In this document: in pieces, positions 1-64,000 of the stretch
How the letters are laid out: each line of letters begins with the position of its first letter
Numbering within the stretch: position 1 is the first letter of the stretch
Source of the DNA: Aquitalea aquatica
Lineage (GTDB): Bacteria > Pseudomonadota > Gammaproteobacteria > Burkholderiales > Chromobacteriaceae
Direction: 5' to 3'
Length of the DNA stretch: 64,000 nt
Assembly (NCBI RefSeq): GCF_013911085.1
Contig: NZ_JACERN010000017.1
Coordinates: 1-64,000 of the forward strand
Translations under genes and position numbers: made by a program
Notes under the pieces: generated by a model
The model's input: the letters and a program-made list of their open reading frames with translations, nothing else
Told to the model about the DNA's origin: nothing
Databases searched by the model: none

Positions 1-40
1 GTATTTGGCTTTCGCCAAGTACTCACACCTATCGGTTATT

Positions 41-58
41 CTGTTTTTTAAAGAGCGG
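41..58 (-). promoter_or_regulatory. boxA-like antitermination element of an rRNA leader
   Basis: On the minus strand this reads GCTCTTTAAAAAACAG, matching the boxA (GCTCTTTAA) found in rRNA leaders and 16S-23S spacers. It is followed by the phrase CCGATAGGTGTGAGTACTTGG, common at this place in betaproteobacterial rRNA leaders. It lies downstream of the strong promoter at 111-139, so an rRNA operon should begin just beyond the left edge. The operon itself is outside the window, which keeps the call an inference. Confidence 0.75.
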
Positions 59-110
59 TGCAGGTCGCTGCGTTTCGTTTCCGTCGCTGCGTTGTCTGCT
101 GAGGAGGCGA

Positions 111-139
111 ACTATACCGCCACCACCTACCCTCGTCAA
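111..139 (-). promoter_or_regulatory. rRNA-type P1 promoter (-35 TTGACG, 17 bp, -10 TATAGT)
   Basis: The minus strand carries TTGACG (134-139), a 17-bp spacer and TATAGT (111-116), followed by a GC-rich discriminator (TCGCCTCC). This is a near-consensus sigma-70 promoter of the kind that drives rRNA operons. The boxA-like element lies about 55 bp downstream. No coding sequence is supported in 1-401. Confidence 0.8.
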
Positions 140-344
140 CACTTTGTGCGAAGAAATCTGCAGATTCCGGCCGAATACCGCCCCGCAGCGCGCTAAGTGA
201 CTGAGGGGCAAACAACTATGCCGACGGGGTTTTATTACAGCTTTGCTGCGAGTGCACAGCAATGCGTGGAGTAGCGGCTATGCCGAGTACTGAAAACCAG
301 TCTGGCTGACGCAAAAGGGGGGGCACCGCACCGGCACCGGCAGC

Positions 345-368
345 AAAAAGCCCGGCTGGGCCGGGCTT
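345..368 (-). terminator. Rho-independent terminator of rnr
   Basis: The stem AAAGCCCGGC / GCCGGGCTTT closes over a 3-nt loop and is followed on the minus strand by a T run. It lies about 35 bp after the rnr stop codon. Confidence 0.85.
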
Positions 369-401
369 TGTTTATCAATCCTGATTAATACAAGGAGAGG
401 A

Positions 402-3095
402 TCACTCTTCACCTGTGTTTTTGTTAATCGTACGGCGCCGGCTGCGAGGTGCCGGTGTAACGGCAGCCTCGCCACCAGCCGCCGCCGGTTTGCCACGCAC
501 ACGCGGAGCCGGAGTGACAGCAGGCACGACAGGCGGAACATCCGTAACAGCCGATTTGCGGCGTCGAGCAGGAGCCTGCTTAACCGGAGCCGCTGCTTCT
601 GTGGTGATCGGCGTCTGCTGACGGACTGGTGCAACAGCTGGTTTACGCCGACCTGCCGGTGACTTCGGCAGAGCCGCGACCGGCGGCAAGACTGGCTGCT
701 CAACAACCGGCTCAACTTTCGGACCAGCCGGCTGGCGACGCGGTGCATTGGCTACAGGCTTTACCGCCTCGCTTGTGACACCTGTGTGTCGCCCATGACG
801 GGTACGACCATGACCACCTTGCCCGGCCTGCTTGTGATTATTATTGCCACCACGATGTCCATGCTTTTGCTGTTCGCGCTTGGCGGTGTGGGTCGGCGGA
901 GTCGACAACCCTGCTTCGGTCGTTTCACGCACCAGTGCAAAGTCAACTTGTGCAGTCTCCAGATTGGCGCTCATGACTTTCACCGTCAATGTGTCACCCA
1001 AACGGTACTGCACCCCACTCTTCTCCCCGACGATAGCCTGGATATCCTTGCGGAAGTGGAAGTAGTCCTTGCCCAGTTCGGAAATGTGCACCAAACCTTC
1101 GGCATAAACATTGTCCAGCAGAACGAACACACCAAAGCTGGTCACCGCACTGATCTTGCCCTGGAAGACTTCACCGATCTTGTCCTGCATATAATAAGTC
1201 TTGAGCCAAGACTCGACATCACGGCTGGCATCGTCTGCGCGTCGCTCAGTCATCGAGCAATGTATACCCAACTGCGCCCACTTGCCCGGCTTGTACTTCC
1301 CACCTTGCAATATCGCTTTAATAGAGCGATGTACCAATAAGTCAGGATAGCGACGAATCGGCGAGGTGAAATGGGTATAAGCCTCATACGCCAGGCCAAA
1401 GTGGCCGTTGTTGTCTGGCGTATAGACCGCTTGCTGCATGGAACGCAGCAGCATGGTCTGCAGCACAGGTGCATCCGGTCGACCGTGAATCTGCTCCGCC
1501 AGCTTGGCGTAGTCTTTGGCAGACGGCTTGTCGTTGCCTCCCAGCGTCAAACCAACCAGCTGCAGATAGTTGCGTAGATTTTCCAGTTTTTCCGGCGTAG
1601 GGCCTTCATGTACGCGGTACAGACACTTCTGCTTGCTCTTGAGCAAGAAGTCGGCAGCGCAGACATTGGCGGAAAGCATGCACTCTTCAATCAGACGGTG
1701 TGCATCGCTACGCACTACCGGCACGATCTTGTCGATTTTGCCCTGCTCGTTGAAGAGCATCTGGGTTTCAACCGAGTCAAACTCAATCGCACCACGTTTG
1801 GCACGGGCAGCCAGCAAAACCTTGAACAGACTATAGAGTGTCTGGATATTCGGCAGCAGCGCGTTATCCGTGCCATGCTGTATCCAGTCCCACACCTGGG
1901 TATAAGTCAGGCGCGCCTTAGACAACATCACCGCCGGATAAAACTGATAGCGTTTGACCTCACCCTTGCCATTGATCTGCATGTCACACACCATACACAG
2001 GCGCTCGACGTCGGGATTCAGTGAACAAATGCCATTGGAAAGCGCTTCCGGCAACATCGGGATCACACGGCGAGGAAAGTAAACCGAAGTACCACGCTGC
2101 AACGCCTCGGCATCAAGAGCATCGCCAGGCTGAACATAGTGGCTGACATCGGCAATGGCGACGATCAAACGGAACCCCTTGCCCTGCTTCTCGGCATAGA
2201 CGGCATCATCGAAGTCGCGTGCGGTTTCACCGTCGATAGTTACCAGAGGCAAATGGCGCAGATCCACTCGTTCGGCGGTGAGGTCTTTTTTGCGTACCTT
2301 TTTCGGCGTTGCCTTGGCTTGAGCTACGACATCCTCGGGAAACTCATGTGGCAAGGCATGCTTGCGCAAGGCAATTTCGATTTCCATACCCGGATCGGCG
2401 TAATTACCTAGCACTTCGACTACCTTGGCTACCGGCTGACGATAGGCATCCGGATACTGCAGGATTTCCACCATCACTACCTGACCATGCTTAGCCTCTC
2501 CCTGGCTGCCTGGTTCAATCAGGACTTCATGACTGATACGGCGATCCTCAGGCGTGACAATCCACACACCACGCTCCTGATGAATACGGCCCACCAGCTT
2601 GCTCACCGCATGATCCAACACCTCGACAATCTTGCCTTCCTGCCGACCACGCCGATCCACACCAGATGCCCGTACCAGTACCCGGTCGCCATGCATGGCT
2701 TTTTTCATTTCACGTTCTGGCAGGAAGATGTCCACGCCTGTGCCTTCGCCCTCATCAGGCAAGCCAAAACCAAAGCCGTCGCGGTGGCCGGAAACTTTAC
2801 ACTTGATCAGATCGAGTTTTTCTGCGGCGCAAATAGCGCCTTTGCGATTGATGATGATCTGGCCTTCTCGCTCCATCGCCAGCAGGCGGCGCTCGAAGAA
2901 GCCCAGTTCGTTATTCTGGATGGACAACATGGTGGCTAACTCATCTGGGAACAGCGGCACACCACGTTCTTCCAGGAGTTTCAGAACAAACTCCCGGCTA
3001 GGTAAAGGATTGGAATATTTGAGTTTTTCTCGTTCCAAGAAAGGATCCTGCAAACGCAGGGATGTATTTTTTTGTTTTTTTGCAGATTGGGCCAT
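402..3095 (-). CDS. rnr: Ribonuclease R
   Basis: This is a processive 3'-5' exoribonuclease of the RNase II/RNB family that degrades structured RNA and acts in mRNA, rRNA and tmRNA-linked turnover. The 897-residue product has an N-terminal winged-helix region, two cold-shock-like domains, the RNB catalytic domain (roughly residues 255-590, with the acidic motif ARDFDDAVY) and an S1 domain beginning GEVFQGKISAVTSFGVFV. A long Ala/Pro/Arg/Lys-rich tail follows, as is usual for RNase R. The start at 3095 is chosen because GAGGG lies 7 nt upstream. A longer in-frame ATG at 3128 would put the start inside the -10 box of the divergent tRNA promoter. The terminator at 345-368 ends the transcript. 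Confidence 0.95.
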   Translation of the reverse strand: MAQSAKKQKNTSLRLQDPFLEREKLKYSNPLPSREFVLKLLEERGVPLFPDELATMLSIQNNELGFFERRLLAMEREGQIIINRKGAICAAEKLDLIKCKVSGHRDGFGFGLPDEGEGTGVDIFLPEREMKKAMHGDRVLVRASGVDRRGRQEGKIVEVLDHAVSKLVGRIHQERGVWIVTPEDRRISHEVLIEPGSQGEAKHGQVVMVEILQYPDAYRQPVAKVVEVLGNYADPGMEIEIALRKHALPHEFPEDVVAQAKATPKKVRKKDLTAERVDLRHLPLVTIDGETARDFDDAVYAEKQGKGFRLIVAIADVSHYVQPGDALDAEALQRGTSVYFPRRVIPMLPEALSNGICSLNPDVERLCMVCDMQINGKGEVKRYQFYPAVMLSKARLTYTQVWDWIQHGTDNALLPNIQTLYSLFKVLLAARAKRGAIEFDSVETQMLFNEQGKIDKIVPVVRSDAHRLIEECMLSANVCAADFLLKSKQKCLYRVHEGPTPEKLENLRNYLQLVGLTLGGNDKPSAKDYAKLAEQIHGRPDAPVLQTMLLRSMQQAVYTPDNNGHFGLAYEAYTHFTSPIRRYPDLLVHRSIKAILQGGKYKPGKWAQLGIHCSMTERRADDASRDVESWLKTYYMQDKIGEVFQGKISAVTSFGVFVLLDNVYAEGLVHISELGKDYFHFRKDIQAIVGEKSGVQYRLGDTLTVKVMSANLETAQVDFALVRETTEAGLSTPPTHTAKREQQKHGHRGGNNNHKQAGQGGHGRTRHGRHTGVTSEAVKPVANAPRRQPAGPKVEPVVEQPVLPPVAALPKSPAGRRKPAVAPVRQQTPITTEAAAPVKQAPARRRKSAVTDVPPVVPAVTPAPRVRGKPAAAGGEAAVTPAPRSRRRTINKNTGEE

Positions 3096-3122
3096 TGACA
3101 CCCTCAGAAACTTGTTTATAAT
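3095..3122 (+). promoter_or_regulatory. Perfect consensus sigma-70 promoter for the tRNA-Leu cluster
   Basis: TTGACA (3095-3100), a 16-bp spacer and TATAAT (3117-3122) match the consensus hexamers exactly. Transcription would start near 3129, about 43 bp before the first tRNA. The -35 box shares base 3095 with the rnr start codon and the whole promoter covers the rnr ribosome-binding site on the opposite strand, so the two divergent transcripts overlap. Confidence 0.85.
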
Positions 3123-3171
3123 TCGCATCTCGTTGCAGCACTACAGCAACAGAATGATACAGCAAAGCAGT

Positions 3172-3258
3172 GCCCAGGTGGCGGAATTGGTAGACGCACT
3201 AGGTTCAGGTCCTAGCGCCCGCAAGGGTGTGGAAGTTCGAGTCTTCTCTTGGGCACCA
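3172..3258 (+). tRNA. tRNA-Leu (anticodon CAG), copy 1
   Basis: An 87-nt class II tRNA with acceptor GCCCAGG paired to CTTGGGC, a long variable arm, the T-loop phrase GTTCGAGTC and an encoded 3' CCA. The anticodon stem CTAGG/CCTAG holds the loop TTCAGGT, giving anticodon CAG, which reads CUG. It is the first of three identical copies. Confidence 0.95.
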
Positions 3259-3308
3259 TTCAGCTGTATTATATAGTCTTATTGCTGTTGCAATGAAAAA
3301 TTTGGTTT

Positions 3309-3395
3309 GCCCAGGTGGCGGAATTGGTAGACGCACTAGGTTCAGGTCCTAGCGCCCGCAAGGGTGTGGAAGTTCGAGTCTTCTCTTGGGCACCA
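3309..3395 (+). tRNA. tRNA-Leu (anticodon CAG), copy 2
   Basis: This is base-for-base the same 87 nt as the copies at 3172 and 3453, with CCA encoded. The 50-nt spacer before it is A+T-rich and has no terminator, so the three genes are probably processed from one transcript. Confidence 0.95.
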
Positions 3396-3452
3396 ACGAT
3401 TTATTAAGGTTGGCTTTAATATAGTCGGCTTGCAGTACATACAATTTGCTTT

Positions 3453-3539
3453 GCCCAGGTGGCGGAATTGGTAGACGCACTAGGTTCAGGTCCTAGCGCC
3501 CGCAAGGGTGTGGAAGTTCGAGTCTTCTCTTGGGCACCA
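3453..3539 (+). tRNA. tRNA-Leu (anticodon CAG), copy 3
   Basis: This is the third identical tRNA-Leu(CAG) copy. A strong intrinsic terminator follows directly, which marks the end of the tRNA transcription unit. Confidence 0.95.
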
Positions 3540-3544
3540 ATTGG

Positions 3545-3577
3545 AAAAGCCGCTGATCTCAGATCAGCGGCTTTTTT
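3545..3577 (+). terminator. Bidirectional terminator after the tRNA-Leu cluster
   Basis: AGCCGCTGATCT and AGATCAGCGGCT form a perfect inverted repeat followed by TTTTTT on the plus strand. The opposite strand ends in TTTTCC, so it can also stop transcripts of the convergent exporter gene. Confidence 0.9.
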
Positions 3578-3611
3578 CATTTCTTCTCCAGCGGCGCACT
3601 GCTAGCGCGGG

Positions 3612-5042
3612 TTACTCTCCTCTGCCATTAGCACGTGGAAGCCTGCCGGTTGGAGCTCCTGCCAAAGCAGCGCCAGACTTGGCATCCAGGGCTAAAAAGA
3701 AAAATACTGAGCACAGAGTCAACCCTCCCATCACCAAGAATGACCAGGAAAAGTCGCTACTGACCAGAGTCTGATGTCCTTGCAGAGTAGCAACCACCTG
3801 CAGCGCCATCGCCGCCATGGTCACTCCAAAACCGGCAGCCAACTGTTGCGCCACACTGGACAAGCTAGTGGCGTGGCTCATGCGGCTTTGCTCTACATCG
3901 GCAAAAGCAATGGCGTTCAAGCTGGTAAATTGTAGCGAGCGGGAAAATCCGCCGAGCACAAACACTACCAGCATCAGCACATGGGGCGTGTCCACCCGGA
4001 ACAAACCATACACCGCCATCGACAGCGCCACCAACACGGCATTCCAGCTCAGCACTTTTTTGAAACCAAAGCGCTCCAGTACTTTCGCCACAATGGTTTT
4101 CATGAAGATGGCCCCGATAGCAGTGGAACAGGTCAGCATGCCAGATTCGAATGGCGTATAGCCAAAACCAAGCTGCAACATCAGTGGCAGCAAGAATGGC
4201 GTGGCACCGACACCCATCCGGATGAGAAAGCCCCCCATTACACTGGCGTGAAATGTCGGCAAGCGTAACAAGGACAAATCCAGCAATGGATCAGCCACAC
4301 GGCGGTAATGCCACAGGTAAGCGAGCAGCAGCAGGGCTCCAAGTAAGCTGACCGCCAGCGACAGTTCCAGCGATAACATATGCTTGCCTTCCGTGGCCAA
4401 ACCCAGCATCAACATCGACAAGCCAATTCCGGTCAGGGCGAAGCCAGTTTTGTCCAAGGGTGGCAAATGCTCCTCTTTCAGGTTCTCGATATAACGCCCC
4501 GCCAACACCATGCCGAGAATCCCAATCGGAATGTTGATGAAGAAAATCCAGCGCCAGTGGAAGTAGGTTGTGATGAAACCACCTAGCGGAGGCCCGATCA
4601 CCGGACCGAGCAAAGCCGGAATGGTGAGGTAGCTCAGGGCTTTTACCAACTCCTCCTTACGGGTAGTGCGCAAAATGACCAGCCGGCCCACCGGCACCAT
4701 CATCGCCCCACCCATGCCCTGTATGAAACGTGCCAGCACAAACCCTTCCAGCGAGCCACTGAAACCGCACAGGACTGAACCCAGAATGAAAACGGCAATG
4801 GCCGAGCGGAATATCCGTCTGGCACCAAAGCGGTCTGCCATCCAGCCGCTAACAGGGATGAATACCGCCAGACTGACCAGATAAGATGTCAGTGCCAGTT
4901 TGAGTGCCACGGGATCGACCAGTAAATCGCGGGCGATGGCCGGCAAAGAGGTAGCGATCACGGTAGCGTCCATGTTTTCCATGAACAGGGCGGTGGCAAT
5001 GATAAGCGGCGTCAACATGCCGCTGGCCAATTTGAACTGCAT
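3612..5042 (-). CDS. MFS drug:proton antiporter, DHA2 family (MdtD-like)
   Basis: A 476-residue inner-membrane transporter with about 14 hydrophobic segments. It has the MFS motif A region (SGWMADRFGARRIF) and the DHA2 signature stretch RFIQGMGGAMMVPVGRL followed by GPVIGPPLGGF. Overall it resembles the E. coli MdtD/EmrB type, so export of drugs or metabolites driven by the proton gradient is the likely role. The substrate cannot be read from sequence. It is a single gene convergent with the tRNA cluster, with no adjacent membrane-fusion gene, which fits MdtD-like rather than EmrAB-like systems. Confidence 0.85.
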   Translation of the reverse strand: MQFKLASGMLTPLIIATALFMENMDATVIATSLPAIARDLLVDPVALKLALTSYLVSLAVFIPVSGWMADRFGARRIFRSAIAVFILGSVLCGFSGSLEGFVLARFIQGMGGAMMVPVGRLVILRTTRKEELVKALSYLTIPALLGPVIGPPLGGFITTYFHWRWIFFINIPIGILGMVLAGRYIENLKEEHLPPLDKTGFALTGIGLSMLMLGLATEGKHMLSLELSLAVSLLGALLLLAYLWHYRRVADPLLDLSLLRLPTFHASVMGGFLIRMGVGATPFLLPLMLQLGFGYTPFESGMLTCSTAIGAIFMKTIVAKVLERFGFKKVLSWNAVLVALSMAVYGLFRVDTPHVLMLVVFVLGGFSRSLQFTSLNAIAFADVEQSRMSHATSLSSVAQQLAAGFGVTMAAMALQVVATLQGHQTLVSSDFSWSFLVMGGLTLCSVFFFLALDAKSGAALAGAPTGRLPRANGRGE

Positions 5043-5149
5043 AGCATCAGTCTGCGAAGGAATGTGTCGTTCAGTCTAGCAGCTTGACCCATGCGGTCAG
5101 AACGGATCTGAGCAAGAAGTGTTAGCAGTTGTGAAAATGCGAGAGAAAA

Positions 5150-5176
5150 CAAAGGCAGCCCATTGGACTGCCTTTG
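5150..5176 (-). terminator. Terminator of the phosphoesterase gene
   Basis: CAAAGGCAG and CTGCCTTTG form a hairpin followed on the minus strand by TTTTC, about 28 bp after the stop codon at 5204. Confidence 0.75.
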
Positions 5177-5203
5177 TCATTCCGCATACGTCTACAGCAA
5201 GGT

Positions 5204-6820
5204 TTAATGCATACCCAGCTCCAGAGCATTGCTCAAGTCACCCATGACTGCTTCGCCATTAGCCTGCAAACTCGCATCACGCTCGATAACACCCGGCAGT
5301 GCAGGCAAATCGAAACGCCGGCTGATGAAACGCAGGATGGATGCCGTGTCATATTGGGTATGGTCGACAAAGCCCTTGCGTGCATAGGGCGAAATGATGA
5401 TGGCCGGAATGCGGCTGCCCGGCCCCCAGCGATCCCCCTTTGGAACCGGGGCATGGTCATAAATCCCGCCATTTTCATCGTAGGTGACCACGATCAGCAT
5501 GTTCTTCCATTGCGGGCTCTGTTGCAGCTTGGTAATCAGCTGGGCGATGTGCTCGTCACCATCCGCCACGCTGGCATAGCCAGCATGCTGGTTCAGATTG
5601 CCCTGAGGCTTGTAGAAAGCCACGGTCGGCAGCCTGCCTGCTTGGGCATCGCGCAAGAATTCAGCATCGAAATCCTTCAGGTGCGCTTGACGATAAGCTT
5701 GCTGTGTGAGCGGATCAAAGGCGGCGTAGTAGTTGAAAGGCTGGTGATGGGCCTGGAAATTAGGCTGTCCACCGTTGTAGATATTGCTGCGCTGAGCCAG
5801 CGAAGCATTCCAGCCGCCAGCATACCAGGCCCAGCTGATGCCCTTGGCTGTCAGGCGATCACCAATAGTGACGGCAGTCTGTGCTGGCAGCGTGGTGGCT
5901 TTGGTGGTATCGGCGTACTGGCTCGGCCCCTTGGCTCCCGGTGCATTACCACTTGGCTGATACAGGGGCTGCATGGTGTTGACTGCATAGAACATGCCCT
6001 GACTATCCTTGGGCGTCAGATTGCTGTCGTTCTTGTAGGTCGGCTTGCCATCCAGCACCGAAGCCTTGGCACCTGTAGCAGGTGTCAGACGCAGGAACTG
6101 TCCTTTGGCATCAGTATCGATGGCAGAAATCGAATCCTTGGCCGGGGAGTCTGCCGCATCGGCATTGGGATAGCTTGGCGCACAGGCACAGATCAGATAC
6201 TGGTGATTCAGAAAAGAGCCGCCAAACGCCCCCATGAAGAAGTTATCTGCCAGCGTGTACTGGCGTGCCAGCTTCCACAATGCCATCTTGCTGCCATCGT
6301 AGTAGCCCATGCTCAGGCCACCCGCATCCGAATAAGCCGCAAACTTGTCATTCTTGCCGCCATTGATCTGCATCTGGTTGTTATAGAAGCGATGCACCAG
6401 GTCGCGGGTAACCACATCCTGCCCCACCTGCACGCCGCTGCCATTTACACCTGCAGGATCATCAATCTGGAAGGGTTTATTGGGCCAGCCCATGGTTTGC
6501 GCCTGGGTGAGGGTGACATGCTGGCCGGCAGCCGTCAGACCGTTCCAGGTCGGCGGCAGCACCGGTAATACCGATCCATCAAAATCCTTCTGTGGCACAT
6601 AGCTGCCACGCGCGGCAGGATTGACACCCGGGATACCGTTGGCTCCCGGATATAGGCCATACAGGTTATCGAAGGCACGGTTTTCAGCGAAAATAACCAC
6701 AACATTCTGAATGACATCCAGCGAACCGCTGGTGACCGGAGCCTGAGGCATATTACTGGCACAGCCGGCAAGGGCTGCCGTCAGGGCCAGGGGAAGCAGA
6801 GCGGGTTTGCAGTTGTGCAT
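5204..6820 (-). CDS. Lipoprotein phosphoesterase (acid phosphatase / phospholipase C family)
   Basis: The 538-residue product belongs to the phosphoesterase family that includes AcpA-type acid phosphatases and bacterial phospholipases C (PF04185). Family hallmarks visible are the early metal-site stretch VVVIFAENRAFDNLYG, a central GGSFLNHQYL segment and the late VTYDENGGIYDHAP motif. The N-terminus is a lipoprotein signal peptide ending LAGC (Cys near residue 20), so it is probably membrane-anchored and faces the periplasm. The start at 6820 follows AAGGA; longer frames lack a signal peptide. It would release phosphate from phosphomonoesters or phospholipid head groups, but which one is not decidable from sequence. 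Confidence 0.85.
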   Translation of the reverse strand: MHNCKPALLPLALTAALAGCASNMPQAPVTSGSLDVIQNVVVIFAENRAFDNLYGLYPGANGIPGVNPAARGSYVPQKDFDGSVLPVLPPTWNGLTAAGQHVTLTQAQTMGWPNKPFQIDDPAGVNGSGVQVGQDVVTRDLVHRFYNNQMQINGGKNDKFAAYSDAGGLSMGYYDGSKMALWKLARQYTLADNFFMGAFGGSFLNHQYLICACAPSYPNADAADSPAKDSISAIDTDAKGQFLRLTPATGAKASVLDGKPTYKNDSNLTPKDSQGMFYAVNTMQPLYQPSGNAPGAKGPSQYADTTKATTLPAQTAVTIGDRLTAKGISWAWYAGGWNASLAQRSNIYNGGQPNFQAHHQPFNYYAAFDPLTQQAYRQAHLKDFDAEFLRDAQAGRLPTVAFYKPQGNLNQHAGYASVADGDEHIAQLITKLQQSPQWKNMLIVVTYDENGGIYDHAPVPKGDRWGPGSRIPAIIISPYARKGFVDHTQYDTASILRFISRRFDLPALPGVIERDASLQANGEAVMGDLSNALELGMH

Positions 6821-7010
6821 GGTTGTGTCCTTGTGCGGGTTCGGGGATTGTGCCGACAGCATGTTGCACGCGTATGATGGACGAATTAGACGGCCAAAGC
6901 CGAGCACAAGCAAGGTGGCGCAGCCCTGCCCCTAATACTGGCCATGACGTCATCAAGGAGAGATAAAACTGGCGTATGCTGCTGCCGACTCAACCAGACA
7001 GTTCTCGATC

Positions 7011-8276
7011 ATGTCGTCTTGCCCTCCCCACCCGTCAGCTTTGCACATACTCCTGCCGTGGCTGAGTTTGCTCTTGCTGTTGACGGCTTGCCATCAGGCA
7101 GCCGCGCCTGTGGCAGCCAACACGATGGCCACGCCTGCCCTTTATGCAGACAGCCATCCACTACCGGCGAAACAACTGGAAGCCTTGGGGCGGCAATTAT
7201 TTCATGAACCCGCGCTCTCGGCCTCCGGCAAACAATCCTGCGCCAGTTGCCACAGCCCGGCTCATGCTTACGGCCCAGCAGATGGCAAGCCAGCCCAGTT
7301 CGGTGGTGTGGATGGCCAACAGCAGGGTAACCGCGCCGTGCCCTCCTTGCGCTATCTGCAAAACGTACCGCCATTCAGCGAACATTTCCGCGATAACGAC
7401 GGCAATGACAGCGAAGATGCCGGGCCAACGGGTGGTTTTACCTGGGATGGTCGCGCCGCCAGCCTGCATGAGCAGGCCAGCCTGCCCTTGCTGTCCGCCA
7501 ATGAAATGGCCAATCGCAGCCCGGAGCAGGTAATTGCGCAACTGCAGGCCAGCCCGAGTGCCAGCGCATTTGCCGCCTTGTTTGGCCGAGATATTTTTCA
7601 GGACAAGCAGGCCGCATTCAGAAAACTGGTACTGGCGCTAGAGGTGTTCCAGCAAAGTCCGGCCGAGTTTTATCCCTATAGCAGCAAATACGATGCCTGG
7701 CTGCGCGGACAGGCCACACTGAGCAAGCTGGAATTACGTGGCTTGCAGGTCTTTAACGATCCGGCCAAGGGCAACTGTGCTGCCTGTCATCTCAGCCAGC
7801 GGCAGCCAGATGGCTCCTTTCCGGCCTTTAGTGATTTCGGACTGATCGCACTGGGCGTGCCACGTAACAGGGCATTGGCAGTCAATCGTGATCCTGCTTA
7901 TTTTGACATGGGCCTGTGCGGGCCACTGCGGCAGGACATGCAACGGGACGCGTATTGCGGGCTGTTCCGTACGCCTTCGCTACGCAATGTCGCCAGCCGC
8001 AAGGTGTTTTTCCACAATGGCGTATTCCATGATTTACGCCAGGTGCTGGAGTTTTACGCCAGCCGCGATAGCGATCCCGCCAAATGGTATGGACATGGAA
8101 AAACAGGCCAGCGCTTCAATGACCTGCCCAGCCCTTATCACGGCAATATCAATCAGGAAGCACCTTTTGGTGGGAAAGCAGGCTCACGGGCAGCATTCAA
8201 TGCCCGTGATATAGATGCCATGCTGGCTTTTCTGCAAACGCTGACTGATGCGGATGTACTACCCGCCAGCAGATGA
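7011..8276 (+). CDS. Di-haem cytochrome c peroxidase / MauG-family lipoprotein
   Basis: The 421-residue protein has two CxxCH haem c sites, CASCH (about residue 76) and CAACH (about residue 257), spaced as in bacterial di-haem cytochrome c peroxidases and MauG proteins. The leader ends in LLTAC, a lipobox, so the enzyme is likely lipid-anchored in the periplasm. It may reduce hydrogen peroxide with electrons from cytochromes, but MauG-like proteins can also oxidise protein or small-molecule substrates. No clear ribosome-binding site precedes the ATG at 7011, and no other start in this frame fits better. The gene is divergent from the phosphoesterase lipoprotein. Confidence 0.85.
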   Translation: MSSCPPHPSALHILLPWLSLLLLLTACHQAAAPVAANTMATPALYADSHPLPAKQLEALGRQLFHEPALSASGKQSCASCHSPAHAYGPADGKPAQFGGVDGQQQGNRAVPSLRYLQNVPPFSEHFRDNDGNDSEDAGPTGGFTWDGRAASLHEQASLPLLSANEMANRSPEQVIAQLQASPSASAFAALFGRDIFQDKQAAFRKLVLALEVFQQSPAEFYPYSSKYDAWLRGQATLSKLELRGLQVFNDPAKGNCAACHLSQRQPDGSFPAFSDFGLIALGVPRNRALAVNRDPAYFDMGLCGPLRQDMQRDAYCGLFRTPSLRNVASRKVFFHNGVFHDLRQVLEFYASRDSDPAKWYGHGKTGQRFNDLPSPYHGNINQEAPFGGKAGSRAAFNARDIDAMLAFLQTLTDADVLPASR

Positions 8277-8286
8277 AGCACAAAAG

Positions 8287-8778
8287 CTAGCCATCCAGTG
8301 CTGGCAAATCATCGATGGCCAGCATGCTGGCCAGCACATCGACTACCAACTGGTGATCCTGTCGTTGCGGCAGGCCGGATACCACGATGGAGCCAATGCA
8401 ACCCACCCCTTGCAACCGCAAGGGGAAACCACCGCCATGCGTCGCATGCTCGGCCAGGGACAAGCCGTTTTTTTCCTGCAGATTGGTTTGTTGACGCTGG
8501 CAGTCCAAACCGATAGCCAGCGAACTGCGTTCAAACTTCTGCACCACATTATGCTTGCGGCGGGCCCAGTCCTCGTTGTTGGCACTGGCCCCGGCCATCA
8601 GCAGTTGGAAACGGCGCACCTGGTTAACGGTAATGACAATGGCCAGTGCCGCGCCGCACTGGCGAGCGGCCTCACGCAGGCGACAGCCAAGCTCCCATAC
8701 GGTATCCGAATCAAACTGGCAGAACTCCAACCGTGCTTCCTGCTCGGCGATGATTTGCAAATCGTCTTCCACACTCAT
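8287..8778 (-). CDS. UPF0303 / HbpS-like haem-binding domain protein
   Basis: A 163-residue soluble protein of the UPF0303 family, related to the GlcG/HbpS fold. Typical features are the N-terminal QEARLEFCQFDSDTVWELG stretch, the NNEDWARRKHNVV motif and the SSLAIGLD segment. Members are often called haem-degrading-domain proteins, but enzymatic activity is not established for this type. Its ATG overlaps the stop of the upstream oxidoreductase (ATGA), so the two are translationally coupled and probably act together. Function is unassigned. Confidence 0.75.
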   Translation of the reverse strand: MSVEDDLQIIAEQEARLEFCQFDSDTVWELGCRLREAARQCGAALAIVITVNQVRRFQLLMAGASANNEDWARRKHNVVQKFERSSLAIGLDCQRQQTNLQEKNGLSLAEHATHGGGFPLRLQGVGCIGSIVVSGLPQRQDHQLVVDVLASMLAIDDLPALDG

Positions 8779-9827
8779 GGCAATACCTCCTGTGCGCTCA
8801 CGTCCCTGCCCTGTACCGCACTGTATTCCGCACGCTCCAGCCAGTCCATGACACTGGCCGCCTGCCGAGCAGTGACCGGATTGTCCGCTTCGCCACGAAT
8901 GGCCGCCGCTAGTTGGCGATAATACGCGCGATAGTCACCGGGTAGATTGGGCAGGCTTTCCGTCTGAGTCCCGCTTGCTGTTGGCAGGAAAAGCTGGCCC
9001 GGCAAGGGGTCGACACCCCAGCCGGCCCCACCCGCCGCTTTACCCAGCTTGAGGTCAGCCTCCTGTGTATCGAGCCCGTACTTGGTGTAACTGGCCAGAT
9101 CACCGTGCACAGCAAAACGGGGAATGCCGCCACTGACTAGGCAGGAGCCATGCAAAACCACATGCATTTCCGCATAACGCAGCTGCACATGGAAATAATC
9201 AGTCGCTTGCGCTGCTGGTCGCTGCTGGGCCAGATAGGCAGATACAGCCAGCGGCTGACCAAACAGCTGCAAGGCCTGATCCAACACATGCGGCCCCAGG
9301 TCGTACCACAAACCACTGCCGGCGCCTCCCTGCTCTCGCCAACGCTGCTGCACTTGTGGCCGATAGCGGTCGAAGTGCGAAGTGAACTGGCTGATCTTCC
9401 CCAGCCGACCACTTGCCAGCAAGCCTTGCACAGTGAGGAAGTCGGCATCCCAGCGCCGGTTATGGAATACCGACAGCAACAGTCCCAACCGACCGGCTAG
9501 CTCATCCAGCTGCCGGGCTTGTGTCAGGGTAAGGGTAAAGGGTTTGTCCACCACCACATGCTTGCCTGCCAGCAAAGCTGCTTCGGCTTGGGAAAAATGC
9601 AGATCATTCGGAGTGGCGATCACCACCAGATCGACCGCCGCATCTTGCAGGGCCTGTTGCAGTGTCGACCACTGCCGTAGCGCTGGCCAATCTGCGCTGA
9701 GCACGTCCGCCTTGCTGCTGACCACGCCGTAAAGCTGCAAATCCGGGCAGGCGGCAATCAACGGGGCATGAAAGGTTTTACCGGCATAACCATAGCCGAC
9801 GAGCACGACATTCAAAGGAGTGGGCAT
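8775..9827 (-). CDS. Gfo/Idh/MocA-family oxidoreductase (YdgJ-like)
   Basis: A 350-residue NAD(P)-dependent dehydrogenase with an N-terminal Rossmann fold (VLVGYGYAGKTFHAPLI), the nucleotide/lysine motif VVDKPFTL in place of the usual EKP, and the DLGPHVLDQAL segment carrying the catalytic Asp/His. The C-terminal domain is the usual alpha/beta substrate domain. Similarity is to E. coli YdgJ. It probably oxidises or reduces a sugar or polyol, but the substrate is unknown. It is the first gene of a two-gene unit with the UPF0303 gene, and is distinct from the three inositol-type paralogues at 43-46 kb. Confidence 0.85.
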   Translation of the reverse strand: MPTPLNVVLVGYGYAGKTFHAPLIAACPDLQLYGVVSSKADVLSADWPALRQWSTLQQALQDAAVDLVVIATPNDLHFSQAEAALLAGKHVVVDKPFTLTLTQARQLDELAGRLGLLLSVFHNRRWDADFLTVQGLLASGRLGKISQFTSHFDRYRPQVQQRWREQGGAGSGLWYDLGPHVLDQALQLFGQPLAVSAYLAQQRPAAQATDYFHVQLRYAEMHVVLHGSCLVSGGIPRFAVHGDLASYTKYGLDTQEADLKLGKAAGGAGWGVDPLPGQLFLPTASGTQTESLPNLPGDYRAYYRQLAAAIRGEADNPVTARQAASVMDWLERAEYSAVQGRDVSAQEVLP

Positions 9828-9928
9828 GCATCATCCTGGCTGTGCTATCTGCAGAAAAGCGGATAACTGCGATTGATAGGAAGGAAAGAAACAGTGATGT
9901 TAGCGCTATCATACCGAATTGCAGCCAT

Positions 9929-9957
9929 AAAAAAACCCACCGCGAAGGGTGGGTTTT
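9929..9957 (-). terminator. Terminator of purA
   Basis: CCCACC / GGTGGG stem with TTTT on one side and a run of seven T on the minus-strand 3' side. It lies about 20 bp after the purA stop. Confidence 0.9.
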
Positions 9958-9973
9958 ACGGGTCATGCCAGGC

Positions 9974-12453
<2,480 letters not shown>

Positions 12454-12471
12454 ATTCCGGTTTCGACAAAT

Positions 12472-12496
12472 AAAAGGCGGGATTCATCACCCCGCC
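12472..12496 (-). terminator. Terminator downstream of hflC
   Basis: GGCGGG / CCCGCC stem followed on the minus strand by TTTTA, between hflC and hisZ. A second perfect hairpin (CTGGCCGG / CCGGCCAG, 12511-12531) lies just upstream of it without a good T tract. The HflKC transcript therefore probably ends here and hisZ-purA has its own promoter. Confidence 0.75.
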
Positions 12497-12510
12497 CTGT
12501 TTACGGCAAA

Positions 12511-12531
12511 CTGGCCGGGGTGTCCGGCCAG
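12511..12531 (-). repeat. Hairpin between hflC and hisZ
   Basis: A perfect 8-bp inverted repeat (CTGGCCGG / CCGGCCAG) with a 5-nt loop. It lies 33 bp after the hflC stop codon and directly ahead of the terminator, and may protect the 3' end of the mRNA. Confidence 0.6.
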
Positions 12532-12564
12532 TCATGAAAACTAATTGTAACTACCAGGCAGAGC

Positions 12565-13446
12565 TTACCTGCCCTTGCTGGCCGCCGCTTGCGGGTTCTT
12601 GAAGTACTTGAAGAACTCGCTGTTGGGGTCCAGCACCATCACGTCGCTCTTGTTCTTGAACGACTCTTTGTAGGCATCCATGCTGCGCCAGAAGGCATAG
12701 AACTCCGGACTGCGCCCATAAGCTTCCGCATAAATTGCGGCGGCCTTGGCATCGCCCTCGCCTTTGCGTTGCTGTGCCTTGTTGTAAGCATCAGCTAACA
12801 ACACATCGCGCTGCTTCTCCGCTTCGGCACGGATGCGCTCGGCATCGGCAGCACCTTCGCTACGCAACTGGCTGGCGACGGTACGGCGTTCCGACTGCAT
12901 GCGGTCATAGACAGAGCTGCTTATTTTATCCGGAAAATCGACACGTTTTAAGCGTACGTCGAGAATTTCCACGCCTATTTTACGCGCATCTGCGTCTGCG
13001 CGCTTGCGAACCGTCTCCATCACCTGGTCGCGTTTGCCGGAAATGACATCAGCCACAGTCTTCTGACCGAACTCGGCACGCAATCCGTCGTTGATGGTCT
13101 GCTTGAGACGAGCCACGGCGGCATTCTCGGATCCCACGCTCTTGTAGAACTGTTCTACATCGACAATGCGCCATTTTACATAGCTATCCACCAGCACGTT
13201 TTTCTTCTCGCGCGTATTGAACAGTTCGGGTGCTTCGGCATCAATGGTCAGAACCCGGCTATCGAAATAGCGCACATTCTGCAGCAGCGGAATCTTGAAC
13301 TGGATACCCGGCTGTTTGATCACCCGCTCCACTTCGCCAAATTGGAAGACCATGGCGTATTGGCGCTGGTCAACGGTAAATAGCGACAGGCTGGCTACAA
13401 ACAGAATGCCCAGCACAGCGAGCAGGATTGGCATGATTTTTTGCAT
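12565..13446 (-). CDS. hflC: HflC, FtsH-modulating SPFH membrane protein
   Basis: With HflK this forms the large membrane complex that surrounds and modulates the FtsH protease. The 293-residue protein has one N-terminal membrane segment (about residues 5-25), an SPFH/band-7 domain (VDQRQYAMVFQFGEV onward) and a long helical region rich in Ala/Glu/Arg. The start at 13446 follows GGGGAG and is one base after the hflK stop; a longer frame that begins inside hflK is not used. Lengths match the family. Confidence 0.95.
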   Translation of the reverse strand: MQKIMPILLAVLGILFVASLSLFTVDQRQYAMVFQFGEVERVIKQPGIQFKIPLLQNVRYFDSRVLTIDAEAPELFNTREKKNVLVDSYVKWRIVDVEQFYKSVGSENAAVARLKQTINDGLRAEFGQKTVADVISGKRDQVMETVRKRADADARKIGVEILDVRLKRVDFPDKISSSVYDRMQSERRTVASQLRSEGAADAERIRAEAEKQRDVLLADAYNKAQQRKGEGDAKAAAIYAEAYGRSPEFYAFWRSMDAYKESFKNKSDVMVLDPNSEFFKYFKNPQAAASKGR

Positions 13447-13447
13447 T

Positions 13448-14659
13448 TCAGTGCTCCCCACCCAGAATGTCGCGGCTACGGCCGGAATCCCGGCCACTCT
13501 TGTTGCTCCGAGCCGGTGGTGTTACCGGAGCCGCAGCAGCGGGAGCAGGAGCAGGCGCAGTCGCTGCCGGTGCTGCGCTGGCAGGCATAGCAGCACTTGC
13601 GGCCTGGGTCAGCTTGTCCAGCGGCAGGTAAAGCAGGCTATTGCCATTTTTCTGATCGACAATCACCTTGCTGGTAGCACTCATTACTTGTTGCATCATG
13701 TCCAGGTAGAGACGGTCACGCATGACCTTGGGAGCCTTGTTGTATTCAGACAACACTTGCTTGAAACGGGAGGCATCCCCTTCCGCTTGCGACACCACTT
13801 TTTGCTGATAGGCTTCTGACTCCTGCTCAAGACGCGCAGCCATACCCTTGGCCTTAGGCACCACATCGTTGGCGTAAGCCAAGCCCTCATTGCGCAGCTT
13901 GTCCTTGTCCTGCCCCGCCTTTACGGCGTCGTCGAAGGCAGCCAGGACCTGCTCGGGCGGTTGCACCGCATTGATGTTGACCTTGGCAATGCGCACACCC
14001 AGTGCGTAACGGTCCAGAATGTCCTGAATGACTTTCTGCGACTCGGCGGCGATCTGCGCGCGGCCTTCGTTGAGGACGAAATCCACCTTGTTGCGGCCAA
14101 CCACTTCACGGATGGCGGTTTCGGTTGCCTGCTTCACGATGTCGTTGGCATTGCGATCGGCTGCGGCATTATTGAACAGGAAGGCCTTGGGGTCCTTTAC
14201 GTCGTACTGCACCGACAATTGCACATCGATGATGTTCTGATCGGCAGTCAGCATCAGCGATTCTTCCGGCACCTTGTTCTTGGCATTGCTGCGATAGCCC
14301 ACTTCCACGCTACGCAGCTCGGTCAGATTGACGATTTCCACCTTTTCAAAGGGGTATGGTGCATGCCACTGCAAGCCGGGATCGGTCACGCGGCTGAAAC
14401 TGCCCATGCGTAACACCACGCCCTGCTCCTTGGCATCCACCACATAAAAACCGCTGCCCAGCCATAGTGCGGCCAACACGCCGACAACGGCGATGGCCCC
14501 CCCCTTGAAGGCGGCGCGTGGTTCGGGGCTGGGCTGTTCGCCCGATGGCTTGGCGCCCAGCAGACGGGCCAGGCGCTGATTGAGATTACGGAAAATTTCG
14601 TCAAGGTCCGGCGGACCGTCACTGCCCTGACGTCCCCGATTTGGATCATTCTGCGACAT
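13448..14659 (-). CDS. hflK: HflK, FtsH-modulating SPFH membrane protein
   Basis: Partner of HflC in the FtsH-HflKC complex. The 403-residue protein begins with a hydrophilic Gly/Pro/Asn-rich stretch (MSQNDPNRGRQGSDGPPDLD), followed by a membrane segment (about residues 50-72), the SPFH domain starting VVDAKEQGVVLRMGSF, and an Ala/Pro-rich tail ending DILGGEH. The start at 14659 overlaps the hflX stop region by 14 nt, so translation is coupled to hflX. Confidence 0.94.
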   Translation of the reverse strand: MSQNDPNRGRQGSDGPPDLDEIFRNLNQRLARLLGAKPSGEQPSPEPRAAFKGGAIAVVGVLAALWLGSGFYVVDAKEQGVVLRMGSFSRVTDPGLQWHAPYPFEKVEIVNLTELRSVEVGYRSNAKNKVPEESLMLTADQNIIDVQLSVQYDVKDPKAFLFNNAAADRNANDIVKQATETAIREVVGRNKVDFVLNEGRAQIAAESQKVIQDILDRYALGVRIAKVNINAVQPPEQVLAAFDDAVKAGQDKDKLRNEGLAYANDVVPKAKGMAARLEQESEAYQQKVVSQAEGDASRFKQVLSEYNKAPKVMRDRLYLDMMQQVMSATSKVIVDQKNGNSLLYLPLDKLTQAASAAMPASAAPAATAPAPAPAAAAPVTPPARSNKSGRDSGRSRDILGGEH

Positions 14660-15842
14660 ATTCGTCTTGTTCTTCGTGTTGGTTATCAGGTGACTGCAAA
14701 CGTTCGGCAAGTACTGTCCGCAAGAGTTCCAGCCCTTCACCGGTGAGCGCGGAGAGGCGAACCGCCTGTGCGAGCTGCTCCTGGTCACGCTCGATGCTTG
14801 CCGGGAGCTGCCGCAAATCGGTCTTGTTCCATACGATCAGTTGCGGCACGCCATCGGCACCGATTTCTGCCAGTACCTTGTTGACTTCATCTATCTGGAC
14901 ATCGCGTAGCGGATTGGAGGAGTCCACCACATGCAATAGCAAATCGGCCTGAATGGTTTCTTCGAGTGTGGCACGGAAAGCGGCCACCAGGGTATGCGGC
15001 AAATCGCGAATAAAACCGACAGTGTCTGAAACGATGATCGAGGTTTCTGTATTGAGAAACAACTTGCGACTGGTGGTATCCAGCGTGGCGAACAGCTGGT
15101 CGGCCGCATAACTGCGGGCCTTGGTCAGTGCGTTAAACAGCGTTGACTTGCCGGCATTGGTATAGCCGACAATCGATACTGATGCGATACCGGTGCGCTG
15201 GCGGCCGCGGCGCTGGGTATTGCGCTGTTTTTGTACCTGGGCCAGCCGCTCTTTGAGTGCTTTGACCCGATTCCCCAGTAGTCGGCGGTCGGTTTCCAAC
15301 TGGCTTTCACCAGGGCCACGCAGGCCGATACCACCCTTTTGCCGCTCCAGGTGCGTCCAGCCACGCACCAAGCGGGTGGCGATATGCGACAGCTGCGCCA
15401 GTTCTACCTGCAATTTGCCTTCGTGACTGCGGGCGCGCTGGGCAAAGATGTCCAGAATCAGGCTGGTGCGATCGATCACCCGGCATTGCAAGGCACGTTC
15501 CAGATTACGTTCCTGCCCTGGCGACAGCTGGTGATTGAAGATCACCACATTCGCACCGGTTGCCCGCACCATCAGGCCGACTTCTTCCACCTTGCCCTTG
15601 CCGGCAAACAAGGCGGCGTCGGGTCGCTGACGCTTGCCCTGGACAATGCCGGTGACAGTCACGTTGGCGGAGCCAACCAGTTCGACACACTCGGCCACAT
15701 TTTCCTGATGGTCGGGATCACCAAAATCCAGACAGACCAGCACTGCCTGGTCTCCAATATCGGGACGATCAAACACTGTATAGACAACCGTAGATGAGGA
15801 TTCCGCCGTCACGGCAGCTGAAAGCATACGCGACAGAATCAT
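14646..15842 (-). CDS. hflX: GTPase HflX
   Basis: HflX is a ribosome-associated GTPase that splits stalled or stressed 70S ribosomes. About 398 residues include the N-terminal HflX domain with its GGIGLRGPGESQLETDRR signature, a coiled linker, and the G domain (GYTNAGKST, DTVGFI, NKTD). The start is uncertain. A TTG at 15875 lies within the loop of the intrinsic terminator at 15848-15892 and is unlikely. The first ATG after that hairpin is 15842, another is at 15827, and E. coli-like homology only begins near VFDRPDIGDQAV. It lies in the usual hfq-hflX-hflK-hflC order. Confidence 0.93.
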   Translation of the reverse strand: MILSRMLSAAVTAESSSTVVYTVFDRPDIGDQAVLVCLDFGDPDHQENVAECVELVGSANVTVTGIVQGKRQRPDAALFAGKGKVEEVGLMVRATGANVVIFNHQLSPGQERNLERALQCRVIDRTSLILDIFAQRARSHEGKLQVELAQLSHIATRLVRGWTHLERQKGGIGLRGPGESQLETDRRLLGNRVKALKERLAQVQKQRNTQRRGRQRTGIASVSIVGYTNAGKSTLFNALTKARSYAADQLFATLDTTSRKLFLNTETSIIVSDTVGFIRDLPHTLVAAFRATLEETIQADLLLHVVDSSNPLRDVQIDEVNKVLAEIGADGVPQLIVWNKTDLRQLPASIERDQEQLAQAVRLSALTGEGLELLRTVLAERLQSPDNQHEEQDEYVAE

Positions 15843-15847
15843 GCATG

Positions 15848-15892
15848 AAAAAAGGCCGACAAGCCGTGTCAGCAAGACACAGCCTGGCGGCC
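15848..15892 (-). terminator. Intrinsic terminator or attenuator between hfq and hflX
   Basis: Two 17-nt arms (15876-15892 and 15854-15870) pair around a 5-nt loop, with GGCCG/CGGCC at the base and GTGTC/GACAC at the tip, followed by TTTTTT on the minus strand. Such a structure should stop most hfq transcripts before hflX, leaving hflX-hflKC dependent on read-through or on an internal promoter. Confidence 0.85.
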
Positions 15893-15917
15893 CGCGGGGA
15901 TGCAGCGATCAGCCTGA

Positions 15918-16175
15918 TCAGGCGTCTTGCTGATCCTGCTTCTGACCCGGATGTTCGTGCGGGATGTTAACCGGACGGGCCGGAACAACGGTAGAGATGG
16001 CATGCTTGTACACCATCTGGGTAACCGTGTTCTTCAACAGCACTACGTATTGGTCAAAAGACTCAACCTGACCCTGCAGTTTGATACCGTTCACCAGATA
16101 GATGGATACCGGCACATGTTCCTTACGCAGAATATTCAGGAACGGGTCTTGTAACATTTGCCCTTTAGAGCTCAT
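15918..16175 (-). CDS. hfq: RNA chaperone Hfq
   Basis: Hfq is the hexameric Sm-like chaperone that pairs small RNAs with mRNAs. The 85-residue protein has the Sm1 motif ([21 protein letters not shown]) and the Sm2 motif ([11 protein letters not shown]), with a short charged C-terminal tail ending in DQQDA. The ribosome-binding site GGAGA lies 6 nt before the ATG. It precedes hflX, as in most proteobacteria. Confidence 0.98.
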
Positions 16176-16264
16176 TCGTTTTCTCCGAATCGTTGATTGT
16201 TGTATTAAATAATCTTTAAAGCCCGGCTGGTATGCTTATTTTTAGCAGAAAAAAACCCAGCCTA

Positions 16265-17677
16265 CTATTTTTTACCACTCTTGCCCCAGCGTACTTCCTT
16301 CTCGCGTCCACGCAGCTTAGACATCGGCTTCGGTTTGGCCCGGGACTTTTCCTTGGATTCTTCAGTATCGAAGGGGTTTTCCGAGGTTTTGTACTGCACA
16401 CGCAGCGGCGTGCCCTGCAGTTTGAACACCTTGCGGAAGGTATGTTCCAGATAACGCGTGTAACTGGCCGGGATCGCATCCAGCGCATTGCCATGAATCA
16501 CGATGATAGGTGGATTCATGCCGCCTTGGTGAGCATAACGCATCTTGGGCCGCATCAGACCCGAGCGCGGCGGTGCCTGACGTTCCACTGCAACATTCAG
16601 TACCCGCGTCAGCTTGGGCGTGGCCAGCTTGACCATGGCTGCCTGATAGGCTTCATCGATGGATTTGAACAGATCGGTCACACCACGGCCTTCGATGGCC
16701 GAGATGTAATGGAACTTGGCAAAATCGAGGAAACTGATCTTACGGGCGATTTCCCGCTTCACGGTTTCCTTTTTCTCGAAGTCCAGGTTGTCCCACTTGT
16801 TCACCGCCACCACCAAAGCGCGACCTGCTTCCAGCGCGAAACCAGCGATGGTGGCATCCTGCTCGGAGATGTCCAGCTGCGCATCCAGTACCAGCACCGC
16901 CACGTTGGCATCTTCGATGGCCTTCATGGTCTTGATGATGGAAAACTTTTCGATGGCTTCGCTGACCTTGCCACGACGCCGCACGCCGGCGGTATCGATG
17001 ATGGTATAGGTATGGTCATCCCGCTCGAAATCAATATAGATGCTGTCACGCGTGGTGCCGGCCTGGTCAAAGGCGATGACACGCTCTTCGCCCAGAATGG
17101 CATTGACCAGCGTCGACTTGCCGACATTGGGGCGGCCGATCACGGCGAATTTGGGATGGTAACGGGCTTCTTCTTCCACTTCGTCAGGGAAGTCTTCCAG
17201 CACCATTTCCATCAGCTCGCGCACACCATCACCATGCGCGGCAGAAATCACCAGCGGCTGGCCCAGAGCCAGTTCGTGGAATTCCGCGCTGGCAATGGCA
17301 TGGCTAATGCCTTCGGCCTTGTTGACCACCAGGAATACCGGGCGGTCGATCTGGCGCAGGCGATTGGCAATGATCTTGTCCTGCGGTGTGATGCCGGTAC
17401 GGCCATCCACCAGGAATACCACGGCATCAGCTTCATCTACGGCCTGCAGGGTCTGCTTGGCCATTTCGAACAGAATGCCTTCATCCACTACCGGCTCAAA
17501 GCCGCCGGTGTCAACCACCAGGTACGGTTTTCCTCCCACTCGACCATGGCCGTAATGGCGGTCGCGGGTCAGGCCAGGCTGGTCGGCGACCAGGGCGTCA
17601 CGGCTGCGGGTCAGCCGGTTGAAAAGGGTCGACTTGCCCACATTGGGGCGGCCGACCAGCGCTACGGTAGGTTTCAT
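16265..17677 (-). CDS. der: GTPase Der (EngA), ribosome assembly
   Basis: Der is an essential tandem-GTPase acting in 50S subunit maturation. The 470-residue protein has two G domains, each with GRPNVGKST (near residues 8 and 185), DTGGF / DTAGVRR switch motifs and NKAE / NKWD specificity motifs. A KH-like domain and a basic tail ([19 protein letters not shown]) follow. It is preceded by bamB with an 11-bp gap, the usual proteobacterial bamB-der pairing. Confidence 0.97.
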
Positions 17678-17688
17678 GGTTACAGCTT

Positions 17689-18828
17689 TTACTCAATAGA
17701 CAGCAGCGACAGGCGACCATTTTGCCCCTGCACCAGGGCAGATGCGCCCAGGGAGACGGGCTGGGCGGTTGCGCCTTCGCTGCCAAGTTTCACACGGTCC
17801 ACCAGACTGCCGCTCTCATTGGACAGCAGGTGGCCATAGCCTTCACCATCGATCACCAGGACAAAACGTCCGAGCATGGCGGGGCCGGATACATTGCGGA
17901 ATTTCAGGGCATCGGTCTTCCACAGGCTGCGACCGGTACTGCGGTCATAGGCCCAGACCGAGCCGTCTTCCGCAGTTACATACAATTTGCTGGCATCCAG
18001 CGCTACTCCGCGGCTGGAGGACTGTTCGCGTGCCCACATCAGGCTGCCGCTCTTGGCATCGAAGCAGGCTACACGCCCCTGATAGGCCACGCTGCAGACT
18101 TGCCCGCCGTCGTAGACCGGACGGCTGGTGATATCAGTGATGCGCTCCAGTTCGGTAGCACCACGTGGATTGGCCACCACCCCTTCCCACAGCGTATTGC
18201 CGTTGGCCGGACTGATGATGTCCAGCTTGCCACCAGGCAGGCCCACCATGACGGCTTCGTTGCCTACCGCCTGCATCGAGCCGGTATTGCGCACCAGCAG
18301 TTGCGGCTGGGCATGGGCAATCGACCATTGCTGCTTGCCGTCAGCCAGGCTAAAACCGGTCAGGCGGCCATCGTTGCTGCGTACTACCACCATGCCACCA
18401 GCCACTTGCGGTGCTTCCAGCATTACGCTGGTGAGCGACTGCTCCCACAGTGTCTTGCCGCTGCTGCGATCCACGGCCAGCAATTTGCCATCCTGGCTAC
18501 CGACAAAAACGGTATCGCCGACAACGGCAACACCAGAGGATAAATCGCGCTTGAGTGAGACATCGGCGCTGATACGGCCAGACAGTGCATCGACAGTACG
18601 AATATGACCGGAAGCATCAGCCGACACCACATTGCCATTGGTGTAAACCGGGGTAAAACCGCTGCCAGAGGCTGCTTGCGACAGCGTCCATTTCACATTC
18701 AAGGCCTGGATGGGCTTGATGGCCGCCAGCGGTGTGGGTTTAGCAGCGGAAGAACTTTCAAACCAGCTGGCGCAGCCGGCCAGCAAGAACGAGGAAAGAA
18801 CAGCAGTAACCAGCAGTTGGCGGCGCAT
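17689..18828 (-). CDS. bamB: BamB, outer-membrane protein assembly lipoprotein
   Basis: BamB is an eight-bladed beta-propeller lipoprotein of the BAM complex, which inserts beta-barrels into the outer membrane. The 379-residue protein has a signal ending LLAGC (lipobox) and repeated PQQ-like blades such as [20 protein letters not shown] and [10 protein letters not shown]. The start ATG at 18828 follows GGGAGG with good spacing; a TTG one codon upstream is possible but unnecessary. It lies 3 bp after the yfgM stop. Confidence 0.95.
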
Positions 18829-18831
18829 CAA

Positions 18832-19461
18832 TTAACCTCCCAGTGCGTCGAGTTTGGTCTGTATGAACTGGCGGTTGGGCGATTCGCCTACCAGCTTGGC
18901 CAGGGCGGCCTTATAAGCATCGCGTGCCGCAGCCTTGTCGCCCTTGGCAGCGTGCACATCACCCTTTTGATCCAGGAACAGCGCATCAAATGCGCTGGGA
19001 TGCGCCTGGCCCAGTTCGGCAATCGCTGCATCATAGCGCTTTTGATCCAGCTCGATGGTAGCCAGTCGCAAATGAGCGACGGCCACCATGGATTCGTCCT
19101 TCACGTTTTGCACCACCCAGGACAGCTGTGCCTGGGCGGTGGCCAGATCATTCTTTTCGAAAGCCACCTTGGCCGCCAGCAAGGCAGCATCTGCAGCGTA
19201 GGCGGTGGAAGAATAATCCGACTGCAGCAAGCCGGCCGAGCTTTTCACCTTGGCCAGGTCCTGGCTCTGGGCTGCCTGCTCGACATCAGCAAACACCACG
19301 GCGGCCTTGCTGGCTTGTGCGCTCTGGTAATAGCCAAAAGCCTTGTAACCCAGATAAGCCACACTAATGGCGACTACTGCACCGCTGATGAGCTTGCCCC
19401 ACTGTTGCCAGAAGGCCTTCATGGAGTCGATCTGTTCCTGTTCCTGCAAGTCGTACGCCAT
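18832..19461 (-). CDS. yfgM: YfgM-like TPR protein, SecYEG-associated
   Basis: The 209-residue protein has a cytosolic N-terminus (MAYDLQEQEQIDSMKAFW), one membrane segment (about residues 22-42) and a periplasmic TPR-like helical domain, as in YfgM, the SecYEG-linked subunit that works with PpiD in periplasmic chaperoning. Position between hisS and bamB is the same as in E. coli. It also bears family resemblance to the so-called tetratricopeptide DUF2133 group. Confidence 0.9.
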   Translation of the reverse strand: MAYDLQEQEQIDSMKAFWQQWGKLISGAVVAISVAYLGYKAFGYYQSAQASKAAVVFADVEQAAQSQDLAKVKSSAGLLQSDYSSTAYAADAALLAAKVAFEKNDLATAQAQLSWVVQNVKDESMVAVAHLRLATIELDQKRYDAAIAELGQAHPSAFDALFLDQKGDVHAAKGDKAAARDAYKAALAKLVGESPNRQFIQTKLDALGG

Positions 19462-19478
19462 GGCGCACCCCCCTTATA

Positions 19479-20750
19479 TCAAGCCTTGATTGCGGCAATG
19501 GTCGAAGCTACCTGATCCAGCGCCACCGTCTGCTGCGCTGCATCGGCACGCATCGGTTTGACGACAGCCTGACCGGCAGCCATTTCGTTTTCACCGATGA
19601 TGACGGCAAATTCCGCACCGCTGCCATCGGCCTTTTTCATTTGCGACTTGAAACTACCCTCACCCAGATGCTGGATGACGGACAGGCCAGCCGTACGCAG
19701 TTGCTGTGCCAGCTTCATGGCATACATGGCCGCGCCTGTGCCTTGCTGCACGATGTAGACATCGACGCTGCGGGCGGCCGGCAACAGGCCCTTGTCCTGC
19801 AACAGCAGCAGTACACGTTCCAGGCCCATGCCAAAACCGATGCCAGGTGCCGGCTTGCCACCCAGCTGTTCAATCAGGCCATCGTAGCGGCCGCCGGCAC
19901 AAACCGTGCCCTGCGCACCCAGTTCGGTGGTGACCCACTCGAATACCGATTGGTTGTAATAATCCAGCCCGCGTACCAGTCGCGGATTTTCCACGAAGTC
20001 TATGCCCAGACTGGCGATCATGCTCTTCCAGCCTTCATAGTGGGCGCGCGACTGCTCGCCCAGATAATCCGACAGGCGCGGTGCCTGGTCTGCCATCTCT
20101 TGCAAGGCCGGGTTCTTGGTATCCAGCACGCGCAGCGGATTGGTATACAGCCGGCGCTTGCCGTCTTCGTCCAGAATGTCGACAAAGCCTTCCAGGTAAG
20201 CAATCAGCGCCTCACGATGGGCTGCGCGCTCTTCGGCATTGCCCAGCGAGTTGATTTCCAGACGCACATACTGGCTCAGACCCAGGCGCTGCCACAGGTC
20301 GGCGGTCATGGCGATGATTTCGGCGTCGATATCCGGGCCGGCAAAGCCCAGTGCCTCGATACCCATCTGGTGGAACTGGCGGTAGCGGCCTTTTTGCGGC
20401 TTTTCGTGACGGAACATCGGGCCCATGTACCACAGCTTTTGCGTGGTGTTGTACAGCAGGGTGTGTTCAACCACCGCGCGCAGGGTGCCGGCGGTGCCTT
20501 CCGGACGCAGCGTCAGGCTGTCGCCGTTGAGGCTGTCGATGAAGGTATACATTTCCTTCTCGACCACGTCGGTCACTTCGCCGATGGCGCGCACAAACAA
20601 CGGGGTAGTTTCCACGATGGGGGTGCGGATGTTCTGATAGCCATAGTCGGCCAGCAGCTTGCGCAGCACACCTTCAAAATATTCCCATTGGTAGGATTCG
20701 GCGGGCAGCACATCATTCATGCCCTTGATTGCCTGCAATTTTTGCGCCAT
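19479..20750 (-). CDS. hisS: Histidyl-tRNA synthetase
   Basis: A class II aminoacyl-tRNA synthetase of 423 residues that charges tRNA-His. Visible motifs are the start [10 protein letters not shown], motif 2 ([17 protein letters not shown]), the HisRS-specific [14 protein letters not shown] and [14 protein letters not shown], motif 3 ([13 protein letters not shown]) and the anticodon-binding domain from about residue 330. It is 17 bp upstream of yfgM in the same direction. Confidence 0.97.
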
Positions 20751-20806
20751 TTATTCAGTTCTTTTTGCTATTCGATTGATCTTGTCACCGGAGCCAGCTG
20801 GTCCGC

Positions 20807-22087
20807 TCAGCGTTGCGGCTGAATCGGAATGATACGGCTGCTGCTTTCACGACGCTTGCTGCCACCTTCGCCGTAGCGAGTCTGCACATAATCGTCGACC
20901 AGCGCCTTGAATTCGCCTGCGATATTGTCGCCCTTCAGCGTTACGCCCTTCTGGCCATCCACATACACCGGCGCCACCGGCACTTCACCGGTGCCAGGCA
21001 GGGAGATGCCGATATCGGCCAGCTTGCTTTCGCCCGGGCCATTGACCACGCAGCCCATCACCGCCACTTTCATGTCTTCCACACCGGGGTACTGCAAGCG
21101 CCAGATCGGCATCTGCTCGCGCAGATAGCTCTGGATCTGGTCGGCCAGTTCCTGGAAGAAGGTGCTGGTGGTGCGCCCACAGCCGGGACAGGCCGTCACC
21201 AGCGGGGTAAAGCTGCGCAAACCCATGGTTTGCAGCAGTTCCTGCGCCACGATGACTTCACGGGTGCGCGCTTCGCCCGGTTGCGGGGTCAGCGAAATGC
21301 GGATGGTGTCACCAATGCCTTCTTGCAGCAGGATGGCCAGGGCGGCAGACGAAGCCACAATGCCCTTGCTGCCCATGCCGGCCTCGGTCAGGCCCAGATG
21401 CAGCGGGAAATCGCAACGGCTGCCCAGATCGCGGTAAACGGTGATCAGGTCCTGCACATTGCTGACCTTGCACGACAGCAGGATGTTGTCAGCGGGCAGG
21501 CCCAGTTCCATCGCCTTGTCTGCGGACTCCAGCGCCGAGACGATCAGCGCCTCGCGCATCACCAGTTCCAACGGCAAGGGCTGCGGCTTGCTGTTGTTGG
21601 CGTCCAGCATGCGCGCCAACAGTACCTGATCCAGGCTGCCCCAGTTGACGCCAATGCGTACCGGCTTGTCCAGTTCGGCCGCGGTGCGGATCATGAAGGC
21701 AAACTTGTCGTCGCCCTTGGCACCCTTGCCGACATTGCCCGGGTTGATCCGGTATTTGGCCAGTGCGCGGGCGCAGTCCGGATAGTCTTTCAGCAGGCGC
21801 TCGCCATTGAAGTGGAAGTCGCCCACCAGAGGCACATTGCAACCCATGTCATCCAGCCGTTGGCGGATTTCCGCCACCCGTGCCGCAGCTTCCGGCGAGT
21901 TCACGGTAATGCGTACCAGCTCGGAGCCTGCCTGGGACAACTGGTAAACCTGTTCAACAGTCGCGATGGCATCTGCCGTGTCGGTATTGGTCATGGACTG
22001 CACCACAACCGGTGCATCCGACCCCACCATGACATGTCCCACCCTGACCTGGCGGGTGGGACGTCGCGCGATATTCACGCTATTCAT
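20807..22087 (-). CDS. ispG: 4-hydroxy-3-methylbut-2-enyl diphosphate synthase (flavodoxin-type)
   Basis: IspG converts MEcPP to HMBPP in the non-mevalonate isoprenoid pathway using a [4Fe-4S] cluster. The 426-residue protein has an N-terminal TIM-like domain ([24 protein letters not shown]) and the cluster-binding C-terminal domain with [10 protein letters not shown] and [10 protein letters not shown]. It lies in the usual rodZ-ispG-hisS order. Confidence 0.97.
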
Positions 22088-22101
22088 GCAAAAATCCGCA
22101 T

Positions 22102-23046
22102 CTACTTGAGTTCAATTTTGGCGGTAGTGCCACGAATCTTGTCCGTCAGAGCGACGGGCTGTCCGTTAAAGCTGAGCTGTACCTGGGCGGCATTGCCAAT
22201 TTTCAGCTGGAAAGGCGGCGTGCCGCTCAATTCCTTGCTGCTGCCGGCCTCCAGTATGCCGAATTGCAGTTTTTTGCCGGTGGCATCGATTACCGAAATC
22301 CACGCAGCCTGCTGAGCATTCAGTTGAATATGCCCAGTGGCACTATCAGCCGCCGCCGCACTGGCAGGCGTTTTGCCGGTACTGACAGCAGCGGCTGCAC
22401 TAGCAGTCACTGCCGGAGAAGCTAGGGTAGTCGGCTGAGCAACAGACTGACTGGCTGCAGCCGGCGTTGTGGCCGGCTCTACCGCTACCGCAGCCGAGGC
22501 CGAGGCCGACATCGGCGCCGATGCTGCAACGGCAGAAGCAGTCTGCTGCGTCAGCATGGGCTGCAATGTCTGCTCAGCCACGGGGACAGACTTGCCTTGC
22601 AGGCTAGCCAGCCACACTGCACCGCCAGCCACGACAGCAGCCAGCACCAACAGCAGCAGCCATTTGCCGGACTTGCCAGCACCACGGCCCGGCGACGACA
22701 CCCGGGCCAGCGTGTCGGCCATGCTGGGCGGCTCGCCGGCCTGCTCATGCTTTACCAGATTGACCACGTCATTGACCGCAGAAGGAAAATGTTCTTCCAG
22801 CTGCGCCATCAAGGGTTCGGAATCGACCTTGAGAAAACGGGCATAATTTCTGACAAAACCACGTACGAACGTTGCACCCGGCAATTGCTGGAAGTCATCT
22901 TTTTCGATGGCATCCAACTGCCGGACAGACAGTTTCAGCCGTTCAGCCACTTCACCCAGACTCATGCCGGCTTGTTCGCGCGCTGCTTTCAGCGCGGCGC
23001 CAACACCCAGTCTGGTCGACTGGCCATGCGCTTCCTGTTCCATCAT
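22102..23046 (-). CDS. rodZ: RodZ-like cytoskeletal protein
   Basis: RodZ links MreB to the cell-wall elongation machine. The 314-residue protein has an N-terminal Cro/CI-like HTH domain (residues about 12-85, [19 protein letters not shown]), a membrane segment ([19 protein letters not shown], about 128-148), an Ala/Ser/Thr-rich periplasmic linker and a C-terminal DUF4115 beta domain ending AKIELK. The ATG overlaps the pilF stop by one base (TGATG). Confidence 0.9.
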
Positions 23047-23789
23047 CAGCTTCCGCTCAACAACAGTTGTGTTTCCTTGGAGTCCGGATAGCGGCTTTTC
23101 AGCGCAGAGGAATACTCCGCCTCATGCACCCGGTCTCCCCCTTTCCTGGCAATCTGCACACCCAGCCACAGTACATCGGCTCCCTGCGGCGCATTGCCTG
23201 CAGCCTGTTGCAGGCGGCCGAAATAAAAGGACGCCAGTTTGGCATTGCCCAACTCCAGATGCAAAGCAGCCAGTTCGCGCAATGCGGGCAAATAATTGGG
23301 GGCCAGCTGCAAGGCGGTCAGCAGGTAATCGTTGGCCTGGGTGGTTTCACCCAGCTTGACACTGCAACGGCCCATATTGAGATAGGCCGTTTGGGGTGTC
23401 TGATACAGTGGGTTGGCTAGCGCCTTGGCGAAATAATCCATGGCCACCCGTGGGCGCTCATGTTCGCACAGAAACTGGCCGTAATCATTATTTGCCTCTG
23501 GACTGGAGGAATCGACCTGTAGCGCCTTAAGAAAGTTCTTCTCCGCATCGCTATCCAGATGCATCAGGTTGTACACATAGGCCCGGGTCAGATAGGCACC
23601 GACAAAGCTGTCGTCGGCTTGCACCGCCTCATTGGCGGACTCCAGTGCTATTGGCAGATTGCCCAGCCCGGCATATTCCACAGCCAGCTGGCTGCGGATT
23701 TCCGCCAGTTTGCGGTTGGCTGGCGCGGCGAATGCGACAAGGGAATACGCCAACAGGCACACCGCCATCCACACTCGCCACTTGCTCAT
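23046..23789 (-). CDS. pilF: PilF/PilW-type type IV pilus pilotin-like TPR protein
   Basis: PilF-type proteins pilot the secretin PilQ to the outer membrane for type IV pilus assembly. The 247-residue protein has a signal-like N-terminus (about residues 1-22, ending VAFAAPAN) and several TPR repeats ([36 protein letters not shown]). The signal lacks a clear lipobox cysteine, unlike lipoprotein PilF of Pseudomonas. Its start at 23789 shares ATGA with the rlmN stop, so it is coupled to rlmN. Confidence 0.85.
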
Positions 23790-24880
23790 TCCTCGCGCTC
23801 CTGGGCTATCTGCATCCATTTAACCTGACGCTTGGTCTTGTCCATCACCTGTCCGGCCAGTTGACCACAGGCAGCGTCAATGTCATCGCCACGGGTTTTT
23901 CTTACGGTAACCACGTAACCCTGTTCCTGCAACAATTCGCGGAAGATGCGGATCGCATTATTGCTGGAGCGATCGTAACCGGAATTGGGGAAAGGATTGA
24001 AGGGAATCAAGTTGAATTTGCATGGTACGTCACGTACCAGTTCCAGCAACTGCCGGGCATGTTCCGGACGATCATTGATGCCGTCCAGCATGACATATTC
24101 AAAGGTGATGAAATCGCGCGGGGCCTTTTCCAGATAACGCTGGCAGGCCGCCATCAATTCCTTCAGCGGGTATTTCTTGTTGATGGGGACGATTTCATCG
24201 CGAATGGCATCATTCGGCGCATGCAGGCTGACTGCCAGCGCCACCGGACAGGCTTCACGCAGCCGATCCATCTGCGGCACCAGGCCGGAGGTAGACAGCG
24301 TCACGCGGCGGCGGCTGAGGCCGTAGCCGTGATCGTCCAGCATGATTTGCAGCGCGCTGACCACATTGTCAAAGTTGGCCAGTGGTTCACCCATGCCCAT
24401 CATCACCACATTGGACACTACGCGTTCATTTTTCGGGGTAATCCCCATCGCCTTGTTGGCCCACCACAGCTGGCCGATAATTTCGGCGGTACTCAGGTTG
24501 CGGTTGAAACCCTGGCGGCCGGTGGAGCAGAAAGTACACTCCAACGCACAGCCCACCTGGGATGACACGCACAAGGTGCCGCGCTCGTCCTCCGGGATGA
24601 ACACGGTTTCCACACCGTTGCCGGTGCCGACGTCGAGCAGCCACTTGCGGGTACCATCACTGGACGCCTGCCCGGTCATCAACGACGGTACGCGCACCTC
24701 GGCCCGCTCGTGCAGTTTGGCACGCAGGCTTTTGGCTAGGTCAGTCATCGCGTCGAAATCGTCTTCGCCCATCTGGTGCATCCAGCGCATCACCTGCTTG
24801 GCACGGAAGGGCTTCTCTCCCATAGCAGCAAAGTGTTCGGTCAACTGGTCCAGATTGAAGTCGAGCAGGTTGGTTTTCAT
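23786..24880 (-). CDS. rlmN: Dual-specificity 23S rRNA/tRNA adenine C2-methyltransferase
   Basis: RlmN is a radical-SAM enzyme that methylates A2503 of 23S rRNA and A37 of some tRNAs. The 364-residue protein has an N-terminal accessory domain, the CxxxCxxC cluster motif in [11 protein letters not shown], the [10 protein letters not shown] segment, and C-terminal residues around DIDAACGQL, including the conserved cysteine. The ribosome-binding site GAGGA precedes the ATG. It heads the rlmN-pilF-rodZ-ispG-hisS-yfgM-bamB-der run. Confidence 0.96.
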
Positions 24881-24892
24881 GCAGTCCTCGGT

Positions 24893-24921
24893 AAAACAGC
24901 GGCAGCCTGAATGGCTGCCGC
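24893..24921 (-). terminator. Terminator of ndk
   Basis: GCGGCAGCC / GGCTGCCGC with a 5-nt loop and a short T-rich tail (TGTTTT) on the minus strand, between ndk and rlmN. Confidence 0.75.
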
Positions 24922-24950
24922 CCGGTACAACTCAAAGCGGCAAAACGAGA

Positions 24951-25376
24951 TTAACGGGAGTAAACCTCGGAAGAGGCAAAGAAATAAGCCACTTCGATTG
25001 CTGCATTTTCGGCGCTGTCGGAACCATGAACGGCATTAGCGTCGATGGAATCGGCGAAATCGGCGCGGATGGTGCCGGCGTCAGCCTTTTTCGGATCGGT
25101 AGCGCCCATCAGTTCGCGGTTCTTGGCGATGGCGTTTTCACCTTCCAGAGCCTGGATCATCACCGGGCCGGAAACCATGAAATCAACCAGGTCCTTGAAG
25201 AAAGGACGTTCTTTGTGTACGGCGTAGAAGCCTTCAGCTTCGGCGCGGGACAGTTGCTTCAGCTTGGCAGCAACAATTTTCAGACCGGCGGATTCGAAAC
25301 GGTCGTAGATCTTGCCAATCACGTTCTTGGCGACGGCATCCGGCTTAACGATGGACAGGGTACGTTCAATTGCCAT
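24951..25376 (-). CDS. ndk: Nucleoside diphosphate kinase
   Basis: Ndk transfers the gamma-phosphate of ATP to NDPs via a phosphohistidine. The 141-residue protein has the N-terminal [13 protein letters not shown] motif and the active-site segment [12 protein letters not shown] with the catalytic His near residue 116. It is the first gene of the block and is preceded by the tandem repeat at 25383-25402. A hairpin terminator follows. Confidence 0.98.
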
Positions 25377-25382
25377 AAAAAT

Positions 25383-25402
25383 CTCCCAAATACTCCCAAA
25401 TA
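25383..25402 (-). repeat. Tandem 10-bp repeat carrying two Shine-Dalgarno sequences before ndk
   Basis: On the minus strand TATTTGGGAG occurs twice back to back. The proximal GGGAG lies 6-7 nt before the ndk ATG and the distal one 10 nt further away. Confidence 0.8.
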
Positions 25403-25515
25403 ACAGAACAAGTGGATAAACTAGGCTCTAGCTCAGCCACTCGGGTTACGCAATTCTGAGGAACCCGATATTTTACCAGCCTTTTCAAGCCTCTGCTGCA
25501 TAAAAATTCAAGGCC

Positions 25516-26352
25516 ATGACAGAACAAAACCAACGGCAAGACCCCGGCTCCGCTCCGGATGAAAAAGACCTCAACAGCAAGCTGAAAAAGCGGCTGGCGA
25601 TTGCTGGCGGACTGGTTGCCGTGGCACTGGCGGCCATTCCCGTGCTGGACAGCATGAAAAAGCCCAAGGTGGAAATGACCGCCACCACACCGGTAGGCAG
25701 CTCGGGCAAGATCGTCAATCCCAGCTCAGCTCCGGCACTGGAACAACCTGCAGCAGAGCCGGTGGCTGAAAGCAGCGCTCCTGCAGTGGAGGCCAGCGCC
25801 CCCCTGACCGACGCCGGCGGCACGGCATCGCCGGCGGCACCGACGACAGCACCACCACAGACCCCGGACATCAGCAAAACCCCGGCGGTCGCCAGCAGCA
25901 AGCCAGTCACGCCACCAGCAGCCCACACAGCCGCGGCCAAACCTGCCAACAAGCCCGCGCCGGCAGCGCCCGCTGCGACAGCGGCCACGCAAGCTGCCAC
26001 ACCGCCCGTGGCGGTGGTCGCCACTCACAGCACACCAGCCAAGACAGCCCCTGCCCCGCAAGCACTGCGCAGCGCAGCCGAGAGCGACAACAGCGCCAAC
26101 CCGGCGCCGTCTGTTGTGGTCAAGGCCAAGCCGGAAGGCAGCTCGCTGGGGTACCGATTGCAACTTGGGCTGTTTTCCAGCATGGGTAATGCGGAAAAAC
26201 TGGTCAAAGAATTAAAAGCCAAGGGCATAGAAGCCCACACCGAAACCCGTGTCCAACTTGGCCCGTTCAAAACCCGCGCTGAAGCGGACGAGGCCATGGC
26301 CAAGCTGCGTAACCTTGGCTACACCCCCTTGCTGGGCCCTGCCGCGCAATAA
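25516..26352 (+). CDS. SPOR-domain membrane protein
   Basis: The 278-residue protein has a short cytosolic N-terminus, one membrane segment (about residues 27-46), a long Ala/Pro/Thr-rich linker and a C-terminal SPOR domain (residues about 208-276: LGYRLQLGLFSSMGNAEKLVKEL and the HTETRVQLGPFKTRAEADEA stretch). SPOR domains bind denuded peptidoglycan at division septa, so a cell-envelope or division role akin to FtsN/DedD is likely. It is divergent from ndk and sits alone. In many betaproteobacteria DedD-like SPOR genes lie with folC/cvpA, which is not the case here. Confidence 0.8.
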   Translation: MTEQNQRQDPGSAPDEKDLNSKLKKRLAIAGGLVAVALAAIPVLDSMKKPKVEMTATTPVGSSGKIVNPSSAPALEQPAAEPVAESSAPAVEASAPLTDAGGTASPAAPTTAPPQTPDISKTPAVASSKPVTPPAAHTAAAKPANKPAPAAPAATAATQAATPPVAVVATHSTPAKTAPAPQALRSAAESDNSANPAPSVVVKAKPEGSSLGYRLQLGLFSSMGNAEKLVKELKAKGIEAHTETRVQLGPFKTRAEADEAMAKLRNLGYTPLLGPAAQ

Positions 26353-26466
26353 GCACCGCTCACAAAATCCCTGCTACGGCGCTGCGCCCCTGACCGGACC
26401 CCGTGTACGGTTTCCAGAAGTGCTACGCGATTGCGTTAGCCACTCGCCGCTTGTTGCAGCTAACAG

Positions 26467-26499
26467 ACAGGCCCGCTTCTCTCCGGAGAGCGGGCCTGT
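26467..26499 (+). repeat. Strong hairpin 3' of the SPOR gene
   Basis: ACAGGCCCGCT pairs with AGCGGGCCTGT around an 11-nt loop that is itself self-complementary (CTCCGGAG). The T tract is poor on both strands, so it may be a weak terminator or an mRNA 3'-end stabiliser for the SPOR gene. Confidence 0.55.
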
Positions 26500-26515
26500 T
26501 GCATGATAACTACCT

Positions 26516-26540
26516 AAAAAAGCAGGCAGCCTAAGCTGCC
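26516..26540 (-). terminator. Terminator of the iolC-iolE-iolB-iolA operon
   Basis: GGCAGC / GCTGCC stem followed by TGC and TTTTTT on the minus strand, about 45 bp after the iolA stop. Confidence 0.8.
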
Positions 26541-26585
26541 CGGGAAGTCCCACTGTGGATGAGGGAGTCATGCATCTGACGATGG

Positions 26586-28079
26586 CTAGCCCAGTGTCGG
26601 CATGGCAAATTCTGCGACATGCGAGCGCCCTGCCGGCCAGCGACTGGTAATGGCTTTCATGCGGGTATAAAAGCGTACGCCTTCCGGACCGTGCATGTGG
26701 TGGTCGCCAAACAGCGAAGCTTTCCAGCCGCCAAAGCTGTGGAAGGCCATTGGCACCGGAATCGGCACGTTGATGCCCACCATGCCCACCTGAATGCGAT
26801 GAGCGAACTCGCGTGCGGCGCCACCATTGCGGGTAAAGATGGCCGTGCCGTTGCCATAAGCATGCTGGTTGATCAGCCGTACTGCCGCGTCCAGACTGTC
26901 CACCCGCACCACCGCCAGCACCGGGCCGAATATTTCTTCCTGGTAGATGGTCATGGCAGGCGTCACATGATCAAACAGGCTGCCGCCGATGAAGAAACCC
27001 TCTTCGCAACCTGGCACCACCAGCCCACGGCCATCCACCACCAGCGCTGCCCCTTCGGCCACGCCTTGGGCGATATAGCCACTTACCTTGTCCAGATGCT
27101 GGCGCGTCACCAGCGGGCCCATCTCGGCCTTGGGATCAGTACCGATATTGATGCGTAGCTGGCGGGTGCGCTCGGCCAACCGCGCCACCAGGGTATCGCC
27201 CACCTCGCCCACCGCCACCGCCACCGAGATGGCCATGCAGCGTTCACCAGCCGAGCCGTAGGCCGCGCCCATCAGCGCTTCGATGGTCATGTCCAGGTCG
27301 GCATCAGGCAGCACCACCATGTGGTTCTTGGCACCGCCCAGCGCTTGTACCCGCTTGCCATGCGCGGCACCGGTTTCATAGATGTAACGGGCAATCGGCG
27401 TGGAGCCGACAAAGCTGACCGCCGCCACGTCCGGATGGGTAAGCAAGCCGTCCACCGCCAGTTTGTCGCCTTGCAGCACATTGAACACGCCATCCGGCAA
27501 GCCAGCTTCCTTCAGCCATTCAGCAATCAGCAGGCTGGCCGATGGGTCGCGCTCGGAGGGCTTGAGAATAAAGCTATTGCCGCAGGCCAACGCCACCGGG
27601 AACATCCACATTGGCACCATGGCCGGGAAATTGAACGGTGTGATGCCCGCCACCACGCCAAGCGGCTGGCGCATGGTCCAGGCATCCACCCCGGTGGCCA
27701 CCTGCTCGGTGTACTCACCCTTGAGCAATTGCGGAATGCCGCAGGCAAACTCCACCACTTCCAGCCCGCGCTGCACCTCGCCCTGGGCGTCGGACTCCAC
27801 CTTGCCATGTTCGCTGGAAATCACCGCAGCCAGTTCGCGCTGGCGTTCTTCCAGGATGCTTTTAAAACGGAACAGGATGCGCGAACGCTTGAGTGGCGAC
27901 AGCGCCGCCCAGGCCGGGAAAGCCGCATGGGCGGCGGCTACGGCGGCTTCGACATCTTGCGCCTCAGCCAGCACCACCTGGGCCTGGCTGCGGCCCAGTG
28001 CCGGGTTGAACACGGCTGCGTGGCGTTGCGCTGCGCCAGCGGTGCGCTGGCCATTGATGAAATGCGGAATCTGCAACAT
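26586..28079 (-). CDS. iolA: Methylmalonate-/malonate-semialdehyde dehydrogenase (CoA-acylating)
   Basis: IolA converts malonate semialdehyde to acetyl-CoA and CO2, the last step of inositol breakdown; the same family handles methylmalonate semialdehyde from valine (MmsA). The 497-residue protein has the ALDH motifs [28 protein letters not shown], the family-specific [14 protein letters not shown] and the catalytic cysteine in [11 protein letters not shown]. It is the last gene of the iolC-E-B-A operon, with an AAGGAG ribosome-binding site. Confidence 0.93.
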
Positions 28080-28183
28080 GGTTTCTCCTTGCGGCGGGCA
28101 AGCCGGGGGCCTGCCTGTCGTCGGTCGGCATCAAAATGAAATCGGAAAAATGGGCGTGGCCCGTCAGGGCGGGCCTGTCGGCT

Positions 28184-28981
28184 TCAGTCCGGCAGCTGCA
28201 GCAGCCACTCGTGCTGAGGATCGTTGCGGAAGCACCATTGGCGCTTGGGCCCGGCCATTACATTCAAGTAATAGGACTGGTAGCCGTAAGGCACACATAC
28301 CGGGTGATAACCACGTGGCACCATCATCACGTCGTGGTTTTCCACCGCATGGGATTCGTCCAGGCTGCGGTCATCGGTATAGACACGCTGGAAGGCAAAG
28401 CCCTGCGGCGGGTCGATGCGGTGGTAGTAGGTTTCTTCCAGCACACTTTCCGCCGGCAGATTATCCAGATCGTGCTTGTGCGGCGGGTAGCTGGAAGAAT
28501 GGCCGGACGGGGTGATGACTTCCACCACCAGCAGGCCGTCGGCTGGCTCGGTTTGCGGCAGGATGTCGGTGACGTAACGGGTATTGGCGCCCTTGCCGCG
28601 CACGCTGCGCTGCATGCTGGCAGGTGCAATCAGCCGCACCTCGCGCCCCGGCTGGCCGGGGGCCGAGCACAACGCCACTTCAGCCGGAGTCAGTGCAGTG
28701 ATGGTAAGCACCACACCCGCCGGGACATACACTGCCCACGGGGCCTGCTCGTCAAACACGCTGCTGCGCTCGCCCAGGCTGTCCCAATGCTGCGTGCCCG
28801 CCGCTACCGCCACCTTGCCGGTGAGCACTACCAGACAGCATTCGCGCCCGGCCTCCTGCCAGTACTCCTGCTCGCCCACATCCAGCCGCAGAGCCCGGAA
28901 ACCGACATGCTGCCAGTTGGCACGCTGCGGGGTGATGTCGGCAATCTCGCGTCCCTTGCCTGCCTTGACCAGCAAACTCAT
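28184..28981 (-). CDS. iolB: 5-deoxy-glucuronate isomerase
   Basis: IolB isomerises 5-deoxy-D-glucuronate to 2-deoxy-5-keto-D-gluconate. The 265-residue double-cupin protein shows the metal-binding segment SYPPHKHDLDNLPAESVLEE with the paired histidines and the later MVPRGYHPVCVPYGY motif. The true start at 28981 overlaps the iolE stop (ATGA). The open frame continues upstream antiparallel to nothing functional and should not be used. A GGCCCG/CGGGCC hairpin (28158-28175) lies in the 104-bp gap before iolA. Confidence 0.93.
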   Translation of the reverse strand: MSLLVKAGKGREIADITPQRANWQHVGFRALRLDVGEQEYWQEAGRECCLVVLTGKVAVAAGTQHWDSLGERSSVFDEQAPWAVYVPAGVVLTITALTPAEVALCSAPGQPGREVRLIAPASMQRSVRGKGANTRYVTDILPQTEPADGLLVVEVITPSGHSSSYPPHKHDLDNLPAESVLEETYYHRIDPPQGFAFQRVYTDDRSLDESHAVENHDVMMVPRGYHPVCVPYGYQSYYLNVMAGPKRQWCFRNDPQHEWLLQLPD

Positions 28982-29895
28982 GCCACAGTCCTTTCCTGCT
29001 GATTGATGGCAGCCACCAGGCCGGACAGCGTGCGATAGCCCTTGTCGGCGTATTCGTAGCTGGGGGCCACCACCGGATCCTGCTCGGCCTCCACCACCAG
29101 CCAGCCGGCATAGTCGTGCTCGGCCAGGGTGTGCAGGATGGCCGCAAAATCGATGCAGCCATCGCCCGGCACGGTAAAGGCGCCGTTGATCACCGCCTGC
29201 AGAAAGCTCCAGTTGCCGTTCCAGGCTTGCGCCACCACTTGCGGGCGCACGTCCTTGCAATGCACATGCACCACGCGGGCAATATGCTTGCGTAGCACGG
29301 CCAGGGCATCGCCACCGGCGAAGGTGATGTGGCCGCTGTCGAACAGCAGGCCCACTTCCGGCCCGGTCACCGCCATCAGCTGGTCGATGTCCTGTGCCGT
29401 TTCCACATAGGCTCCCATGTGGTGGTGGTAGGCCAGGGTGATGCCACGCGATTGCAGGTGGCGGGCAAATTCGTTCAGCCGCGCGCCATAGGCCAGCCAT
29501 TGCTGCTGACTATTGAAGCGGGGGCGCTTGTACAGCGGCTGCGGCTGGCCTTGAATGGCGCTGGCCACTTCGCCATACACCATCACCTGGCAGCCGTTGT
29601 GCACCAGCAATTGCAGATGCGGCTCGACCCGGCGGATTTCGTCTTCTACCGTGCCCTCAGCCAGCAAGCCGGAGTGCCAGCCGGAAATGCAGGCCACGCC
29701 ATAGGGCTGTAACACGGCGGCCAGCGCGGCCGGGTCACGCGGAAATTTGTTGCCCAGTTCGAAGCCCTGATAACCGATGCGCGAGCCTTCGGCCAGGATG
29801 GTGTCCAGCGTTACATCACCGCCCAGCGAAGGCAGGTCGTCATTGCACCAGGAAATGGGGTTGATGCCGATTTTTACCTTGAATGGCTTGCTCAT
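28978..29895 (-). CDS. iolE: Inosose (2-keto-myo-inositol) dehydratase
   Basis: IolE dehydrates 2-keto-myo-inositol to a trihydroxycyclohexane-dione. The 305-residue TIM-barrel protein begins VKIGINPISWCNDDLPSLGG, the usual IolE opening, and has YHHHMGAYVETAQDID, LLFDSGHITFAGGD and HVHCKDVRP metal/substrate-site segments, ending near YAGWLVVEAEQDP. The ribosome-binding site GGGAG lies 7 nt before the ATG. It is 17 bp after iolC. Confidence 0.95.
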   Translation of the reverse strand: MSKPFKVKIGINPISWCNDDLPSLGGDVTLDTILAEGSRIGYQGFELGNKFPRDPAALAAVLQPYGVACISGWHSGLLAEGTVEDEIRRVEPHLQLLVHNGCQVMVYGEVASAIQGQPQPLYKRPRFNSQQQWLAYGARLNEFARHLQSRGITLAYHHHMGAYVETAQDIDQLMAVTGPEVGLLFDSGHITFAGGDALAVLRKHIARVVHVHCKDVRPQVVAQAWNGNWSFLQAVINGAFTVPGDGCIDFAAILHTLAEHDYAGWLVVEAEQDPVVAPSYEYADKGYRTLSGLVAAINQQERTVA

Positions 29896-29912
29896 TATTC
29901 TCTCCCGGTGGT

Positions 29913-31859
29913 TCAGCGCGGCTGGCGACGGCTGCGCCAGATGTCGATCAGGGTTTCAAAATTGGCACGGGCGGCGCTGATCAGCCCGGCATCATCCAGT
30001 TCGCCGGCCAGCCAGCGTTGTGACGGTTCGTGGAACAGCGTGCGCCCCACCATGAAGCCACGGCAGCTGCTGCTGGCTGCCGCATCGGCAAAGCCCTGGC
30101 GCAGCACATCCAGCGAGGCATGCAAGCCCAGCAGCACCACACCACGGCAATAGGGGTCGCGCTCGGCCAGCAGGGCATCCACCGCCTGCCATTGCGCGCG
30201 GCTCATCGACTCCAGCTTCCACCATTCCGGATAAATGCCCAGATTGTAGAAACGCTTGAGGGCGCGCAGCACGGTATCCGGCTGCTGCGGCAGCTTTTTC
30301 GACGGAATCACTTCCAGCAACAGCTCATGGCCACTCAGTTGCGCCGCCTCGTAAATGGCACGCACCTGAGCTTCCTGCTCCAGCCGGTTTTCCAGCGTGT
30401 CGTCCGGGTGGTACTGCACCAGGCATTTGATGATGTGTTCCTGTGGCCAGCTTTCCAGCCGCGCGGTAGCGGTGCGGCCACGATCGAACTCCAGCGGATT
30501 GGAGCCGGGTAGCTCCACCGGACGGCCTATCCACCAGCCACGACCGGTAGCCGCGTAGATAGCGTCCTCACCGTAGCGGTCGTCCACCAGGATGCCGATA
30601 TGGCCTTGCAGTTGCAGCGCGGCCTCGGTTTCGGCTACCGCCTGGACCAGCAGGTTCTTGAGGGTGGAAATGCGCGCTTCATCGACCCCGCTCTGCTGCG
30701 CCAGCTCGAAAAACTGCTTGCGGTGGTCAAAAGCGAAAACACACAGATCGTCCCATTGCTTGCGCTGGATGCTGACCCGATGCAGGCGATTGAGCGTGGC
30801 ATCATCACCAGGACGTAGCGGTGTTGTTTCCAGGCCGAGGAAATAATCCAGCTCGGCCGGGGTGGGCATGGCCGGCGAGCAGCCATGGCGCGACACCACC
30901 AGCGCACCGCAGGCATTGGCGCGGGTGCAGCACCAGCCGTAATCGCGGCCATTGAGCCAGCCGGACAGGAAGCCCGACAGAAAGGCATCGCCGGCCCCCA
31001 GCACATTCATCACCTCCACCTGTGCGCTCTTGACCGAGAAGGCATCCTCGATGCGCTCAGGAATGGCTGCCGGAATCACCGCGCAGCCCAGCGGCCCGCG
31101 TTTCACCACCAGCGTGGCCTGCGGGGCCAGCTGGCGCACGACGGCCAGGCTGGTGAGCAAATTGTCCGAGCCGCCGGCGATATTGATTTCCTCTTCGGTA
31201 CCGACAATCAGGTCGAACAGCGGCAGTACCGACTGCAAATGAGCGGTGACGCCATCGCTGGCGATATAACGCTGTTCGCCATTGCCACGGCCGGTAATAC
31301 CCCACAGCACCGGACGGTAATCGATGTCCAGTACGGTACGTACATCATGCTGACGGGCTAGAGCCAAGGCCTTGCGGCTGGCCGCATTCACCTTGGCGCT
31401 GGAAAAATGGGTGCCGGTAATCAGCAGCGCCTTGCTGGAAGCGATGAAGTCTTCATCAATATCCGCTTCTTCCAGCGCCATGTCGGCGCAGTTTTCACGG
31501 TAGAACAGCAGGGGGAAAGTGTCGCGGTCCTTGATGCCCAAGAGTACCAGTGCGGTCAGCCGCTCCGGGTCCACTTTTACCTGGCTGACATCGCAGCCTT
31601 CCCCAGACAGGGTTTGCAGCAGGTAGCGCCCCATATGTTCGTCGCCCACGCGGGACAACATGGCAGACTTCAGGCCCAGCCGGGCAGTGCCGAAAGCGAT
31701 ATTGGCGGAAGAGCCGCCCAGATAGCGGGCAAAGCTGCTGGCGTCTTCCAGCCGGGCTCCCAGCTGGCGGGCATACAGGTCGATGGCCAAGCGCCCCAGA
31801 CAGATCAGGTCCAGCGGTCGGTCGGCAGCAAAATGGGTGGTGTTTTGCATGGTGTGCAT
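29913..31859 (-). CDS. iolC: Bifunctional 5-dehydro-2-deoxygluconokinase fused to DUF2090 (IolC with aldolase-like domain)
   Basis: The 648-residue protein is a fusion. Residues 1 to about 335 are a PfkB-type kinase (IolC), with GGSSANIAFGTARLG near the N-terminus and the catalytic NVLGAGDAFLSGF motif. Residues from about 345 to the end form a DUF2090 domain, with CVFAFDHRKQFFELA, IGILVDDRYG and a final FMVGRTLFHEPSQRW segment typical of class I aldolase-like barrels. The kinase phosphorylates 2-deoxy-5-keto-gluconate. The DUF2090 half is proposed in related systems to be the missing aldolase (IolJ function). No separate iolJ is seen here. An alternative ATG lies at 31850. Confidence 0.92.
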   Translation of the reverse strand: MHTMQNTTHFAADRPLDLICLGRLAIDLYARQLGARLEDASSFARYLGGSSANIAFGTARLGLKSAMLSRVGDEHMGRYLLQTLSGEGCDVSQVKVDPERLTALVLLGIKDRDTFPLLFYRENCADMALEEADIDEDFIASSKALLITGTHFSSAKVNAASRKALALARQHDVRTVLDIDYRPVLWGITGRGNGEQRYIASDGVTAHLQSVLPLFDLIVGTEEEINIAGGSDNLLTSLAVVRQLAPQATLVVKRGPLGCAVIPAAIPERIEDAFSVKSAQVEVMNVLGAGDAFLSGFLSGWLNGRDYGWCCTRANACGALVVSRHGCSPAMPTPAELDYFLGLETTPLRPGDDATLNRLHRVSIQRKQWDDLCVFAFDHRKQFFELAQQSGVDEARISTLKNLLVQAVAETEAALQLQGHIGILVDDRYGEDAIYAATGRGWWIGRPVELPGSNPLEFDRGRTATARLESWPQEHIIKCLVQYHPDDTLENRLEQEAQVRAIYEAAQLSGHELLLEVIPSKKLPQQPDTVLRALKRFYNLGIYPEWWKLESMSRAQWQAVDALLAERDPYCRGVVLLGLHASLDVLRQGFADAAASSSCRGFMVGRTLFHEPSQRWLAGELDDAGLISAARANFETLIDIWRSRRQPR

Positions 31860-31991
31860 TCTATGTCTCGTTGAGTGACTGTCCGCCGCTGCAAGCTGCC
31901 CCCACCCGCCCGGGGAAGCAATCCGTCAGCCATATCGGTTGAAACCAGCATAAAACGCAGCCACGGCAAATGCAACATTTTTTTCGTATTT

Positions 31992-32015
31992 AATTTCTAA
32001 TAGAAATTTATTTCC
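31992..32015. promoter_or_regulatory. Putative IolR (RpiR) operator between iolC and iolR
   Basis: AATTTCT-AAT-AGAAATT (31992-32008) is a perfect 7-bp inverted repeat that overlaps AGAAATTTATTTCC (32002-32015), a GAA-N6-TTC dyad. A third partial copy (GAAATAATTTTTTC) follows at 32016-32029. Closely similar dyads stand before ibpA, iolD and the second inositol dehydrogenase gene. The site lies in the 226-bp divergent region, so it could control iolC-E-B-A and autoregulate the RpiR gene. Confidence 0.6.
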
Positions 32016-32085
32016 GAAATAATTTTTTCTAATCTGACCGATTCCCTCTAAAATAGAGCGGTCCAGACAGCAGAAACTTCACAAC

Positions 32086-32952
32086 ATGAGCAAGGAAATG
32101 AGCGCGGACCAGCTGATGCAGCGGATTGCCGAGGAGTACGAAGGCCTGAGCAAACAGCTGAAAGTGATTGCCAAATATATCGAGGAACATCGCCAGACGC
32201 TGATCCTGGAGCGGATAACCGATATCGCCCAGGCCTGCGAAGTGCAGCCATCGGCTATTGTGCGTTTTGCCCAACGCTTTGGCTTCAGCGGTTTTTCCGA
32301 CATGCAGGCGGTGTTTCGCGATGCTTTTGCCCCGGCGGCCAGCAACGTCAACAATTACCAGAAGCGCATCCGCAGCGTGATTGCCACTCAGGACACACCG
32401 CTGAGCAACACCCAGGTGACGCAGAACTTCATTGCCGCCTGTCAGCAAGGCCTGGACGAGCTGGGTCAGACTCTGGACCCGGTTGCCATCGACAAGGCGG
32501 TTGATCTGCTGGTGAAGGCAGACAATATCTATGTGGTGGCGGTGCGACGCATGTTCCCGATTGCCAGCTATATCAGCTACGCCTTGCAGCACACCGCCAA
32601 GCGCGTGCATCTGGTATCCGGCCTGGGCGGCATGTATCACGAGCAGATACGCAGCATTCGCGAAAACGACTTGCTGATTGCCATCAGCTTTCAGCCCTAT
32701 GGCAGGGAAACCCGCTACTGCGCACGCGTGGCCGCCCAAAGCAAGGCGAAGCAGCTGGTGATTACCGACAGTCAGCTCAGCCCGCTGTCGCGCCATGCCG
32801 ATGCGGTGCTGACGGTAAAGGAAGGCAGCGCCTTCGCCTTCCGTTCGCTCACCAGCACCATCAGCCTGTGTCAGGCGCTATTCATTGCCTTGTCCTACCG
32901 GCTGGAACTGGTGATTGAAGAGACCCGCGACGCCGGGGCTTACGACGACTGA
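32086..32952 (+). CDS. iolR: RpiR-family regulator of the inositol locus (IolR-like)
   Basis: The 288-residue protein has an N-terminal RpiR HTH domain (residues about 8-85; LERITDIAQACEVQPSAIVRFAQRFGFSGFSDMQ) and a C-terminal SIS domain (about 115-265; ADNIYVVAVRRMFPIASY) that would bind a phosphosugar or inositol-derived ligand. RpiR-type IolR proteins repress iol genes in Salmonella and rhizobia. It is divergent from iolC, and the shared dyad sites support the role. Its 3' end overlaps the convergent EamA gene by 71 bp. The gene symbol is by context. Confidence 0.8.
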   Translation: MSKEMSADQLMQRIAEEYEGLSKQLKVIAKYIEEHRQTLILERITDIAQACEVQPSAIVRFAQRFGFSGFSDMQAVFRDAFAPAASNVNNYQKRIRSVIATQDTPLSNTQVTQNFIAACQQGLDELGQTLDPVAIDKAVDLLVKADNIYVVAVRRMFPIASYISYALQHTAKRVHLVSGLGGMYHEQIRSIRENDLLIAISFQPYGRETRYCARVAAQSKAKQLVITDSQLSPLSRHADAVLTVKEGSAFAFRSLTSTISLCQALFIALSYRLELVIEETRDAGAYDD

Positions 32953-33793
32953 TCAGCAAGGACGACATGATCAGTCCGGCGCCGGCCAACTGGCTGGCGC
33001 TCATGCTGCTGCCAAACCACAGCCAGGCCAGCATGGCGGTCCATACCGGCTCCAGCAGCAGAATGAAGGCCGAACGCTGCATCGGCACCCGCGCCTGTGC
33101 CCAGCCCTGCAGGAAGAAACGACCGCAGGTAGCCAGCAGGATGCTGACCAGCAGCCAGCCCCACACCGCCGGACTCAGGCTGGCGGGCCACCGCTCCACC
33201 ATCACACTGCCGGCAAAACCGGCCAGCCCCGCCAGCAATAGCTGCAAGGCAGTCAGTGACAAGGCCGGTGCGCGGGCACCGGCACGCCCGTTCAGATTGA
33301 GAAACACCGACATTGCCACGGCCGAGGCCAGAAACAGGCTATCCGCCGCGTCCAGTTGCCAGCCGCCATGCAAGGCCATGGCCGCCACCCCGAGTACCGC
33401 CAGCGGCATCGCCCACAAGGTCTGCGCCAACAGCACCGTGCCAAACATCAATCGCGCCAGCACCGGGGCCAGCACCACCCCCAGGCTGCCGATAAAGGCG
33501 CCCACCCCCAGGTTATTGCTCAGCTGCAAGGCCAGCATCCACAGCACCATGGCCAGCGCCAGCATGGCGGCACTCCACCAGCTGGTGGCAGGCAAACGCC
33601 ACGGCAATGGCTGAGCACGCAGACGCGCCAGCGCCGCCAGCACCACACCGGCGCTGGCAAAACGCACACCCAGAAACAGCAGCGGCGGCATGCCGCGCAA
33701 GACTTCCTTGGAACACAGCCAGCCAAAGCCGGCAATCAGGGTAACCAATACCAGGCTGGCTTCGGCCAGCCCGGGGCGCAGAGCACGATTCAA
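32882..33793 (-). CDS. EamA/DMT-family transporter
   Basis: A 303-residue membrane protein with about ten hydrophobic segments and two EamA repeats, of the drug/metabolite transporter superfamily (YdcZ/RhaT/RarD-type exporters). The start is a TTG at 33793 preceded by GGAAGG; an ATG further upstream is in another frame. The C-terminal tail is basic (SRRKPRRRG) and is encoded in the part that overlaps the iolR 3' end. The substrate is unknown. It lies inside the inositol locus but nothing in the sequence shows that it moves inositol. Confidence 0.75.
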   Translation of the reverse strand: MNRALRPGLAEASLVLVTLIAGFGWLCSKEVLRGMPPLLFLGVRFASAGVVLAALARLRAQPLPWRLPATSWWSAAMLALAMVLWMLALQLSNNLGVGAFIGSLGVVLAPVLARLMFGTVLLAQTLWAMPLAVLGVAAMALHGGWQLDAADSLFLASAVAMSVFLNLNGRAGARAPALSLTALQLLLAGLAGFAGSVMVERWPASLSPAVWGWLLVSILLATCGRFFLQGWAQARVPMQRSAFILLLEPVWTAMLAWLWFGSSMSASQLAGAGLIMSSLLISRRKPRRRGSLQSPVPAGRTRQ

Positions 33794-33820
33794 GACAACA
33801 ACACCTTCCCGCCATTAATG

Positions 33821-33846
33821 AAAAAACGGGAAGGCTCGCCTTCCCG
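33821..33846 (-). terminator. Terminator of the ibpA-iatA-iatP operon
   Basis: CGGGAAGG / CCTTCCCG stem with a 4-nt loop followed by TTTTTT on the minus strand, between iatP and the EamA gene. Confidence 0.88.
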
Positions 33847-33899
33847 ATCAACACCCTGCTGAGAAATTCATGTACAAACCACAGGCTGAATACAAGCGA

Positions 33900-33942
33900 C
33901 AGGGTGTCACTCCGGCAACAGTTTAACCGGAGTCACACCCTG
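33900..33942 (-). repeat. Long inverted repeat 3' of iatP
   Basis: Arms CAGGGTGTCACTCCGG (33900-33915) and CCGGAGTCACACCCTG (33927-33942) pair with one mismatch around an 11-nt loop. It sits between the iatP stop and the terminator and has no T tract. Confidence 0.7.
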
Positions 33943-33960
33943 CGTCGTAGCAGTTGGCAG

Positions 33961-34986
33961 TTAGCTGCGGCGGTTACGCTGGCGGTACTGGTCGGCCACC
34001 ACCGCCACCACGATGATGATGCCTTTGACGATTTCCTGGTAATAGGCATCGATGCGCAGGAAGGTGAAACCCGAGGTCATGGTGCCCAGGATCAGCGTGC
34101 CGATGACGGTGCCGGTAATCTTGCCCAGACCACCATTAAGCGAGGTGCCACCAATCACCGCAGCGGCAATCGCATCCAGCTCGTACATCATGCCCATGCC
34201 GGCCTGGCCGGATACCGCCCGCGCCGAGGTCACCACCCCGGCCAGCCCCGACAGCAGGCCGGCCACGGTATACACCAGGATCAGGTGTCGGTTGACATTG
34301 ATGCCGGCCACACGGGCGGCAGCACGGTTGGCACCGATGGCATAGGTGTATTTACCGTAGCGGGTGTAGCTGAGAATGATGTGGAACACCAGCGCCGTTA
34401 CCAGGAAGATGATCACCGGATTGATACCGGCACCAATGGCCGCGTAGTTATCCGACAGCATGCTGATGGGCTCACCCTGGGTGTACCACTTGGCCATGCC
34501 GCGCGCAGTCACCATCACGCCCAGAGTGGCGATGAAGGGGGGAATGGCGGTTTTGGCAATCACCGTGCCGTTGATCAGCCCGCATACCAGCCCCACCAGC
34601 AGACCGGCTGCCAGCGGTGCAATCACCGGCAGGTCGGTCAGCGTGGGGAAGACAGCGCGGGCAAAATCCGAAGTCTGCGCCAGACTGGCCGACACCATGG
34701 CGGTGAGTGCCACCACCGAGCCCGAGGACAAATCGATGCCGCCCATGATGATGATCTGGGTGACGCCGACGGCGATGATGCCGATGACCGACACCTGCAG
34801 AATCATCACGATGAGCCTTTCCTTGTTGGCGATAAAGCTCTGGCCAACAAAAATCCAGCCCAACAGTTCAAAAATCAGGGCCACGCCCAGCAGCACCATG
34901 AAGATGCGCGCTTCGGCCGGCAGTTTGAACCGGAATGCACCGGGCTTGGGAGATTTGCCCAGTGCTTGCGTATTGCTGATTGCCAT
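33961..34986 (-). CDS. iatP: Inositol ABC transporter permease (RbsC family)
   Basis: The 341-residue inner-membrane protein has 8-10 hydrophobic segments and the sugar-permease signatures GVTQIIIMGGIDLSSGSVVAL and GRYTYAIGANRAAA-like residues (GKYTYAIGANRAAARVAGIN). It belongs to the RbsC/AraH family of carbohydrate ABC permeases. Context with ibpA, iatA and the iol genes makes myo-inositol the likely substrate, as for Caulobacter IatP. AGGAGA precedes the ATG. Confidence 0.88.
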   Translation of the reverse strand: MAISNTQALGKSPKPGAFRFKLPAEARIFMVLLGVALIFELLGWIFVGQSFIANKERLIVMILQVSVIGIIAVGVTQIIIMGGIDLSSGSVVALTAMVSASLAQTSDFARAVFPTLTDLPVIAPLAAGLLVGLVCGLINGTVIAKTAIPPFIATLGVMVTARGMAKWYTQGEPISMLSDNYAAIGAGINPVIIFLVTALVFHIILSYTRYGKYTYAIGANRAAARVAGINVNRHLILVYTVAGLLSGLAGVVTSARAVSGQAGMGMMYELDAIAAAVIGGTSLNGGLGKITGTVIGTLILGTMTSGFTFLRIDAYYQEIVKGIIIVVAVVADQYRQRNRRS

Positions 34987-35037
34987 GTTGTCTTCTCCTG
35001 CTGTTATTGTGCTTGCCTGCCGTAACCAACCAAGCGG

Positions 35038-36585
35038 TCAGCCGGCAGCCAGTGTCATGATGCTGACCTGGGTGGCATCGGCGCGGTCGACGATGCCGGT
35101 GACCCGGCCTTCATGCATCACCATGATGCGGTCACTCATGCCCAGTACCTCGGGTAGCTCCGACGAAATCATGATGACGGCCACCCCCTGCCCTGCCAGC
35201 TTGCAGATCAGCTTGTGGATTTCCGCCTTGGCCCCGACGTCGATGCCACGGGTGGGCTCGTCCAGAATGAGTATTTTCGGATTGGTCAGCAGCCAGCGGC
35301 CTATCAGCACCTTTTGCTGGTTGCCACCGGACAGGTTCTCAATCCGCTCATCCAGATTGGGTGTCTTGACGCGCAAGGTGCCGGACATGGCTTCGCACAT
35401 GGCATCCAGTGCCTGCTGCCGGACAAAGCCGGCTTGCAGATTGTCACCACCCAGCACCGAAATCTGCATGTTTTCCTGAATGCTCAGGCTGAGAAAACAG
35501 CCGGTGTCCTTGCGGTCTTCGGTGAGAAAGGCCATGCCGTGCTGCATGGCGGTGCGCGGTGAATCGATGGTCACCGGCTGGCCATTGATACGGATCTGGC
35601 CGCTACTGGCCGGGCTGACGCCAAACAGGGTTTCCGCCACATTGCTGCGGCCGGAGCCGATCAGGCCGGCCACCCCGAGAATCTCGCCTTGGCGCAGTGA
35701 AAAAGACACATCGTGGAATACGCCGTCCAGCGTGAGATGGCTCACCTCCAGCGCCACCTCGCCAATCGGCACGATGGTTTTGGGGAACATCTCGGTGATT
35801 TCACGCCCCACCATCATGCGGATCACTTCGTCGTGGCTGAGCTGTTCCACCTGCTTGCAGCCGATGAAATGGCCATCGCGGAATACCGACACCTCGTCGG
35901 CAATCTCGAACAGCTCGTTCATCTTGTGGGTGATATAGATGATGCCCTTGCCCTGTTCGCGCAGCATGCGCACGATGCGGAACAGATGGGCGACTTCGTG
36001 CTCGGTCAGCGCCGAGGTGGGTTCGTCCATGATCAGCACGTCGGAGTTGTACGATACGGCGCGGGCGATCTCCACCATCTGGCGGCTGGAAATGCTCAGA
36101 CTGGCCACCTTGGCCTGCGGGTCCAGCTCGATAGAGAGCTGGGCAAACAGCTCGCGCGTCATCTGATACATGCGCGCATGGTCGATCAGGCCGAAGCGGT
36201 TCAGCGGCTCGCGGCGGATCCAGATGTTTTCGGCAATGCTCATGAAGGGCATCAGGTTGAGTTCCTGATGGATCATGGCGATGCCGTTTTCCAGGGCATC
36301 CAGCGGCGATGTCAGCGCAATTTCGCGGCCGTGCAGGCGATAAACCCCCTGGTCCGGGGTGTAGACACCCGCCAGTATCTTCATCAGCGTGGATTTACCC
36401 GCTCCGTTTTCGCCCATCAGTGCATGCACGGTACCGGCGCGCAGGCGGAAGGACACATCATCCAGTGCCACCACGCCAGGAAAGGCCTTGCGTACACCTT
36501 GCACGTCGATCAGCAGCTGCTGGGCAGCCACCGGCGGCTGGGATGGGGCGGTAGTCAGCGGTTTTTCTGGGACCAGGCTCAACAT
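35038..36585 (-). CDS. iatA: Inositol ABC transporter ATP-binding protein (two ABC domains)
   Basis: The 515-residue protein contains two fused nucleotide-binding domains as in RbsA/MglA. The first has Walker [10 protein letters not shown], signature-like [14 protein letters not shown] and Walker B VLIMDEPT. The second has a degenerate [10 protein letters not shown]-loop, signature LSGGNQQKV and [14 protein letters not shown]. It would power inositol uptake with iatP and ibpA. The start at 36585 follows GAGGAG; an upstream ATG in the ibpA gap lacks support. Confidence 0.9.
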
Positions 36586-36642
36586 GGTTTGCTCCTCATC
36601 GTCGCAGGCAGCCTCCTCAGCAGAGGCCGCCCGCTGCGGCAA

Positions 36643-37581
36643 TTAGTTGCGCGACTGGTAGTTCTTCAGATTGGCCGGGGTCACCAGCTCGAACGGCACC
36701 CAGATCATCGACGGCAGCTTCTCGCCACGGGACAGCTTGAGGGCGGTATCCACCGCGCCCTTGCCCTGACCGGCGGCATTCTGGAATACGGTCACTTTCA
36801 ATTCGCCGTTTTTCATGGCGGTAAGCGCATCCTGGGTGGCATCCACGCCAGCCACGATGGTCTTGTCCAGCCGCTTGGCGGACTTGAGCGCCTGGATCGC
36901 ACCCAGGGCCATTTCGTCGTTATTGGACACCACGGCATCAAACTGCAGACCGGCGCTGAGCCAGTTCATCATCAGGTCGCGGCCATCGGTGCGCGACCAT
37001 TTGGCGGTCTGCTTTTCCACAATCCTGATGCCATTACACGGCGCCTTGGCAATCACCTCTTCCACGTCCTTGGTACGCTGGCGTGCTGCCTGGTTGGACA
37101 GATCGCCCATCATCACCACGATATTGCCCTTGCCCTTCATCAGGCGGCACACCTCTTTCATTTGCACGGTGCCGGATTCGGCCTCGTTGGAGCCGACAAA
37201 GGCCACCTTGGCCGGCAGGGTTTTGTCAGCCGGCATGCGGTTTACGTACACCAGCGGGATGCCTGCGCTCTGCGCCAGCTTGGTGATTTTCGGGGTGGCA
37301 TCGGTATCCACCACATTGACGATGATGGCGTCCACTTTCTGCGCAATGAAATTCTGTACCTGGCTGAGCTGGCGGCCCACATCGTTTTGCGCATCTTCAA
37401 ACTGGATGTCCACGCCCTTCTGGCTGCCGGCATAGGTTTTCATGTTATTGCGCAGCACGGTGAGGAAGTTGTCGTCGAAGGCGGACATGGTCACGCCCAG
37501 TTTGGCAGCAGAGGCCGGCATGGCCAGCATGGTGAGGGAAAAGAACACTGCGGAACCAGCAAGCTTGGTGATGCGTTTCAT
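36643..37581 (-). CDS. ibpA: Inositol ABC transporter periplasmic binding protein
   Basis: The 312-residue protein has a Sec signal peptide (MKRITKLAGSAVFFSL... ending PASA, about residues 1-25) and a periplasmic-binding-protein type I fold (AKLGVTMSAFDDNFLTVLR; DAIIVNVVDTDA; VVSNNDEMALGAIQALK). Similar to RbsB and Caulobacter IbpA. It is first in the importer operon. The start at 37581 has AGGAG upstream. The dyad AGAAATATTTTTCC lies 154 bp before the start. Confidence 0.88.
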   Translation of the reverse strand: MKRITKLAGSAVFFSLTMLAMPASAAKLGVTMSAFDDNFLTVLRNNMKTYAGSQKGVDIQFEDAQNDVGRQLSQVQNFIAQKVDAIIVNVVDTDATPKITKLAQSAGIPLVYVNRMPADKTLPAKVAFVGSNEAESGTVQMKEVCRLMKGKGNIVVMMGDLSNQAARQRTKDVEEVIAKAPCNGIRIVEKQTAKWSRTDGRDLMMNWLSAGLQFDAVVSNNDEMALGAIQALKSAKRLDKTIVAGVDATQDALTAMKNGELKVTVFQNAAGQGKGAVDTALKLSRGEKLPSMIWVPFELVTPANLKNYQSRN

Positions 37582-37734
37582 TGATGCGTCTCCTGTCCTT
37601 ATTAGTGGTTCGATCCCGAGATGCGCCGTGTTCCATGTTGCAGTGCAATGCAAGGCGCATATCGTCTGGTCGTGCAGCTAAGATAAGTGAGCCCGCGCAT
37701 TATTGCAAATAAAATTTCACAAAGAAAAATTAGT

Positions 37735-37748
37735 AGAAATATTTTTCC
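37735..37748. promoter_or_regulatory. Putative IolR operator upstream of ibpA
   Basis: AGAAATATTTTTCC, a GAA-N6-TTC dyad matching the ones at 32002, 39964 and 44199, within an A+T-rich control region. The related stretch AATTTCACAAAGAAAAATT (37714-37732) lies beside it. Confidence 0.55.
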
Positions 37749-37868
37749 ATTTTTACTTTTGGTAGATAGCAGACCTCAACCATCCACTACCCGGCCACTT
37801 ACGCGCCACCCCAGGCTATCAACTTGTTTTTAAAATGATTTACTGAAAAAAACTTGCGCATGAAAATG

Positions 37869-37894
37869 AAAAAGCCATGCCGCGCGGGCATGGC
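37869..37894 (-). terminator. Terminator of iolD
   Basis: GCCATGCC / GGGCATGGC stem followed by TTTTT on the minus strand, about 75 bp after the iolD stop codon. Confidence 0.85.
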
Positions 37895-37967
37895 TACTGT
37901 CTTTCAGACCTGTGGCATTCAAAACATACTGTGAGCGCAGCACGCAGCCAATGCACCAGACGTTGCC

Positions 37968-39830
37968 TCAGTGGCGCTGGCGCTGGCGGGCCTCCTCATA
38001 GGCGGCACGGGCAGCCCGTACCTGCTCGCGTTCCGATACTTCCGGAATACCCACCTCCCACCAGCTGCCACCTTCCGGCGTGCATTGCGGGCCATCGATA
38101 CGCAGCTGGATCAGATAACTGCGGCTGGCGGCGCGGGCGCGCACCATGGCGGCCTGCAGCTCGGCCACCGTACTGACCGTTTCCGCCTCCGCCCCCAGCG
38201 AACGGGCATTCTGGGCAAAGTCGATCTGCGGGATACCGTGTTCGCCATGCAGGCAATCGGCCAGCATATTGTTGAAGGGCAGGCCGCCGCAGGCCTGTTG
38301 CAAGCGGTTGATGCAGGCATACCCGGCATTGTCCAGCAGCAGCACGATGATCTTGTGCCCCAGCATCACCGAAGTGGCCAGCTCATTGTTCAGCATCAGG
38401 TAGCTGCCATCGCCTACCATCACGATGACTTCGCGCTCCGGCCGGGCCATTTTCACCCCCAGGCCACCGGCCACTTCGTAACCCATGCAGGAATAGCCGT
38501 ATTCCATGTGGTAGCCACCCGGTGTGCTGGTGCGCCATAACTTGTGCAGTTCGGCTGGCAGCGTACCGGCGGCGCACACCACAATGTCGCGCTCAGTCGA
38601 ATCTGCTGCCGACGCCTGCACCGCACCGATGGCCTCGGCGTAAGTCGGCAGGCTGGCACGCTGGCTGCGGACGATTTCGTCCACCTGCCTGCGCCAGCCA
38701 TGGCACAGCCGCTGGCTATGGGCGGTCCAGTCGGTATCGGCCTGCCAGCTAGCCAGCGCACTACCCAACGCAGCTAGGCCGACAGCGGCATCACATTGCA
38801 GGCTGTGGCCACCCCATTTGATGGCATCAAAACCATTCACATTGATGGACAACAGCGTGGCCTGGGCATACAGCGCATGCGAGCCGGTGGTGAAGTCCTG
38901 CAAGCGACTGCCCACCGCCAGCACCAGGTCGGCCTGCGCGGCCAGTTCGTTGGCCGCCGGTGAGCCGGTGACGCCGATGGAACCGGCTAGCAGCGGATGA
39001 TCCCAGGCCAGCGCACCCTTGCCCGCCTGGCTTTCGCCCACCGGTATGCCATGGCTTTCCACAAAATTTTTCAGTGCCTCCACACCGCCAGCGCTGTACA
39101 GCACCCCGCCACCACAGACGATGAGCGGACGCTTGGCCTGGCGCAGCAAGCTGGCCAGCGCCGCCAGCTCGGCGGGTTCGGGCTGTGGCTGACGGAAGTG
39201 GATATCACGCTCGGCAAAAAAGGATTCCGGCCAGTCGAAGGCCTGCGCCTGCACGTCTTGTGGCAGGGCCAGTGTCACCGGGCCGCACTGCGCCGGATCG
39301 GTGAGCGTGGCAATGGCGCGCGGCAAGGCGGTCAGCAACTGTGAGGGCACCACGATGCGGTCGAAGTAGCGCGATACCGGGCGCAGGCAATCCACCGCCG
39401 ACACCCCGCCATCCTGAAAGTCCTCCACCTGTTGCAGCACCGGGTCCGGCGCACGCGAGATGAACACATCGCCCGGCAGCAGCAGCATGGGCAGGCGATT
39501 GACATGGGCCACCGCCGCAGCGGTGACCAGATTGGTACAACCGGGGCCGATGGAGGTGCTGATGGCCATCATGCGACGGCGAAAATGGGCCTTGGCATAA
39601 GCAGTGGCGGCCAGCGCCATGCCCTGTTCGTTATGGGCGCGCAAGGTGGGCAGCACATCCTGCGCGGCCTGTAGCGCCTCGCCCAGACCTGCCACATTGC
39701 CATGGCCGAAAATGGCCCACACCCCGCCAAACAGCCGCTCCCGGCTGCCATCCGGCAGGGTGACAAACTGTGCAGCCAGATAGCGCACCAGCGCCTGGGC
39801 TACGGTAAGGCGTACGGTTTTCACATCCAT
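37968..39830 (-). CDS. iolD: 3D-(3,5/4)-trihydroxycyclohexane-1,2-dione hydrolase (ThDP enzyme)
   Basis: IolD opens the ring of the dione to give 5-deoxy-glucuronate, using thiamine diphosphate. The 620-residue protein has the acetolactate-synthase-like layout: N-terminal ThDP pyrimidine domain (FGHGNVAGLGEAL; the NEQGMALAA glutamate), a central domain (VCGGGVLYSAGG) and the C-terminal ThDP diphosphate motif GDGSYLMLNNELATSVMLG. ATG at 39830 is used. Its GGAG is close (1 nt), and a GTG two codons later would have better spacing. It is transcribed alone, downstream of lacI on the same strand. Confidence 0.92.
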   Translation of the reverse strand: MDVKTVRLTVAQALVRYLAAQFVTLPDGSRERLFGGVWAIFGHGNVAGLGEALQAAQDVLPTLRAHNEQGMALAATAYAKAHFRRRMMAISTSIGPGCTNLVTAAAVAHVNRLPMLLLPGDVFISRAPDPVLQQVEDFQDGGVSAVDCLRPVSRYFDRIVVPSQLLTALPRAIATLTDPAQCGPVTLALPQDVQAQAFDWPESFFAERDIHFRQPQPEPAELAALASLLRQAKRPLIVCGGGVLYSAGGVEALKNFVESHGIPVGESQAGKGALAWDHPLLAGSIGVTGSPAANELAAQADLVLAVGSRLQDFTTGSHALYAQATLLSINVNGFDAIKWGGHSLQCDAAVGLAALGSALASWQADTDWTAHSQRLCHGWRRQVDEIVRSQRASLPTYAEAIGAVQASAADSTERDIVVCAAGTLPAELHKLWRTSTPGGYHMEYGYSCMGYEVAGGLGVKMARPEREVIVMVGDGSYLMLNNELATSVMLGHKIIVLLLDNAGYACINRLQQACGGLPFNNMLADCLHGEHGIPQIDFAQNARSLGAEAETVSTVAELQAAMVRARAASRSYLIQLRIDGPQCTPEGGSWWEVGIPEVSEREQVRAARAAYEEARQRQRH

Positions 39831-39963
39831 TCTCCAGGGAGGAAACAGCCTGCGCCCGGCTGGGCGGAGCCGCTGGCAGGCCATCAATGATCAGGTGCTT
39901 GTCTGCCACTACGATATAAGATTACCGTCAAATTGCAAAATATTTTTCATTTTAATTTTTTTT

Positions 39964-39977
39964 GGAAATCAATTTCC
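39964..39977. promoter_or_regulatory. Putative IolR operator upstream of iolD
   Basis: GGAAATCAATTTCC is a perfect palindrome apart from its 2-bp centre and fits GGAA-N6-TTCC, the motif reported for rhizobial IolR. It lies 134 bp upstream of iolD. Confidence 0.65.
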
Positions 39978-40013
39978 TTCAATGCAAACCGACAGGGCAA
40001 TGGCCAGACAGAT

Positions 40014-41069
40014 TCAGCCGATCAGATAAGGCCGGGCTGACATGTTTTCTGCCAGATACAGCCGGAACTCCGCCGGACCAGCCCCGGCAGCGGCTGGCGC
40101 TTGCTCCGCCACGCTCAGCACATGCTGCAAGGCTTTGATGGCCTGGCCATCCGGGTTCTGGTCGATCACCACGTCCAGCAGGCCCTGTTGCAGATACAGG
40201 CGGTGGTCGTCCGACAATTCATGCGTCACCCAGCACACTTTGTCATGGATGGCATGGCGGCGCAGCGCCGCTTCGATGCCGGGGGAGCCGGCCCCGCTGT
40301 TGTAAATGCCGGCAATCGGCTGCCCCCGCTTGAAGGCAAGGCTGACTGCGGCATGGCAACGATCGGCATCGTCATGGGTGGCGGTGGCCACCTGGTCACA
40401 CTGCAAATGGGGAAAGTCCTGCGCCAGCACTTCGGCACAGCCGCTGGCACGCTCCAGATGGCCACGATAATCCGGCCGGCTGGACAGCAACAGCACGCGC
40501 CCCGGCTGGCGGCACAAGCGCCCCAGCAACAGGCCGGCAGTGCGCCCGGCAGCATGGTTGTCTATGCCCACGTAGCGTGCCTGCGCCAGGCCAGCCACAT
40601 TGCTCACCACCAGCGCCACCTGCTCGCCACGCAGGATGGCCGCTTGCAAAGCCAGCTGCACTGCCGGGGTATCCGGTGCCGCCACAATCAGCCCCTGCCG
40701 GCGGTAGGGCCGTGGGCGCAGGGCGCGCAGCAGGCTGGCGTCGTCCTTTTCCCCCAGCGTCTGCTGATGCACCACCACCCGCTGGTCCAGCATGGGCAGT
40801 GCCGCTTGCAATGCCTGGCGCAGGCGCTGGAAAAATGGCGAGCGGTTGTCTGGCAACAGGATGTCGATATGGATCAGCCCGTGACGGGTATCCGGCAACA
40901 AGCGCGGCACCGCCAGCTCACGCGCGGCGGCCACCACCTTGGCGCGGGACTGGGCCGATACGCTGCCACGCTCGTTCAACACGCGGTCCACCGTGGCCAC
41001 GCTCACCCCGGCGGCGGCGGCAATTTCGATAAAGCGGGCGGTTTTCTTGCGACGTGCGGGTGCTGTCAT
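40014..41069 (-). CDS. LacI-family transcriptional regulator of the inositol locus
   Basis: The 351-residue protein has an N-terminal LacI HTH (residues about 10-60; RFIEIAAAAGVSVATVDRVLNERGSVSAQSR) and a periplasmic-binding-protein-like effector domain (IHIDILLPDNRSPFFQRL; GIYNSGAGSPGIEAALRRH). The start at 41069 follows GGAAGG; the longer frame is not used. It is divergent from iolH and the intergenic palindrome TTGACGATTTATCGTCAA is the obvious operator. It probably responds to inositol or an intermediate. Confidence 0.85.
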   Translation of the reverse strand: MTAPARRKKTARFIEIAAAAGVSVATVDRVLNERGSVSAQSRAKVVAAARELAVPRLLPDTRHGLIHIDILLPDNRSPFFQRLRQALQAALPMLDQRVVVHQQTLGEKDDASLLRALRPRPYRRQGLIVAAPDTPAVQLALQAAILRGEQVALVVSNVAGLAQARYVGIDNHAAGRTAGLLLGRLCRQPGRVLLLSSRPDYRGHLERASGCAEVLAQDFPHLQCDQVATATHDDADRCHAAVSLAFKRGQPIAGIYNSGAGSPGIEAALRRHAIHDKVCWVTHELSDDHRLYLQQGLLDVVIDQNPDGQAIKALQHVLSVAEQAPAAAGAGPAEFRLYLAENMSARPYLIG

Positions 41070-41113
41070 GGCGAGCCTTCCGGTGTTACCGCGAGCTGGG
41101 CAATCGGCCCACA

Positions 41114-41131
41114 TTGACGATTTATCGTCAA
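41114..41131. promoter_or_regulatory. Perfect 18-bp palindrome, putative LacI-type operator
   Basis: TTGACGATTTATCGTCAA consists of 8-bp arms (TTGACGAT / ATCGTCAA) with a 2-bp centre. It lies between lacI (start 41069) and iolH (start 41277). A one-sided partial match (ATTACCGTCAA) occurs upstream of iolD at 39921-39931. Confidence 0.75.
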
Positions 41132-41276
41132 AACAGCAACTGAAAAGCTGTTGTCCATCCCCTAGAGTCAGTCCCGGCACACCAGCCTGCAACCCTTTTG
41201 CCACAAGACATCAAGCGCCTGGCATGGTGTGCACTGCAACATCAGCCGGGCCACACGACAAGAACTGGAGGACGAC

Positions 41277-42179
41277 ATGAAAATTGCGCTGGACCCCTAT
41301 ATGCACCGGCAGCTCAGCCTGCCGGAACTGTGCCGCAAGACGGCAGAGCTGGGTTATCGCCACATCGAACTATCCCCGCGCGCCGACCTGCTGCAATGGT
41401 GGGCCATGCCGCGTGCCAATGGCGCACGGCTGGCTGGTTTCAAGCAGGCCATGCGCGAACATGGCGTGAGCCTGGCCACGCTGCAACCGATGTACCGCTG
41501 GTCCAGCCCGTTTGAAGATGAACGGCAGGCGGCAATGAAATACTGGAAGCGCGCCATCGACATTGCCGTGGAGCTGGAATGCGACACGCTGATTTCGGAA
41601 TTTGGCCGGGGCGCAGCACCAGAACGGTCGCTGGGCATGGGTGCCGGCATCAACACGCCGGAGCAATGCGAGGCGGCATTCTGGCGTTCGATGGACGAAC
41701 TGCTGCCGATTTTCGAGCGCGAAGGCCTGCAGCTGTCGATCGAGCCGCATCCGGAAGACTGGATCGAAACCTTCCAGCCGGCCTTGGACATCGTGCAGGT
41801 GATTGGCTCACCCAATGTGAAGCTGTCCTATATCGCACCGCATACCTTCTATTACGGCGAGGACATGGCCACGATGCTGCGCGCCGCCGCGCCAGTGCTG
41901 GCCCATGTGCGGGTGGCCGACACCTTCAACCACAAGGCCTCCTCCGGCCTGCGCTACATCGTCAACCCGCCCGGTGCCAATGTGCGTGTGCACCAGCATC
42001 TGGATATCGGCCAGGGTGAAATCGACTGGGATGTGTTCTTCGCCACCCTGGCCGAAATCGGCTTTGACGGCGTGCTGTCTTCCTGCGTGTTTGCCTGGGA
42101 AGAACGCGCCGACGAATCGTCGCGCTTCATGCTGAGCGAAATGCAGCGCTATCTGGATAAGCACGCCCGCCAAAAGTAA
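41277..42179 (+). CDS. iolH: IolH-like sugar phosphate isomerase/epimerase (TIM barrel)
   Basis: A 300-residue AP-endonuclease-2-type TIM barrel beginning MKIALDPYMHRQLSLPELC. It carries the metal-site residues in SIEPHPEDWIETFQPAL, APHTFYYGEDMA and VRVADTFNHKASSGLRYI plus HQHLDIGQGEIDWD. From remembered enterobacterial inositol clusters it resembles IolH, whose exact reaction is unsettled. Start by GGAGG, 6 nt before the ATG. It heads the iolH-iolI-iolG operon. Confidence 0.8.
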   Translation: MKIALDPYMHRQLSLPELCRKTAELGYRHIELSPRADLLQWWAMPRANGARLAGFKQAMREHGVSLATLQPMYRWSSPFEDERQAAMKYWKRAIDIAVELECDTLISEFGRGAAPERSLGMGAGINTPEQCEAAFWRSMDELLPIFEREGLQLSIEPHPEDWIETFQPALDIVQVIGSPNVKLSYIAPHTFYYGEDMATMLRAAAPVLAHVRVADTFNHKASSGLRYIVNPPGANVRVHQHLDIGQGEIDWDVFFATLAEIGFDGVLSSCVFAWEERADESSRFMLSEMQRYLDKHARQK

Positions 42180-42209
42180 GCCGCCCCCCTCACCCGCCGA
42201 AAGCCCATC

Positions 42210-43034
42210 ATGCACCACAACATCCATTTTGCCATCAACCGCATCAGCGCGCCGCGCCTGTCCTTTCCCGACTATCTGGCCATGTGTCAACGCCTGGGCG
42301 TGTCTGACATTGAAATCCGCAACGATCTGAACGGCGTGGAAATCAGCAATGGCACGCCGGCCGCCCAACTGCGCAATGCCGTGGCCGAAGCCGGACTCAC
42401 CATCCGCAGCATCAATGCGCTCTACCCGTTTGATGTATTCGATGCCGACCTGCAACAGCGTGCCGTGCAACTGGCCGCCTATGCCCGCGACTGTGGTGCC
42501 CAAGCGCTGGTGATGTGCCCGCTCAACAGCCGTGACGATGCCCGCACCGCCAGCCAGCGCCAGCACGATCTCATCCATGCGCTCAAGCAGCTCAAGCCGA
42601 TTCTGGACGACCACGGCATCACCGGCTTGGTAGAGCCGCTGGGCTTCGAGGAATGTGCGCTGCGTCGCAAGTCCGAGGCCGTCACCGCCATTTATGCCGC
42701 CGCTGGTGAGCGCCTTTTCCGCCTGGTGCACGACACCTTCCACCACCATCTGGCTGGCGAGGACATTTTCTTTCCGGAACTGACCGGGCTGGTACACATC
42801 TCCGGCGTGGAATCCACCACCCTGGCCAGCACGGATATGCGCGACGGCCACCGCGTGCTGGTGGGCAGTGCCGACCGGCTGGGCAATATCCCGCAGCTGA
42901 AAGAACTGCTGACACGCGGTTATCAGGGCCTGGTGTCGTTTGAGCCATTTGCCAACGACATCATGGAAGCGCCGGACAGCGAAACCCTGCTGCGTAACAG
43001 CATGGATTACATCCGCCAGCAACTCGCCAGCTAA
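42210..43034 (+). CDS. iolI: 2-keto-myo-inositol isomerase (IolI-like TIM barrel)
   Basis: The 274-residue protein has the IolI active-site layout: [16 protein letters not shown] (metal Glu), [25 protein letters not shown] and a late [10 protein letters not shown] (Glu). B. subtilis IolI isomerises 2-keto-myo-inositol to 1-keto-D-chiro-inositol, allowing D-chiro-inositol use. The Shine-Dalgarno sequence is weak (GAAAG). It lies 30 bp after iolH and 40 bp before iolG. Confidence 0.82.
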
Positions 43035-43074
43035 ACCCGCACACCACACAACAAGCAAAACCAAGGAGACAAAC

Positions 43075-44082
43075 ATGACTTTAGCCATTGGCGTTATCGG
43101 CACCGGAGCCATCGGGCAGGACCACATCCGCCGCCTCAGCCAGACCCTGTCAGGCGCCCGCGTGGTGGCGGTGCACGACATCAACCCGCTGCAAGCCGAG
43201 GCCGCAGTAAAGCAATACCAGCTGGCCGCCAGCGTGCACGACAGCGGCCAGGCACTGATTCGCGACCCGGCAGTGGAGGCCGTGCTGGTGACCTCATGGG
43301 GCCCCAGCCATGAAGAATTCGTGCTGGATGCCATTGCCGCCGGCAAGCCGGTGTTCTGCGAAAAGCCGCTGGCGGTCAGCGCCGCCGGCTGCATGCGTAT
43401 CATCCAGGCCGAGCGCGGCCACGGCAAACGGCTGGTGCAAGTGGGTTTCATGCGGCCCTATGACGCCGGTTACCGTGCGCTCAAGCAGGTGCTGCAGGAG
43501 GGTCGCATTGGCGCACCGCTGATGCTGCACTGCGCCCATCGCAACCCCTCGGTGGGCGAGGGCTACACCACGCCGATGGCGATTACCGACACGCTGATTC
43601 ACGAGCTGGACGTGTTGCGCTGGTTGCTGGATGAAGACTATGTGTCGGCCCAGGTGGTTTTCCCGCGCAAGAGCAGCCACACCCTGCCCCAGCTGGCCGA
43701 CCCGCAGATCGTGCTGCTGGAAACCCGCAGCGGGGTGCGCATCGATGTGGAAATCTTCGTCAACTGCCAGTACGGCTATGACATCCAGTGCCAGATTGTC
43801 GGCGAAACCGGCATTGCCAGCCTGCCAGAACCAGCCAGCGTGCCGCTGCGCAGCGCGGCCAGCTACTCCACCGCCATCCTCACCGACTGGAAACAGCGCT
43901 TTATCGCCGCCTACGACGTGGAGCTGCAAGCCTTCATCGACGGCGTGCAGGCCGGCTCCCTCACCGGCCCCTCGGCCTGGGATGGCTATGCCGCTGCCGT
44001 GGCAGCCGATGCCTGCGTGCTGGCACAGCAAAACGGCACGGTGGTGGACATCAGCATGCCGCCACGCCCGGACTTTTACTGA
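43075..44082 (+). CDS. iolG: Inositol 2-dehydrogenase
   Basis: IolG oxidises myo-inositol to 2-keto-myo-inositol with NAD+. The 335-residue Gfo/Idh protein has a Rossmann opening ([17 protein letters not shown]), the [10 protein letters not shown] lysine motif and [15 protein letters not shown] with the catalytic Asp/His. The [18 protein letters not shown] and C-terminal ending PPRPDFY match the enterobacterial/Corynebacterium IolG type. The start follows AAGGAG; an upstream ATG overlapping iolI is not used. This is the clearest IolG of the three paralogues. Confidence 0.9.
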
Positions 44083-44167
44083 AGGGACAGTTTTCTGCTG
44101 CAGCATACTTCCTCGGACTTGCCACGGTGGCCATCGGCTACTGTGGCTTTTTTTCTTTTTGCACTTC

Positions 44168-44212
44168 AGAAAATAAAATTTCCGAATAAATATTTTTCAG
44201 AAATTTTTTTCT
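44168..44212. promoter_or_regulatory. Putative IolR operators upstream of the second inositol dehydrogenase gene
   Basis: AGAAATTTTTTTCT (44199-44212) fits the same GAA-N6-TTC dyad as the other three regions, and AGAAAATAAAATTTCC (44168-44183) is a second, longer-spaced copy. They stand 70-115 bp before the start codon at 44283. Confidence 0.6.
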
Positions 44213-44282
44213 AACATATACTCATCAACAAGCAGACCAACCAGCGGCACGGTTGGCCAATTACACGCATGAGGAGACAGCA

Positions 44283-45269
44283 ATGACCGCAGTAGCCCTG
44301 TTCGGTGCCGGCCGTATCGGCAAGATCCACGCCGCCAATCTGGCCGCCCAGCCCGGCGCACGCCTGAAGTATGTCGTCGATACCCACCAGCCTTCAGCAC
44401 AGGCGCTGGCAGCACAATATGGTGCCAGCGTGAGCGATATCGACAGTGCTCTGGCTGACCCGGAAGTGGGCGCAGTCGTCATTGCCTCCAGTACCGATAC
44501 CCATGCCGACCTCATCCTGCGCGCCGCCGCCCGTGGCAAGGCCATCTTCTGCGAGAAGCCGGTAGACCTGACGCTGGAACGCGCCCGCCAGTGTGCCGCA
44601 GCGGTGAAAGAAGCCGGCGTGGCCTGCCTGATCGGCTTTCAGCGCCGCTACGACCCCACCTTTGCCGCGGTAAAAGCGCGCATCGAGGCCGGTGAAATCG
44701 GCCAGCCGGAAATATTGGTGGTCACCAGCCGCGACCCCGGCGCACCGCCGGTGGACTACATCAAGCGCTCCGGCGGCATCTTCAAGGACATGCTGATTCA
44801 CGACTTCGACATCTGCCGCTGGATTCTGGCCGATGAAGCCGTCAGCGTGCAGGCCAGCGCCAGCGTGCTGACCGACCCGGCCATTGGCGAGGCCGGCGAT
44901 GCCGACACCACCGCCGTTACCATCCGTACCCGCTCTGGCCGCCTGTGCCAGATCAACACCAGCCGCCGTGCCGCCTATGGCTACGACCAGCGCTTTGAAG
45001 TGCTGGGCAGCCTGGGCATGTTGCAGGCGGGCAATCACCGCCCGACCGAAGTCACCGCCTATGGTAGCCAGCAGGTCAGCACCGATCTGCCGGAACACTT
45101 TTTCCTGGAACGCTACCGTGCCGCCTATGCGCTGGAAATGGCGCACTTCTTTGAGGTGGTACAGCGCGGCGTCACCCCGCGCACCACGGTGGAAGACGGC
45201 GTCAAGGCGCTGGAACTGGCCGATGCCGCCAGCCGCTCCTGGCAGGAAAACCGCCTGATCAGCCTGTAA
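44283..45269 (+). CDS. Inositol 2-dehydrogenase paralogue (IdhA-like)
   Basis: A 328-residue Gfo/Idh-family dehydrogenase: Rossmann ALFGAGRIGKIHAANL, IFCEKPVDLTLERAR and GGIFKDMLIHDFDICRWIL. The KDMLIHDFD pattern is typical of rhizobial IdhA-type myo-inositol dehydrogenases. Start at 44283 by GAGGAG. It has its own control region with two IolR-like dyads, and iolG3 follows 63 bp later. It may oxidise myo-inositol or a stereoisomer such as scyllo- or D-chiro-inositol. Confidence 0.85.
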   Translation: MTAVALFGAGRIGKIHAANLAAQPGARLKYVVDTHQPSAQALAAQYGASVSDIDSALADPEVGAVVIASSTDTHADLILRAAARGKAIFCEKPVDLTLERARQCAAAVKEAGVACLIGFQRRYDPTFAAVKARIEAGEIGQPEILVVTSRDPGAPPVDYIKRSGGIFKDMLIHDFDICRWILADEAVSVQASASVLTDPAIGEAGDADTTAVTIRTRSGRLCQINTSRRAAYGYDQRFEVLGSLGMLQAGNHRPTEVTAYGSQQVSTDLPEHFFLERYRAAYALEMAHFFEVVQRGVTPRTTVEDGVKALELADAASRSWQENRLISL

Positions 45270-45332
45270 GCCTTCCCGTCACGACAACCATGCAAGCCCG
45301 CCGCCAAAGCTGCCGGTGGGCAGGGAGAAGTC

Positions 45333-46349
45333 ATGTCTGAACTGAATATCGGCATTGTCGGCCTGGGTCGGCTGGGCCGGCGTCATGCGCTCAATCTGCG
45401 CGATCGCATTCGTGGAGCGCAGCTGGTGGCCGCCTGCTCACCGCTGGATGAAGAGCTGGGCTGGGCGGCAGAACAGCTGCCTGGCGTACACCGCCACCAC
45501 ACGCTGGAGGCCATGCTGGCTGAACCGCAAGTACAGGCGGTGTTTCTGGTCACCCCCACTGCGCTGCATGCCGAGCAGATCATCGCCTGCTTGCGCGCCG
45601 GCAAGCATGTGTTTTGCGAAAAACCGCTGGCGCTGAATGTGGAGGATTGCCAGAAAGTAGAGGCGGTAGCAGCTGACTACCCGCAACTCAAGGCCATGGT
45701 GGGTTTTGTACGCCGCTTTGACGCCAGCTATCAGGATGCGGCGGAAAAGCTGCAACAGGGCCTGGTGGGCCAGCCATATCTATTGCGCTCGCAAACCTGC
45801 GACTTGAACGACGAGAACGGTTTTTTTGTGAAGTTTGCCCCGAGCAGCGGCGGCATTTTCATGGATTGCAGCATTCACGATATCGACCTGGCGCGCTGGT
45901 TGCTGGGTTCGCCCAAACCGGTACGCGTCTGGGCCACAGGCACCAATGCCTTGCACCCGGCACTGGCCGATTGTGGCGACGTGGATAACGGCGTGGCCAT
46001 GCTGGAATTTGCCGATGGCAAGCTGGCCTGCTTCTATGCCTCGCGCACCCAGGCACATGGCCACGAAACCCTGACCGAAATCTTTGCCAGCGCTGGCCGG
46101 CTGAGCGTGGGTGCCAATCCGCGCGCCAACCGGGTGGACATCAGCGATGCCCACGGCGTGCGCAATGAATGCGTGCAGGACTTCTACCAGCGCTTTGCCG
46201 AGGCCTTTGTCAGCGAGGCCCAGCATTTTGTCGATGCCGTGCTGCACAATCAGCCGCTGGCGCTGAGCCTGGCCGATGCTACCGAAGCCACCCGCATTGG
46301 CCTCGCCATCACTCAGGCGCTGCGCAGCAAACAGGTGGTGGAGCTGTAA
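45333..46349 (+). CDS. Third Gfo/Idh inositol-type dehydrogenase
   Basis: The 338-residue protein has [33 protein letters not shown] and GGIFMDCSIHDIDLARWLLG with the catalytic Asp/His. Its sequence differs from both neighbours, so it probably acts on another isomer (scyllo-inositol or a 1-keto form), which is an inference from location. Ribosome-binding site GGGAG 6 nt before the ATG. A strong terminator follows. Confidence 0.8.
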   Translation: MSELNIGIVGLGRLGRRHALNLRDRIRGAQLVAACSPLDEELGWAAEQLPGVHRHHTLEAMLAEPQVQAVFLVTPTALHAEQIIACLRAGKHVFCEKPLALNVEDCQKVEAVAADYPQLKAMVGFVRRFDASYQDAAEKLQQGLVGQPYLLRSQTCDLNDENGFFVKFAPSSGGIFMDCSIHDIDLARWLLGSPKPVRVWATGTNALHPALADCGDVDNGVAMLEFADGKLACFYASRTQAHGHETLTEIFASAGRLSVGANPRANRVDISDAHGVRNECVQDFYQRFAEAFVSEAQHFVDAVLHNQPLALSLADATEATRIGLAITQALRSKQVVEL

Positions 46350-46363
46350 GCTCCCACTCCGTC

Positions 46364-46397
46364 AAAAAGCCCTTGCCAGCGATGGCAAGGGCTTTTT
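46364..46397 (+). terminator. Bidirectional terminator between the inositol operon and the CoA transferase gene
   Basis: AAAAAGCCCTTGCCA / TGGCAAGGGCTTTTT with a 4-nt loop, flanked by T tracts on both strands. It separates convergent transcripts. Confidence 0.92.
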
Positions 46398-46429
46398 ATT
46401 GCAATCAGTCCGGATAAGCAAACCGGGAC

Positions 46430-47941
46430 TCAGGGCTGCATGCTGCCCTGCTCCAGCAGGCGCTGATGCCAGGACAATGCCTCGCCCAAGAGGTGCGGGG
46501 TGTGCTTGCCCTTGCTGTCACGGCAGGCACGGTCAAAGTAATCCTGCAGCAGCGGGCGATAGTCCGGGTGGGCACAGTTGGCAATCACCGCACGGGCGCG
46601 CTGCTTGGGCGACAGGCCGCGCAAGTCGGCCAGACCCTGCTCGGTGACAATGATGCAGACATCGTGCTCGGTATGATCGACATGGCTGACCATGGGCACG
46701 ATGCAGGAAATCGCCCCGTTCTTGGCAGTACTGGGGGTGACAAAGCAGGACAAGAAGCCATTGCGGGCAAAATCGCCAGAACCGCCAATGCCGTTGATGA
46801 TGGACGTCCCCGCCACATGGGTGGAATTGACGTTGCCGTACAGGTCGGCCTCCACCATGCCGTTGATGCCGATACAGCCCAGGCGGCGCACCAGCTCGGC
46901 ATGATTGGAAATTTCCTGCGGCCGCAGCACGATGCGCTCGCGGTAGTGCTCGATATTGCGGGCAAACTCCTGCACCCCTTCCGGGCTGAGCGACAAGGCA
47001 GTAGCCGAGGCCATGCGGATGGTGTCGGTGCGGATCAAATCCAGCATACCGTCCTGAATCACCTCGGTGAAGGCAGTCAGATTGCTAAAGCCACCATCAC
47101 GCAGGCCGCCCAACACCGCATTGGCGATATTGCCCACACCGGATTGCAGGGGTAACAGGTTTTCCGGCAGACGGCCCATCTTGATTTCCTGCTTGAGGAA
47201 TTCCACCAGATGGCCGGCAATACGCTGGCTGGTTTCATCGGGGGCACTAAAGCGCCCCAGCCGGTCCGGCGCATGGGTTTCCACCACGGCCACCACCTTG
47301 GCCGGATCAACCCTCAGATAAGGCTCTCCGATGCGATCGCCGGCCTGCGTCAGCGGAATCGGCTGGCGATTGGGCGGCAGCGCCGTGCCGTAGTAGATGT
47401 CATGCATGCCATCCAGCCCCAGCGGCTGAGTGCTGTTGACTTCCAGAATCACCTTGTCGGCCAGGTCCAGCCAGGTCTTGTTGTTGCCGATGGAGGTGGA
47501 CGGAATCAGCCGGCCATCCGGCAGGATACCCGCCACTTCCACCACGGCCACGTCGATCTTGCCGAGGAAGCCGAACCAGGTGTACTGCGCCACCTGGCCC
47601 AGATGCACATCCATGTATTCGATTTCGCCATGGTTGATACGGGCACGCAGTTCCGGGTCGGACTGGTAGGGCAGGCGGAAGTCGATGCCGCCAGCCTTGG
47701 CCAATGCGCCATCCAGCTCCGGTGCGGTAGAGGCACCTGTCAGCACGCGCAGGGCAAATTTTTCGCCACGGCCTTGTGCCGCTTCAATGCGGCCAGCCAA
47801 GGCCAATGGCACAGCCTTGGGGTAGCCCGAGCCGGTAAATCCGCTCATGCCCACGGTCATGCCCGGCTGGATTTGTGCGGCGGCGTTTTCTGCCGACATG
47901 ATTTTCCCTGCCAGTCCGGCATGGTGGATACGTCTTTCCAC
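46430..47941 (-). CDS. Succinate/acetyl-CoA:CoA transferase (acetyl-CoA hydrolase family)
   Basis: A 503-residue protein of the acetyl-CoA hydrolase/transferase family (AarC/ScpC/Cat1-type), which moves CoA between acetyl-CoA and succinate or acetate. Motifs visible are VGMSGFTGSGYPKAVPLAL near the start, LQSGVGNIANAVLGGL, the catalytic-glutamate region FTEVIQDGMLDLI and GTSIINGIGGSGDFARNG. A GTG at 47941 preceded by AAGGGA gives the family length; an ATG 32 codons upstream has no support. It may recycle acetyl-CoA made by inositol catabolism, but operon linkage is absent. Confidence 0.88.
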   Translation of the reverse strand: MERRIHHAGLAGKIMSAENAAAQIQPGMTVGMSGFTGSGYPKAVPLALAGRIEAAQGRGEKFALRVLTGASTAPELDGALAKAGGIDFRLPYQSDPELRARINHGEIEYMDVHLGQVAQYTWFGFLGKIDVAVVEVAGILPDGRLIPSTSIGNNKTWLDLADKVILEVNSTQPLGLDGMHDIYYGTALPPNRQPIPLTQAGDRIGEPYLRVDPAKVVAVVETHAPDRLGRFSAPDETSQRIAGHLVEFLKQEIKMGRLPENLLPLQSGVGNIANAVLGGLRDGGFSNLTAFTEVIQDGMLDLIRTDTIRMASATALSLSPEGVQEFARNIEHYRERIVLRPQEISNHAELVRRLGCIGINGMVEADLYGNVNSTHVAGTSIINGIGGSGDFARNGFLSCFVTPSTAKNGAISCIVPMVSHVDHTEHDVCIIVTEQGLADLRGLSPKQRARAVIANCAHPDYRPLLQDYFDRACRDSKGKHTPHLLGEALSWHQRLLEQGSMQP

Positions 47942-48188
47942 TTGTTGTTCCCTTGCAATTTGCGGCCTGTTTGCGGCCTGCTGTTTTATCGAGCGTTGCT
48001 CCGGCCTGTCCCGACCAGATTCATCCTGCCGACCCACGTTATCCTTACCTTTACGTCAGGCCACCAGACCCGCTACTTAAGCAGCTTCCACGACGACCTC
48101 GCAGACTAAAAGCATCAAACATGACCTGCATCAAAACTTGTTTGCTCAGCCATGTCATAGGGTAATGCTTCGTTTTGCGCCATCAATC

Positions 48189-48233
48189 AATGACAAATGA
48201 ATATATTTTACAAAAATAAAGTCACTTGTCATT
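48189..48233. repeat. Inverted repeat in the CoA transferase-tetR intergenic region
   Basis: AATGACAA and TTGTCATT are perfect 8-bp arms 29 bp apart in an A+T-rich stretch of the 491-bp divergent region (47942-48432). Nothing else is supported in this gap except the dyad at 48412-48427. Confidence 0.4.
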
Positions 48234-48411
48234 AATATGTGATAAACAAGCCTGCGAGCGCTATTGCGCCACTTGCACGGTCCCTCACCCTCGCGCTACA
48301 GCCTTGCGCCTGTGTCAAATTTGTCTCAGATCACCCAAAAAACCAGCCACTGCAAAATAATCCGCCACGCATGCTGGCAAATCGCATGGAATATTGTTAG
48401 ATTGCCATTTC

Positions 48412-48427
48412 TTGGTAACTTAACCAA
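48412..48427. promoter_or_regulatory. Putative TetR operator
   Basis: TTGGTAACTTAACCAA has TTGGT/ACCAA arms and lies 6 bp before the tetR start codon, the usual place for self-repression by a TetR protein. Confidence 0.4.
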
Positions 48428-48432
48428 AAACC

Positions 48433-49047
48433 ATGACAGCAAGCCAACAATCCGCCACGCCCTGCTCGGCCGCCAGCTGCAAGGACATCCGCACCAAGCT
48501 GATCGATGCCGCGCTGGACGTCCTGCTGCAAGACGGAATACTGGGCTTCAGCCAGAGCAAGGTGGCCAAGCAGGCCGGATTGCGCCAGAGCCACCTGACC
48601 TACTACTTCCCCACGCGTAACGATCTGCTCACCGTGGTGGTGGAGCATGGCTGCCTGTTGGTGATCAATGCCCAGGGCTGCCATGACACCGCGCCCCTGC
48701 CCACGCTGGAGGAGTTCCGCCAGGCCATGTGCAACAACATTTGCGACAGTCGCATTGCCCGGCTGATGGTGGCGGTCACCGTGGCGGCAGAGGTCGACCC
48801 CAAGCTCAAGGACTGGATCAGCGCCTTCGACCGCCGCATGCTGAACAACAAGAAAGAAGCCTTCAAGCGGCTGGGTGTTCATGCCAGTGACGACGAAATG
48901 GCCTTGTTTCACAGCACAATCGCCGGCATCGCCATACGCAATCTGAACAGCAGTGGCCCGCAGGATAGCGAAGAAGCCCGCCAGCGCTTTTTGTACGCCT
49001 TTGACCGACTGATCAAAGCGTCACATCCGGCAGCAATATCAGAATAA
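48433..49047 (+). CDS. TetR-family regulator of the RND pump
   Basis: The 204-residue protein has a TetR HTH (residues about 17-65: IRTKLIDAALDVLLQDGI, then SQSKVAKQAGLRQSHLTYYFPT) and a divergent helical ligand domain. It is directly upstream of the efflux genes in the same direction (82-bp gap), so it is probably their repressor. There is no Shine-Dalgarno sequence at the ATG. Confidence 0.85.
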   Translation: MTASQQSATPCSAASCKDIRTKLIDAALDVLLQDGILGFSQSKVAKQAGLRQSHLTYYFPTRNDLLTVVVEHGCLLVINAQGCHDTAPLPTLEEFRQAMCNNICDSRIARLMVAVTVAAEVDPKLKDWISAFDRRMLNNKKEAFKRLGVHASDDEMALFHSTIAGIAIRNLNSSGPQDSEEARQRFLYAFDRLIKASHPAAISE

Positions 49048-49128
49048 TCCGAAGAATCAACTAGCCCACAAGGCAGGACAATGCAAAGCCGCCACCACGG
49101 CCCCGCAAGTCAAGAACAGGAGTACAGG

Positions 49129-50667
49129 ATGCATCCCAAGCACTCACCGGGCCGCCCACCGGCAGCAGCGGCGTTAACCGTCCCCCGAGCAGCGCTGCCG
49201 CTGTTGCTCGGCCTGGCCTTGTCAGGCTGCACCCTGACGCCGCCCACGAGCACACCGCAACTGGTCGATGCGCAGAGCCGGACATACGGCAGCAGCCCGC
49301 TGGCGGAACACACGGCGGCCAGCCGACAGGCGGGTGCAGCCGGCATCACGCAGCACCTGGCCCTGGGCCAGCAACTGCAGCCGGAATGGTGGCAGCTGTT
49401 TCGCTCCCCCGCTCTCGACCAGCTGATTCGCGAAGCCTTGCGCAACAATCCCAGCCTGGCCGCCGCGCGGGCCGCGCTGCGCCAGGCCCAGGAAAACTAC
49501 AATGCCGCCGCCGGCACGCTGGAATATCCCTCGGTCAGCGGCCAACTGGGCGGCAGCCGCCAGCGCCAGACCCAGTCCGGCAGCACTCCCAGTGATTTCA
49601 ATGTGCTAAGCGCCGGCCTCAACGTGTCCTACACGCTGGACCTGTTCGGTGCCAATCGCCAGCAATTGCAGGGATTGATGGCCGCCAGCGACTACCAGCG
49701 CTACCAGCTGGAAGCCACCTACCAGACCTTGATTTTCAATGTGGTCACCACGGCCATTCAGGAAGCCTCGCAGCGCGCCCAGTTACAAGCGACACGGGAA
49801 ATGCTGACGGCTGCCGAACAGCAGCTGCGCATCGTGGAAAGACAGGCCGCACTGGGTGCAGTGGCCCGCAGTGGCGTGCTGTCGCAATCAACGCTGGTGG
49901 CACAAACCCGCGCCCAGTTGCCACCACTGGAAAAAGCGCTGGATCTCACCCGCAACCAACTGGCGGTTTATATCGGCCAGCTACCATCGGCCGGCGGCCT
50001 GCCGGAATTCACTCTGGACAGCCTGCATCTGCCGGCCGAACTGCCGGTATCGCTGCCGTCCGAACTGGTGCGCCAGCGGCCGGACATCCGCGCCAGCGAA
50101 GCCTTGCTGCAACAAGCCGGTGCACAGGTCGGCGTGGCCACGGCCAACCAGTATCCGCAGATCAGCCTGACCGGCAGCTTTACCCGCGAACGCTTGTTTG
50201 TGGGTCCGGCAACTGCCGGGCTAAACCTGTGGAGCCTGGGGGCCAGTGTCAGCCAGTCGCTGTTTGACGGCGGCTCACTGCGCGCCAAAAAGCGTTCGGC
50301 CGAGGCCGCTTTCGAACAGGCCCAGGCCCAGTACCGCGAAACCGTGCTCAAGGGCTTCCAGAACGTGGCCGACAGCCTGCGTGCCGTCAGCGCCGATGCC
50401 AGCACCCTGCAAGCCCAGGCTGATGCCGAGGCTCAGGCACGCGAAACACTGCAGCTGACCCAGCAACGCTTCCGCCTGGGGGCAGTCAGCCAGCTAAACC
50501 TGCTGGATGCCCAGCGCACTTGGCAGCAGGCCCGCATCAATCTGGTCAGCGCCAGCGCCAGCCGCTATGCCGATACCGCCGCGCTGTTCCTGGCGCTGGG
50601 TGGCGGCTGGTGGAACCGCAGCGACGATATCGCCAACCCCACCCCTACCGCCCAGGCCAAGCCCTGA
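49129..50667 (+). CDS. Outer-membrane efflux lipoprotein (NodT/OprM family)
   Basis: The 512-residue protein is the TolC-like outer channel of the pump. It has a lipobox (LALSGC) and two OEP repeats, with WWQLFRSPALDQLIREAL, YTLDLFGANRQQLQG and a second repeat around LWSLGASVSQSLFDGG. Family length is normal. The start at 49129 follows GGAG; a longer frame lacks a signal. It precedes the adaptor and transporter genes, a less common order than MFP-RND-OMF. Confidence 0.9.
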   Translation: MHPKHSPGRPPAAAALTVPRAALPLLLGLALSGCTLTPPTSTPQLVDAQSRTYGSSPLAEHTAASRQAGAAGITQHLALGQQLQPEWWQLFRSPALDQLIREALRNNPSLAAARAALRQAQENYNAAAGTLEYPSVSGQLGGSRQRQTQSGSTPSDFNVLSAGLNVSYTLDLFGANRQQLQGLMAASDYQRYQLEATYQTLIFNVVTTAIQEASQRAQLQATREMLTAAEQQLRIVERQAALGAVARSGVLSQSTLVAQTRAQLPPLEKALDLTRNQLAVYIGQLPSAGGLPEFTLDSLHLPAELPVSLPSELVRQRPDIRASEALLQQAGAQVGVATANQYPQISLTGSFTRERLFVGPATAGLNLWSLGASVSQSLFDGGSLRAKKRSAEAAFEQAQAQYRETVLKGFQNVADSLRAVSADASTLQAQADAEAQARETLQLTQQRFRLGAVSQLNLLDAQRTWQQARINLVSASASRYADTAALFLALGGGWWNRSDDIANPTPTAQAKP

Positions 50668-50715
50668 TCGCGACTGGTAAACAACACGCAATCTAGAGAA
50701 AACAAGGAAAGCAAT

Positions 50716-51843
50716 ATGACCAAGCGAATGTTCATCATGCTGGGAGGCATAGTGCTGCTGGTAGTGGTACTGGGGCTGGGCTTCTTCATGCATATCCGTA
50801 CCCTGATGGCCAGTGCACCCAAGCCGCAGCCACAGACGGTCAGCACCATCATCGCCAAGAAAACCAGCTGGCAGCCGCAGCTCAAGTCGGTCGGCACCCT
50901 CAGTGCCGTGCATGGCGTGGATGTCAGCAGTGAAGTCGCCGGCCAGGTACGCAGCGTGAACTTTCAGTCCGGCCAGGATGTGAAGGCTGGCGATGTGCTG
51001 GTTCAGCTGAATGCCGACTCCGATCTGGCTCAGCAACATGCGCTGGAAGCCGCTGCCGAACTGGCCGCCATCACGCTCAAGCGCGATCAGGCCCAGCTGG
51101 CGGTACAAGGCGTATCACAGGCGCAGGTGGATAACGACGCGGCCGACCTGAAAAGCAAGAAGGCACAAGTGGCACAACAAGCTGCCCTGGTGGCCAAGAA
51201 AACCATTCGTGCGCCGTTTGCCGGCCGCGTGGGCATCACCAGCGTCAATCCCGGCCAGTACCTGAATGCCGGTGACAAGATTGTCACCCTGCAGCAGATC
51301 GACCCCATCCATGTCGACTTCAACCTGCCGCAAAGCCAGCTGGCCGCAGTCAGTGTGGGCCAGAAGGTGATAATCAAGACCGATGGCACCGCCGACAAGG
51401 CCTTTAGCGGCAATGTGAACGCCATCAACCCCAAGATCGACACCAGCACCCGCAATGTGCAGGTACAGGCGCTGATCGCCAACCCCGGCCGCAAGCTGCT
51501 GCCCGGCATGTTTGCCACCGCCAACCTGGACACCGGGCGCGAACTGCCCTACCTGACGCTGCCGCAGACTGCCATTACCTATAACGCCTACGGTTCCACC
51601 GTATTCGTGGTGAAGGCAGCCGGCAAGGAAGCCTCGGCCGCCGCAGGCAGCCTGGTGGTGAAACAGGTATTTGTCACCACCGGCCCGACTCGTGGTGATC
51701 AGGTAGCCATTCTCAGCGGGGTCAGCGAAGGCGAACAGGTGGTCACCACCGGTCAGGTCAAGCTGAAGAACGGCACGGCCGTTACGGTGGACAATACCGT
51801 GCAGCCGACCAACAACCCCAATCCGACCCCGCAGGAACACTAA
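50716..51843 (+). CDS. RND efflux periplasmic adaptor (membrane fusion protein)
   Basis: A 375-residue HlyD/MFP-family adaptor anchored by one N-terminal membrane segment (about residues 5-28) rather than by a lipid. It has the lipoyl-like half motifs EVAGQVRSVNFQSGQDVKAG and RAPFAGRVGITSVNPGQYL around a short helical hairpin, then barrel and membrane-proximal domains. It links the inner-membrane RND protein to the outer channel. Confidence 0.92.
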   Translation: MTKRMFIMLGGIVLLVVVLGLGFFMHIRTLMASAPKPQPQTVSTIIAKKTSWQPQLKSVGTLSAVHGVDVSSEVAGQVRSVNFQSGQDVKAGDVLVQLNADSDLAQQHALEAAAELAAITLKRDQAQLAVQGVSQAQVDNDAADLKSKKAQVAQQAALVAKKTIRAPFAGRVGITSVNPGQYLNAGDKIVTLQQIDPIHVDFNLPQSQLAAVSVGQKVIIKTDGTADKAFSGNVNAINPKIDTSTRNVQVQALIANPGRKLLPGMFATANLDTGRELPYLTLPQTAITYNAYGSTVFVVKAAGKEASAAAGSLVVKQVFVTTGPTRGDQVAILSGVSEGEQVVTTGQVKLKNGTAVTVDNTVQPTNNPNPTPQEH

Positions 51844-51852
51844 GGCCCAGCC

Positions 51853-54800
51853 ATGAACTTTACCGACATCTTCATTCGCCGGCCGGTGCTGGCGACGACG
51901 GTAAGCCTGCTGCTCGTCGTGCTGGGTTTGCGCTCCTTGTTCGGCTTGCCGATCAACCAGTACCCGCAGACCCAGAACGCCGTTGTCACCGTGTCCACCA
52001 CCTATTACGGTGCGGACGCCAAGACCATGGCCGGCTTCATCACCCAACCACTGGAAGGGGCCATTGCGCAGGCACAGGGTATCGATTACCTGTCATCCAG
52101 CAGCAATAGCGGCGTTTCCACCATTACCGCCACCCTGCGGCTGAACTACGACGCCAACCGTGCGCTGACCGAGATCAACACCCAGGTCAACACGGTGAAG
52201 AACCAGCTGCCGGCGCAAGCCCAGCAGCCGGTGTTGACGGTGCAAACCGGTCAGACCACGGACGCCATGTATATCGGCTTCTATAGCAAGACCCTGCCCA
52301 CCAACAACGTCACCGACTTCCTCAACCGCGTGGTCAAGCCCAAGCTGGACTCCATCCCCGGCGTGCAGACGGCCGAGCTGCTGGGTGCGCGTCAGTTCGC
52401 TCTGCGTGCCTGGCTGGATGCCGACAAGATGGCCGCCCACGGCATTACCGCCACCGATGTCAACAGCGCACTGGCCAGCAATAACGTGCTGGCGGCTGTC
52501 GGCACCAGCAAGGGGCAGATGGTGAGCATTCCGCTGACTGCCGCCACCGACCTGCACAGCGTGGACGAGTTCAAGAAGCTGGCAGTCAAGCAAAGTGGCG
52601 ATGCCATCGTGCGGCTGGAAGACATCGCCACGGTGACGCTGGGCTCTGAAAACTACGACTTCAACGTGGCCTTCAGCGGCGAGCGCTCGGTGTTCATCGG
52701 TATCAAGGTGGCACCGGAAGCCAATATCCTGGACGTGGCCAAGAGCGTGCGCTCCGCCTTTCCTGGCATTCAGCAGCAATTGCCGTCCGGCCTGACCGGC
52801 CAGATCGTCTACGACTCCACCGACTTCATCAACACCTCGATTCACGAAGTGGTGAAGACGCTGCTGGAAGCGCTGGTGATCGTTACCGTGGTGATCTTCT
52901 TCTTCCTCGGCAGCTTCCGCGCGGTACTGGTACCGGTAATCGCCATGCCGCTGTCACTGATCGGCACCTTCTTCATGATGCTGATGCTGGGCTACTCCAT
53001 CAACCTGCTGACCCTGCTGGCGCTGGTGCTAGCCATCGGCCTGGTGGTGGACGACGCCATCATCGTGGTGGAAAACGTCGACCGCCACATGAAGGAGGGC
53101 AAGTCGCCCTATGATTCGGCCATTATCGCTGCCCGCGAACTGGGCAGTCCGATTCTGGCGATGACCGTGGTGCTGGTGGCGGTGTATGTGCCTATCGGTT
53201 TCCAGGGCGGCCTGACCGGTGCGCTGTTTACCGAGTTTGCCTTCACTCTGGCCTCGGCCGTGACGGTATCCGGCATCGTGGCGCTGACGCTGTCGCCGAT
53301 GATGTGCTCGCGCTTCTTCCGCCCGGAACAAGACGAAGGCCGACTGGTGAAGGCCATCGACCACACCTTTGACAAGGTACAAAACGGCTACCGCCGCCTG
53401 CTGCACAGCCTGCTGGAAACCTGGCCGGTGCTGGTGGTGATGGCAGCCATTCTGCTGGCCTTGCTGGGCCTGATGACCAAGATGTCGCAATCGGAACTGG
53501 CTCCCGAAGAAGACCAGGGTATCGTGCTGGGCCAGATTGTCGGTGCTCCCACTGCCAACGCCGACCAGATGCAGACTTATGCGCAGCAAATGTATGCCAT
53601 CAGCAAGAGCATGCCGGAGTACGCGCAGATGTTCCAGATCACCGGCACGCCCACCATCAATGCCGGTATCGGTGGCGTGCTGTTCAAGCCCTGGGAAGAG
53701 CGTGGCCGTAGTGCGCATGAAATCCAGCAGGACTTGCAGGCTCGCTGGAACAAGATTGCCGGTGCCCGGGTAGCGGCCTTCCAGTTCCCGCCTCTGCCGG
53801 GCTCGTCCGGCCTGCCGGTGCAGTTCGTCATCAAGACCACCGAGCCGTTCGAGAACCTCAACGAGGTATCGCAACAGCTGCTGGACAAGGCGCGCAGCTC
53901 GGGCAAGTTCTACTTTGCCGACGTGGACCTGAAGATCGACGCACCGCAAACCACCGTGGTGATCGACCGCGACAAGGCCAGCGCGCTGGGCATGACGCAA
54001 CAGGATGTGGCCAATGCGATGAGTGCTGCCATGGGTGGCGGCTACGTCAATTACTTCTCCATCGACGGCCGTTCCTACAAGGTGATTCCGCAACTGCTGC
54101 AGAAAGACCGCCTCAATCCGTCGCAGCTGCTGAACTACTACATCCGTACGCCGAATGCAGGGGTGATTCCGCTGTCCACCGTGGCGCATCTGAAGTCGGA
54201 AGTGGTACCGGAATCCATCACCCGCTTCCAGCAGCAGAACTCGGCCACCCTGTCCGGCGTATCCGGCCAGGCGCAAGGTGAAGTGCTGAAATACCTGGAA
54301 GACACGCTGAAGGAAATTGCCCCCAGCGGCTACACGGTGGATTACGCCGGCCAGTCGCGCCAGTTCAGCCAGGAATCCGGTGGCTTCGCCCTCACCATGC
54401 TGTTTGCCGTCATCATCGTGTTCCTGACGCTGGCCGCGCTGTTCGAAAGCTTCCGTGACCCGGTGGTGATTCTGGTATCGGTGCCGCTGGCACTGTTCGG
54501 GGCGATGATCTTCATCTTCCTCGGCTTCTCCTCCATCAATATCTACACCGAGGTGGGACTGGTGACGCTGATGGGCCTGATCAGCAAGCACGGTATCCTG
54601 ATCGTGGAGGTCGCCAACGACCTGCGCGCCAAGGGAGCCAGCAAGCGTGAAGCCATCGAAGGTGCGGCGGTAGTGCGTTTGCGCCCCATCCTGATGACCA
54701 CTGCCGCCATGGTGTTTGGCGTGGTACCGCTGGTGATCGCCTCCGGTGCCGGTGCTGCCGGCCGCCATGCCATGGGCCTGGTGATTTTCAGCGGCTTGTC

Positions 54801-54909
54801 CATCGGCACGCTGTTCACCCTGTTCGTGGTGCCGGCCATGTATATGGCACTGGCGTCAGAACATCACGGCAAGCAGACTGCTACAGCCAAGGTAGAAACC
54901 GTCGGCTAA
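51853..54909 (+). CDS. RND multidrug transporter (HAE1 family)
   Basis: A 1018-residue proton-driven exporter of the AcrB/MexF type. It begins MNFTDIFIRRPVLATTV, has 12 membrane segments with two large periplasmic loops, and carries the proton-relay pair in LAIGLVVDDAIIVVENV (TM4) plus GLISKHGILIVE in TM10. It lies 9 bp after the adaptor gene. The substrate range cannot be read; shorter HAE1 members of about 1020 residues are common among Mux/MexI-like pumps. Confidence 0.93.
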   Translation: MNFTDIFIRRPVLATTVSLLLVVLGLRSLFGLPINQYPQTQNAVVTVSTTYYGADAKTMAGFITQPLEGAIAQAQGIDYLSSSSNSGVSTITATLRLNYDANRALTEINTQVNTVKNQLPAQAQQPVLTVQTGQTTDAMYIGFYSKTLPTNNVTDFLNRVVKPKLDSIPGVQTAELLGARQFALRAWLDADKMAAHGITATDVNSALASNNVLAAVGTSKGQMVSIPLTAATDLHSVDEFKKLAVKQSGDAIVRLEDIATVTLGSENYDFNVAFSGERSVFIGIKVAPEANILDVAKSVRSAFPGIQQQLPSGLTGQIVYDSTDFINTSIHEVVKTLLEALVIVTVVIFFFLGSFRAVLVPVIAMPLSLIGTFFMMLMLGYSINLLTLLALVLAIGLVVDDAIIVVENVDRHMKEGKSPYDSAIIAARELGSPILAMTVVLVAVYVPIGFQGGLTGALFTEFAFTLASAVTVSGIVALTLSPMMCSRFFRPEQDEGRLVKAIDHTFDKVQNGYRRLLHSLLETWPVLVVMAAILLALLGLMTKMSQSELAPEEDQGIVLGQIVGAPTANADQMQTYAQQMYAISKSMPEYAQMFQITGTPTINAGIGGVLFKPWEERGRSAHEIQQDLQARWNKIAGARVAAFQFPPLPGSSGLPVQFVIKTTEPFENLNEVSQQLLDKARSSGKFYFADVDLKIDAPQTTVVIDRDKASALGMTQQDVANAMSAAMGGGYVNYFSIDGRSYKVIPQLLQKDRLNPSQLLNYYIRTPNAGVIPLSTVAHLKSEVVPESITRFQQQNSATLSGVSGQAQGEVLKYLEDTLKEIAPSGYTVDYAGQSRQFSQESGGFALTMLFAVIIVFLTLAALFESFRDPVVILVSVPLALFGAMIFIFLGFSSINIYTEVGLVTLMGLISKHGILIVEVANDLRAKGASKREAIEGAAVVRLRPILMTTAAMVFGVVPLVIASGAGAAGRHAMGLVIFSGLSIGTLFTLFVVPAMYMALASEHHGKQTATAKVETVG

Positions 54910-54930
54910 ATCACAACGCGCTCCCCCCGC

Positions 54931-54955
54931 AAGCCCGGCCCAGCCGGGCTTTTTT
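54931..54955 (+). terminator. Terminator of the RND operon
   Basis: AAGCCCGGC / GCCGGGCTT stem with a 3-nt loop followed by TTTTTT, 22 bp after the stop codon. Confidence 0.92.
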
Positions 54956-55172
54956 CATCAGGACAGGCAAAGAATGCGGCTTTCTTGACCTAGGCGAAAA
55001 CTTTTCCTGCATTTGCCACCTATGCTGACGGCAAATGCAGGCACAGGGCGCGCCATGCTGCACATGGCGTCATGCGAACATCTAACGCATTGGCCAGCGA
55101 CTCCCTACCGGGAGCCCGTCCCCGTGACTGCTTTCCATCTTTGCATGACATCCCCCAACAGGAGATAAAACA

Positions 55173-55397
55173 ATGGACAAGGCAATCAAGGCCGCTATGG
55201 AAGGCCTGCTGCGCGTCGCCACCGGTGAAACCCAGCATATCCGCCGCGCCAACTGTCCGGTCAACGGTTCCGAAGACCGCCAGGATGACTGCCCGGCCTG
55301 CCAGGCTATCCAGCGCGCAGAAAAGCTGCTGAAACCGCAATGGGCCGACAAGGCGCAAGTGCTGGAAACCGTCATCCGCCGGCTGGATATCGGCTGA
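55173..55397 (+). CDS. Small cysteine-containing protein of unknown function (74 aa)
   Basis: The gene has a good ribosome-binding site (AGGAG, 8 nt before the ATG), its own upstream gap and a hairpin downstream, so it is probably real. The soluble product has His22, Cys28, Cys40 and Cys43 (RRANCPVNG ... DDCPAC), a possible zinc site, and a helical C-terminus. No signal peptide or membrane segment is seen. I do not recognise the family. It is convergent with the cyd operon. Confidence 0.65.
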   Translation: MDKAIKAAMEGLLRVATGETQHIRRANCPVNGSEDRQDDCPACQAIQRAEKLLKPQWADKAQVLETVIRRLDIG

Positions 55398-55439
55398 GCC
55401 AGCGGCACGGTCGCCTTGGCGGCCATCCGGCATGCAACA

Positions 55440-55480
55440 GGGGCTGTGTCCATGGCGGACCACAGCCCCTCTTCCTTTTA
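55440..55480 (+). terminator. Hairpin terminator of the small cysteine-protein gene
   Basis: GGGGCTGTG / CACAGCCCC stem with a 12-nt loop followed by TCTTCCTTTT. It may also limit transcripts leaving cydX on the opposite strand; a second hairpin GGCCAG/CTGGCC lies at 55481-55503. Confidence 0.7.
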
Positions 55481-55521
55481 GGCCAGTGACTCAGTAGCTG
55501 GCCTCATCTGCTCAGTGCTGC

Positions 55522-55629
55522 TTAATGCTGCGCCTGGCGCTCTTCCTCATGCTCGCCCCACAGGGCATTCAGAATCCCCAGCGACACGGCAAAACCGATA
55601 CCCAATACCCATGCGAAATACCACATCAT
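55522..55629 (-). CDS. cydX: CydX, small subunit of cytochrome bd oxidase
   Basis: A 35-residue single-span protein beginning MMWYFAWVLGIGFAVSL and continuing LNALWGEHEEE before a short charged tail. This is the classic CydX/CbdX pattern (MWYF-WxLG start, then LNA and acidic residues), required for stable bd oxidase. Two ATG codons (55629 and 55626) are possible. The stop of the preceding NifX-like gene overlaps them (ATGATG), so translation is coupled. Confidence 0.93.
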   Translation of the reverse strand: MMWYFAWVLGIGFAVSLGILNALWGEHEEERQAQH

Positions 55630-55985
55630 GTTCTCCCGGTAATTGATTGACAGCGGCCCTTGCCTGGCAGGTAAGGTGTGGCACGACTGCCGGCTATGCA
55701 CAGCGCCGCCGCGGCCTGCAGCTCGCTTTCCATGGTGAGCGACAGCATGATGCCAAGCTGCCCCAGCCGCCGCGCCAGCGGCCGCCCGGCACTGGCTGCC
55801 AGCACGACATCCACCTCGCGCAGCGGGTGATCCGCCAAGTCACCACCCTGGCACAACAGCTGCGCCGGACTCAGCAGCAGGCTGTGCCAGCTGCCATCGG
55901 CACTATCCAGCAGCCAAAAATGCGTGCACTTGCCGGCGTGGCTGCTCACCGTGCGCCGGTTCTGGCTGGCAATGGCGATTTTCAT
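55626..55985 (-). CDS. NifX/FeMo-cofactor-domain protein in the cyd operon
   Basis: The 119-residue protein matches the dinitrogenase FeMo-cofactor biosynthesis domain (NifX/NifB C-terminal type): it opens MKIAIASQNRRTVSSHAGKC, has HFWLLDS, then VDVVLAASAGRPLARRLGQLGI and a final Gly/Cys segment. These small domains bind metal-sulfur cofactors or act as regulators, and many occur outside nitrogen fixation. Here it begins one base after the cydB stop and ends overlapping the cydX start, so it is made with the oxidase. No nif genes are in the window. Its role is unknown; cofactor delivery or sensing is only a hypothesis. Confidence 0.8.
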   Translation of the reverse strand: MKIAIASQNRRTVSSHAGKCTHFWLLDSADGSWHSLLLSPAQLLCQGGDLADHPLREVDVVLAASAGRPLARRLGQLGIMLSLTMESELQAAAALCIAGSRATPYLPGKGRCQSITGRT

Positions 55986-55986
55986 C

Positions 55987-57126
55987 TCAGTAGGCACTGT
56001 GATTGTTCTCCCGCACATAGGCTGCTGTCACCTTGCCGCCCATCACCTTATACGCCCAGCGGGTATAGAGGATGATCAGCGGCATGAAGATCAGCGTGGC
56101 CACCAGCATCAATTCAAGCGTGAGCTGGCTGGATACGCTGTCCCACACCGTCAGGCTGGAGGCCGGATGGCTGGACGAAGGCATCACAAAGGGGAACATG
56201 CTGATACCTGCCGTGCCGATGACACCCGCCAGCGCCAGGGCCGAGGCCCAGAAGGCGGCAAAACTGCGCCCGCCGCGCAAGAGCAGCATGGCGGCGATGC
56301 CGGCCAGATAGGCGCTCAGCGGCAACAGCATGGTGAGCGGCCAGCGCTGGTAATTGCCCAGCCAGGCTCCAGCGACGCGGCTGACGGTTTTGGCCAGCGG
56401 GTCGGGCAGTGCATCCGGCTGTACGGCCGAGGTAATCACATAGCCATCAATACCCAGCGCCAGCCAGATGCCGGCCAGGGTAAAGCCCCCGAGCCACAGC
56501 AGGCCCATCACCCTGACCCAGCGCTGTGCGCGCTGCTGGATCTCCCCTTCGGTGCGGTGTGCCAGATATACCCCGCCGTGAAAGGTGATCATGGCGCTGG
56601 AGACCACGCCACACAGCAAGGCAAAGGGGTTGAGCAGGCCCCAGAAGCTGCCGTCGTAAGTGGACAGCAGATTGTTGTCGAAATGAAACGGCACGCCTTG
56701 CAGCAGATTGCCAAAGGCCACGCCAAAGATCAGCGGCGGAATGGTGCCACCGACAAACAGGCCCCAGTCCCATACCGAGCGCCAGGTGGGGTTGTCTATC
56801 TTGCTGCGGTAGTCAAAGCCTACCGGGCGGAAAAACAGCGCCCACAACACCAGCAGCATGGCCCAGTAAAAACCGGAAAACGCCGTGGCATACACCAGCG
56901 GCCAGGCGGCGAAAATCGCCCCGCCACCGGTGATGAACCACACCTGGTTGCCATCCCAGTGCGGGCCGACGGTGTTGATCACCACCCGCCGTTCGGTATC
57001 GTCCCTGCCGACAAAGGGCAGCAACGTGCCCACGCCCATGTCGTGACCATCCATGATGGCAAAACCGACCAGCAATACGCCGACCAGCAACCACCAGATC
57101 ACCTTCAGACTTGCATAATCCAGCAT
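55987..57126 (-). CDS. cydB: Cytochrome bd oxidase subunit II
   Basis: CydB is the partner subunit of the bd quinol oxidase. The 379-residue protein has 8-9 membrane segments and the family start LKVIWWLLVGVLLVGFAIMDGHDMGVG, followed by VGPHWDGNQVWFITGGGAIFAAWP. Size equals E. coli CydB. It lies 9 bp after cydA. Confidence 0.96.
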   Translation of the reverse strand: MLDYASLKVIWWLLVGVLLVGFAIMDGHDMGVGTLLPFVGRDDTERRVVINTVGPHWDGNQVWFITGGGAIFAAWPLVYATAFSGFYWAMLLVLWALFFRPVGFDYRSKIDNPTWRSVWDWGLFVGGTIPPLIFGVAFGNLLQGVPFHFDNNLLSTYDGSFWGLLNPFALLCGVVSSAMITFHGGVYLAHRTEGEIQQRAQRWVRVMGLLWLGGFTLAGIWLALGIDGYVITSAVQPDALPDPLAKTVSRVAGAWLGNYQRWPLTMLLPLSAYLAGIAAMLLLRGGRSFAAFWASALALAGVIGTAGISMFPFVMPSSSHPASSLTVWDSVSSQLTLELMLVATLIFMPLIILYTRWAYKVMGGKVTAAYVRENNHSAY

Positions 57127-57135
57127 GATTGTTCC

Positions 57136-58686
57136 TTAGTGAGCGGTTTCATGGTCGTAGCGGCCCGTGCCCAGACTGCCCGGCCCCTGACGGGCAAAGC
57201 GCACCATCAGCATCATTTCCACCACCAGCAGCACGGTGTAGAAACCGACAAAACCGGCCAGCGAGCCGTACAGCGACTCCACCGACAGCGTGGACACCGA
57301 CAACCGGGTGGGCAATACGCCATAGATGGTCCACGGCTGGCGGCCGTATTCCGCCACCACCCAGCCCAGCTCGCAGGACAACCACGGCAGCGGCAAGCAC
57401 CACAAGGCCAGCTTGAGCAGTCGCGGACGGTGCTGGAAGTTGCCTTTCAGCGAAGCCCAGAAGGCCCAGCCAAACAGCAGCAGCATCGCCATGCCCATGC
57501 CCACCATCAGGCGGAAGGACCAGAACATCGGTGCCACCCGCGGAATGGTGTCGCGCGCGGCGGCGGCTATCATCTGCGGCGTGGCATGGGCCACGTCGGC
57601 GGTGTATTTCTTCAGCAGCAGGCCAAAGCCCAGATCCTTCTTGTGCTGCTCCAGCACTGCCAGTGCTGCGCTATTGCCGCGTTCACGCCGCACGGTTTCC
57701 AGCGCCTGTACCGCCAGCATGCCGGACTGAATGCGCAGTCGGTTCTGCGCCATGATTTCGTGAATGCCGGGGATTTCCTTGCTGAGCGAACGGGTGCCAA
57801 TCAGCCCCATCACCCAGGGAATGCTGAGCTGCCAGTCGTTCTCCATGCGTGTTTCATTGGGCCAGGCCAGCAGATTGAACGAGGCCGGTGCCGGCTCGGT
57901 ATGCCACATGGCCTCAATGGCGGCCAACTTGGTCTGCTGCGCCTCGCCCACGGTGTAGCCGGACTCGTCGCCCAGCACGATCACCGAGCAGATACTGGCA
58001 AAACCGAAGGCTGCGGCAATACGGAAGCTCTTGCGGGCGAATTCCACATTGCGCCCGCGCAGCAGATACCAGCTGGAAATCGACAGCACAAACATCGCCC
58101 CGGTGACATAACCCGCGCTCACCGTGTGCACGAACTTGGCCTGGGCATCCGGGTTAAGCAGCAGCGCGGCAAAGTCGGTCATTTCCATGCGCATGGTCTG
58201 GTAGCTGAACTCCGCACCCACCGGGTTCTGCATCCAGCCATTGGCAATCAATATCCACAGCGCCGACAGATTGGTGCCGATGGCCATCAAGATGGTCACC
58301 AGCAAGTGCTGCTTGCGCGACAGCCGCTCCCAGCCAAAAAAGAACAGGCCGATCATGGTGGATTCCAGGAAAAAGGCCATCAGCCCCTCGATGGCCAGCG
58401 GCGTGCCAAAGATGTCCCCCACATAGTGCGAGTAATAGGCCCAGTTGGTACCGAACTGGAATTCCATGGTGATGCCGGTGGTCACCCCCAGCGCGAAATT
58501 GATGCCGAACAGCTTGCCCCAGAAGCGGGTCATGTCCTGATAGACCTGCTTGCCGGTCATCAGCCATACCGACTCCATGATCACCAGCATCCACACCATG
58601 CCGATGGTCAGCGGCACGAACAGGAAGTGGTAAAGCGCCGTCACGGCGAACTGCAGTCGTGATAAATCGACGACGTTATCTAACAT
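57136..58686 (-). CDS. cydA: Cytochrome bd oxidase subunit I
   Basis: CydA carries haems b558, b595 and d and oxidises quinol while reducing O2. The 516-residue protein has the haem-ligand regions RLQFAVTALYHFLFVP (axial His), FVHTVSAGYVTGAMF (axial His) and FWSFRLMVGMGM (axial Met), a long Q-loop of the E. coli type, and the conserved WVVAEYGRQPWTIYG. The start at 58686 follows GGAG and overlaps the cydP stop by 11 nt. Confidence 0.97.
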   Translation of the reverse strand: MLDNVVDLSRLQFAVTALYHFLFVPLTIGMVWMLVIMESVWLMTGKQVYQDMTRFWGKLFGINFALGVTTGITMEFQFGTNWAYYSHYVGDIFGTPLAIEGLMAFFLESTMIGLFFFGWERLSRKQHLLVTILMAIGTNLSALWILIANGWMQNPVGAEFSYQTMRMEMTDFAALLLNPDAQAKFVHTVSAGYVTGAMFVLSISSWYLLRGRNVEFARKSFRIAAAFGFASICSVIVLGDESGYTVGEAQQTKLAAIEAMWHTEPAPASFNLLAWPNETRMENDWQLSIPWVMGLIGTRSLSKEIPGIHEIMAQNRLRIQSGMLAVQALETVRRERGNSAALAVLEQHKKDLGFGLLLKKYTADVAHATPQMIAAAARDTIPRVAPMFWSFRLMVGMGMAMLLLFGWAFWASLKGNFQHRPRLLKLALWCLPLPWLSCELGWVVAEYGRQPWTIYGVLPTRLSVSTLSVESLYGSLAGFVGFYTVLLVVEMMLMVRFARQGPGSLGTGRYDHETAH

Positions 58687-58867
58687 TGTTTTTCTCCAGG
58701 TGTTGGCTGGCCATCCCCGCCTCCCGCATGCCGTCGGCCATGGCGGCGGCATCGACATGGACGCGGTAGGGCGCGACCAAGGCTTTCCAGATGATCAGCA
58801 ACAGCACGATCTTGATGCCGATGATCCAGGCCAGTTCACGGCCCAGCTTGCGTGGTGGTTTTTTCAT
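58676..58867 (-). CDS. cydP: CydP, small membrane protein of the cytochrome bd operon
   Basis: The 63-residue protein has a basic N-terminus (MKKPPRKLGRELAWIIGIK), one membrane segment (about residues 12-30) and a C-terminal tail. It fits the small CydP subunit found immediately upstream of cydA in several betaproteobacteria. The start at 58867 follows GAGAG, and the stop overlaps cydA. It is the first gene after the sigma-54-like promoter. Confidence 0.82.
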   Translation of the reverse strand: MKKPPRKLGRELAWIIGIKIVLLLIIWKALVAPYRVHVDAAAMADGMREAGMASQHLEKNNVR

Positions 58868-58958
58868 TGCAGGCTCTCGGTTGGCAGTACGACAACGCTT
58901 GTGACCGCCCGCACAGCCGGGACAGGTAGGGTGGGCCACCGCGTTTGACCATGCTGTT

Positions 58959-58974
58959 TGCAAATGCCATGCCA
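58959..58974 (-). promoter_or_regulatory. Sigma-54 (-24/-12) promoter of the cyd operon
   Basis: On the minus strand TGGCATGGCATTTGCA matches the sigma-54 consensus TGGCAC-N5-TTGCW, with GG and GC 10 bp apart. It is oriented toward cydP-cydA-cydB-NifX-like-cydX and lies 92 bp before the cydP start. The neighbouring activator gene with a GAFTGA motif supports it. Confidence 0.8.
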
Positions 58975-59022
58975 GCCTGCCGGGCCTTGATTCAAGGGGA
59001 TTTGTGGCTGTTTTCCGGCTAT

Positions 59023-59040
59023 CATGTCATTTTTGACATG
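59023..59040. promoter_or_regulatory. Palindrome, likely upstream activator site of the sigma-54 regulator
   Basis: CATGTCATTTTTGACATG has perfect 7-bp arms around TTTT. It lies about 65 bp upstream of the -24/-12 promoter and 15 bp before the activator gene start, suiting both activation of cyd and self-control. Confidence 0.65.
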
Positions 59041-59054
59041 TCAGCAATCGCACT

Positions 59055-60389
59055 ATGTCACCCCTGTCGAATGAAGCCAGCCTGGACACCATCAGCCGCA
59101 TGCTGGACGAGCTGAGCGAACCGCGCATTGTCATTACCGAGCACTTTGAAATCCTGCATGCCAACCAGGCCTACCGCGCTGCCTACGGGGCCGAAGCGCT
59201 GGGCCGCCACTGCTACGAGGTATCACACGGCTATCAACGCCCTTGCGATGAAGAAGGCGAGTCCTGCCCGCTGCGGATGACGCTGGCCAGCGGCCAGCCG
59301 GAACGGGTGCTGCACATTCACCGCACGGCGCATGGCGACGAGCATGTGGATGTGGAGCTGATGCCGCTGGCGGATATCAGCGGCCATCGCCACCTGTTCA
59401 TTGAAAAGATGAAGCCGCTGCAGCTGGCCAGCAGCCAGGCGGCGGCCGACAAGATGGTGGGACGCAGTGCGGTTTTTCGCCGCATGCTATTGCTGGCGCA
59501 AAGAGCCGCCCCTTCGCGCGCCGCCGTGCTGCTGATCGGCGAATCCGGCACCGGCAAGGAAGGATTGGCACGTGCCATCCACGACAGCGGCGGTGCCGCG
59601 CAACGGCCGTTTATTGCGGTGGATTGCGCCAGCCTGAGTGAAACCCTGCTGGAAAGCGAGCTGTTCGGCTATGAGAAAGGGGCGTTTACCGGGGCCAACC
59701 AGCGCAAGCAGGGCCTGGTGGAAGCCGCCCATGGCGGCACGCTGTTTCTGGATGAGATTGGCGACCTGCCGCTGTCACAGCAGGTCAAGCTATTACGCTT
59801 ACTGGAGTCCGGCAGCTTTCGCCGTGTGGGGGGTATCAACAGTATTCCCGCCAGCTTTCGGCTGATTGCAGCGACTCACCGCAATCTGGCAGCCATGGTC
59901 GAGGCTGGCAGCTTCCGCGCCGATCTCTACTACCGGCTAGCCGTGTTTCCCATTCGCCTCCCTCCCCTGCGCGAACGGCGCGAAGACATTCCGCTGCTGG
60001 CGGCCTCGCTGCTGGAACGGGTCGCCCCCGGGCGCAGGTTGCAACTGGAGGCCGCAGCGCTGCAATGGCTGTTGCAACAGCCATTCAACGGCAATATCCG
60101 CGAGCTGCGCAATCTGCTGGAGCGCGCCAGCCTGCTCAGCGACGGCGATGTCATCACGCTGGACAACCTTTGCGCCGATGAATGGTGCAGCACGCCAGCC
60201 CCCGCGGCGGCCATGCCACACTTCCACTGCGGCCTGCTGCCGCTGGAGCAACTGGAAAGCCAGTACCTGCAATGGGCCGTCGAACAGAGTGGGCTGAGCC
60301 GCCAGCAATTGGCCTCGGCACTGCAACTGACCGAGCGCACGCTCTACCGCCGGCTGGCCGGCAGACAAAAGAAAGCCCCTGCAGCTTAG
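59055..60389 (+). CDS. Sigma-54-dependent activator with cysteine-bearing PAS domain, divergent from cyd
   Basis: The 444-residue protein has an N-terminal PAS domain (about residues 10-115) with Cys53, Cys64 and Cys71 in the pattern [12 protein letters not shown]...CPL, a AAA+ domain (about 130-360; Walker [23 protein letters not shown], Walker [10 protein letters not shown]) and a Fis-type HTH (about 405-440, [21 protein letters not shown]). GAFTGA is the sigma-54 contact loop. The three cysteines suggest redox, metal or cluster sensing. It is divergent from the sigma-54-promoted cyd operon, so that is the likely target. Confidence 0.88.
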
Positions 60390-60398
60390 GCAGGGGCA
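60374..60398 (+). terminator. Hairpin at the end of the sigma-54 activator gene
   Basis: GCCCCTGC / GCAGGGGC stem whose loop holds the stop codon (TAG). The T tract is poor on the plus strand, so termination is uncertain. The 517-bp stretch to 60906 shows no supported gene. Confidence 0.45.
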
Positions 60399-60399
60399 A

Positions 60400-60906
60400 A
60401 AGACAACCTTGGTCGATTCCTTATAGCAAACTCTGTTCCAGCCAGATGGCCTGGCGGCATCAACACCCTGTTTGCAACAAGGCAGCACCGAGACATTCAC
60501 AGCAGCCACCCCGGGCAAGGCAAAACAATCGGCGCCGCCAAAGGGTTTGCGGTACGCCTCCAGTGGCTCGCCATCCAGCCACTATGGGGTAGCTGCATTC
60601 GGCAAGCATGGAAATGACTGTCTGAAAGCCCCGGCCATCTCGCAAGCCCGTGACGTTCGCAGCTGATTTGGCCAAGTCGCCGGTTTCGTAAAACCCGCTG
60701 GGGAATGCGCCTCGCACTCGCAGATGTCAGGGATCAGGCGATGGGTATTGAAGAGGGCTTGTCCGTCATCAGTACTGAACGGGCTACTCTGGATGAAATG
60801 CACCTTGGCACCTGCGTGAGCAGGACGGCAGTAGCATGAGGCTGTTCGCAGCAACGGGTCTCGGGCACAATCGCGCCATAACAACAGCATGATGAAGAGG
60901 TTGTAA
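60400..60906. other. Gap without a supported gene
   Basis: About 500 bp of unassigned sequence between the activator gene and the LysR gene. Open frames on either strand here (up to about 110 codons) lack ribosome-binding sites and recognisable motifs. The final 50 bp may hold the promoter of the LysR gene. Confidence 0.6.
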
Positions 60907-61824
60907 GTGTCGATCACGCTGAAAAATGTGCGCTATTTTGTTGCTGTGGCCGAGATGCAGTCGATTTCACGCGCGGTACAGGACCTGAATGTATCGCAAT
61001 CGGTGGTTACCGAAGCCATCCGTGCGCTGGAGGTTGACCTGGGTGTCCAGCTGTTTACACGACACGCCCGTGGCATGAGCCTGACCCATGCTGGTTATCA
61101 GTTTCTGCGCCATGCTCACCAGATCCTGGCATCGGTCCGGCATGCGCGCGAAGCGCTGTCGATGCGACCGGATGCGGTGACCGGCCAGCTCAATATCGGC
61201 GTCACCAGCCTAGTGTGCGGTTATTTCCTGCCTTATCTGCTGGAGCGTTTTCGCAGCACTTTCCCACAGGTGGAAGTGCGAGTGGTGGAAGACCAGCGCG
61301 ACTATATCGAACACCTGCTGGTCAATGGCGAGCTGGATGCGGCGGTATTGATCGTCTCCAATGTGCAGAACCGTCAGGCGCTACACACCGAGGTATTGCA
61401 GCAATCCAGTTATCGTTTATGGCTACCGGCTGGCCACCGTCTGCTGGATGGTGGCGCAGTCACCCTGGCTGACCTGGCCGAACAGCCGCTGGTAGCCCTG
61501 AAACTGGATGAGCTGGAAGATGTGGCCACCGCCTTGTGGCGACAGATTGGCCGCAAGCCACAACTGGCAGTGCGCACGGCCTCGGTAGAGGCCATGCGTA
61601 GCCTGGTGGCCACCGGAGCTGGCCTGGCCATCATGCCGGATGTGCTCTACCGCCCTTGGTCACTGGAAGGCGATCGGCTGGAGGTATTGCCCTTGCAGGA
61701 AGAAACCCCGACGCTGGAAGTGGGCGTGGTGTGGCGGCGCGGTATGCGGGTTTCTGACAACACTCACAACTTCCTTGCGCTGGCCAGAGAGTACAGCCGC
61801 AGTCATAAACAAACCTTTTCCTGA
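60907..61824 (+). CDS. LysR-family transcriptional regulator
   Basis: A 305-residue LTTR with an N-terminal HTH (residues about 1-62: LKNVRYFVAVAEMQSISRAVQ, VSQSVVTEAIRALEVDLGVQLF) and a periplasmic-binding-like effector domain. It starts with GTG after AGAGG. It is codirectional with the ABC transporter genes 266 bp downstream, which are plausible targets but not proven. Confidence 0.88.
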   Translation: MSITLKNVRYFVAVAEMQSISRAVQDLNVSQSVVTEAIRALEVDLGVQLFTRHARGMSLTHAGYQFLRHAHQILASVRHAREALSMRPDAVTGQLNIGVTSLVCGYFLPYLLERFRSTFPQVEVRVVEDQRDYIEHLLVNGELDAAVLIVSNVQNRQALHTEVLQQSSYRLWLPAGHRLLDGGAVTLADLAEQPLVALKLDELEDVATALWRQIGRKPQLAVRTASVEAMRSLVATGAGLAIMPDVLYRPWSLEGDRLEVLPLQEETPTLEVGVVWRRGMRVSDNTHNFLALAREYSRSHKQTFS

Positions 61825-61850
61825 TATCTGTATTTTCGATAATTATCCAC

Positions 61851-61875
61851 AAGCCATCACTTATTGAGATGGCTT
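61851..61875 (+). terminator. Weak hairpin after the LysR gene
   Basis: AAGCCATC / GATGGCTT stem with a 9-nt loop and no T tract. The rest of the gap to 62090 shows no gene. It holds the ribosome-binding site of the next gene and one exact DnaA-box match (TTATCCACA, 61843-61851). Confidence 0.35.
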
Positions 61876-62090
61876 GGTGCGTTTCATGCTGTCGTCTTGC
61901 GCCAGGCAAGCGCTTGCAGTCCAGCCTTCGGCCAATCTTATTCTTTTTTTCCTGCACCAAAGCACTGCTATCTGTTTTCCCAATCACTGTCATTGGTCGG
62001 ACTGGCTAGGGGCTCTACCGTGTGCTGCCTAGAATCGGCTCACACATTCCCAGACGCACAATGCGCAGTCCTTGGAGAAGGAGAAACGTG

Positions 62091-63245
62091 ATGCAAAGCA
62101 GCCTGATTCGCCTGACCGCCGTCCTGGTCAGTTCCAGCCTGATTGCCCCTGCCGTGCTGGCCGCACCATTGGCCACATTGGGCAAGCCGGAAGGCAAACT
62201 CAATATCATTGCCTGGCCCGGCTATATCGAGCGCGGGCAGAGCGACAAGAATTACGACTGGGTGACCGGTTTCGAAAAGTCCACCGGCTGCCAGGTGAGC
62301 GTGAAAACCGCGGCCACCTCGGACGAAATGGTGTCGTTGATGAATTCACCCAATTACGACCTGGTGACAGCCTCGGGTGATGCTTCGCTGCGGCTGATCT
62401 ACGGCAAGAAGGTGCAGGAAATCAACCCGGCGCTGATTCCCAGCTGGAACACGCTGGATCCACGAGTGAAGAGCGGTAACTGGTTTACCGTGGCTGGAAA
62501 ACCCTATGGCGTACCCTACCAGTGGGGGGCCAACTTCCTGATGTACAACAGCAAGGTATTCACCAAGGCGCCCACCAGCTGGTCGGTACTGTTCGAGCCG
62601 GGCAATCTGCCCGATGGCAAGCCCAACAAGGGCCGGGTGCAGGCTTACGATGGTGCCATCTACATTGCGGATGCCGCGCTCTACCTGATGCACAAGAACC
62701 CCAAACTGGGCATCAAGGACCCCTATGAGCTGAATGAAGCCCAGTACGCCGCCGTCCTGAAGCTGCTGCGTCAGCAAAAAGGCCTGACACATCGCTACTG
62801 GCATGATGTCACCGTGCAGATGAACGACTTCAAGAAAGAAGGCGTGGCCGTATCCAGTGCCTGGGGTTACACCATCAACACCCTGCAGGCAGAGAAATTC
62901 CCGGTGGCCGGCACCATTCCGCAAGAAGGGGCCACTGGCTGGGCCGATACCACCATGCTGCATGCCCAGGCTCAGCACCCGGTATGCGCCTACAAGTGGA
63001 TGGAGTGGTCGCTCAATAAAAAGCTGCAGTCTGGTCTGGCCGAATGGTTCGGCTCTAACCCGGTGGTGGCCGAAGCCTGCCAGACCAAGGCCCCAGGCGG
63101 CAGCAATTTCTGCCAGAGCAACGGTTTTGACCGCTTTGCCCAGATCCGCTTCTGGCGTACGCCTGTGGCCAAGTGTGGCCAGGGCAGCTGCGTGCCGTAT
63201 AGCCGCTGGACTGCCGATTACATTGCCATCATGGGCGGTCGCTGA
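62091..63245 (+). CDS. ABC transporter periplasmic binding protein, polyamine type (YdcS-like)
   Basis: The 384-residue protein has a Sec signal peptide (MQSSLIRLTAVLVSSSL... cleaved near VLAAP) and the type II binding-protein fold of the PotD/YdcS group: NIIAWPGYIERG, DYDLVTASGDASLRLI-like NYDLVTASGDASLRL, YGVPYQWGANFLMY and AVSSAWGYTINTLQ. The E. coli YdcS family links to putrescine uptake. The start at 62091 follows AAGGAG. The ATP-binding gene follows 60 bp later. Confidence 0.85.
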   Translation: MQSSLIRLTAVLVSSSLIAPAVLAAPLATLGKPEGKLNIIAWPGYIERGQSDKNYDWVTGFEKSTGCQVSVKTAATSDEMVSLMNSPNYDLVTASGDASLRLIYGKKVQEINPALIPSWNTLDPRVKSGNWFTVAGKPYGVPYQWGANFLMYNSKVFTKAPTSWSVLFEPGNLPDGKPNKGRVQAYDGAIYIADAALYLMHKNPKLGIKDPYELNEAQYAAVLKLLRQQKGLTHRYWHDVTVQMNDFKKEGVAVSSAWGYTINTLQAEKFPVAGTIPQEGATGWADTTMLHAQAQHPVCAYKWMEWSLNKKLQSGLAEWFGSNPVVAEACQTKAPGGSNFCQSNGFDRFAQIRFWRTPVAKCGQGSCVPYSRWTADYIAIMGGR

Positions 63246-63305
63246 CCGCATGCAGAACACGCTGCCTGTCGGCGCAGTGCCGATGGGCAGCAGGGAGTTT
63301 GAGTC

Positions 63306-64000
63306 ATGACCCTTGCCGTCCGTTTCCAACAGGTTAGCCGCCATTACGATGCTGTGCGTGCGGTAGACCAGATCGACCTTGCCATTGCTGAAGGCGAGTT
63401 TTTTTCCATGCTGGGGCCGTCTGGCTCAGGCAAAACCACCAGCTTGCGGCTGATTGCCGGTTTCGAGCAGCCCAGCAGTGGTTCCATCCAGATTTTTGGC
63501 CGCGAAGCCGCCGGCCTGCCGCCCAATCTGCGCGACGTGAATACCGTGTTCCAGGACTACGCGCTGTTTCCGCACATGAGCGTGCTGGACAATGTGGCCT
63601 ACGGCTTGATGATCAAGGGCGTGGCACGGGCCGAGCGCCACCGCCGTGCCGAAGCCATGCTGGACATGGTGAAACTGGGCCAGTACGGCAGCCGCCGTCC
63701 GTCCGCCTTGTCCGGTGGCCAACGCCAGCGGGTAGCGCTGGCGCGCGCATTGATTCTGCAGCCGCGGGTGCTGTTGCTGGACGAACCGCTAGGCGCATTG
63801 GACCTGAAGCTACGCGAGCAGATGCAGACCGAACTGAAGGCGCTGCAGCGCAAGCTGGGCATTACCTTTATTTATGTCACCCACGATCAGGGCGAGGCGC
63901 TATCGATGTCGGACCGGGTGGCGGTGTTCAACAAGGGCCGCATCGAGCAGATTGCCGCCCCGCAGGTGCTCTATACCCAGCCGGCTACCGCCTTTGTGGC
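63306..64000 (+). CDS. ABC transporter ATP-binding protein, polyamine type (partial, runs off the window)
   Basis: Open from the ATG at 63306 to the edge, 231 codons so far. It has Walker A GPSGSGKTT, the Q-loop FQDYALFPHMSV, signature LSGGQRQRVALARAL, Walker B VLLLDEPLGALD and the H-loop THDQGEAL, as in PotA/YdcT. It follows the binding protein, and permease genes should follow outside the window. The C-terminal regulatory part is missing here. Confidence 0.93.
   Translation, partial: MTLAVRFQQVSRHYDAVRAVDQIDLAIAEGEFFSMLGPSGSGKTTSLRLIAGFEQPSSGSIQIFGREAAGLPPNLRDVNTVFQDYALFPHMSVLDNVAYGLMIKGVARAERHRRAEAMLDMVKLGQYGSRRPSALSGGQRQRVALARALILQPRVLLLDEPLGALDLKLREQMQTELKALQRKLGITFIYVTHDQGEALSMSDRVAVFNKGRIEQIAAPQVLYTQPATAFV

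Follow-up and report, generated by a model that had tools for sequence, protein, structure and literature searches.

What is a protein of the NifX type doing inside an operon for a cytochrome bd oxidase? The window, that is, the whole 64,000-nucleotide stretch of Aquitalea aquatica DNA that was analysed, carries such an operon on its minus strand. It begins with cydP (58676-58867), which encodes a small bd oxidase subunit (NCBIfam NF045611 small_CydP, 37 bits, cut-off 29.6), and continues with cydA (57136-58686; PF01654, 578 bits), cydB (55987-57126; PF02322, and TIGR00203 with 513.5 bits), the NifX-like gene (55626-55985; 119 aa) and cydX (55522-55629; TIGR02106 with 53.8 bits and PF08173, both above cut-off). 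CydA, CydB and CydX follow one another in the order of a cydABX operon. The ATG of the NifX-like gene lies 1 nt past the cydB stop, and its TGA falls within the ATGATG of the cydX start. The Pfam and NCBIfam matches bear out the gene order given in the initial annotation, and the two junctions and the intact reading frame also hold. The real start codon may instead be a GTG at 55997, which is in frame, lies four codons 5' of the ATG and overlaps the end of cydB. This is suggested by a relative (genome G007) in which the position of the ATG is occupied by ATC. That the gene is built into the cyd operon is supported, and the arrangement is found outside the genus too. The same annotation was right about the operon but overlooked a divergent sigma54 activator at 59055-60389, and this FisR-type regulator is the better key to function.

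The assignment of the protein to the FeMo-cofactor family needs qualification. Alone, it scores 22.2 bits against PF02579 (Nitro_FeMo-Co; E 1.7e-4), under the gathering cut-off of 26.3 bits. Two alignments were used, a narrower one of 11 rows (A1) and one of 54 members of the NifX-like family with the window protein among them (A2); 52 of the 54, the window protein included, match PF02579 at E <= 0.01. Against solved structures, the A2 profile matches NifX (9ian, 4.7e-10), the NafY core (1p90, 7.5e-10), 1t3v and MTH1175 (1eo1), and the A1 profile matches 1p90 (6e-6), 1eo1 (2e-5) and 2yx6 (2e-4). By these profiles the protein is homologous to PF02579, though sub-threshold for filed membership. 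It is the sole PF02579-like match in its genome. Its PF02579-type fold rests on the sequence profiles; an AlphaFold model has a pLDDT of 85.6 and a pTM of 0.78, with residues 103-119 below 50.

The protein carries H16, C20 and H53-P54-L55. H16 is present in 11 of 11 rows of A1 and in at least 90% of the 54 rows of A2, and is aligned to the histidine of GHFGSC in the NafY core, so that the window protein has the conserved cluster-ligand histidine of NafY/NifX-type carriers. According to the accessible text of the respective reports, NafY binds FeMo-co with H121 as the key ligand (PMC8496260), and NifX binds NifB-co through H35 (PMC13128457); by alignment, H16 is the counterpart of both. C20 is aligned with NafY C125, which the same NafY text describes as dispensable for FeMo-co binding (PMC8496260), and this counts against a role for C20; it is also absent from some cyd-linked copies (L112, L115, L117). 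Of the earlier suggestion that the protein delivers or senses a metal or a haem-related cofactor, the metal part is plausible in view of H16, and the haem-related part finds no support.

The activator is encoded on the plus strand, divergently from the cyd operon, and comprises an N-terminal PAS domain, an AAA+ domain and a Fis-type HTH (Sigma54_activat 7.6e-66, PAS_4 6e-8, HTH_8 6.8e-5). Its PAS cysteines are arranged C53-x10-C64-x6-C71, the last of which we take to be the third FisR cysteine, and C-x10-C-x6-C is present in 25 of 25 aligned activator homologues beside cyd or NifX-like genes. The protein thus combines a sigma54 AAA+ domain with cysteines at 53, 64 and 71, the match to Cupriavidus being by reported residue numbers between unaligned sequences. 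FisR has three conserved cysteines (PMC9774590), and a tetrasulfide links Cys53 and Cys64 in the Cupriavidus pinatubonensis protein, according to the accessible part of PMC9495516. The identification of the activator as FisR-type, and its link to the NifX-like gene and cyd, are well supported by the comparisons of sequence.

Two putative control elements lie on the minus strand upstream of the operon. A candidate sigma54 -24/-12 promoter, TGGCATGGCATTTGCA, at 58959-58974 is the single exact match in the window; in the shuffled window the pattern gave a mean of 0.16 matches, and 16 of 100 shuffles had one. A candidate activator site, the palindrome TGACATGTCAAAAATGACATG, at 59023-59043 occurs as a single exact copy in the genome. 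Sigma54-like sites were found in 24 of 26 FisR-linked intergenic regions, with a pattern set after viewing the loci, single-base shuffles as control and several gene starts approximate. The next-best palindrome in the genome (contig C15, 2 mismatches) was rejected as a second activator site; it lies inside an open frame, at a locus without a sigma54-like site.

Does the NifX-like gene follow the oxidase or the activator? In a sample of 399 genomes of the order, with close kin counted singly and a few partial CydB matches included, 11 of 24 FisR-adjacent CydB matches have a NifX-like gene no more than 3 kb away, as against 2 of 100 other CydB matches (Fisher p 9e-8); the other 13 of the 24 have no NifX-like neighbour. 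None of five non-FisR cyd operons examined in full (L059-L063) contains the gene. Within cyd operons it occupies four positions, and at seven loci it accompanies FisR where cyd genes are absent. Five such cases fall in the order sample, and four of these genomes (G060, G122, G162, G249), G214 being the exception, have no CydB match at E <= 1e-60. The pairing with FisR recurs beyond the genus, in other bacterial families. The FisR-like neighbour and this recurrence point to a part in coping with hydrogen sulfide, not in building the oxidase.

The lists of neighbouring ORFs, rich in antisense shadow ORFs, were used only as leads. In L112 an SQR-like gene lies immediately 3' of the NifX-like gene; in L115 cydX is followed by DUF6858 and an MBL-fold gene scoring 103 bits for Blh and 100 bits for hydroxyacylglutathione hydrolase, both far below cut-off. 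Sulfur-type neighbours are also seen in L106. The SQR-like protein of L112 found no match in the genome of the window, in a search run without a positive control. At C5 in that genome a Blh-like dioxygenase match reaches 401.8 bits, short of the 625-bit cut-off; with so loose a threshold 13 of 14 control genomes match too, none above cut-off. A YeeE/YedE-like frame is seen by eye in the same C5 locus.

The reading we prefer, at a probability of roughly 0.45, is that the NifX-like protein serves a FisR-type sulfide response as an accessory, binding metal-sulfur species via H16 and made together with a sulfide-resistant oxidase. The activator would sense sulfane sulfur through its three PAS cysteines, bind the upstream palindrome and drive the sigma54 promoter of cydPAB-(NifX-like)-cydX. 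With haem-copper oxidases inhibited by sulfide, the bd oxidase would sustain quinol oxidation. The NifX-like protein, neither oxidase subunit nor assembly factor, would be co-expressed and would capture metal-sulfur species arising as sulfide enters the cell, most likely iron sulfide clusters or thioferrate, possibly other thiometallates. Binding would be via H16, perhaps H53, and in many relatives perhaps a His/Cys-rich tail too, and would buffer Fe-S or pass it on. For sulfide induction and the bound species, both of which we infer, the precedent is IssA, a protein of the same family that responds to sulfide and stores thioferrate (PMC5524996, accessible text). Induction of a bd oxidase by sulfide is already known: in Acinetobacter baumannii cydAB is so induced, and bd is called refractory to H2S (PMC7315123, in the part accessible); what is added here is a candidate regulator adjoining the operon. 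Against this reading, the same part of that report describes an A. baumannii FisR without the sensing cysteines and a cydAB outside the FisR operon. A wider proposal is more tentative, and on balance doubtful: FisR-linked NifX-like proteins would be a new class of carriers with which respiring bacteria handle metal-sulfur species under sulfide stress, a bacterial counterpart of IssA. Their production would be coupled to that of a sulfide-resistant oxidase and, in certain species, of sulfide:quinone-reductase-like enzymes, and they would catch iron sulfide or thiometallates via one histidine and return them to Fe-S proteins.

The protein might instead resemble ORP, sequestering Mo or Cu thiometallates under sulfide while the copper-free bd oxidase respires. 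ORP holds a Mo-Cu cluster, and its structure (2wfb) is also matched by the A2 profile (9.5e-5). Among the 54 members of A2, 40 match the NCBIfam model MrpORP at E <= 0.01, more than match NifX (32) or NifB (23), and many members have His/Cys-rich tails. The orp operons are, moreover, driven by a sigma54 activator, DVU2106 (PMC3897727, accessible text). However, the window protein has neither a His-rich tail nor any NCBIfam match at E <= 0.01, its score for the two-domain MrpORP model NF041136 being 11.8 bits (cut-off 450). We consider an ORP-like function unlikely.

A role as partner or feedback regulator of FisR, in which the protein would bind the activator or its persulfide and tune the driver of its own promoter, seems rather improbable. 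A FisR homologue does lie within 5 kb of 17 of 33 NifX-like matches (14 of the 33 adjoin neither cydB nor FisR), and in L013 and L113 the NifX-like gene is the first after the sigma54-like site. However, most of the 96 FisR matches in the order sample (E <= 1e-90, some perhaps other activators) have no NifX-like match within 5 kb, and the characterised relatives are cluster carriers. Among the ORFs listed, no intact FisR lies near the cyd-linked copies in G183 and G187, G187 having a FisR fragment; the G183 copy counts against a FisR partner.

Could the protein serve the oxidase itself, either by supplying CydAB with a cofactor such as iron or haem d or by controlling its assembly? In 10 genomes (G000, G002, G007, G009, G018, G031, G167, G236, G265, G294) the gene stands between cydB and cydX, and in Aquitalea it overlaps cydX. 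However, nine Aquitalea genomes have this cydB, and in five of them, whose cydB is 91-94% identical, the gene is absent at the junction. A profile search of those five (G008 being 61% complete) found no NifX-like copy elsewhere; the gene is therefore not needed for building the oxidase. It is also absent from the second bd operon of the window's own genome (L059), and G060 (100% complete), in which it adjoins a FisR homologue, yields no CydB match at E <= 1e-20. On its genome distribution the assembly factor is rejected as the main reading, leaving it a poor prospect, and the suggested control of assembly finds no support. Absence from close relatives, which the initial annotation had named as evidence against its own proposal, is found in part, because these five Aquitalea genomes lack the gene and the others have it. 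Aquitalea magnusonii DSM 25134 (L011) is a carrier.

It is also conceivable, if very unlikely, that the activator is a redox sensor whose cysteines hold an Fe-S cluster. The signal for the operon would then be oxygen or redox state instead of sulfide, and the NifX-like protein would help to maintain Fe-S centres. PAS-domain cysteines can alternatively bind a cluster, OrpR, presumably an Fe-S cluster sensor acting through its cysteines, would be the model, and bd oxidases commonly operate at low oxygen. Against this stand the C53/C64 numbering, as in FisR, and the sulfur-type neighbours, an SQR-like gene among them, in L112, L115 and L106.

Among four Aquitalea copies (six pairwise comparisons), dN/dS is 0.15-0.46 for the NifX-like gene and 0.05-0.11 for cydB, with dS near saturation (1.9-2.4) in the three comparisons with G009; by this measure the gene is under purifying selection and is not decaying. 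On the NifX-like tree, whose base is weakly supported, the cyd label needs 4 changes, at least 3 of them forced by supported branches, and no more changes were required in 22 of 500 label shuffles; cyd linkage may have been gained once, early, and then lost. Patchy distribution, fast divergence and a sub-threshold Pfam score would suit a passenger gene with a function unconnected with the operon, but the purifying selection and a linkage recurring in four arrangements leave this the least likely reading of all.

If the preferred reading of a FisR-type sulfide response is true, a bd oxidase answers directly to a persulfide sensor, a NifX-family protein has a job outside nitrogenase, and one operon links the choice of terminal oxidase with tolerance of sulfide and the handling of metal-sulfur species. 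No such operon is described in the titles and abstract openings of the open-licence papers that matched searches on this subject, subscription papers lying largely outside that coverage. The arrangement shares cydA-cydB-cydX, with cydP, with canonical cydABX operons but has in addition the NifX-like gene and the divergent FisR-type activator. With the FisR regulons of C. pinatubonensis and A. baumannii it shares the divergent sigma54 activator and the sigma54-like promoter before the target operon, and the activator cysteines stand at the Cupriavidus positions by reported residue numbers. Established FisR targets are, however, sulfide-oxidation genes (pdo, sqr and tauE in A. baumannii; PMC7315123, accessible part), whereas the activator of the window adjoins a bd oxidase operon into which a NifX-like gene is built. 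The nitrogenase cofactor carriers NifX and NafY belong to the same superfamily by profile, with the histidine of the HxG motif conserved, but the window protein scores 11.8 bits (E 0.25) against the NifX equivalog TIGR02663, whose cut-off is 112 bits, and is encoded within a cyd operon. ORP and MrpORP of Desulfovibrio are likewise NifX-like proteins under or near a sigma54 activator, but the window protein falls below the MrpORP model. IssA of Pyrococcus furiosus has the same IPR003731/PF02579-type domain and a link to sulfide; it is archaeal, with a Gly/Arg-rich cationic C-terminal tail, whereas the proteins described here have other tails (by eye, a short one of 17 residues in the window protein) and are found beside a terminal oxidase.

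The minus-strand operon (55522-58867) has the order cydP-cydA-cydB-(NifX-like)-cydX, as proposed in the initial annotation. The NifX-like protein (gene 55626-55985, 119 aa) is the only PF02579-like match in its 4.46 Mb genome at E <= 0.001; its score lies below the Pfam cut-off and it does not pass the NifX equivalog model. The profile of 54 relatives, 52 of which match PF02579 at E <= 0.01, matches NifX (9ian), the NafY core (1p90), MTH1175 and ORP in the PDB, and in the AlphaFold model the core is confident, with 88 of 119 residues at pLDDT >= 90. The genome belongs to the same genus as Aquitalea palustris and A. magnusonii, whose NifX-like genes are 97% and 82% identical to the window copy. 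Many NifX-like proteins carry long His-rich or His/Cys-rich C-terminal tails (for example, loci L012, 6001-6474, and L013, 6001-6453); the Aquitalea copies are without them. A 912-aa open frame on the plus strand (55924-58662), antisense to cydB and cydA, is most likely a shadow ORF of the ordinary kind that GC-rich coding sequence gives rise to.

Its distribution sets the NifX-like gene apart from oxidase assembly, since sister species have the oxidase without the gene, and the gene occurs beside FisR without the oxidase. This type of cydB is present in nine of ten genomes of the genus and was not found in G005. The NifX-like gene lies between cydB and cydX in four of them (G000, the window genome, G002, G007 and G009). 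In five others (G001, G003, G004, G006, G008) the cydB stop is followed by cydX within about 16 nt with no gene between, and a profile search of these five found no NifX-like copies elsewhere. Among other family members, G018 and G031 carry the gene; it is absent from G025 and G034, which have a FisR-linked cyd operon. It is also absent from all five fully read cyd operons without FisR (L059-L063). The window genome has one of these on contig C23 (L059), a second cydABX operon with a 66% identical CydB and neither FisR nor a NifX-like gene within the 12 kb read.

The NifX-like gene very probably functions in connection with the FisR-type regulator. Across 399 sampled genomes of the order there were 33 NifX-like matches (29 genomes), 124 CydB matches, a few of them partial (117 genomes), and 96 FisR matches at E <= 1e-90 (70 genomes). 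A NifX-like gene lies within 3 kb of 11 of the 24 CydB matches that have a FisR homologue within 5 kb, versus 2 of the 100 that do not (Fisher p 9e-8, with close kin counted singly, so that cases are not independent). The 33 matches neighbour cydB and FisR in 12 cases, cydB alone in two, FisR alone in five and neither in 14. Four of the five genomes with FisR alone (G060, G122, G162, G249) have no CydB at E <= 1e-60, and the fifth (G214) has a CydB match elsewhere. NifX-like matches occur in 18 of the 398 genomes sampled across the phylum; among the 17 neighbourhoods taken from the 16 such genomes outside the order, none has cydA or cydB and one (L136) has a FisR-like gene.

In ten genomes (the four of the genus, G018, G031, G167, G236, G265 and G294) the NifX-like gene separates cydB from cydX. 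In G330, NifX-like genes flank cydX on both sides. At L106 a single operon has cydX flanked by two copies (4949-5302 and 5448-5825), which are placed separately on the tree. Elsewhere the order is cydX, NifX-like, SQR-like gene (G114, L112), or the gene is upstream of cydA (G183, G187); a contig end in G200 holds the NifX-like gene and cydX only. On the tree of 52 sequences, from which three distant rows were removed, the cyd label has to change 4 times, and supported branches force at least 3 of these changes; as few sufficed in 22 of 500 shuffles of the labels. Twelve sequences (L119, L121-L124, L126-L128, L141-L144) cluster with support 92/84, just below the star threshold, and several of their loci have mod-like neighbours (by eye); the cluster therefore looks like a separate lineage. 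At L013 and L113, which have no cyd genes, the NifX-like gene is immediately behind a sigma54-like site. At L105 a degenerate cydP-like stretch (7217-7287) remains between the FisR homologue and the NifX-like gene, which hints that cyd may have been lost and the NifX-like gene retained, the stretch being two abutting pieces with weak E-values (0.09 and 0.43). A ferredoxin-like gene (by eye) is upstream of the NifX-like gene at L056.

The gene divergent from cydP (59055-60389, plus strand) encodes a PAS-containing sigma54 activator. The activator's cysteines are at positions 53, 64 and 71, the last presumably the site of the third FisR cysteine. The spacing C-x10-C-x6-C is found in 25 of 25 aligned homologues adjoining cyd or NifX-like genes, an alignment that omits G018 (broken frames); one homologue, G447, is without the GAFTGA motif. 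Accounts of FisR describe three conserved cysteines (PMC9774590) and, in the Cupriavidus protein, a Cys53-Cys64 tetrasulfide formed upon reaction with sulfane sulfur (PMC9495516); the window activator is likened to that protein by reported residue numbers. A candidate sigma54-like site (58959-58974) lies between cydP and the activator gene; by itself it is weak evidence because 16 of 100 window shuffles contain one. Such sites occur in 24 of 26 FisR-linked intergenic regions versus 0.08 expected from single-base shuffles, and are missing in G031 (by one base) and G447. The same interval holds a palindrome with exactly one copy in the genome, and rpoN is present.

The recurrent company of the NifX-like gene is FisR and quinol oxidation, the latter represented by bd oxidase and, at L107, by a Rieske protein that scores above its cut-off, with sulfur-type genes in single loci; several neighbour names were given by eye or are under curated cut-offs. 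The SQR-like protein at L112 best matches the type III SQR model of NCBIfam (107 bits, cut-off 525). At L115 the neighbours are a DUF6858 gene and one for an MBL-fold protein, whose scores for Blh sulfur dioxygenase (103 bits) and for hydroxyacylglutathione hydrolase (100 bits) are about equal and fall far short of the cut-offs. DUF6858-type genes, grouped by similarity, are repeatedly found close to NifX-like genes (L106, L107, L115 and L139), with PF21651 confirmed only for L106 and L115. A NifX-like gene of a filamentous cyanobacterium (L014) has Rieske-, rhodanese- and transporter-like genes (by eye) nearby, as well as an SQR-like gene scoring below cut-off.

Conserved residues point to metal-sulfur binding, because H16 is invariant in the alignment of 11 close NifX-like proteins and corresponds to the histidine of HFG in NafY, described as NafY's key FeMo-co ligand (PMC8496260). 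The nearby C20 is less telling as a clue, because some cyd-linked copies lack it and the same account of NafY reports C125 as not required (PMC8496260). The odds that the protein binds metal-sulfur species are about even. Distribution, FisR and sulfur company, conserved residues and the IssA precedent together argue, tentatively (probability about 0.45 for the whole statement), that it would serve as a metal-sulfur buffer or carrier in a sulfide response.

In the account of A. baumannii (PMC7315123), cydAB is sulfide-induced and located outside the FisR operon, bd oxidase is termed refractory to H2S, and FisR, unlike the window activator with C53, C64 and C71, is described as without these cysteines, its sensing mode being unclear. 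H16 matches the cluster-ligand histidine of NafY and NifX, that of NifX being given as H35, the ligand of NifB-co (PMC13128457). IssA, of the same family as the NifX-like protein, is described as sulfide-responsive and as a store of thioferrate (PMC5524996).
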